From positions 1 through 32,375 of the forward strand of contig JAQSWW010000034.1 in assembly GCA_029266415.1 (NCBI GenBank): a stretch of 32,375 nucleotides of DNA, written 5' to 3'. The position numbers were made by a program, and so were the translations under genes. This document shows positions 1 through 32,375 of this stretch, one piece after another; position 1 is the first letter of the stretch; each line of letters begins with the position of its first letter. A model generated the notes under the pieces. That model worked only from the letters and a program-made list of their open reading frames with translations. It was not told the DNA's origin and did not search any database. This DNA is from Actinomycetospora sp. GTDB taxonomy: Bacteria; Actinomycetota; Actinomycetes; Mycobacteriales; Pseudonocardiaceae.

Positions 1-273
1 GGACCGTGGCGGGCGGTGGGGTCGATCCCCGCGGAGGAGGTCGACGCCCTGGTCTCCCGGATCACCGAGGCGGGCCTCGACGACACGGCGTGGGAGGGCG
101 GCGGGGTGCGCGTGCCCGCGCGCTGCCTCGTCGCGGTGGCGGGGATGGGCTGGCCGGAGGACCCCGCGGCGCTCACCGTCGCGCTCTCCGAGGACGACGC
201 GTGGATGCGCGTCGAGGTCGGTGACAGCGCGATCGTGCGCCGCCGCCGACCCCGCCTGGCCCTGCTGACCTGA
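1..273 (+). CDS. C-terminal fragment of an unrecognised protein
   Basis: The frame is open from the first base of the window and ends at a TGA at 271-273, so only the last 90 residues are visible and the start lies outside. I do not recognise the family. The fragment is acidic and rich in Ala, Asp and Val, with a basic RRRRPR stretch near the end. It has no obvious membrane segment or catalytic motif. Codon third positions are strongly G/C, as expected of a real gene here. It converges on the dienelactone hydrolase gene with only two bases between the two stop codons, and I see no terminator hairpin there. Confidence 0.6.
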   Translation, partial: GPWRAVGSIPAEEVDALVSRITEAGLDDTAWEGGGVRVPARCLVAVAGMGWPEDPAALTVALSEDDAWMRVEVGDSAIVRRRRPRLALLT

Positions 274-275
274 GA

Positions 276-977
276 TCAGCCGAGGTTCGCGCGCAGGAAG
301 TCGCGCGTGGCGCTCCAGGCCTTGAGTGCCTGCTCGGGGTCGTAGGTGCCGAGCAGGTTCTCGTCGTTGAAGAAGGCGTGGTCGGACGGGTAGAGGCGGA
401 AGTCCGGCCGGATGCCCGACTCCTTCTCGATCCGCTCGGCGAGGTCCTCGACGGCCTCCGGCGGCGCCATCTCGTCCTCCTCGCCGAAGTGGCCGAGGAG
501 CGGGGCGGAGAGGTTCTCGAAGCTGGGGTAGTCCTCGCCCAGCACGCCGTAGAACGGCACGGCCGCACCGATCTTGTCGCCCTGCTGCGCGGCGAGGACC
601 AGCACGAACCCGCCGCCCATGCAGAAGCCGACCGCGCCGACCTTGTCGCCGGTGACGGCCTCGTGCGCGAGCAGGTAGTCGACGGCACCGCCGAGGTCGG
701 TCGCGGCCTGCTCGACGGGCAGCTCCTGCATGAGCCGTCCCGCCTCGTCGGAGTCGTGGGTGGTCGTGCCGCCGTAGAGGTCGGGGGCGAGCGCGACGAA
801 GCCCTCGGCGGCGAGTCGGTGGGTGACGTCGGCGATGTGGCTGGTCAGGCCCCACCACTCCTGGATGACGACGACACCGGGCCCCGAGCCGGACTCGGGC
901 AGCGCCAGGTAGCCGTGCGCGGTCCGACCGTTGCTGGGGAAGGTGACGTTCTGGAGCGGGTCGACCATCTCCGCCAT
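276..977 (-). CDS. Dienelactone hydrolase family protein
   Basis: An alpha/beta hydrolase of 233 residues, the usual length for cytoplasmic dienelactone hydrolases. Near the N-terminus is the QEWWG motif, whose Glu positions the nucleophile in this family. The nucleophile elbow is GFCMGG, with Cys as in dienelactone hydrolase rather than Ser. The acid lies in the FGEEDEM segment and the catalytic His in SDHAFFND. Known members open the lactone of dienelactones in aromatic degradation, but many actinobacterial paralogues have no assigned substrate, and no aromatic pathway genes are adjacent. The start is the ATG at 977, one base after the globin stop, so the two are probably co-transcribed and translationally coupled. 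A second ATG lies three codons downstream. Confidence 0.9.
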   Translation of the reverse strand: MAEMVDPLQNVTFPSNGRTAHGYLALPESGSGPGVVVIQEWWGLTSHIADVTHRLAAEGFVALAPDLYGGTTTHDSDEAGRLMQELPVEQAATDLGGAVDYLLAHEAVTGDKVGAVGFCMGGGFVLVLAAQQGDKIGAAVPFYGVLGEDYPSFENLSAPLLGHFGEEDEMAPPEAVEDLAERIEKESGIRPDFRLYPSDHAFFNDENLLGTYDPEQALKAWSATRDFLRANLG

Positions 978-978
978 C

Positions 979-1377
979 TCACCAGCTCTTGTTCATCATG
1001 CTGGTGGCGGCCATCTCGAAGTACTCCCACATCTGCCGGCGCCGTTCCTCGGGAAGGTCGGCCTCGTCGACCGCCACGCGCATGCAGCGCAGCCACGCGT
1101 CGCGCTCGAGCGGGCCGATGGGGAACGGGCCGTGGCGCATGCGCAGCCGCGGGTGCCCGCGCTGGTGCGAGTAGGTCTGCGGGCCTCCCCAGTACTGCTC
1201 GAGGAACATCAGCAGGCGCTGCTCGGCCGGCCCCAGGTCCTCCTCGGGGTAGAGGGGACGCAGGACCGGGTCGTCGGCGACCTGCTCGTAGAAGCGGTGC
1301 ACGATGCCGGCGAAGGTCTCGTGCCCGCCCACGGCGTCGTAGAACGTCTCCGGCCGTCCGGCCTGTGGTGCACTCAC
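979..1377 (-). CDS. glbO: Group II truncated hemoglobin (trHbO type)
   Basis: A 132-residue protein that aligns by eye along its whole length with mycobacterial GlbO, including the FYDAVGG start and the FLEQYWGGP and [10 protein letters not shown] blocks. Heme-pocket residues are visible: Tyr30 (B10), Tyr43 (CD1), proximal His82 (F8) and Trp95 (G8, in DAWLRCM). Group II truncated globins bind oxygen tightly and are linked to oxygen or nitric oxide handling near the respiratory membrane. The chosen GTG start at 1377 adds about seven residues relative to the mycobacterial protein; upstream there is only a weak GGTGGG. The gene lies 31 bases after mscS and one base before the hydrolase, probably one operon. 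The neighbourhood matches glbO in mycobacteria (Rv2470). Confidence 0.95.
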
Positions 1378-1408
1378 CCCACCACGGTCCCAGATCCGCG
1401 CCGGCGCG

Positions 1409-2473
1409 TCAGACCGCGGGCGTGCCGGGGCCCGCGACGCCGGAGCGACCGGCGAACGGGAAGGGCGCCGGGACGCCGGCGGCGTCGAGCGCGGACTTGA
1501 TCTCAGCGGCCACCGCGCGCTGCACGGCCCACTGCTCGCCGGGGCGGGTGCGCACGGTCAGGCGCATGAGCACGCCCTCGGCGGTCACCGACTGCACGCC
1601 GAGCATCTCCGGCGCCGCGATCACCTTGCTCGCGATCTTCGGCTCGGCGCACTCGGCGTTGGCGGCGCGCTCGGCGATCTCGAGCGCCTCGTCGACGTCG
1701 GCGCTGTGCCCCACGGGGATGTCGACGACGGCCACCGAGTAGCCCTGGCTGGAGTTGCCGACGCGCAGCACCTCACCGTTGCGGACGTACCAGACGGTCC
1801 CGGCGATGTCGCGCAGCGTCGTGACCCGCAGGCCGACGGCCTCGACGGTGCCGATGGCCTCGCCGAGGTCGACGACGTCGCCGACGCCGTACTGGTCCTC
1901 GAGCATCATGAAGATCCCGGACAGGAAGTCGCGGACGAGGTTCTGGGCGCCGAACCCGATCGCGACGCCGACGATGCCGGCCGAGGCGATGATCGGGGCG
2001 AGGTTCACCCCGAACTCGCCCAGGATCAGCACGAACGCGACCCCGTAGATCAGCATCGTCGAGAACGAGCGCAGCACCGAGCCGATGGCCTGCGCGCGCT
2101 GGGTGCGGCGCTCGACCATCAGCGGCGCGGCGTCGCGCAGGGTGCGCACGGCCCGGTCGCGCAGGGGGCGCAGCATCGCCGGTACGCGACCCTCCCCGGC
2201 GCCGGTGGTCAGCCGGTGGATGGCCCGGTGCACGGCGAAGCGCAGGACCACGGCGACGACGATGATCAGGAGCACGATCACGCCGTGCGCGATCAGCTGG
2301 TCGGCCGAACGGGAGAGCCAGTCGGTCTGGGTGAGCTCGAAGACGCGGGCGCAGAGCGAACCCTGGTCGGCCGCACAGCTCGGCGCGCCCGGGGGCAGGG
2401 GCACGGCGGAGGCGGGCGGCGCGGGGGTGGCCGGGGTGCTGCTCGGTGCGGGCGTCGGCAACGGCACGGTCAC
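1409..2473 (-). CDS. Small-conductance mechanosensitive channel, MscS family
   Basis: An inner-membrane MscS-type channel expected to open on hypo-osmotic shock. From the GTG at 2473 it has 354 residues: a Pro/Ala/Thr-rich N-terminal tail of about 50 residues, a membrane helix near 60-82 ([13 protein letters not shown]), a second helix after a basic linker ([13 protein letters not shown]), then the pore-lining Gly/Ala-rich helix ([17 protein letters not shown]). The hallmark [13 protein letters not shown] and the beta domain follow ([19 protein letters not shown]). The start was chosen because TACCGT lies eight bases upstream, fitting a leaderless promoter. A longer GTG start at 2545 would add 24 basic, non-membrane residues and lacks a Shine-Dalgarno sequence. 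It leads the minus-strand group with glbO and the hydrolase. Confidence 0.92.
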
Positions 2474-2481
2474 GTCGTCCG

Positions 2482-2487
2482 ACGGTA
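2482..2487 (-). promoter_or_regulatory. Candidate leaderless promoter -10 of the mscS gene
   Basis: On the minus strand TACCGT fits the actinobacterial TAnnnT -10 pattern and ends eight bases before the GTG at 2473. No Shine-Dalgarno sequence lies in between, so the transcript would start at or next to the start codon. The -35 match (TCGGAA, 17 bases upstream) is poor. Confidence 0.45.
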
Positions 2488-2637
2488 GAGCACGCCGCGG
2501 CGCTTTCCGACCGGCCCGTCCCCGCTCGCCCTCCGCCGGCGACACGCCGTGCGCCGCCCGTGGCGCACGCCACCAACACAGGTGCGACCGGCCGGTTTGT
2601 GTGGTCGACTAGGCGCAACTCGGCGGGAGGTGGTCGT

Positions 2638-3315
2638 GTGCACGAACGACAACCCGGCAGCGTGACTCCGCTGGTCAGCGAGGTCCCGCCCACCACCGCG
2701 CCGCAGGGGGGGGTCGACCCCCCCGTTCCCCCTCCACCCGAGCTCTCCGTCGCTCCCTCGCTCGCTCCCTCCGTGGTCGTCCCGGCGCCGTCGCCGCCCT
2801 GGGGCCGCCGCCGGGTCCTGCTCCTCAACGCCACCTTCGAGCCCCTCACCGCGCTGCCGCTGCGCCGGGCGATCGTGCTGCTCGTGTGCGGCAAGGCCGA
2901 GGTGGTGCACGGCGACACCGCCGGGCTCGTGCTGCACTCGGCCACCGGGGCGGTCGAGGTCCCCTCCGTGATCCGGCTCCGTACCTACGTCCGCGTGCCG
3001 TTCCGCGCCCGGGTGCCGCTCACCCGGGCCGCGCTGATGCACCGTGACCGGTTCCGCTGCGCGTACTGCGGCGGACGCGCGGAGACCATCGACCACGTCG
3101 TGCCCCGCAGCCGCGGCGGGACGCACACGTGGGAGAACTGCGTGGCGTGCTGCGCCCGGTGCAACCACAAGAAGGCCGACAAGCTGCTCGCCGAGCTCGG
3201 GTGGCCGCTGCGCACCATGCCGACCGCACCCCGCGGGCGGCACTGGCGCCTGCTCGCCGGCCTCGTCGACGCCGACCCCCAATGGCTGCCCTACCTGGGG
3301 GAGACCGCCGCGTGA
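2638..3315 (+). CDS. HNH endonuclease family protein
   Basis: A 225-residue protein of the HNH family widespread in actinobacteria (Rv2469c-like by position). Residues 1-55 are a low-complexity Pro/Val-rich tail. Residues 56-125 form a conserved N-terminal domain (RRRVLLLNATFEPL). The HNH zinc-finger nuclease lies at about 135-185: CAYC at 141-144, then IDHVVPRSRGG, ENC, and CARCNHKKAD. His153, Asn167 and His177 are the candidate active-site residues and two Cys pairs bind structural zinc. A GGGAGG Shine-Dalgarno at 2625-2630, seven bases before the GTG, decides the start; the open frame extends further upstream. The cellular DNA target is unknown. The amidase starts 19 bases downstream. A run of eight G and seven C at 2706-2724 sits in the tail. 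Confidence 0.9.
   Translation: MHERQPGSVTPLVSEVPPTTAPQGGVDPPVPPPPELSVAPSLAPSVVVPAPSPPWGRRRVLLLNATFEPLTALPLRRAIVLLVCGKAEVVHGDTAGLVLHSATGAVEVPSVIRLRTYVRVPFRARVPLTRAALMHRDRFRCAYCGGRAETIDHVVPRSRGGTHTWENCVACCARCNHKKADKLLAELGWPLRTMPTAPRGRHWRLLAGLVDADPQWLPYLGETAA
2706..2724. repeat. G8-TCGA-C7 palindromic homopolymer tract inside the HNH gene
   Basis: Eight G (2706-2713), TCGA, then seven C (2718-2724) form a near-perfect palindrome within codons for the low-complexity N-terminal tail of the HNH protein. Both runs are slippage-prone. A one-base change would frameshift the gene upstream of its catalytic domain. Confidence 0.9.
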
Positions 3316-3334
3316 GGGGCACCGTGCGGCACTC

Positions 3335-4741
3335 GTGAGCGATCTCCACGAACTGAGCGCCCTCGAGACCGGCGCGGCGATCCGGCGCGGCGACGTGACG
3401 GCCCTCGAGGTCGTCGACGCCGCGCTCGCCCGGGCCGAGCGGCTGGGCCCCGCGCTGGGCGCGTTCGTGGTCCTCACCGCCGACCGGGCGCGGGACGCCG
3501 CGCGCGCCCTGGATCGGGCCGGGGTCGACGGCGCGGGACCGCTCGCCGGGGTGCCGACGGCCATCAAGGACCTCACCGCCACCGCCGGTGTGCCCACCGC
3601 CCGGGGCTCGGTGCTGGGCGCCGGGGTGGTGCCCGCGTACGACGACGACGTCGTCGGCCTCCTGCGCGCGGCCGGCATGATCAGCATCGGCAAGACCGCG
3701 GTCCCCGAGTTCGGGCTGCCGTGCTACACCGACCCCGCCGGCGCCCCGCCGGCCGTGACGCCGTGGGACCCCGGCCGCTCGGCCGGCGGCTCGTCGGGCG
3801 GGGCGGCCGCCGCGGTCGCCGCGCGCATCCTGCCCGTCGCGCACGGCACCGACGGCGGCGGCTCGATCCGCATCCCGGCGTCGGTGTGCGGGCTCGTCGG
3901 GCTCAAGACGACGCGCGGGCGGGTGCCCGCCGGGCCCGCGGGCGGTGACCCGGCCGGCCTGTCGGTGCACGGGCCGCTCGCGCGCACCGTCGCCGACGCC
4001 GCAGCGTTCCTCGACGCGGTGGCGGCGCCCGCGCCGGGGGAGCCGTTCGTGCCCGCGCCCCCGCCGCCGGGCGGGTACCTCGCCGCGCTGTCGCGCCCCC
4101 TGTCGCGGCGCCGGATCGGGCTGGCCGTGGACCCGCCGGTGGACGGCGTGGCGGTCCACCCGGCCTGCCGGGCCGCGGCCGAGGAGACCGCCGCGCTGCT
4201 CGCCGACCTCGGCCACCACGTCGAGCCCGTCGCGTCCCCGCTGCCCGACGACGTGGTGTCCGCGTTCCTCACGCTGTGGGCGGTGCTGTCGCTGGGCGAC
4301 CCGGTGGACCCCGCCGACGAGCCGCGCCTGCAGCCGCTGACCCGGCACCTGCGCGCCCGCGGGCGGGAGGTCGGCGGCGCCGCAGCGATGGTCGCGCTGC
4401 ACACGGTCCAGGTGGCGACCCGGACCCTGGTCGCCGAACGCGCCGCGTACGACGCGGTCCTGACCCCGACCGTCGCCCTGCCGCCGCGCCCGGTCGGGTG
4501 GTTCACCGAGACCGGCGACCCCGCTGACGACTTCGCCCGCCAGATCGCGTTCACCCCGTGGACCGCGGTCGCCAACCTCACCGGCGAGCCCGCGATCTCG
4601 CTGCCACTGGGCTGGTCCGACGGCCTGCCGATCGGCGTCGCGCTGCGCGGCCGGCGCGGCGAGGAGTCGCTGCTGCTGGCGCTGGGCGCCGAGCTCGAGA
4701 CCGCCCGCCCGTGGGCCGGACGGCGCCCACCCGGGGTGTGA
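3335..4741 (+). CDS. Amidase signature family protein
   Basis: A 468-residue member of the amidase signature superfamily, which hydrolyses carboxamides to acids and ammonia; the substrate cannot be told from sequence. The Ser-cisSer-Lys triad is visible: Lys78 in AIKD, the cis-Ser in GGSSGG at 151-156, and nucleophile Ser177 in DGGGSIRIPAS. The Gly/Ser-rich signature and length are typical. There is no signal peptide, so it is cytoplasmic. The GTG at 3335 was chosen because homology-like sequence (HELSALETGAAIRRGDVTALEVVDAAL) begins there; the Shine-Dalgarno (GAGGGG near 3313-3320) is rather distant. It follows the HNH gene by 19 bases and is closed by a hairpin directly after its stop. Confidence 0.92.
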   Translation: MSDLHELSALETGAAIRRGDVTALEVVDAALARAERLGPALGAFVVLTADRARDAARALDRAGVDGAGPLAGVPTAIKDLTATAGVPTARGSVLGAGVVPAYDDDVVGLLRAAGMISIGKTAVPEFGLPCYTDPAGAPPAVTPWDPGRSAGGSSGGAAAAVAARILPVAHGTDGGGSIRIPASVCGLVGLKTTRGRVPAGPAGGDPAGLSVHGPLARTVADAAAFLDAVAAPAPGEPFVPAPPPPGGYLAALSRPLSRRRIGLAVDPPVDGVAVHPACRAAAEETAALLADLGHHVEPVASPLPDDVVSAFLTLWAVLSLGDPVDPADEPRLQPLTRHLRARGREVGGAAAMVALHTVQVATRTLVAERAAYDAVLTPTVALPPRPVGWFTETGDPADDFARQIAFTPWTAVANLTGEPAISLPLGWSDGLPIGVALRGRRGEESLLLALGAELETARPWAGRRPPGV

Positions 4742-4766
4742 CTCCTACGACGGGACGTCGTGGGAG
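4742..4766 (+). terminator. Hairpin terminator after the amidase gene
   Basis: An 11-bp stem (4742-4752 with 4756-4766, one G-U pair on the plus strand) around a three-base loop starts immediately after the amidase TGA. There is no U-tract, as is common in high-GC actinobacteria. Confidence 0.7.
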
Positions 4767-4797
4767 ACGGAGCGCAGCGGAGCTCGACCCGTCGATC
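4763..4797 (+). repeat. Short dispersed repeat, copy A
   Basis: A 35-base element beginning GGAGAC and containing GGAGCGCAGCGGAG followed by CTCGACC. It shares 13 of 14 core bases with copy B (8254-8288) and the 13-mer GCGGAGCTCGACC with copy C (20256-20290). It overlaps the end of the amidase terminator and ends 15 bases before the -10 of the ctaJ-like gene. Confidence 0.5.
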
Positions 4798-4812
4798 TCC
4801 GTCGGCATCCAC

Positions 4813-4818
4813 TACGGT
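4813..4818 (+). promoter_or_regulatory. Candidate leaderless promoter -10 of the ctaJ-like gene
   Basis: TACGGT fits TAnnnT and ends seven bases before the GTG at 4826. No Shine-Dalgarno is present. GTCGAT at 4791-4796, 16 bases upstream, could serve as a weak -35. Confidence 0.5.
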
Positions 4819-4825
4819 GCTGCCC

Positions 4826-5080
4826 GTGAGCCCGCTGACCACGATCATGCTCTTCGTCGTGGCGCCGGCCGGCGGTCTGCTCCTGATCGCCGTGTCGACG
4901 CTGATCCGCCCGTCGTCCCGCGGCGCGCGGTACCGGTCCGGCGACACCTGGGACCACGAGCCGCTCTGGTGGATGGGCAACCCCCGCGGCTCGGGCGTGC
5001 CCGGGCCGACCGTCGAGGCCGTGCCCGCCAGCCCGGCCGCCGAGCACACCGCCCGAGGAGGCGCCCGTGGCACGTGGTGA
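4826..5080 (+). CDS. ctaJ: Probable aa3-type cytochrome oxidase accessory subunit (CtaJ-like)
   Basis: An 84-residue protein with one N-terminal membrane helix (residues 4-27) followed by a conserved-looking segment SGDTWDHEPLWWMGNP (38-53) and a variable Pro/Ala tail. I recognise this pattern as the small actinobacterial complex IV subunit called CtaJ, seen in the mycobacterial respiratory supercomplex (MSMEG_4693 as I recall). The genomic context, beside DUF5130 and pepN, agrees with its mycobacterial location. It would sit in the cytoplasmic membrane bound to the aa3 oxidase. The GTG at 4826 is chosen for the leaderless -10 seven bases upstream; a longer frame would place about 20 polar residues before the helix. 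Its last 14 bases overlap the DUF5130 gene. The family name is the least certain part. Confidence 0.7.
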   Translation: MSPLTTIMLFVVAPAGGLLLIAVSTLIRPSSRGARYRSGDTWDHEPLWWMGNPRGSGVPGPTVEAVPASPAAEHTARGGARGTW

Positions 5081-5594
5081 GGTCGTCCCCTCCCGGCAGG
5101 ACGCGCCGGGCGAGACCACGCGACTGACCGGCGGTCCCGGCGTCCTCGAGGACCCGGTGTACGGCCAGGCGCGCGTCGCGACCGCCTCGGGGCGCATCTC
5201 CGAGGCGATGGACGTGCACTCGGAGGACTCGCGCACGCCGTTCTCGCCCTCGCAGCTCTCGCGCCTCGACGAGGCCCTGACGCTGGCCTGCCGCGAGACC
5301 GGGCTGCTGTTCACGCTCTACATCGGCGAGCTGGGCACGCGCTCGCGCGAGCGCGCCGAGGAGCTGCACGCCTCCCTCGGCGACCGCGCGGCCGAGGCGA
5401 TCGTCGTCGCCGTGTCGCCGGGCGAGCGCGTCGTCGAGGTCGTCACCGGAGCCGAGTCCAGCCGCCGCATCGACGACCGCGGGGCCAAGCTCGCCGTCAT
5501 GAGCATGGTGGCGTCGTTCAAGGAGTCCGACCTCGTCGGCGGCATGGTCGAGGGCCTGACCATGCTCGCCGACCAGGCCGGCGCCGGCCACTAG
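5067..5594 (+). CDS. DUF5130 family protein (Rv2468c-like)
   Basis: A 175-residue soluble protein of unknown function. The N-terminal 45 residues are polar and probably flexible. The rest (FTLYIGELG, AEAIVVAVSPGERVVEVVTG, RRIDDRGAKLAVMSM) resembles the TPM-like fold assigned to DUF5130 proteins of actinobacteria. There is no signal peptide or membrane helix. A strong GAGGAGG Shine-Dalgarno at 5055-5061, five bases before the GTG at 5067, fixes the start, so the gene begins inside the ctaJ-like gene in another frame (14-base overlap) and is probably translationally coupled to it. A 22-bp perfect hairpin follows. The family recurs next to pepN and the HNH gene in mycobacteria, but no role is established. 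Confidence 0.85.
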   Translation: MARGEVVPSRQDAPGETTRLTGGPGVLEDPVYGQARVATASGRISEAMDVHSEDSRTPFSPSQLSRLDEALTLACRETGLLFTLYIGELGTRSRERAEELHASLGDRAAEAIVVAVSPGERVVEVVTGAESSRRIDDRGAKLAVMSMVASFKESDLVGGMVEGLTMLADQAGAGH

Positions 5595-5610
5595 GCAGGC
5601 CCGGAGTCCG

Positions 5611-5659
5611 AACGAACGCGCTGTTCGCTGCTGTAGAAGCAGCGAACAGCGCGTTCGTT
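5611..5659. terminator. Bidirectional terminator, 22-bp perfect hairpin
   Basis: Arms 5611-5632 and 5638-5659 are perfectly complementary over 22 bp around a five-base loop (GTAGA). The hairpin lies between the convergent DUF5130 gene (stop 5594) and pepN (stop 5677), so it can stop transcription from both sides. There is no clear U-tract. Confidence 0.85.
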
Positions 5660-5676
5660 GCGTTCGGGGTGGGGCC

Positions 5677-8235
<2,559 letters not shown>

Positions 8236-8241
8236 GCGGTC

Positions 8242-8247
8242 ACCCTA
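8242..8247 (-). promoter_or_regulatory. Candidate leaderless promoter -10 of pepN
   Basis: On the minus strand TAGGGT fits TAnnnT and ends six bases before the GTG at 8235, with no Shine-Dalgarno between. Copy B of the dispersed repeat lies six bases further upstream and occupies the -35 region. Confidence 0.5.
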
Positions 8248-8253
8248 CGGCGC

Positions 8254-8288
8254 GGGACGCGGAGCGAAGCGGAGTCGGACCATCGACC
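8254..8288 (+). repeat. Short dispersed repeat, copy B
   Basis: This contains GGAGCGAAGCGGAG, which differs from copy A by one base in 14, followed by GGACCATCGACC. It lies in the divergent space between pepN and the Rv2466c-like gene, next to the pepN promoter. Confidence 0.5.
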
Positions 8289-8356
8289 TCGGGAACATCA
8301 CCGGGGTCGCCGTGGGTTGCCCGAGTGTCACCGCCTCAGAGGGGAACCCGATCGCC

Positions 8357-8965
8357 ATGGCTGACAAGACCCGCGTCGACTTCTGGTTCGACCCGCTGTG
8401 CCCGTTCGCGTGGATCACCTCGCGCTGGATGCTCGAGGTGGAGCAGGTCCGCGACGTCGAGACGCACTGGCACGTCATGAGCCTCGCCGTGCTCAACGAG
8501 GGCCGGGACCTGCCCGAGGAGTACGCCGAGATGATGAAGAAGGCGTGGGGCCCGGTCCGCGTCTGCATCGCCGCCGCGCAGCAGAAGGGCGACGAGATCC
8601 TCGCGCCGCTCTACACCGCGATGGGGACCGAGATCCACAACAACGGCAACAAGGACTTCGACGACGTCATCGCCAAGGCGCTGGACGAGGTCGGCCTCGA
8701 CCGGTCGCTGGCCGACGCCGCGCACACCGACGCCTACGACGACGAGCTGACGAAGAGCCACCACGCGGGCATGGACCCGGTGGGCATGGACGTCGGCACC
8801 CCGGTCATCCACGTCGAGGGCTCGGCGTACTTCGGCCCGGTCATGACCCGCATCCCCAAGGGCGAGCAGGCCGGCCGGATCTTCGACGGCGCGAAGCTGC
8901 TCGCGGGCTACGAGTACTTCTACGAGCTCAAGCGCACGCGCGACACGGAGCTCCGCTTTGACTAG
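8357..8965 (+). CDS. Rv2466c-type DsbA/thioredoxin-fold protein (mycothiol-dependent nitroreductase family)
   Basis: A 202-residue thioredoxin-fold protein that matches mycobacterial Rv2466c along its length as I remember it ([42 protein letters not shown]). In M. tuberculosis that protein is a mycothiol-dependent reductase with a Cys-Pro-Trp-Cys active site that activates nitro prodrugs. Here the motif is Cys15-Pro16-Phe17-Ala18, so the resolving Cys is absent and only a monothiol mechanism is possible. There is no signal peptide, so it is cytoplasmic. The ATG at 8357 is preceded by AGAGGGG about 11 bases upstream. The gene is divergent from pepN, as in mycobacteria. Its stop overlaps that of the convergent DUF559-like gene. 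Confidence 0.92.
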
Positions 8966-9948
8966 CGTCTCGTGAGTGCTTGTCCGTGCTGGGGCACGGA
9001 CAAGCACTCACAGGTGCCGGTGCCGTCGCGCAGGAGCACCCCGCGCCGCCGCAGCGAGGTGATGACCGCCGACGCCGCGGCACAGGGTCTCCCGGTGACC
9101 TCCTCCCAGCCGAAGGTCAGCCGCCCCCGTCCCTCGAGCTCGGCGGCGTTGTCGCGGGCCCGGTCGATCAGCGCCGACCTCCGGTCGGAGTGCCAGCGCC
9201 ACCCGTCGAGCCGGACGGTGAACGGGCCTTCCGGGGTGTCGTACTCGCAGTCCTCGTACCGGGTGCTCCCACCGACCCGGACGGCCGCCTGCCGGCGCGC
9301 ACGCGGCAGACCGTGCGCGTCCTCGACATCGACGGCGTAGCGCGACTCCAGCGCCGAGGACACGCCCTCCGCGAGCAGGCGCGCCGCGTCCAGCAGCGGC
9401 CGCCGGTACCGGTGCGGCCGGCGCAGCTCCATCACCACCAGCAGCTGCTGCGCCGACACCTTCATCCCCAGCGCCGCGTGGAGCATGCTCCGCATGGCCG
9501 CACGCGGGTCGGCCGCCGCGACGGCGAGGTCGAGGCAGGTGTCGGGTCGTGAGACGGTCGGGAGGTCGTCGGTGTCGACGACCAGGTGCGGGAAGGCCCG
9601 CGAGCGGTGGAGGGCCACGGCGTGACGGTCCACGGCCGAGCTCCCGTAGGGCACGGTGACGTGGATCCGGCCGTCACCGGGGACGTGCAGGCCGTGGCGA
9701 GCAGCGGCGGTGGCGTGGCTCAGGGCGGCCGTCGGCCCGGTGCAGAGCAGCGCCGCCCGTTGACGCTGGCGCTCGGTGGGTGCGCCCGTGGTCGTGAGGT
9801 AGACCTTGCGGTGGACGCGGAGCATGCGGCGCGCGATCAGTTGCGCCTCGATCCACTCGTCGGTGTGGCCGGCGGCGAGTATCTGGGCGCGGGTCAGCAG
9901 GTCGTCCTGCTCGCGGGCGGTACGACGCAGGGCCAGTTCGTCTCTCAT
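8962..9948 (-). CDS. AbiEi-like N-terminal / DUF559-like C-terminal domain protein
   Basis: A 328-residue protein of a family abundant in actinobacteria, often annotated as AbiEi-type antitoxin-domain or DUF559 protein; no function is established. Residues 12-55 ([23 protein letters not shown]) form a winged-helix AbiEi-like domain. Residues 62-145 continue the family pattern ([38 protein letters not shown]). The C-terminal part ([31 protein letters not shown]) resembles a Vsr/DUF559 PD-(D/E)XK-like nuclease, but the usual Glu of the E-x-D pair before DG is Arg246, so catalysis is doubtful. The start is the ATG at 9948. The last residues (about 313-326) are encoded by an 18-bp palindrome (8972-9011), and a sister palindrome lies upstream. 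Confidence 0.82.
8972..9011. terminator. 18-bp perfect hairpin, GTGAG...CTCAC family, copy 1
   Basis: Arms 8972-8989 and 8994-9011 are perfectly complementary around a four-base loop (TGGG). On the plus strand the hairpin starts seven bases after the Rv2466c-like gene's stop, so it can terminate that transcript. On the minus strand it lies inside the 3' coding end of the DUF559-like gene. Its stem differs from copy 2 (10088-10127) at two positions, each compensated in the other arm. Confidence 0.8.
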
Positions 9949-10087
9949 GCACCGACCGTCGAGCACCCCGTTCCACCAGCGGTAACGCGTGCCGGGACCC
10001 CTGGGGACGCACACGGCCGATGGGGACGGCGATCGGGCGAGCAGCACCCCCGGTCGCGGTGCGGCAGGGTGGGGCAGGGCGCGGGCT

Positions 10088-10127
10088 GTGAGTGCTTTCC
10101 CGTGCCCCGGCACGGGAAAGCACTCAC
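10088..10127. repeat. 19-bp palindromic hairpin, GTGAG...CTCAC family, copy 2
   Basis: Arms 10088-10106 and 10109-10127 are perfect inverted repeats around two bases, effectively a 17-18 bp stem with a CCCCGG-type loop. It sits between two divergent genes and ends seven bases before the GGAGG of the aldehyde dehydrogenase, so it is not a terminator of an adjacent gene. As RNA it would fold in the dehydrogenase leader. It is nearly identical to copy 1 at the other end of the DUF559-like gene. Confidence 0.8.
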
Positions 10128-10143
10128 GAGACCGGAGGTCAAC

Positions 10144-11547
10144 GTGGAAACGCACTGGATCGACGGGGCCTGGCAGGAGGGCTCCGGGTCGATCGCCGTG
10201 GTCAACCCCGCGACCGAGCAGACCCTCGCCGAGGTCCCGGCCGGCGGCGCGGCGGAGGTCGACGCCGCCGTCCTCGCCGCGCGGCACGCGTTCCCGCGGT
10301 GGGCGGCGACGCCGCTGGCCGACCGGGTCGCGACGGTCCTGGCGATCCGCGAGGGCATCAAGGCCCGCAGCGGCGAGATCGCGGCGTCGATCACCGCCGA
10401 GATGGGCTCGCCGACGACGTTCGCCAACTCCGTCCAGGTCGGCATGCCCATGGCCACGTCGAAGGGCGTCGCGGGGCTGGCCGAGTCGTTCCCGTGGACC
10501 GAGGAGATCGGCAACTCCCTGGTCGTCCGCGAGCCGATCGGGGTCGTCGGCGCGGTGACGCCGTGGAACTACCCGCTGCACCAGGTGGTCGCCAAGGTCG
10601 CGCCGGCCCTGGTCGCGGGCTGCACGATCGTGCTCAAGCCCAGCGAGGTCGCGCCGCTGACCGCCGGCATCCTCGCCGAGATCACCGCCGAGGCCGGCCT
10701 GCCCGGCGGCGTGTTCAACGTCGTGCACGGCACCGGGCCGGAGGCCGGCGAGGCCCTCGCCAAGCACCCCGGCGTGGACATGGTGTCGTTCACCGGCTCG
10801 GTGCCCGCCGGGCGGCGCGTGCAGGAGGTCGCCGCGGCCACCGTCAAGCGCGTGGCGCTCGAGCTCGGCGGCAAGTCCGCCAACATCGTCCTCGACGACG
10901 CCGACCTCACCCAGGCCGTCAAGCTCGGTCTCGGCAACTGCTTCATCAACGGCGGCCAGACGTGCACCGCCTGGACCCGCCTGCTGGTGCCCGAGTCCCT
11001 GCACGACCAGGTCGTCGAGATGGCCGTGGAGCAGTCGGCCAAGTACACGGTCGGCGACCCCACCGACGAGTCGACGCGCGTCGGCCCCATGTCGTCGGAC
11101 CGCCAGCGCGAGCGCGTCGAGGGCTACATCCAGCGCGGGGTCGAGGAGGGCGCCGAGCTCGCTGCTGGCGGACCCGGCCGCCCCGAGGGCCTCGAGCACG
11201 GCGCCTATGTCCGCCCGACGATCTTCTCCGCCGTGCGCCCGGACATGACCATCGCCCAGGAGGAGATCTTCGGGCCGGTCCTGTCGGTCATGCCGTACGC
11301 CGACGAGGACGAGGCCGTCGAGATCGCCAACGCCACCGTCTACGGGCTGGCCGGCGCGGTGTTCGCGGGCTCGCAGGAGCGCGGGGTCGAGGTGGCCAAG
11401 CGCATGCGGACCGGGCAGGTCGACGTCAACGGCGGCGCCTTCAACCCGCTCGCGCCCTTCGGCGGCTACAAGCAGTCCGGCACCGGCCGCGAGCTGGGGC
11501 GCTACGGGCTCGAGGAGTTCCTCGAGGTCAAGTCGATCCAGCTGTAG
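10144..11547 (+). CDS. NAD(P)-dependent aldehyde dehydrogenase family protein
   Basis: A 467-residue aldehyde dehydrogenase that oxidises an unknown aldehyde to its acid. The family landmarks are present: TPWNYP with Asn142, the cofactor Lys in [10 protein letters not shown] (about 165), FTGS near 217, general base Glu240 in [11 protein letters not shown], and nucleophile Cys274 in NGGQTCTAW. The [12 protein letters not shown] and [14 protein letters not shown] blocks also occur. It is slightly short compared with the usual 480-500 residues but has no missing block. The GTG at 10144 has GGAGG at 10134-10138, five bases upstream, just after a long palindrome that may affect leader folding. The 3' end overlaps the convergent DUF488 gene by 20 bases. 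Confidence 0.95.
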
Positions 11548-11890
11548 CCAGCACCTCGGCCAGCACCCGGGCGTGGCTGGTGTCGACGTCGCGGGTCGCC
11601 GTGAGCAGGGTGAGCGGGCCCGCGGCGGCGGTCGCGCGCAGGTCCGCGAGGGCCGCGGCGGCGGGCTCGGCGTCGAGCTCGGCGCGGTAGCGCCGGGCGA
11701 ACTCGGCGAACCGGTCGGGATCGTGGCCGAACCAGCGCCGCAGCTCGGTGCTGGGCGCGACGTCGCGCAGCCAGCGGTCGTGGTCGGCGTCGGCCTTGGC
11801 CAGGCCGCGCGGCCAGAGCCGGTCGACGAGCACACGCGTGCCGTCGTCGGGTTCCCGCTGCTCCCGCACCCGCCGCACCCGCACCGTCAC
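11528..11890 (-). CDS. DUF488 family protein (YeaO-like)
   Basis: A 120-residue protein of the DUF488 family, whose biochemical role is unknown. The signature [14 protein letters not shown] lies near residues 19-32, followed by [19 protein letters not shown] and a C-terminal segment ending in THAT-like [11 protein letters not shown]. No membrane or secretion signal is present. The start is a GTG at 11890; the ATG just upstream is out of frame and stops at once. It follows the CapA-like gene by 17 bases on the same strand, and GAGGGGG just after the CapA stop may serve as its Shine-Dalgarno, so the two are probably co-transcribed. The 3' end runs 20 bases into the convergent aldehyde dehydrogenase gene. 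Confidence 0.88.
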
Positions 11891-11907
11891 CCCGGCATGG
11901 TGCCCCC

Positions 11908-12996
11908 TCACCCCCGGGCGAGGCCCGCGGCCGGGGCGCCGCGGGTGGCGACGCGGGCGTCGCTGCGGGCGCGGGCGGCCTCGGCGGGGGTGCCGGGCGG
12001 CGCGGCGGTGACGTCGCGGACGCGGATCGGCGGACCGACGTCGATCCACGTCGGCACGTACTCGGCGCGCGCCACGCGCCAGCGCCCGTCGGGAGCCCGG
12101 GCGACCGTGAACCGGGCGAGGACACCGTCGTCGGTACCCGGGGTCTCCTGGTCGGCGAGCTGGTTGCCGAGGCCGTAGGCCACCCACTCGTCGCCGATCC
12201 GCTCGAAGGGCTGCACGACGTGGGCGTGGTGGCCGACGACCAGGTCGATATCGGGGCTCGCGAGAAGCTCCGGGGCCAGGCGCAGCTGCTCGGAGTCCGG
12301 CTCCGGGTCGTTCTCGGTGCCCCAGTGGGCGGACAGGACGACGACGTCGGCGCCGGCCGCCCGTGCGCGCGACGCGGCCGCGAGCACCGCCGGCGGGTCG
12401 AGCAGCGCGACGCTCCAGGGGTCGCCGGGCTGCGCGTCCTCGTTCAGCCCGAAGGTGGCCGACAGGTGCGCCACGCGGACGCCGTGGACGTCGTGGACCG
12501 TCGTGGCCACGGCCTCGGCGGACGTCCGGGCCGTGCCCGCGTGCCGGACGCCGGCCGCGTCGAGGGTGTCGAGCGTGCGGGCGACGCCGTCGGTGCCCTG
12601 GTCGAGGGCGTGGTTCGAGGCGGTGCTGCACCCGTCGTAGCCGACGGCGGCCAGCGAGCGGGCCAGCTCGGGCGGGGCGTCGAACGCCGGATAGCCGGCG
12701 TAGGGGCCCCCGGGCCGGGCGAGCGGCACCTCGAGGTGGCAGAGCGCCAGGTCGGCACCCCCGACGACCGGGGCGAGCGCGGCGAGCTGCGGCACGAAGT
12801 CCGGGGTGCCGCGGCCGTCGGCCAGCGCCTGCGCCGTCACCGTCGGGTGGACCAGGACGTCCCCGCCGGCGACCAGCGTGAAGGACGCCGGGGGAGCCGG
12901 CTCGGCGGACGGCGGCGGGGGCGGGGGCGGGGCCGCCGCGGGCGCGCACCCCACGAGCGCGGCGCACGCCACGACGACGAGGGCACGGGCGACCAC
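11908..12996 (-). CDS. CapA family lipoprotein (metallophosphatase-like)
   Basis: A member of the CapA/PgsA family, related to capsule and poly-gamma-glutamate synthesis proteins with a calcineurin-like fold. Motifs seen are AGGDVLVHP, LALCHLEVPL, ASNHALDQG, SAHWGTE, GHHAHVVQP and AYGLGNQLAD, matching the metal-binding blocks of the family. The N-terminus has a hydrophobic stretch and a lipobox LVGC followed by a Pro-rich linker, so it is probably a lipoprotein on the outer face of the membrane. I chose the GTG at 12996, which gives a 17-residue signal peptide; GTGs at 13032 and 13080 are alternatives, the last overlapping the upstream gene. No pgsB or pgsC homologue is nearby, so a role in polyglutamate export is not supported. 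Confidence 0.87.
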   Translation of the reverse strand: MVARALVVVACAALVGCAPAAAPPPPPPPSAEPAPPASFTLVAGGDVLVHPTVTAQALADGRGTPDFVPQLAALAPVVGGADLALCHLEVPLARPGGPYAGYPAFDAPPELARSLAAVGYDGCSTASNHALDQGTDGVARTLDTLDAAGVRHAGTARTSAEAVATTVHDVHGVRVAHLSATFGLNEDAQPGDPWSVALLDPPAVLAAASRARAAGADVVVLSAHWGTENDPEPDSEQLRLAPELLASPDIDLVVGHHAHVVQPFERIGDEWVAYGLGNQLADQETPGTDDGVLARFTVARAPDGRWRVARAEYVPTWIDVGPPIRVRDVTAAPPGTPAEAARARSDARVATRGAPAAGLARG

Positions 12997-13042
12997 AGGA
13001 CCAGCCTGCGGACCGGGCTCCGCGCGCGCCACCGGACGCGCG

Positions 13043-15079
13043 TCAGCCGACCCGGACGAACTCCGCCTCCGACGGGACACCGTCGCGGAGCAGGAACAGC
13101 ATGTACCAACCGGGCGGGGCGACGGCTCCGTCCGGCGGCATGCGCAGGGTCAGCTCGTCGGCGGACCGCGACGTGATCTCCAGCCCGACGTGGCGCTGGT
13201 CGGGGTTGAACGAGTGGGTGCAGGAGCCGTTGCGCATCAGCGCCACGGTGGTGATCGACGCGGCGTCGGGGGTCCCGACCGTGATGACGCTCCCGTGGTC
13301 GGCGGCGCCGGGCGCGGACACGATGGTCGGTCGGTCGCCGCGGAAGAGATACGGCGGGCGGAAGATCTCCAAACGGAGCTCCGAGACCGGGATGACCTCG
13401 GGGTTCCAGGTGGCGTCGGTGCCCGAGGTCATGACCGTCGCGTCCGGGAGCAGGAGCGCCGTGGCGTGGTAGAGCCGGGGCACCGTGGTGTGGTCCATCG
13501 GCGTCCACGTGTCGGTCTCCGGGTCGTAGATCTCGCTCTCCCACACCGGGTTCGCGCCGTTGTCGGCGAAGCCGCGGCTGCTGCCCGACATCACCAGCAC
13601 GGTGCGGTCGGGCAGCAGGACGGCGTCGGGCATGACGCGGGCGGCGTGCATCGGGGCGGCCGACTCCCAGGCCGGGGTGGTGGCGCCGAGGTCGAGGAGC
13701 TCACAGCTCGCCGTGGCGGGGGTCCGCATCCCCACCGGCGGCGCGCCGCCCCCGCCGAGCGCCAGCACCGTCGGCCGGTACGGCGGGCTCGCGTCGGGGA
13801 GCAGGGGCAGCAGGACGCTCGTGCCCTCGACGCCGTAGGTCCGGCTGTTCCGCCCGGGTCGGTCGACCGCGTCGAGCCCGACCGGGTCGAACGCGAAGGT
13901 GTCGAGGTCCAGGAAGACGGTGCGCGTGCCGCCGTGCACGAGCACCCGGTCGCCGGGGAGCACGAACACGAAGGGGTAGGTGACGAAGCCCCCGAACTGC
14001 CCGAACGAGGGCGCCGGCGTGGCCGGGCCGACCGTGTCGGTGTCCGGGTCGAAGATCTCGTAGCTGAGGTTGGGGTTGGGGCCCTGCGCGGGATCGAAGA
14101 CCCGGCGTTCGCCGGCCACGATGAGGACCCGGCCGTCGGGCAGCGTCGCGGCGGACGCGTACCAGCGCCCCTGGGCCATGCGGTCGACGTCCCGCCACTG
14201 GCCGCCGCCGGGGCCGCCCGGGGTGAAGGTGTGGAGCATCCGCAGCCGGTCCTGGTCCTCCCGGTCCCCGCCGACCATGAGCAGGCGGCCGTCGGGCAGG
14301 AACGCGTGGCCGCCGCAGAAGAGGTTCGGGAGGTGGTGGTGCGGGCCCTCGTAGCCCGGTGTCGACGCCGTGCTGGTGGCGAGGTCGAGCACCCGGGACT
14401 CGCCGTCGTGGGCCGGCTGGGGGTCGTGGTGACCGTGCCCCGTCTCGTCCAGGTAGCTCAGGAACCAGATCGAGCCGCGCGCCCCGGTCGGCAGTAGCGC
14501 CGCGTGCAGGCCGCTGATCCCCGCCGTGAACGGGGCGACGCTCCAGGCGCCGCCGACCGCGGGGTCGGGGCGCGGGAACGCCGGGCGGGTGAGCACCTCG
14601 TAGGCGCCGCGGTGGGCGTCCCACCAGATGTCGCCGCCCTGGAACCGCGTGTGCTGGCTGTGCCGGTCCGGGGTGGTCTCCTCGTTGCTCAGCGGATAGC
14701 CCAGGGCGCTGCGCTCCGAGCCGAGCTGGGCCCACAGCACGTGGATGGCGCCGCGGACCTCGAACGCCCCCGTGCCCGGGGTCCAGTAGATCGCGCCGTT
14801 CTGGAAGAGGTTGAAGCGCCCGATGCCGTCCGGGGTGGCGGTCTCGTCGGTGAGGGGATATCCGAGCGGGCTCCGCTCCCAGCCCATGCCCGCCCAGGCG
14901 GCGAAGATCGCGCCGTGGACCTCGTGCGCCCCGGTGGCGGGTGACCAGTAGATGGACCCGAACAGGTAGTGCCGGAACCGCCCGATGCCGTCCGGGGCGC
15001 TCAGCTCCGGGCCCGTCGGCGCCCCCAGCACGCCTCCGGCCCCGCCGAGCGCCGCGTGGTGGTCGTCGATCGGGCCCAT
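13043..15079 (-). CDS. Copper-radical oxidase (galactose-oxidase-like, DUF1929) with N-terminal LGFP repeats
   Basis: A 678-residue three-part protein. Residues 10-165 hold three LGFP-type repeats (LGAPTG, GSIYWSPATGAHEVHG, SPLGYPLTDE, GAIYWTPGTGAFEVRG, SALGYPLSNE), which in other actinobacterial proteins bind the cell envelope. Residues 180-580 form a kelch-like propeller and 580-678 a DUF1929 domain. Residues matching galactose oxidase copper ligands and the Tyr-Cys cofactor are present: Cys255 (NLFCGG), Tyr307 (GRWYASA), Tyr537-His538 (RLYHATA) and His622 (CTHSFNPDQR). Such enzymes oxidise alcohols or aldehydes and make hydrogen peroxide; Streptomyces GlxA is a relative. GGAGGT five bases before the ATG at 15079 fixes the start. 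No signal peptide is visible, which is odd. Confidence 0.88.
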   Translation of the reverse strand: MGPIDDHHAALGGAGGVLGAPTGPELSAPDGIGRFRHYLFGSIYWSPATGAHEVHGAIFAAWAGMGWERSPLGYPLTDETATPDGIGRFNLFQNGAIYWTPGTGAFEVRGAIHVLWAQLGSERSALGYPLSNEETTPDRHSQHTRFQGGDIWWDAHRGAYEVLTRPAFPRPDPAVGGAWSVAPFTAGISGLHAALLPTGARGSIWFLSYLDETGHGHHDPQPAHDGESRVLDLATSTASTPGYEGPHHHLPNLFCGGHAFLPDGRLLMVGGDREDQDRLRMLHTFTPGGPGGGQWRDVDRMAQGRWYASAATLPDGRVLIVAGERRVFDPAQGPNPNLSYEIFDPDTDTVGPATPAPSFGQFGGFVTYPFVFVLPGDRVLVHGGTRTVFLDLDTFAFDPVGLDAVDRPGRNSRTYGVEGTSVLLPLLPDASPPYRPTVLALGGGGAPPVGMRTPATASCELLDLGATTPAWESAAPMHAARVMPDAVLLPDRTVLVMSGSSRGFADNGANPVWESEIYDPETDTWTPMDHTTVPRLYHATALLLPDATVMTSGTDATWNPEVIPVSELRLEIFRPPYLFRGDRPTIVSAPGAADHGSVITVGTPDAASITTVALMRNGSCTHSFNPDQRHVGLEITSRSADELTLRMPPDGAVAPPGWYMLFLLRDGVPSEAEFVRVG

Positions 15080-15169
15080 GGCGCACCTCCGGTGATGTCT
15101 CACCGAGAGTGACAGGGTCCGGTGCGGTCCGGGTGGAGTGCCACTCGAACAGCCCAGGGTCGGGCGCGG

Positions 15170-17008
15170 TCAGCTCAGCCCGAAGTGCGTGCAGAGCCAG
15201 TCGACGCACTCGTGGATGAAGCGCACGCGGTTCTCGGTGCGCTGGATCTCGTGGCCCTCGTCCTCGAAGAGCAGGTACTTCAGCGGCACGCCCGCGGCCT
15301 TGGCCCCGTGCACCGCGAGCTCGGCCTCGTGCACCGGGACGTTGGTGTCGTACTTGCCGTGGATCACGAGCAGGGGCGCGCGCAGGTGCTCCATGCGGTG
15401 CACGGGGGAGAGCTCGCGCAGCAGGTTGCGGTCGTGGATGGGGTGCCCGTACTCGCCGACGGCGGCGTCGGCGATCCAGGGCTCGGTGCGGGCGAAGAAC
15501 GTCTCGAAGTCGGCCATGCCGCAGACGTCGATGCCCGCGGCGAAGAGGTCGGGGTGGTTCACGAGCGCCGCGAGCGTCAGGTAGCCGCCGTAGGACCGGC
15601 CCATCACGCCCACGCGGTCGGGGTCGGCGATCCCGTTCTCCACGAGGTGCTCGACGCAGGTGGCGACGTCGCGGATCGCCGCGAAGCGCCCGGCGCCGTT
15701 GTCGGCGTTGACGAACGAGCGCCCGGACCCCGACGAGCCCCGGACGTTCGCCGCGTACACGGCGATCCCGCGGGCGAGCAGGTGCTGGTAGAGCGGGGTG
15801 AACACCGGGCGCTCCTGCGCCTCGGGGCCGCCGTGCAGGTAGATCACGGTCGGCAGCGGCCCCGCCTGTCCCCGCGGGCGGTAGAGCCAGCCGGGCAGGC
15901 GCAGTCCGTCGGGGGTGGTGACGACCTCGAGCGACGGGTGCACGAGCTGCCCCGGCGACCAGCGCGGCTCCTCCTGCGGGCAGATGAGCGCCGTGGTGTC
16001 CGAGGACAGCTCGTGGCACCACACGGCCGCGGGCACCTCGGGCGACTGGATGCCCATCACCAGCGAGTCGCCGTCGTGGCTGAAGATCGCGCTCGTGACG
16101 ACGTCGCCCGGCGGGGTGTAGGGCGCGACCTTGCCGGTGGCGATGTCGAGGAGGTCGACCTCGCTGCGCCCGGCGACGTTCCACACCACCGCGGCGAGCG
16201 CGGCGTCCTCGGTCAGCGCGAACGCCTCGAGCTCGGCGTCCTCGCGTTCGGCGAGCACCTCGGGGGTCATCGGGCTGGCGTCGGTGGCGACGTCGACGGC
16301 CACCAGTGCCGCCCGCTCGCGCCCGCCGTCGGTGAGCAGCAGCATCCGCGTGCCGTCGGGGGTGAAGCGGCCGGCGACGACGGTGGAGTCGCGGGTGATG
16401 GCCACCGAGTGCTCCACGGCCCCCGGCGGACCGCCGGGCCCGCGCGAGGCGTCGATCTCGTGCCAGCCCTCGGTGCCGTCGAGGTCGACGATGCCCACGT
16501 GGCGGGACCCCCGCCGGCCGCGGCGCAGCAGCACGCGACGCCGGTCGCGGCTGACGTCGAGGATCTTCAGGGCGTGCCCGGACCCGAGGCGCTGCCGTTG
16601 CGAGGAGTCGGCGTCGACCAGCCAGGCCGTGGTGGTGTCGTAGTCGGACTCCGTGATCGCGAGGACCGAGCCCGTGTGGGTGAAACGGTCGAGCGTCACC
16701 GCCCCGCGGTCACCGTCGCCCACGCCGCGCACGGGCCGCAGGTCGGTGCCGTCGGGCCGGATGATCGAGACGTGTGTGCGTTCCCCGCCGTCGGGCGCGG
16801 TCTCGACCGCGAGCCACGCCCCGTCCGGCGACCAGCGCACCGACGAGACGAGGTCCTCGCCGGTGTCGATCGACCACTCCTCGCCGGTGGCCCGGCGGTG
16901 CAGGCGGACCTGCGGGCGACCGTCGCCGTCCCACACGAACGCGATCGCGGTCCCGTCGGGGGACGGGCTGGGCGACCAGCAGCGGGTGGCGCTGATCCAC
17001 TCGTCCAC
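15170..17008 (-). CDS. S9 family prolyl-oligopeptidase-type peptidase
   Basis: A 612-residue serine peptidase with an N-terminal beta-propeller (about 1-360, with WSPDG, FTPDG and FSHDG blade motifs) and a C-terminal alpha/beta hydrolase domain. The triad is Ser472 in GRSYGGY, Asp554 in KYDTNVP and His586 in EDEGHEIQ. The family cleaves short peptides, dipeptides or acylated amino acids. There is no signal peptide, so it is cytoplasmic. GAGGAGG about eight bases before the GTG at 17008 sets the start. It lies 55 bases downstream of the amidotransferase gene on the same strand and is probably the third gene of that operon. A peptidase also accompanies the NAGGN ligase-amidotransferase pair in other bacteria, though from family M42. 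Confidence 0.93.
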   Translation of the reverse strand: MDEWISATRCWSPSPSPDGTAIAFVWDGDGRPQVRLHRRATGEEWSIDTGEDLVSSVRWSPDGAWLAVETAPDGGERTHVSIIRPDGTDLRPVRGVGDGDRGAVTLDRFTHTGSVLAITESDYDTTTAWLVDADSSQRQRLGSGHALKILDVSRDRRRVLLRRGRRGSRHVGIVDLDGTEGWHEIDASRGPGGPPGAVEHSVAITRDSTVVAGRFTPDGTRMLLLTDGGRERAALVAVDVATDASPMTPEVLAEREDAELEAFALTEDAALAAVVWNVAGRSEVDLLDIATGKVAPYTPPGDVVTSAIFSHDGDSLVMGIQSPEVPAAVWCHELSSDTTALICPQEEPRWSPGQLVHPSLEVVTTPDGLRLPGWLYRPRGQAGPLPTVIYLHGGPEAQERPVFTPLYQHLLARGIAVYAANVRGSSGSGRSFVNADNGAGRFAAIRDVATCVEHLVENGIADPDRVGVMGRSYGGYLTLAALVNHPDLFAAGIDVCGMADFETFFARTEPWIADAAVGEYGHPIHDRNLLRELSPVHRMEHLRAPLLVIHGKYDTNVPVHEAELAVHGAKAAGVPLKYLLFEDEGHEIQRTENRVRFIHECVDWLCTHFGLS

Positions 17009-17063
17009 CGGGTGGGCCTCCTCGGGTCCGGGCGACGCCTCACCAGTACCCCGGGAACCTACG

Positions 17064-18839
17064 TCAGGTGATGCCGTGTGCCTGCAGCCACATCTCGAGC
17101 AGCGCGACCTGCCACAGCGCGTTGGCGCCGAGGTTGGTCCGGCCGGAGTTCGGGTCGTCGAGCATCTTCTCGACGGCGTCGGCACGGAACAGCCCGCGCG
17201 ATCGCGCCGCCGGGTCGGTGAGCGCCCCGCGCACGCGCTCGAGCACCGGTCCCGAGAGCTGGCGGATCGCCGGCACCGGGAAGTAGCCCTTCTTGCGGTC
17301 GATGATCTCGTCGGGGAGCACGCCGCGCGCCGCGGCCTTGAGCACGCCCTTGCCGCCGTCGGCAAGCTTGTACTCGGGCGGGCACGCGCCCATGGTCTCG
17401 ACGAACTCGTGGTCGAGGAACGGCACGCGCGCCTCGAGCCCCCAGGCCATGGTCATGTTGTCGACGCGCTTCACCGGGTCGTCGACCAGCATGATCGTGG
17501 TGTCGAGGCGCAGCGCGGCGTCGACCGCGGAGTCCGCACCCGGGCGGGCGAAGTGCGCCGCGACGAACTCGCGGCTCACGTCGGTGTCGACCAGCGCCTC
17601 GGGCGTCAGGAGCTCGGCCACGCCCTCGTGCGGGCGGTCGAAGAACGACTTCCGGTAGGCCTCGACGGCGTCCCCGCGGGCCACGCCGGCCAGCGGCGGG
17701 TACCAGTCGTAGCCGCCGAGGATCTCGTCGGCGCCCTGGCCCGACTGCACGACCTTGATCGACTTCGAGACCTCCCGCGACAGCAGGTAGAAGGCGACGA
17801 CGTCGTGGCTGACCATCGGCTCGGCCATCGCCGCGACCGCGCCCTCGAGCGCGTCGTCGGTCTCGTGCTTGGGCACGGTGAACTTGACGTGGTCGGTGCC
17901 GTAGGTCTTGGCGACGAGGTCGGAGTAGTCGAACTCGTCGCCGGCCTCGCCGGCCTCGGACTCGAAGCCGATCGAGAAGGTCTTGAGGTCCCGCTGGCCC
18001 ATCTCGGCGAGCAGGGCCACGACGATCGACGAGTCGATGCCGCCGGAGAGCAGCACGCCGACCGGGACGTCGGCGACCATGCGCCGCTCCACCGCGGTGC
18101 GCAGGGAGCTCAGCGCGGTCTCCGCCCACTCCTGCGCGGAACGCTCGTCGTGGCGGACGAACGCGGGCTCCCAGTAGGTCCAGTCGTCGGTGCCGCCGTC
18201 GGGGGAGATCGTGCGGATCGTGGCCGGCGGCAGCTTGCGCACGCCCTGCAGGATGGTCCGCGGTGAGGGCACCACCGAGTGGAAGCTCATGTAGTGGTGC
18301 AGGGCGACGCGGTCGACGTCGGTGTTGAGGCCACCGCCGGCGAGCAGCGCCGGCAGCGACGACGCGAACCGGACCGCGCCGGGCACCTGCGCGACGTAGA
18401 GCGGCTTGATGCCGAGGCGGTCGCGACCGAGGACGAGCTCGCCGGTACGCCGATCGGCGACGGCGAACGCGAACATGCCCTTGAAGTGCTCGACGCAGGC
18501 CTTCCCCCACCGGTGGAAGGCCTTGAGCAACACCTCGGTGTCCGAGGTGGAGAAGAACCGGTAGCCCTCGGCGTGCAGCTCCTCGCGGAGGTCCTTGTAG
18601 TTGTAGATGATCCCGTTGAAGACCGCGGTCAGCCCGAGCTCGGAGTCGACCATCGGCTGCGCGCCGGTCTCCGACAGGTCGATGATCTTGAGGCGCTGGT
18701 GGGCGAGGGCCAGCGGACCGTGGCCGACGACGCCCCAGCCGTCGGGGCCGCGGGGCTCGAGGACCCGTGCCATGTCGAGCACGGTCGCCGCCTCCGCCGC
18801 CCGGCCGTCGAAGCGGAACTCACCGGCGATGCCGCACAC
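17064..18839 (-). CDS. Asparagine-synthase-type amidotransferase, N-acetylglutaminylglutamine amidotransferase-like
   Basis: A 591-residue glutamine-dependent amidotransferase. The N-terminal Ntn domain begins MCGIAG with nucleophile Cys2 and contains RGPDGWG, HQRLKIIDLS and FNGIIYNY. The C-terminal synthetase domain has the ATP pyrophosphatase loop SGGIDSS at 265-271. Segments such as VALHHYMSFHSVVPSPRTI, QSGQGADEILGGYDWYPP and KRVDNMTMAWGLEARVPFLDHEFV recall the NAGGN amidotransferase subgroup rather than ordinary AsnB. Such an enzyme would convert a carboxylate of a small peptide into an amide. The start is the GTG at 18839, with GAGGAGG seven bases upstream. It lies 39 bases downstream of the ligase fusion and 55 bases upstream of the S9 peptidase. 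Plain asparagine synthetase cannot be excluded. Confidence 0.92.
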   Translation of the reverse strand: MCGIAGEFRFDGRAAEAATVLDMARVLEPRGPDGWGVVGHGPLALAHQRLKIIDLSETGAQPMVDSELGLTAVFNGIIYNYKDLREELHAEGYRFFSTSDTEVLLKAFHRWGKACVEHFKGMFAFAVADRRTGELVLGRDRLGIKPLYVAQVPGAVRFASSLPALLAGGGLNTDVDRVALHHYMSFHSVVPSPRTILQGVRKLPPATIRTISPDGGTDDWTYWEPAFVRHDERSAQEWAETALSSLRTAVERRMVADVPVGVLLSGGIDSSIVVALLAEMGQRDLKTFSIGFESEAGEAGDEFDYSDLVAKTYGTDHVKFTVPKHETDDALEGAVAAMAEPMVSHDVVAFYLLSREVSKSIKVVQSGQGADEILGGYDWYPPLAGVARGDAVEAYRKSFFDRPHEGVAELLTPEALVDTDVSREFVAAHFARPGADSAVDAALRLDTTIMLVDDPVKRVDNMTMAWGLEARVPFLDHEFVETMGACPPEYKLADGGKGVLKAAARGVLPDEIIDRKKGYFPVPAIRQLSGPVLERVRGALTDPAARSRGLFRADAVEKMLDDPNSGRTNLGANALWQVALLEMWLQAHGIT

Positions 18840-18878
18840 GGGGGGCCTCCTCGGGGGTCAGCGGTCGGGTGCGCGTGG

Positions 18879-21497
18879 TCAGCGCAGGATCCAGGTGTCC
18901 TTCGAGCCCCCACCGCGCGACGAGTTGACCACGAGGGAGTCGGCGGGCGCGACCCGCGTGAGCGGGGTCGGCAGCACGGTGGGGGTCGGGGCGAGGACGA
19001 CGAACGCGCGCAGGTCGACCACGCGCGGCTCGAGCGTCGCGCCGGTGAACGTGGGGTGGGTGGAGATGCGGATGGTCTCCTGGGCGACGAAGCCGGCGGG
19101 GTGCTCGCGGACCGCGGCGGCCGCGCGCTCCAGCTCCTCGGCGCCCGCGTGCGGGCCGATGACGATGCCCTCGCCGCCGAAGCCGTCGACGGGCTTGAGC
19201 ACCAGCTCGTCGAGGTGGTCGAGGACGTACTCGCGCTGCTCGGGCTCGGCGCACGACCAGGTCGGGACGGCCGCGAGCGTCGCCTTCTCGCCGAAGTAGT
19301 ACTCGGTGAGCGCGGAGATGAAGGGGTAGACGCCCTTGTCGTCGACCAGCCCGTTGCCCGGCGCGTTGGCCAGGGTCAGCCGGCCGGTGCGCACGGCCTC
19401 CTGGATGGGCTCGCCGAGCTGGACGCCTTCCGCGTCGCGGCCGTCGAAGAGCACCTCCTCGTCGATGCGCCGGTAGAGCACGTCGACGGGGCGCCCGCTC
19501 GCGGCGATCGTGATCATGCCGGCGGCGGCCCGCAGCTCGCCGGGCGTGAGCAGCGGCACCCCCATCTCCTCGGCGAGCATGCGGTGCTCGAAGTACGCCG
19601 AGTCGCTCGGGCCCTCGGTGACGACGGCGAGGATCGGGTCGCTGCCCGCGGCCGGCGGGGCGCTCGCCGTCAGCGCCTCGCGGAGCATGGCCGGGCCGTC
19701 GTCGGCGTCGAGCACGCCGCGCGGCGCCTGCAGCTCGGGCAGCACGCTGCGGATCACCCGCCGGTCGGCCACCGCGTAGCCGATGCCCGACGGGATGCGC
19801 AGGTTGTCCTCGAGGAGCTTCCACTCGCCCTCGCCGTCGCACACGAGGTCGAGGCCCTGGACCAGCGCGCGCACGGCGCCGGGGTGCAGGTTCATCGCGG
19901 CCTCGTGCGGCTGGGGGAGCCAGCGCAGGGCGGCCTCGGGCAGCACGCCGTCGTGCAGGCAGGCGCGCTCGCCGTGCAGGTCCTGCAGCAGCGCCTCGCA
20001 GGTGCGGGCGCGCTGCACCAGGCCCGCGGTGAGCGTCTCCCACTCGCCGGGGGTGATCAGGCGGGGCACGAGGTCGAGGGGGAACAGCCGCTCCTCGTCG
20101 TCGGCCTGGGGGAAGAGCATGCCGCGGGCGCGCTGCTCGGCGTCGCGGCTCTTCTCGTGCACCAGCAGGCCCGACGGCCCGATCCGCTCCAGCGTCGAGA
20201 CGAGCCAGGAGTAGGCAGGGCGCACCGTGCCGTCCTCGGACACGGCCTCGTCGTAGGAGACCGAGCTCTGCGGAGCTCGACCATCGGGGGAGGCCGCCGG
20301 CGCGTAGTCGGCGAGCAGGACCGGCGCGACGGTCCCGGAGACGGGCGCGTCGACCGGCGAGTCCGGGGCGCCGCGGGTCTCGGCGACGAGCATGTCGACG
20401 ACGGCCTCGATGCTGCCGCTGCGGTTGGCGCGCTGGCGCTGGCGGGCGGCCGAGCTGCCCCGGGCCAGGGCCTCCACCGCGAGGTCGTGGACGACGTCGC
20501 GGTCGCCGGACTCGGCCAGGTCGTCGTCGAGATGCTCGAGCAGCAGGCGCACCGCCCGCGACGGCGGGACGAGATCACGCCCGCGCACGTCGGTCAGGTC
20601 GCCCTCGAGGCCCGAGCGGGCGGCGCGCCAGCTGGCCGCGCGCAGCAGCTCGGGGCGGTGCTGCGGGGTGGGGCGGCCCTCGACGTGCGCGCGCACGCCG
20701 TGGCGCACGAGCGCCCGCGCCAGGCCGGCGATGAGCACGACGCCGTCGACGCTCGGGCTGGCGTCGCAGATCCGCAGCTCGACGGTGTCCTGGTGCGCTG
20801 AGGGACGCATGTCGAAATAGACCATGCCGGGGTCGGACATCGTCCCCGAGGCGACGAGGTCGGCGATGAGCGCGTCGTACTCGGCGGCGTCGCGCAGGGG
20901 CGCCGGAGGACCGGCGGTGGGCCAGCGGTGCCAGGCCAGCGTGCGGCAGCTCGCGTAGCCGGTGTCCTGGTTCTTCCAGAACGGCGAGCTGGCCGACAGC
21001 GCGAGCAGCACCGGCAGCCACGGTGCGCTGTGCTGCATGACGGCGATCGCCGCATCGCGGTCGGGGACGTCGACGTGCACCTGCGTACCGCAGATCTGCT
21101 GCTCGAACGCGAGCATCTGGTACTCGTCGCGCATCCGCTCGTAGCGCGGCGAGGGGGTGATGCCCTCCGCGGAGCCGTCGATCAGTGGCACGCTGCCCGC
21201 GCCGACCACGCCCAGACCGCGGTCCTCGGCGAGGTGGGCGAGCATCCCGCGCAGCCGCACGAGGTCGGTGCGCAGGTCGGCGAGGTCCGCCGTCGGCCGG
21301 GAGTTGGTCTCGATGATCGAGGGCTTGAGCTCGGCGGCGAACGCCTCGCCGTCGAGGGCCTGCAGCTCGTCGAGCAGCTCGGGCACCCGCGGCACCGCCG
21401 ACCGGGTCTCCAGGTCGACGAGGTGGAACTCCTCCTCGACCCCCAGGACGACCTCGTCCGCAGGGGCCAGGCGGCGGTCCGGTGGTCGTGCTCCCAT
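18879..21497 (-). CDS. Carboxylate-amine ligase (YbdK/GCS2) fused to circularly permuted type 2 ATP-grasp
   Basis: An 872-residue fusion. Residues 17-375 are a YbdK-type glutamate-cysteine-ligase-2 domain (LGVEEEFHLVD, SIIETNSRP, CGTQVHVDVPDRDAA, RPSAHQDTVELRICDASPSVD). Residues 376-428 are a low-complexity linker. Residues 429-872 are a circularly permuted ATP-grasp of the DUF404/DUF407 type (HPGAVRALVQGLDLV, KLLEDNLRIPSGIGYAV, TEGPSDSAYFEH, NAPGNGLVDDKGVYPFI, LKPVDGFGGEGIVIGP, NSSRGGGSKDTW). Both domains form amide bonds with ATP in known relatives, so the protein probably builds a small peptide or amide. The ATG at 21497 lies eight bases after TAGGTT, a leaderless-type promoter. Copy C of the dispersed repeat encodes part of the linker. 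It is the first gene of the trio; substrates are unknown. Confidence 0.9.
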   Translation of the reverse strand: MGARPPDRRLAPADEVVLGVEEEFHLVDLETRSAVPRVPELLDELQALDGEAFAAELKPSIIETNSRPTADLADLRTDLVRLRGMLAHLAEDRGLGVVGAGSVPLIDGSAEGITPSPRYERMRDEYQMLAFEQQICGTQVHVDVPDRDAAIAVMQHSAPWLPVLLALSASSPFWKNQDTGYASCRTLAWHRWPTAGPPAPLRDAAEYDALIADLVASGTMSDPGMVYFDMRPSAHQDTVELRICDASPSVDGVVLIAGLARALVRHGVRAHVEGRPTPQHRPELLRAASWRAARSGLEGDLTDVRGRDLVPPSRAVRLLLEHLDDDLAESGDRDVVHDLAVEALARGSSAARQRQRANRSGSIEAVVDMLVAETRGAPDSPVDAPVSGTVAPVLLADYAPAASPDGRAPQSSVSYDEAVSEDGTVRPAYSWLVSTLERIGPSGLLVHEKSRDAEQRARGMLFPQADDEERLFPLDLVPRLITPGEWETLTAGLVQRARTCEALLQDLHGERACLHDGVLPEAALRWLPQPHEAAMNLHPGAVRALVQGLDLVCDGEGEWKLLEDNLRIPSGIGYAVADRRVIRSVLPELQAPRGVLDADDGPAMLREALTASAPPAAGSDPILAVVTEGPSDSAYFEHRMLAEEMGVPLLTPGELRAAAGMITIAASGRPVDVLYRRIDEEVLFDGRDAEGVQLGEPIQEAVRTGRLTLANAPGNGLVDDKGVYPFISALTEYYFGEKATLAAVPTWSCAEPEQREYVLDHLDELVLKPVDGFGGEGIVIGPHAGAEELERAAAAVREHPAGFVAQETIRISTHPTFTGATLEPRVVDLRAFVVLAPTPTVLPTPLTRVAPADSLVVNSSRGGGSKDTWILR
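20256..20290 (+). repeat. Short dispersed repeat, copy C, inside the ligase-fusion linker
   Basis: GGAGAC plus GCGGAGCTCGACC match copy A, and GACCATCG matches copy B. Read on the minus strand it encodes roughly residues 403-415 of the ligase fusion, within the disordered linker between its two catalytic domains. Confidence 0.5.
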
Positions 21498-21505
21498 GGC
21501 GGGTC

Positions 21506-21511
21506 AACCTA
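21506..21511 (-). promoter_or_regulatory. Candidate leaderless promoter -10 of the ligase-amidotransferase-peptidase operon
   Basis: On the minus strand TAGGTT fits TAnnnT and ends eight bases before the ATG at 21497. There is no Shine-Dalgarno. No convincing -35 hexamer is seen. Confidence 0.45.
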
Positions 21512-21594
21512 CGATCGGCGTGTCACGTGCGTGTTTCCGAGGGGCCGTCCACTACCCCGACGGCGGCCGGTGTCACACCTGCCAGACTGCGCGG

Positions 21595-22065
21595 GTGCGC
21601 GTCTTCCTCGGATCGGACCACGCGGGCTTCGCACTGAAGGCCCATCTGCTGCGCGAACTGGCGAAGGGCGGGCACGACGTCGTCGACGTCGGGCCCGCCG
21701 AGTACGACGCGGCCGACGACTACCCGCCGTTCTGCATCGAGACCGGGCGCCGCACCGTGGCCACGGACGGCAGCCTCGGCGTCGTCATCGGCGGCTCGGG
21801 CAACGGCGAGCAGATCGCGGCGAACAAGGTGCCGGGCTGCCGCGCCGCGCTCGCCTGGAGCGTCGAGACCGCGCAGCTGGCCCGCAAGCACAACGACGCC
21901 CAGGTCGTGTCGATCGGCGCGCGGATGCACTCCGCCGAGGACGCGACGGAGATCGTGACGGCGTTCCTCGCCACCGCGTTCGAGGGCGGGCGCCACCAGC
22001 GCCGTCTCGACATGCTCACCGCCTACGAGCAGACCGGCGAGCCCCCGGCGCTGCCCGAGGACTGA
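21595..22065 (+). CDS. rpiB: Ribose-5-phosphate isomerase B
   Basis: A 156-residue RpiB/LacA-family isomerase interconverting ribose 5-phosphate and ribulose 5-phosphate in the pentose phosphate pathway. The N-terminal GSDHAGFALK phosphate-binding motif starts at residue 6. The active-site loop IGGSGNGEQIAANKVPG has Glu72 where enterobacterial RpiB has Cys, the mycobacterial-type arrangement. HNDAQVVSIGARMH follows. The GTG at 21595 was chosen because the conserved sequence starts at once; CAGACT six bases after itself could be a leaderless -10, though it departs from TAnnnT. It is divergent from the ligase fusion and 29 bases upstream of the DNA glycosylase gene, the same pair as Rv2465c-Rv2464c. 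Confidence 0.96.
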   Translation: MRVFLGSDHAGFALKAHLLRELAKGGHDVVDVGPAEYDAADDYPPFCIETGRRTVATDGSLGVVIGGSGNGEQIAANKVPGCRAALAWSVETAQLARKHNDAQVVSIGARMHSAEDATEIVTAFLATAFEGGRHQRRLDMLTAYEQTGEPPALPED

Positions 22066-22094
22066 GCCGCCCGGTCCCGGGGTAGGCGGGGCCG

Positions 22095-22910
22095 GTGCCC
22101 GAAGGCCACACCGTCCGTCGCCTCGCGCGCACCCACACGAAGCGGTTCGTGGGCCACGAGCTCGCGGTGTCCTCGCCGCAGGGACGGTTCGGCCGCGACG
22201 CCGAGCTGATCGACGGCCGGGTGCTGCGGGCGGCCGACGCCCACGGCAAGCACCTCTTCCACGTCTACGCCGACGACCTCGTGGTGCACGTGCACCTCGG
22301 GCTCTACGGCAAGTTCACGATGCACACCGGCGAGGTGACCCCGCCCCGCGGCCAGGTGCGCATGCGCCTCGTCGGGCCGACGCACTGGGCCGACCTGCGC
22401 GGGCCGATCGCCTGCGAGGTGCTCACCGAGGGCGAGGTCGAGGGCGTGCTGGCGCGGCTCGGGCCCGACCCGCTGCGCGACGACGCCGACCCCGAGGCCG
22501 CGTGGGCGCGCATCGGGCGCTCGCGGGCCCCGCTGGCAACGCTGCTCATGGACCAGTCGGTGATCGCCGGCGTCGGCAACGTCTACCGCGCCGAGGTGCT
22601 CTTCCGCCACGGCCTCGACCCGCTGCTGCCCGGCCGCGAGCTCGGCCGGGAGCGCTTCGACGCCGTGTGGGCCGACCTCGGGGACCTCCTGCGCGACGGC
22701 GTGCGCCGCGGCGCCATCGACACCGTGCGCCCCGAGCACCGGCAGTGTGATCACGCGCACGACCGACCGCACGGACGCGGATGCGGCCGAGAGGTCTACG
22801 TGTACCGCCGGACGGGGGAGCCCTGCCGCGTCTGTGGCACCGAGGTGCAACGCCGCACCCACGCCAGCCGCAACCTGTTCTGGTGCGCGAGGTGTCAGGC
22901 CGCGACCTGA
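22095..22910 (+). CDS. Fpg/Nei family DNA glycosylase (Nei2-like)
   Basis: A 271-residue base-excision repair glycosylase/AP lyase. After removal of the initiator residue the protein begins Pro-Glu-Gly-His, giving the catalytic N-terminal Pro and the neighbouring Glu. LHLGLYGKF is the conserved Lys hairpin region. DQSVIAGVGNVYRAEVLF is the helix-two-turn-helix DNA-binding block at about residues 154-171. A C-terminal zinc finger has two Cys pairs, CRVC and CARC, about 17 residues apart. It should excise oxidised bases. The start is the GTG at 22095 because the Pro must be residue 2. It lies 29 bases after rpiB, probably in one transcript. Position and PEGH start suggest the Rv2464c (Nei2) branch. 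Confidence 0.94.
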   Translation: MPEGHTVRRLARTHTKRFVGHELAVSSPQGRFGRDAELIDGRVLRAADAHGKHLFHVYADDLVVHVHLGLYGKFTMHTGEVTPPRGQVRMRLVGPTHWADLRGPIACEVLTEGEVEGVLARLGPDPLRDDADPEAAWARIGRSRAPLATLLMDQSVIAGVGNVYRAEVLFRHGLDPLLPGRELGRERFDAVWADLGDLLRDGVRRGAIDTVRPEHRQCDHAHDRPHGRGCGREVYVYRRTGEPCRVCGTEVQRRTHASRNLFWCARCQAAT

Positions 22911-23049
22911 CCGTTACGTTTCGCCCGTCCCGTTCGATGTCCCCCACAGGGGTGACGCGTGGCCCGACGGGGGTGGGGAGCCGGGTCGCACGTCCACCCC
23001 GCGTGTCCTGTCCGTGCCCGGAGCGTCCGCGCTCCTCGAGGAGGTCTGC

Positions 23050-24327
23050 GTGGCCCGCTCCCGTCCGCGCTGGCAGATGACCACCCGCTCCCGGTTCGCG
23101 ATCATCCTCGGCTTCGCGGCCCTCGCCGTCGCCGGCGTGCAGCTGGCCATGCTGAGCGACCCACCGACCGTGCTGCAGATGGTCGTGGTGGCCTTCTGGA
23201 GCGTCGTCGGCGTCGCCTACCTCGGCTCCGCCGTCGCCCAGCGCGTGCGCGCCCGGCGGCGTCCCGTTCCCGCACCGCCCGCGCCCGCGCCGCTCGAGGA
23301 GATCGTCCCGGTGCCCGTGCGCCCGGCCCGTCCGCGCGCGCGGACGGGAGACGGGGCCGCCACCTCTCGACCCGAGCCCACGACCGGCACCGGTCCGTCC
23401 GGCCCCGCGGCCCGCCGCACGCCGGTGGGGGCCACGGCGGCCACGGAGGCCGTGCCCGCGTCGCCCGCTGGGCCGGCGGCGCCCGCTGGGCCGGCTGCGC
23501 CGGCAGCGGCCGCCGTGCCTCCCGTGTCCCCGGCGCCGCCCGTCGCTGCGGTGACGCCGGTTCCGCCCGTCCCACCCGTGACCCCGGAGACCACCCGCGT
23601 TCCCGTCCGCGGCCGCCGGACGGGGGAGACCGGGCCCCGGCCGACGCCTGCCCCGGCCGCGCCGGTGACCGAGGCCGCCCCGGCGGCGCCGGTCCCCGCC
23701 GTGGCCGCACGGCCCGGCCCGTCGCCCACCGCGGCGCCCACCCCGGCGCCCGCGCCGCCCGTCCCCGCGGTCGCGGCCGTGACGGCAGTGGCCCCCGTGC
23801 CCGCCGTGGCCCCCGTACGGCCGGCGGCGCCCGTCGCCCCGCGACCGACACCCACGGCCCCGGCGCCGGAGGAGACGACCGACGCCTTCACCGTGCGCAG
23901 GGCCCCCACGCCGCCCCGGCGCCCGACGGGCGATCAGCCGGCGCTCGCCGACCTCGCCGGTCCGGACTCGCCGCTGTCCTTCGGGCCCACGCGCGAGCGT
24001 ACGGTCACGGCCGGAGCGGGGGCCGAGACCCGGCGCCCGACGCCGCCCCACGGCCAGCCCCGCGTCGGTGGCCCGACCCCGCTGCCGGCGCCGACGCGCG
24101 ACCCCTCCGGCCCCCTGCCTGCGGCCGGCACCCGCCCGGCCGCGCACCGCGGCGGCGCGCACGCCGCGGCGCCCGAGGGCGCCGTCCCCGTTCCCCGCGC
24201 CCGGCACCGCGCGGACGTCGAGGACCCGGTCGCCGCGCGCCGCGGTGACGGTGGTGGCGGTCGGCGCGCCCGCGGCCGGCACGCCAGCGCCGAGGCGCCG
24301 TCCGCCGTCGCCCGCGGGGGCCGGTAG
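23050..24327 (+). CDS. Membrane-anchored Pro/Ala-rich protein of unknown function
   Basis: A 425-residue protein I do not recognise. The first 70 residues contain a basic N-terminus and two hydrophobic helices (FAIILGFAALAVAGVQLAML and VLQMVVVAFWSVVGVAYLGS). The remaining 350 residues are low-complexity, dominated by Pro, Ala, Val, Thr and Arg, with near-repeats of PVPAVA and a tandem CCCGCTGGGCCGGC at about 23465-23493. The N-terminus is basic and the tail enters after an RVRARRRP stretch, so the tail is probably cytoplasmic. GAGGAGGT at 23038-23045 precedes the GTG at 23050 and is part of a 12-base palindrome (23032-23043). The tail could be a linker or interaction surface; its codon usage is still coding-like. 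The downstream limit is the TAG at 24325-24327. Confidence 0.7.
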   Translation: MARSRPRWQMTTRSRFAIILGFAALAVAGVQLAMLSDPPTVLQMVVVAFWSVVGVAYLGSAVAQRVRARRRPVPAPPAPAPLEEIVPVPVRPARPRARTGDGAATSRPEPTTGTGPSGPAARRTPVGATAATEAVPASPAGPAAPAGPAAPAAAAVPPVSPAPPVAAVTPVPPVPPVTPETTRVPVRGRRTGETGPRPTPAPAAPVTEAAPAAPVPAVAARPGPSPTAAPTPAPAPPVPAVAAVTAVAPVPAVAPVRPAAPVAPRPTPTAPAPEETTDAFTVRRAPTPPRRPTGDQPALADLAGPDSPLSFGPTRERTVTAGAGAETRRPTPPHGQPRVGGPTPLPAPTRDPSGPLPAAGTRPAAHRGGAHAAAPEGAVPVPRARHRADVEDPVAARRGDGGGGRRARGRHASAEAPSAVARGGR

Positions 24328-24367
24328 CCTCGTCGGTGTCCGTTTCCTCCCCCGTGACGGGAGCCCG

Positions 24368-24517
24368 ATGAGCGAGCGCACCGACCGGACCGACCCCACC
24401 GACGGCGTGTCCGAGCCCGGGGTGTCGACGCCGCACTCGACGTGGGTGCGCGTGGTGACGCTGATCGTGCTCGCGGTGTTCGTGCTCGGGACGCTGGTCG
24501 GCGCGCTGCTGGTGTAG
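24368..24517 (+). CDS. Small single-pass membrane protein, 49 residues
   Basis: A 49-residue protein with a polar Asp/Thr/Glu-rich N-terminus (1-25) and one hydrophobic helix at about 28-48 (VVTLIVLAVFVLGTLVGALLV) ending at the C-terminus. I do not recognise a family. GGGAG at 24359-24363 lies four bases before the ATG at 24368 and could pair with CTCCCCCGT at 24347-24355, hiding the ribosome site. TAGCCT at 24325-24330, overlapping the previous gene's stop codon, could be a -10. Helix quality, codon bias and the Shine-Dalgarno support it as a real gene. It might be a membrane regulator or complex subunit, but nothing in the sequence shows which. Confidence 0.6.
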   Translation: MSERTDRTDPTDGVSEPGVSTPHSTWVRVVTLIVLAVFVLGTLVGALLV

Positions 24518-24536
24518 CCGCCCGCGGCGGGCCACG

Positions 24537-24911
24537 ATGACCACCGTGGACCCGGACGCGCTGGTCGAGCGGCTGCGCGCGATGTGCCTCGCGCTCCCCG
24601 AGGTCACCGAGAAGGTCAGCCACGGCTCGCCGAGCTGGTTCGTGCGCAGGATGTTCGTCAGCTGGGTCGGCCGGCACCACGGTGACCCGTACCTGTCGCT
24701 GTGGGCGGCGGCGCCGGAGGGCGCACAGGCCGAGATGGTCGCCGCCGAGCCCGCGAGGTTCTTCGTCCCGCCCTACGTCGGGCACCGTGGGTGGCTCGGG
24801 ATGCGCCTGGACGCCGAGCCCGGCGGGCCGGACTGGGACGAGGTCGCCGAGGTCGTCACCGACGCCTACCGCCACATCGCCCCGCGCCGCCTGGTCGCCC
24901 TGCTCGGCTGA
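24537..24911 (+). CDS. MmcQ/YjbR family protein
   Basis: A 124-residue protein of the YjbR/MmcQ double-wing fold family. Features are an N-terminal helix (LVERLRAMCLALPEVTEKVSHGSPSW), FVRRMFVSWV, YLSLWAAAPEG and the C-terminal GWLGMRLDAEPGGPDWDEVAEVVTDAYRHIAP segment, where the WDEV helix is typical. The fold resembles DNA-binding domains, but members have no proven function. The start could be the ATG at 24537 or the GTG at 24546; no strong Shine-Dalgarno separates them. It lies 19 bases after the small membrane protein gene. A short inverted repeat follows its stop. Confidence 0.85.
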   Translation: MTTVDPDALVERLRAMCLALPEVTEKVSHGSPSWFVRRMFVSWVGRHHGDPYLSLWAAAPEGAQAEMVAAEPARFFVPPYVGHRGWLGMRLDAEPGGPDWDEVAEVVTDAYRHIAPRRLVALLG

Positions 24912-24920
24912 CCCACCCTT

Positions 24921-24942
24921 GACCTCGACCATCCTCGAGGTC
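24921..24942. promoter_or_regulatory. 8-bp inverted repeat upstream of the PIG-L gene
   Basis: GACCTCGA (24921-24928) and TCGAGGTC (24935-24942) form a perfect dyad with a six-base spacer. It sits between a TTGACC at 24919-24924 and a CATCCT at 24944-24949, six bases before the ATG of the PIG-L gene. It may be an operator in that promoter or a weak terminator of the YjbR-like gene. Confidence 0.4.
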
Positions 24943-24955
24943 GCATCCTCGGCCC

Positions 24956-25672
24956 ATGTCCGACGAGCTGCCGCCCCTGCCCGACGACTGGACCCGCGCG
25001 CTGGCGATCGCTGCGCACCCCGACGACCTCGAGTACGGCACCGCCGCGGCCGTCGCGTGCTGGACCGCGGCCGGCCGGGACGTCGTCTACCTCCTGGTCA
25101 CCCGGGGCGAGGCCGGCATCGCCGACATGGAGCCCGCCCGCGCCGCGGCGGTCCGCGAGGAGGAGGAGCGGCGCAGCGCCGCGGCCGTCGGGGTGCACGA
25201 CGTGCGGTTCCTCGGCCACCGCGACGGCGTGCTCGTCGCGGACCTCGCCCTGCGCCGGGACCTCGCGCGCGAGATCCGCCGGGTGCGCCCGGACCTCGTC
25301 GTCGCCCTCAACCACCACGACACGTTCGGTCGTGGTGCCTGGAACAGCGCCGATCACCGGGCGGTCGGGCGCTCGGCGATCGACGCCGTCGGCGACGCGG
25401 GCAACCGCTGGATCTTCCCCGAGCTCGTCGACGAGGGGCTCGAGCCGTGGTCGGGCGTCAAGCGCATCGCCGTCGCGGCCTCGCCCACGCCGACCCACGC
25501 GGTCGACGTCACCGACGGGCGGGAGGCGGCGGTCGCGTCGCTGGCCGAGCACCGCGAGTACCTCGCCGCGCTCGGCCCGCGCCCGGTGGAGGAACAGGCC
25601 CGCGAGGTCGTGCTCTGGACCACGGGCGGCACCGACGGGCCGGCGCGGGTGACCTTCGAGGTGTTCGGCTGA
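24956..25672 (+). CDS. PIG-L family deacetylase
   Basis: A 238-residue zinc-dependent N-deacetylase of the PIG-L/LmbE family. The motif [10 protein letters not shown] at residues 19-28 supplies two zinc ligands (His21, Asp24), and His134 in SADHRAVG is the third. The family includes MshB and Mca of mycothiol metabolism and GlcNAc-PI deacetylases; this protein is shorter than MshB and its substrate is not clear. There is no signal peptide. The start is the ATG at 24956, with CATCCT six bases upstream as a possible leaderless -10. The gene converges on the SGNH hydrolase gene with 12 bases between stop codons. Confidence 0.92.
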
Positions 25673-25684
25673 ACTCCCGGTTGG

Positions 25685-26590
25685 TCAGCCGGTGAACAGC
25701 GGCGGGGCCCCGCCGTCGATGCCGCGGCCGTCGGCGGGCGGGGCCGCGGTGGTGGCGGGCGGGGGCGCCGCGGGGGCCGGCGCGGGCGCGGCGAGCGCGG
25801 CGAGCACGCCCAGCGCGTGCCCGGTCGCGGTCGGGCCGCCGGCGAGCAGGGGGTCGGGGCCGGTCAGGGGAGTGAGCCAGGGCTCGGTCGTGCAGACCCC
25901 GTGGCCGCGGAAGGCGTCGCGGACGTCGACGAAGCGCGCGCCGGCGGCGCCCGCGCGCTGGGAGAGGACGGTGTCCAGCCGCGTCACGGCGTCGTCGAGG
26001 CGGGCGGCGCGGGCCGGGTCGGCGGGCCCCGTGGGGCAGGCGCGGCCCTCGGCGAGCAGCGGGTAGCCGGTGAGGCTGACCGCGGCGCGGGGTGCGCGGC
26101 GACGGATGTCGGCGAGTGCGGCGTCCAGCGACCTCGGCAGCGTCGTCAGGGCCTGGTCGAAGCGGCGGGTCGCGTCGTCGCAGCGCGCGGGGGTGCCCGC
26201 CGTCGAGCACGCGACGGCGAGGTCGCCGAGGCCGGTGGCGTCGCCGCCGACGGTGGCGGTGACGACCTCGGTGGTGGGGGTCAGCGAGCTGAACTGGCCG
26301 TTGCCGCCGCCGGTCGAGGACGCGCACGCCCGTGAGGTCCACTGCGTCTCGCCGGCGGCCCGGGCCACGACCGCGGGGTAGGCCCCGGTGCTCCGCCGGC
26401 AGGTGCCCGACGCGGCCTCGACCTCGCCCGCCACGGTGCCCGCCGCCCACGAGTCGCCGAGGGCGACCCGTCGCGTGCCGTCGCCGCCCGAGGCGGGGCT
26501 CCCGGCGGGGAGCGCGGCGGCCGGCAGCGCCGACCCGAACGCCAGTGCGGCCCCGACCAGCACCGCCGCCACCACCGACCGTGTCCCCAT
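25685..26590 (-). CDS. Secreted SGNH/GDSL hydrolase
   Basis: A 301-residue protein with a Sec signal peptide (MGTRSVVAAVLVGAALAFG, probable cleavage near AALPAG around residue 27). The block I GDS motif is ALGDSWAAG with nucleophile Ser47. GGDATGLGD probably replaces the GxND block, and GPTATGHALG near residue 260 carries the catalytic His. Six Cys in the mature part could form three disulfides, as in secreted actinomycete lipases of this fold. The last 45 residues are a Pro/Ala-rich tail. It would cleave esters outside the cell. GGAGGGA eight bases upstream of the ATG at 26590 fixes the start; the upstream-extended frame would bury the signal peptide. An alternative reading frame from the Rieske gene crosses it but is not coding. 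Confidence 0.88.
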   Translation of the reverse strand: MGTRSVVAAVLVGAALAFGSALPAAALPAGSPASGGDGTRRVALGDSWAAGTVAGEVEAASGTCRRSTGAYPAVVARAAGETQWTSRACASSTGGGNGQFSSLTPTTEVVTATVGGDATGLGDLAVACSTAGTPARCDDATRRFDQALTTLPRSLDAALADIRRRAPRAAVSLTGYPLLAEGRACPTGPADPARAARLDDAVTRLDTVLSQRAGAAGARFVDVRDAFRGHGVCTTEPWLTPLTGPDPLLAGGPTATGHALGVLAALAAPAPAPAAPPPATTAAPPADGRGIDGGAPPLFTG

Positions 26591-26628
26591 GGTCCCGTCC
26601 CTCCGACGCCGTGATCCGACGCCGGGCA

Positions 26629-26650
26629 GTGTGGGTCTCCAGACCCACAC
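26629..26650. terminator. 10-bp perfect hairpin between the Rieske and SGNH genes
   Basis: Perfect inverted repeats 26629-26638 and 26641-26650 around two bases lie downstream of the Rieske stop (26722) and upstream of the SGNH gene. The 11-mer ACCCACACGAG recurs at 26643-26653 and 26688-26698, so the spacer carries repeated structure beyond the hairpin itself. Confidence 0.6.
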
Positions 26651-26721
26651 GAGTCGGGGAGGTCACGCCGTCGAGGTGCGACTCTTCACCCACACGAGGT
26701 GCCCTACCCGCAGCGCACCCC

Positions 26722-27863
26722 TCAGGCCGCCCGGCGGGCCGGTCGGGCGAGGGCGGTGACGTACCAGTCGAGGAGCCGCGCGAGGCGATGCCGGCCCAGT
26801 TCTTCTCGCAGAGCTCCCAGTCCTGCTCCGAGGTCGCGCGCCACACCGCGGCGAGCGCGTCCTCGTCGACGCTCGCGTCGCGGGCGGTGAGGAAACACAG
26901 CTCGACCTCCGTGGTGCCCGCGTCGACCGGGGTCAGGCGGGTGGTGACGGCGTAGTCGGCGTTGGCGTGGGCCCAGAGGTTGGGCAGCGAGATCACGCGC
27001 AGGCTGCCGACGTCGGGGTCCGACAGCGTGCCCATCGGTGGCGCGAGGGGGCGGCCGTCGAGGGTCTCGGACAGGAAGCCCTCGCGCAGGGGGAGACGGG
27101 CGACGCGGTACGGGGCCCCGTCGGGGAAGTTGACGTCCTCGCCCGGCAGGCCCTGCGCACGCCAGCGGGCGCGGGCGGCGGCGAGGGCCCGGTCGTAGCG
27201 GGGGTTGGTGCGGACGTCGCCGTCGACCCCGACGTCGAAGTTCGACAGCGAGAACTCGGGGTGGCTGCCGGCGCAGTGGTAGCACTCGCGGTTGTTCTCC
27301 ACGAGCGTCTTCCAGTTCGCCGCGACGCGGTAGTGCTCGCGCACGACGACGCGGGCGTCGGCGAGCCCGTGCGGACCGAGACGGGGCTCGAGCGCGGCGG
27401 CGAAGGGCGCGAAGTCCGGCGGCTCGTCGGCGAGGCACACGAACACCAGCCCGGCGCTCTCGCGCACCGCGACCGGGGCGAGCCGGTGGTTGCCCACGGC
27501 GAAGCAGTCGCCCATGAGCCGCGCCGAGCGCAGCGTGCCGTCGAGGTCGTAGACCCATTGGTGGTACGGGCAGACGAACGCCCGGACCTGGCCGCGCACG
27601 TCCGGCGCGACGCGCGAGCCACGGTGGGCGCACACGTCGTGGTGGGCGTGCAGGACCCCGCCCTCGCCGCGGACGACGATGACGCGATCGCGCCCCACGT
27701 CCATGGTGAGGAAGCGGCCGGGAGCGTCGAGCTCGCCGGCGTGCCCGGCGAAGAGCCAGTGCGCGGCGAACACGTGCTCGAGGTCGGCGGCGAAGACGTC
27801 CGGGTCGGTGTAGGCCGCCTGCGGCAGCGACCAGCCGGGGGTGCGGTGCACGAGGTCAGACAT
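26722..27863 (-). pseudogene. Rieske [2Fe-2S] aromatic-ring-oxygenase-type alpha subunit, frameshifted near the 3' end
   Basis: A Rieske non-heme iron oxygenase of the type that demethylates quaternary or N-methyl amines (glycine betaine or carnitine class). The Rieske ligands are Cys78, His80, Cys98 and His101. The mononuclear iron site has NRECYHCAGSHPE with His196 and His201. After WELCEKNWAGIAS (about residue 360) the original frame loses the family pattern and stays open for 1.2 kb across the SGNH gene. The +1 frame instead resumes a family-like ending (ARLLDWYVTALARP) and stops at 26722. The usual segment of about 13 residues with a PGPYSP-type motif is absent, so the defect looks like a deletion of about 40 bases. 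The ATG at 27863 overlaps the flavoenzyme stop by eight bases, so the two are coupled. Confidence 0.85.
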
Positions 27864-29052
27864 GGAACGCCCGCCCCCAGGTCGGGTCGGTCAGGGCGGG
27901 GCGGTCGAGGGCGAAGGTGTCGATCGGGTGCCGCGTGCGCCCGGTCGTGGCCAGCTCGGCGAGGATGCGGCCGATCAGCGAGGCGAACTTGAACGCGTGC
28001 CCGGCCCCGACCGCGACGCTGACCCGGGGCGCGTCGCGCACGGTGTCGAGGACGAAGTGGTGGTCGGGCGGGATCGTGTAGAGGCAGGTCTTCGTGTACA
28101 GCTCGGGACCGCCGAAGCCGGGCAGGTACTCGGCGAGGAACTCCTCCTGGCGCTTCTGCCGCAGCGGGTCCGGCTCGAAGGTCCGGGTGTCGGCGGTGAC
28201 CTCGTTCCCGCCCATGTGCTGCCCGAGCTTGGTGGCCACCTCACCGTGCACCGGGAACCCGTAGAAGTTCTCCGCGCCGTGCCACATGAACACCGGGAAG
28301 CGGCCGGGCGCGAAGTCCAGCAGGTTCGGCGTGGCGTAGTAGGTGACCTGCTCCTGGGTGATCGTCAACGGGAGCTCGACCAGACCGTCGAGCACCTCGT
28401 TGCTGCGCGCGTCGGCGGCGACGACGACGTGCTCCGCGCGGATCACCTCGTCGTCGAGGACGACCTCGACGTGGCCGGCGGTGGGGCGCAGGGCGCGGAC
28501 GGGGGTGTGTTCGCGGATCTCCGCACCGTGCCCGCGCGCCAGCGCGACGTGGGTGGCGTTGGCCCGGCGGGCGTCGACGATCCCCGAGCGCCGCTGGTAC
28601 AGAGCCTGCTCGGTGCCGTGCAGGTGGAACTGGGGCCAGCGCCGCATGACGGCCCGGGCGCCGAGCAGGTCGACGTCGACCCCGTGGCGGTGCGCGACGG
28701 CGGCGTAGCCGCCGATGTTGCGGGAGCCGGTGTCGGTGAACTTGCGGGTCTCGACGTCCTCGATGACCAGCCCGCCGGTCTCGGTCACCAGCGGCTGGGC
28801 GGAGACGCGCTCGACGTCCCGCCAGGTGTCGTAGGCGGCGGGGGCCAGGGCGGCGTAGGCGTCCTGGTGCTGGGCGTAGCGGATGATCCGGGAGTGGTCC
28901 TGGCTCGCGCCGTGCTCGTGGCCGAGGGCGTCGCGTTCGAGGGTGAGGACGCGGCCCCCGGCCGCGCGGGAGAGCCAGTAGGTGGCGGCGGCGCCGAGGC
29001 CTCCGCAGCCGATGACGACATAGCGGTGATCGGGTGTCCGGGAACTCGTCAC
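27856..29052 (-). CDS. FAD-dependent amine oxidase, monomeric sarcosine oxidase / N-methyltryptophan oxidase family
   Basis: A 398-residue flavoenzyme. The N-terminal dinucleotide fold is VIGCGGLGAAATYWLSR (about 13-29), followed by LERD. The sequence SQDHSRIIRYAQ resembles the sarcosine oxidase active-site region. Cys323 in KTCLYTIPPDHHFVLD matches the Cys that binds FAD covalently in monomeric sarcosine oxidase. GHAFKFASLIGRIL is the C-terminal flavin-contact block. It should oxidise an N-methyl amino acid, releasing formaldehyde and hydrogen peroxide. The GTG at 29052 with CGGAG upstream is preferred; a GTG at 29103 would add 17 polar residues. It leads an operon with the overlapping Rieske gene and is divergent from LysR, suggesting betaine or sarcosine breakdown. 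Confidence 0.92.
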   Translation of the reverse strand: MTSSRTPDHRYVVIGCGGLGAAATYWLSRAAGGRVLTLERDALGHEHGASQDHSRIIRYAQHQDAYAALAPAAYDTWRDVERVSAQPLVTETGGLVIEDVETRKFTDTGSRNIGGYAAVAHRHGVDVDLLGARAVMRRWPQFHLHGTEQALYQRRSGIVDARRANATHVALARGHGAEIREHTPVRALRPTAGHVEVVLDDEVIRAEHVVVAADARSNEVLDGLVELPLTITQEQVTYYATPNLLDFAPGRFPVFMWHGAENFYGFPVHGEVATKLGQHMGGNEVTADTRTFEPDPLRQKRQEEFLAEYLPGFGGPELYTKTCLYTIPPDHHFVLDTVRDAPRVSVAVGAGHAFKFASLIGRILAELATTGRTRHPIDTFALDRPALTDPTWGRAFHV

Positions 29053-29195
29053 GGTGATCGCTCCGGGTGGGGTGCCGGTGGTCCGCCCACCCTCGCCGCT
29101 CACCCGACCGCGTGGTCCGGATCCGCCATGCGCCCTGCCACTGCTGTCATCAGCTCGGGCTTATGGCGGCGTGGGCCGGGGGGATGATCGGGTAC
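29053..29195. promoter_or_regulatory. Divergent control region between the flavoenzyme and LysR genes
   Basis: These 143 bases separate divergent start codons. CCGCCAT (29123-29129) and ATGGCGG (29163-29169) are inverted copies 33 bases apart, and GCTGTCATCAGC (29142-29153) is a small dyad. One may be a LysR operator, but none is a clear T-N11-A box. TTATGG at 29161-29166 is a weak -10. Confidence 0.35.
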
Positions 29196-30086
29196 ATGGA
29201 CGTCGAGCTGAGGCAGCTGCGGGTGTTCCTCACCGTGGCCTCGGAGTTGCACTTCAGCCGCGCGGCGCGGCGTCTGCACGTCAGCCAGCCCGCGCTCTCG
29301 CAGCAGATCCGGGCGCTGGAGAAGACCCTCGGCGCAGCCCTGTTCGACCGCAGCAGCCGCGCCACCGAGCTGACCGCGGCGGGGCGCGTGCTGCTCGACG
29401 CGGCGCCGCGGGTGCTGTTCGAGGCCGAACGCGCGCAGTCGCTCGTCACCCAGGCCGCCAACGGCGCCGTGGGGCTGCTCGTCGTCGGGTCGGTGGGCAC
29501 GGCGCTGGCCTCGGTGACCCCGCGGATCCTGCGGGCGGTGCGGGCGTCGTTCCCCGACCTGCAGCTCGAGGTCTCGCAGCAGGACACCGGCCCACAGCTC
29601 GTGGCGCTCGCCGACGGGCGGCTCGACGTCGGCGTGGTGCGCGCGGCGTCGCCGACGGCAGCGGTGGCCGTCGAGCACCTCGTCTCCGAGCCCCTGCTGG
29701 CCGCGCTGCCCGGCGACCACCGCCTGGCCGGCGAGGACGAGATCGACCCGGCGGACCTGGCCGACGAGGCGTTCGTGCTCTGGCCGCGGAGCCTGGGCAT
29801 GGCGTTCTTCGACATCATCACGAGCTACTGCCGCGACCACGGCTTCAGCCCGCGCATCGTGGCGGAGGGCGCGGACATCGAGACCCAGCTCGGCCTCGTC
29901 GCCGCGGGGCTCGGGGTGTCGCTGCAGCCGGCGTACTACGCGAACCTGCGCCCGCCCGGCGTGGTGTTCCGGCCCCTGTCGGGCGACGTGCCGATGGTGG
30001 CGCTGCAGGTGGCGTGGCGGCGCGCCGACCGCTCGCCCGCCGTCGCGCACTTCGTCGAAGCGGCCCGGGCGCTGGAATCCACGTGA
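29196..30086 (+). CDS. LysR family transcriptional regulator
   Basis: A 296-residue LysR-type regulator. The N-terminal winged helix (ELRQLRVFLTVASELHFSRAARRLHVSQPALSQQIRALEKTLGAALFDRSSRATELTAAGR) covers about residues 4-64. The rest is a periplasmic-binding-protein-like effector domain of normal length. It belongs to the group whose members regulate the adjacent catabolic operon. Divergent orientation from the flavoenzyme-Rieske operon suggests activation of that operon by an amine substrate. The ATG at 29196 was chosen because the family motif starts directly; an ATG at 29184 would add four residues. GGGGGG lies 12-18 bases upstream. The stop codon TGA at 30084-30086 is inside the left arm of the following terminator. 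Confidence 0.94.
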   Translation: MDVELRQLRVFLTVASELHFSRAARRLHVSQPALSQQIRALEKTLGAALFDRSSRATELTAAGRVLLDAAPRVLFEAERAQSLVTQAANGAVGLLVVGSVGTALASVTPRILRAVRASFPDLQLEVSQQDTGPQLVALADGRLDVGVVRAASPTAAVAVEHLVSEPLLAALPGDHRLAGEDEIDPADLADEAFVLWPRSLGMAFFDIITSYCRDHGFSPRIVAEGADIETQLGLVAAGLGVSLQPAYYANLRPPGVVFRPLSGDVPMVALQVAWRRADRSPAVAHFVEAARALEST

Positions 30087-30122
30087 GCGATCTTTGGGCC
30101 TATCGGCCCGAAGATCGCTCAC
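30083..30122 (+). terminator. 18-bp hairpin terminator after LysR, GTGAG...CTCAC type
   Basis: Arms 30083-30100 and 30105-30122 pair over 18 bp around TATC, with one position that is a G-U pair in plus-strand RNA but a mismatch in minus-strand RNA. It therefore fits LysR best, although it also lies four bases beyond the SDR stop. The LysR stop codon sits inside the left arm. Confidence 0.8.
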
Positions 30123-30125
30123 CGA

Positions 30126-30827
30126 TCACCAGGGAACGTGCTCGCCGTCCTGCAGGAACGAGCCCGAGGGCCAGGAGCCGGGGGAGCGGACCACGGCGAC
30201 GATCCCCGTGGCGCCCTCGGCCACCGGGCGCCCCCCGGCGCCGCCCATGTCGGTGGCGGTCCAGCCCGGCGAGACGGCGTGCACCGCGATGCCGTCGCGG
30301 GTCAGCGCGTCGGCGAACACCCGGGTCAGTGCGTTGATCCCCGCCTTCGAGACGCTGTAGGCGGGCGAGGTCGCGCCCATCCGCGTCAGCGAGCCCAGCC
30401 CGCTGGTCACGTTGACCACCACCGGCTCGCGCCCGGCGCGCAGCAGCCGCGCGAACGCCTGCGTCAGCCGCCACGGCGCGAGGACGTTGGTCCGCCACGC
30501 CCCGTCGACGATCTCGAGGTCCTCGGTGACGGGGTCGGCGCCAGCGTCGAAGTTCACCGCGGCGTTGTTCACCAGCGCGTCGAGGCGCCCGTGCCGGCGG
30601 TCGACCGCCTCGACGGCGGCCTGGACGGACTCCGGGTCGGTGACGTCGAGGGTCAGCGCCCACGCGCGCTCGCCCAGCTCCTTGGCCGTCGCCGCCGCGG
30701 CCTGGGCGTCGCGGGCCGCGACCACCACCACGTGCCCGGCCTCCACCAGCTGGCGGGCGATCTCCGGGCCCAGTCCGCGGCCGCCCCCGGTAACGAGGAC
30801 GACGCGGTCGTCGTTCGGTGCGCTCAT
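30126..30827 (-). CDS. Short-chain dehydrogenase/reductase
   Basis: A 233-residue classical SDR oxidoreductase. The cofactor motif TGGGRGLG is at 13-20, NNAA near 87-90, catalytic Ser142 in NVTSG, and Tyr157-x3-Lys161 in YSVSKAG. Arg/Asp patterns after the second strand (AARDAQ) suggest NADP(H). The substrate is not evident; the closest functional context is the divergent P450 and ferredoxin, so it may act on the same alcohol or ketone intermediate. The ATG at 30827 was chosen because the Rossmann fold begins within eight residues; no strong Shine-Dalgarno is present (CGGG only). The stop lies four bases from the LysR terminator. Confidence 0.93.
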   Translation of the reverse strand: MSAPNDDRVVLVTGGGRGLGPEIARQLVEAGHVVVVAARDAQAAAATAKELGERAWALTLDVTDPESVQAAVEAVDRRHGRLDALVNNAAVNFDAGADPVTEDLEIVDGAWRTNVLAPWRLTQAFARLLRAGREPVVVNVTSGLGSLTRMGATSPAYSVSKAGINALTRVFADALTRDGIAVHAVSPGWTATDMGGAGGRPVAEGATGIVAVVRSPGSWPSGSFLQDGEHVPW

Positions 30828-30942
30828 GCCCGTCGAGTGCCCGGCCACGCCGGCGCGCAGACGTGACGTCGGCGTGAAACGGCAGCGCACTCCCACTTCG
30901 CGTACGGTCGGCCTCCTGACGCGTCCGAGGACGGGAGCGACG
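30828..30942. promoter_or_regulatory. Divergent promoter region between the SDR and P450 genes
   Basis: These 115 bases separate divergent start codons. TACGGT at 30903-30908 fits a TAnnnT -10 and would give the P450 a leader of about 28 bases that includes its GGGAG Shine-Dalgarno. No convincing -35 or operator dyad is seen. Confidence 0.4.
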
Positions 30943-32142
30943 ATGAGCACCAGCACCGGCGGGACGCCGACCATCCCGCGCCACATGCAGCGGGACCGGT
31001 TCGCGCCCGTCCCCGAGACGCAGGCCGCCCGCGACGAGCCCGGGTTCCCGACGATCCGCACCGCGTTCGGGACCTCGGCCCGCCTCGTGACCCGCTACGC
31101 CGACGTCCGCGAGGTGCTCGGCGACGCCGAGCGCTTCTCCAACGCCGTGGTGCCGCCGATGCCGCTGCCCGACGGGGAGTCCGACGCCGACCGCCGCGCC
31201 GGCCAGCTGCTGCTGCAGGACCCGCCCGAGCACACGCGTCTGCGCCGCCTGCTGACCGGCGAGTTCACCGTCAGGCGCATCCGGCGTCTCGAGCCGCGCA
31301 TCGCCGAGATCGTCGACGACCACCTCGACGCGATGGCCGCGGCCGGCCCGCCCGCCGAGCTGGTCAGCGCCTTCGCGCTGCCGGTGCCGAGCCTGGTGAT
31401 CTGCGAGCTGCTCGGCGTCCCCTACGCCGACCGCGACGAGTTCCAGGGCCGCGCCGCCCGCCAGCTCGACGTGAGCCGGCCGCTGGAGGAGCGCGGGCGC
31501 CTCGCGATGGAGGGGCGCGCGTACATGGGCGACCTCGTCGACCGCGCCCGGATCGAGCCGGGCGACGACATGCTCGGCATGCTGGTCCGCGAGCACGGTG
31601 ACGACCTGACCCGCAACGAGCTCATCGGCATCGCGAGCCTGCTGCTCATCGCCGGGCACGAGACCACCGCCAACATGCTGGGCCTGGGCACCCTCGCGCT
31701 CCTGCGCGCGCCCGACCAGCTCGCGCTCGTGCGCGACCATCCCGACGCCGTCGCGCCGGCGATCGAGGAGCTCCTGCGCTTCCTGTCGGTGGTGCACTCC
31801 GGCATCCCGCGCACCGTGCGCCACGACACGACGGTCGGCGACACCCCGGTCTCCGCCGGGGACCTGCTGGTGCTCTCGCTGCCCGCCGCCAACCGCGACC
31901 CGGCGGCCGTCGACCACCCCGACGACCTCGACGTCACGCGCGCGATCGCCCCGCACGTCGCCTTCGGGCACGGCGTGCACCACTGCCTCGGCGCGCCCCT
32001 CGCGCGCGCGGAGATGGCCGTGGCGTTCCCCGCGCTGTTCCGGCGCTTCCCGACGCTCGCGCTGGGCACTCCGTACGAGGAGATCGAGTTCCGCTCGGCC
32101 ACCGTCGTGCACGGGCTGCGCGCGCTGCCCGTCGCCTGGTGA
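30943..32142 (+). CDS. Bacterial cytochrome P450
   Basis: A 399-residue soluble bacterial P450, class I by context. The I-helix oxygen-activation motif AGHETT is at 237-242, the K-helix ExxR in EELLR at 275-279, and the heme-binding loop FGHGVHHCLG at 341-350 with thiolate ligand Cys348. The FGHGVHHCLG form and length match actinobacterial P450s of the CYP105/107-like group; the substrate is unknown. GGGAG at 30933-30937, five bases before the ATG at 30943, sets the start. The ferredoxin gene follows after 23 bases and is very likely co-transcribed. No ferredoxin reductase gene is in the window. Confidence 0.95.
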   Translation: MSTSTGGTPTIPRHMQRDRFAPVPETQAARDEPGFPTIRTAFGTSARLVTRYADVREVLGDAERFSNAVVPPMPLPDGESDADRRAGQLLLQDPPEHTRLRRLLTGEFTVRRIRRLEPRIAEIVDDHLDAMAAAGPPAELVSAFALPVPSLVICELLGVPYADRDEFQGRAARQLDVSRPLEERGRLAMEGRAYMGDLVDRARIEPGDDMLGMLVREHGDDLTRNELIGIASLLLIAGHETTANMLGLGTLALLRAPDQLALVRDHPDAVAPAIEELLRFLSVVHSGIPRTVRHDTTVGDTPVSAGDLLVLSLPAANRDPAAVDHPDDLDVTRAIAPHVAFGHGVHHCLGAPLARAEMAVAFPALFRRFPTLALGTPYEEIEFRSATVVHGLRALPVAW

Positions 32143-32165
32143 CCCACCACCACCGAGGGAGAACG

Positions 32166-32360
32166 ATGAAGATCGAGGCCAACCGCGACGTCTGCATCGG
32201 CGCCGGCAACTGCGTGCTCGCCGCCGAGGACGTCTTCGACCAGGACGACGAGGCCCTGGTCGTCGTGCTCGAGGACCAGCCGTCCGAGGACCAGGCCGCC
32301 GCGGTGCGCAACGCCGTCGCGCAGGGCCCCTCGGGTGCCCGGAGCCTCGTCGAGGACTGA
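32166..32360 (+). CDS. [3Fe-4S]-type ferredoxin, apparently lacking one cluster Cys
   Basis: A 64-residue ferredoxin of the kind that delivers electrons to actinobacterial P450s. The start MKIEANRDVCIGAGNC gives Cys10 and Cys16 in the usual CxxGxxC-type spacing, and the acidic EDVFDQDDEALVVVL follows. Family members end in a CPxxAI-like motif; here that position is Gly54 (QGPSGARSL, codon GGC at 32325-32327), one base change from TGC. Only two Cys remain, too few for a normal [3Fe-4S] or [4Fe-4S] cluster. GAGGGAG precedes the ATG by four bases. The gene directly follows the P450 gene. It may be a mutated, non-functional partner, or the cluster may use another ligand such as Asp. Confidence 0.85.
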   Translation: MKIEANRDVCIGAGNCVLAAEDVFDQDDEALVVVLEDQPSEDQAAAVRNAVAQGPSGARSLVED

Positions 32361-32375
32361 GCCACCGGCGCGCCC

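Follow-up and report, generated by a model that had tools for sequence, protein, structure and literature searches.

The closest described system to the locus analyzed here is the NAGGN trio asnO-ngg-M42 (families TIGR03104, TIGR03103, and TIGR03106, respectively) known from Azospirillum and, according to PMC8070244, also from Pseudomonas aeruginosa (PA3459-3461). In the reactions of Ngg and AsnO as outlined there, Gln is acetylated, connected by a peptide bond to a second Gln, and then amidated (PMC8070244). The locus described below shares with this trio the amidotransferase family and the set of one ligase, one amidotransferase, and one peptidase encoded on one strand. At NCBI, TIGR03104 is an equivalog named N-acetylglutaminylglutamine amidotransferase, and on the strength of such calls NAGGN is reported in genome papers. 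A fusion of a GCS2 ligase with a circularly permuted (CP) ATP-grasp, accompanied by a TIGR03104 enzyme, was not described in the literature covered by our search, which did not extend to Sagot et al. (2010) or to Iyer et al. (2009), presumably the survey likeliest to report such a fusion.

The window, i.e., the whole analyzed stretch of 32,375 nucleotides from Actinomycetospora sp. (contig JAQSWW010000034.1), contains three genes on the minus strand in the order GCS2-CP ATP-grasp fusion, TIGR03104 amidotransferase, and S9 peptidase. The first gene (18879..21497) encodes, by profile matches, a GCS2 (YbdK-type) carboxylate-amine ligase fused to a CP ATP-grasp, 872 aa in length. The second (17064..18839) encodes a glutamine-dependent amidotransferase of the TIGR03104 (NAGGN) group, 591 aa, and the third (15170..17008) a prolyl-oligopeptidase-family (S9) peptidase, 612 aa. 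A preliminary description of this DNA reported a same-strand trio with gaps of 39 and 55 bases, and direct reading confirmed both gaps (18840-18878 and 17009-17063, respectively). By the same reading, AGGAGG ribosome-binding sites lie on the minus strand 5' of the second gene (18846..18851) and of the third gene (17017..17022). The open frame of the peptidase extends over 15170-17365, and the GTG start at 17008, located behind the latter AGGAGG, gives the gene 15170-17008. The family calls made in the same description, a YbdK/GCS2-CP ATP-grasp fusion and an S9 peptidase, agree with the matches to PF04107, NF010041, PF14403, and PF00326. No Rfam match was found at the operon, and no sigma-70-like or terminator-like sites were seen in 15050-21700. 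A link to phages was considered and rejected: no PHROG matches the fusion, and the only one matching the amidotransferase has no known function.

The GCS2/YbdK domain of the fusion covers residues 17-374 (20376..21449, minus strand; NF010041, 359.6 bits with a cut-off of 332), including a match to PF04107 at residues 18-297 (174.5 bits). The type 2 CP ATP-grasp domain was placed at residues 413-872 by the match to 3n6x (18882..20261, minus strand; E=8.9e-86), with PF14403 (CP_ATPgrasp_2) matching residues 478-850 at 361.4 bits and a cut-off of 32. By sequence, the best structural relatives are 1tt4 and 1r8g, both YbdK, for the N-terminal half and 3n6x for the C-terminal half. The GCS2 residues E21, E22, E23, E56, E63, H141, R231, E240, and R242 and the ATP-grasp residues K721, K768, D828, R830, N858, K866, and D867, which we take to be catalytic, are invariant in 30/30 aligned fusions, namely that of the window and those of 29 of the 43 full-length fusion loci introduced below. 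Matches of the fusion to the EgtA and gshA_cyano models are far below the cut-offs, and no NCBIfam model for a bifunctional glutathione synthetase (GshAB/GshF) is among the 11 families matched. No acetyltransferase domain was found in the operon by the domain scan. CP type 2 ATP-grasp proteins keep the company of alpha-E and transglutaminase proteins (PMC3597751), and neither was matched among the eight scanned proteins of the window.

The second gene had been assigned to the NAGGN group rather than to plain AsnB, and both the score and the phylogeny bear this out. Its product matches TIGR03104 at 933.2 bits (cut-off 570.1) and also exceeds the cut-off of TIGR01536, the model for plain Asn synthase (425.3 bits with a cut-off of 267.1). 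Despite the latter match, plain AsnB identity was rejected, as the TIGR03104 group is separated from nine AsnB-type outgroup rows with support of 100/100. With this outgroup (67 of 94 rows), the TIGR03104 backbone is unresolved, the fusion rows are spread over three positions, and the branch of the GCS2 contexts breaks up. Without it (38 of 85 ingroup rows), all 16 GCS2-context rows, including L088 with S9 only, are found on one side of a branch whose support, 91/94 and 92% of bootstraps, is not strong. Near-copies were removed before both trees were built, and the contig-edge locus L125 is absent from every tree. For the product of the third gene, the domain scan gave PF00326 at 150.7 bits, and the triad Ser472/Asp554/His586 is invariant in 22/22 aligned S9 peptidases.

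Conservation of the operon was analyzed in three sets of genomes. When named genomes were scanned with the fusion as the query, 46 loci were obtained, 43 of them with a full-length fusion; in the remaining three, all from Bradyrhizobium MAGs, the matching protein is a CP ATP-grasp, and neither the second nor the third gene gave a match. The 43 loci belong to Actinomycetospora, Actinoplanes and genera split off from it, Streptosporangium, and one Acidimicrobiales MAG, and the closest fusions, 94% and 90% identical, were found in Actinomycetospora. Order and strand of the trio are kept in 43/43 of these loci, the gaps, extrapolated from alignment ends, being about 10-140 and 18-111 bases; thus, the arrangement is not due to chance.

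In the class sample of 394 genomes, 46 fusions and 106 genomes with TIGR03104 over the cut-off were found. Of these fusions, 42 span the model from position 4 or lower to position 789 or higher, three are split by the aligner inside one open frame, and one lies at a contig edge. The amidotransferase is adjacent to the fusion on the same strand in 36/46 cases: 31/31 in family f90, which we take to be Frankiaceae, and 5/15 elsewhere, one each in f1 (the family of the window), f2, f7, f82, and f109. It is never adjacent in f99 (0/4), f89 (0/4), or f8 (0/2). TIGR03104 is over the cut-off nowhere in the genome for 8 of the 10 non-adjacent cases; hence, amidation is either dispensable or carried out by a different enzyme. 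The four f99 genomes among them have a fusion-S9 pair, and the same pair with no amidotransferase between was found in G317, one of four fusion genomes in the phylum sample (346 genomes), the other three having the trio. These pairs indicate that the ligase and S9 form the tighter association in some lineages and that the amidation step can be absent. Four more genomes (G546, G572, G642, and G650) have the fusion without any of the partners searched for within about 16-17 kb, and on a contig different from that of the fusion G638 has an amidotransferase-S9 pair and G700 an amidotransferase. The S9 gene is present in six of the seven adjacent class-sample loci checked, the exception being L175 (f90), with the fusion and the amidotransferase. 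The conserved adjacency of the three families, proposed as a check in the preliminary description, therefore holds for all 43 fetched fusion loci, but the trio is modular rather than fixed: the amidotransferase is not adjacent to 10/46 class-sample fusions, and the CP ATP-grasp is missing beside the lone GCS2 of Streptomyces-like genomes.

No gene beyond the trio is common to the fusion loci among 21 representative loci of all contexts. Of the 20 gene clusters found in at least three of these representatives, 17 overlap wholly or mostly with genes of the trio or with known ligase and peptidase genes. The other three are DUF1028 in family f19, a cluster limited to three Streptomyces-like loci, and an unidentified one in four fusion-less loci.

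In the phylum sample, 37 genomes exceed the TIGR03104 cut-off, and the neighbors of the amidotransferase were searched in all of them. Ngg was found in 24 contexts, 10 of them with M42 in view, and one context is cut by a contig edge. The others are the fusion with S9 (three), a lone GCS2 with S9 (four), a CP ATP-grasp without S9 (three, all f19), S9 without a ligase (one, L112), and GCS2 without S9 (one, L124). A lone GCS2 with S9 was also found in Nonomuraea, Streptomyces fungicidicus, and Embleya, and an amidotransferase with S9 and no GCS2 in view in Streptomyces sp. NBC_01276. No CP_ATPgrasp match was found in the whole genomes of 4/4 Streptomyces-like carriers of the lone GCS2, which makes the CP ATP-grasp step optional. 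In f19, the amidotransferase is accompanied by a separate CP ATP-grasp, with a divergent GCS2 beside the latter in 2/3 loci; the third genome has a GCS2 of the same divergent kind elsewhere. DUF1028 follows the amidotransferase in 3/3 f19 loci (by Pfam in two and by tblastn, in two pieces, in the third). In this sample, S9 is located beside 7/7 amidotransferases of the fusion and lone-GCS2 lineage versus 0/24 of the Ngg type (Fisher 4e-7, L112 being left out as it is defined by its S9); the test ignores kinship between related genomes and is only indicative. If L124 and the two divergent-GCS2 loci of f19 are added to the GCS2 contexts, the count becomes 7/10 (Fisher 2e-5).

The ligase and the peptidase had also been proposed to belong to families other than Ngg and M42, and in the genome of the window neither TIGR03103 over the cut-off nor a TIGR03106 match was found. 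The best TIGR03103 match there is 34.1 bits against a cut-off of 569; since this genome is 84.5% complete, its own absences alone would be weak. Ngg is over the cut-off in 1/48 fusion genomes (0/1 for the genome of the window, 0/19, and 1/28). In the class sample, it was sought in 19 of the 36 genomes with adjacent fusion and TIGR03104 genes and found over the cut-off in none, and the count for f90 is 0/14 tested genomes. The single positive genome, G416, has no TIGR03104 over the cut-off and none near its Ngg gene. Eleven of the 47 negative genomes, nine in the set of 19 and two in the set of 28, have matches of 156-184 bits confined to the ATP-grasp part of TIGR03103. At E 1e-20, TIGR03106 matched none of 17 genomes, including that of the window (15 with the fusion and two with the lone GCS2).

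In an alignment of GCS2-type and Ngg-type amidotransferases, 163 columns reach 95% conservation in each of the two contexts, Cys2 and the SGG-DSS loop among them, and only three columns separate the contexts at 85%. This comparison used 18 of the 54 GCS2-type rows and 26 Ngg rows, and every row was then counted for residue 567, a column picked after inspecting the alignment. In the window this residue is Arg (codon 17139..17141, minus strand), which is diagnostic of the GCS2/S9 context: Arg was found in 55/55 such rows (46 with the fusion, seven with a lone GCS2, and two with S9 only), and Leu or Ile in 25/25 Ngg-type rows with a letter at this position, none having Arg. The f19 enzymes have Lys, Lys, and Ser here, and that of L124 has Thr. 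Among ten rows fetched later, Arg was found in 8/8 GCS2/S9 rows, Leu in one Ngg row, and Tyr in a solitary amidotransferase. As common ancestry could account for Arg567, the residue serves as a marker and no more than hints that the acceptor differs. As such, it provides a cheap way to separate the two amidotransferase types in databases, as well as a residue for work on specificity.

In the GCS2 tree, a single group of 21 rows (94/99) unites the domains of the fusions with those of the lone ligases of the trio; a lone GCS2 from a Mycobacterium branderi plasmid and one from G161, entered twice, fall in it as well. Among the rows of this tree, L142 and L158 are the same gene, and the row of L042 represents the second GCS2 of that locus, not its fusion. 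Within this tree, the lone GCS2 of Nonomuraea groups with a Streptosporangium fusion (100/100). The CP domains of 12 fusions form a clade of their own (98/98), separate from the CP domains of f19. The CP ATP-grasp genes of G298 and G121 were considered as unlinked fusions and rejected, having no GCS2 match. The simplest story for these trees would be one fusion event, followed by loss of the CP half in the Streptomyces-like and Nonomuraea lineages, with a separate assembly in f19; alternatively, the CP half may have been gained rather than lost.

Upstream regions, whose start positions are approximate, were searched for promoter patterns. Strict sigma-B, sigR, and sigE-like patterns were found in 0/53 regions and a loose sigma-B pattern in 6/53, with a shuffled mean of 3.8. 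The five Streptomyces-like loci account for five of these six hits, and all of them have an upstream G(C/A)TTA(T/C)-N13-GGGAAC near the sigma-B consensus, with the last hexamer off by one base; the background is 51 of 1000 random 330-base stretches of the same loci. The site is not present in the Actinomycetospora loci. Given the kinship of these loci and the mismatch in one hexamer, the site is a lead for stress control in the Streptomyces-like group only.

The gene content suggests a pathway analogous to that of NAGGN in which both the initial ligation and the recycling are handled by other enzymes, and the likeliest product would be a gamma-glutamyl peptide amide of two or three residues that serves as a stress solute; we give this reading about an even chance. 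In vivo substrates of GCS2/YbdK enzymes are poorly known. The GCS2 half would phosphorylate the gamma-carboxylate of glutamate and couple it with an amino acid X; in the resulting gamma-Glu-X, a gamma-glutamyl cap would stand where NAGGN has its N-acetyl cap. In versions with a CP ATP-grasp half, this half would add a second residue via another acyl phosphate. The amidotransferase would then use ammonia from glutamine to amidate the C-terminal carboxylate, leaving the C-terminus blocked, and Arg567 would fit the free carboxylate of a gamma-glutamyl cap. Once unneeded, the product would be hydrolyzed by S9, in a role comparable to that suggested for the NAGGN-cluster peptidase. The predicted amide would be small, neutral or zwitterionic, and would act as an osmotic or desiccation solute; both its identity and its osmotic role are inferred. 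A broader and somewhat more tentative proposal, to which we assign slightly less than an even chance, is that Actinobacteria have a second, undescribed class of peptide amides (gamma-glutamyl di- and tripeptide amides), made by interchangeable ligase modules (a lone GCS2, a GCS2-CP ATP-grasp fusion, or separate GCS2 and CP ATP-grasp proteins) around one amidotransferase family, with matching hydrolases (S9 or DUF1028) for recycling. Under this proposal, the compound named by the NAGGN annotation would be wrong for many genes of Streptomyces, of relatives of Actinoplanes, and probably of Frankia.

Other explanations can be weighed against the gamma-glutamyl peptide amide. The operon could still make NAGGN, with the fusion replacing Ngg and a separate acetyltransferase supplying the cap: the match to an equivalog named for NAGGN is far over its cut-off, the two amidotransferase types share 163 columns at 95% and are separated by only three at 85%, and PMC8146288 reports the isolation of this compound from a Micromonospora, of the same family as Actinoplanes. 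The operon nevertheless lacks an acetyltransferase domain, its GCS2 and CP ATP-grasp are unlike the GNAT-ATP-grasp of Ngg, which is below the cut-off in 47/48 fusion genomes, the amidotransferase has the Arg567 fingerprint, and the peptidase is exchanged as well, all of which makes NAGGN itself unlikely as the product. A redox or detoxification peptide resembling glutathione is likewise improbable. Here, GCS2 would form gamma-Glu-Cys and the ATP-grasp would complete a tripeptide, in line with the name of NF010041 (glutamate--cysteine ligase), with the gamma-glutamyl:cysteine ligase activity that YbdK reportedly has (Lehmann 2004, cited in PMC2588565), and with the GCS2-then-ATP-grasp layout of bifunctional glutathione enzymes. 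The glutathione-type models argue otherwise, EgtA and gshA_cyano being far below their cut-offs and the bifunctional enzyme being absent from the 11 matched families, and the lone-GCS2 version of the locus lacks a second ligase. Moreover, actinobacteria use mycothiol, and we know of no precedent for an amidated thiol tripeptide.

The ligase and the amidotransferase might instead act on peptidoglycan stem peptides or on a protein tail, with S9 trimming the product; according to PMC8554201, an AsnB amidates meso-DAP in Listeria peptidoglycan. Modification of the cell wall or of a protein is quite unlikely, as none of the 20 clusters shared by at least three of the 21 representative loci is common to the fusion loci outside the trio, and the tree places the amidotransferase in the group of the enzyme that acts on a free dipeptide. 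An incidental clustering of a plain asparagine synthase with an unrelated ligase and peptidase would account for TIGR01536 being over the cut-off and for the 10/46 fusions that are not adjacent. The 100/100 separation from the nine AsnB-type rows and the co-conservation in 43/43 loci across four groups make it very improbable and close to refuted.

If the gamma-glutamyl peptide amide reading is true, common soil genera contain small peptide amides of a new family that go unnoticed because they bear a familiar name; NAGGN labels on these amidotransferases look doubtful. For Frankia 'asnO-ngg' clusters, PMC5563000 describes AsnO proteins more than 60% identical to others, 'Ngg' proteins less than 15% identical to other Ngg, and a peptidase gene between them, for which pool balancing is proposed. 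We suspect these clusters to be of the GCS2-CP type read as NAGGN, given that f90 has the fusion with the amidotransferase and lacks Ngg over the cut-off in 14/14 tested genomes, although the gene order given in that text is not exactly the order of the operon here. Compared with the YbdK/GCS2 ligases (1r8g and 1tt4), the N-terminal half and its conserved residues are alike, whereas here this ligase is fused to a second one and clustered with an amidotransferase. The type 2 CP ATP-grasp of 3n6x is like the C-terminal half over residues 413-872, with the CP domains of the fusions standing apart as their own clade. As for the NAGGN trio, two of its three defining genes were sought and did not turn up, so the operon is NAGGN-like rather than a member of that trio. 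It has GCS2-CP ATP-grasp in place of GNAT-ATP-grasp, S9 in place of M42, and Arg567 in place of Leu or Ile, and its ligase gene comes first, whereas the NAGGN trio begins with the amidotransferase gene.

Between the GCS2-CP ATP-grasp fusion gene and the gene divergent from it, whose translation we take to resemble RpiB, alignment of upstream regions located a GAAACA-n-GTGACAC block (about 21511-21537 in the window). This block is mostly retained across the ten aligned Actinomycetospora upstream regions and, judged from sequence, may be a candidate promoter or operator for either the fusion or the divergent gene. Directly 3' of the S9 peptidase gene, after a gap of 66 bases, lies a gene (13043-15103, - strand) encoding one protein with domain matches to three LGFP repeats and glyoxal/galactose-oxidase-like domains.

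A different site, G(C/A)TTA(T/C)-N13-GGGAAC, is conserved 5' of the lone GCS2 gene in five Streptomyces-like loci (L111, L114, L115, L117, and L086), its motif resembling a sigma-B type promoter. In Streptosporangium canum, a second GCS2 gene, this one unfused (L042:13434-14657, + strand), lies immediately past the S9 gene of that species' own trio.

Genome G416 contains an Ngg-type gene (L179:6457-8487; TIGR03103, 855 bits) as well as a fusion-S9 pair; no TIGR03104 amidotransferase adjoins the Ngg-type gene or exceeds the cut-off anywhere in this genome. A solitary TIGR03104 amidotransferase (L176:6797-8575) has Tyr at position 567, the position occupied by Arg in the GCS2/S9 context and by Leu or Ile in the Ngg context. 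No Ngg, GCS2, CP ATP-grasp, M42, or S9 match was found in the 16 kb around it.

In genome family f19 (loci L104, L106, and L110), the TIGR03104 amidotransferase is accompanied by a separate CP ATP-grasp and DUF1028 gene, and a divergent GCS2 gene adjoins the set in two of the three loci. Here the ligase-amidotransferase-hydrolase set takes a third form.
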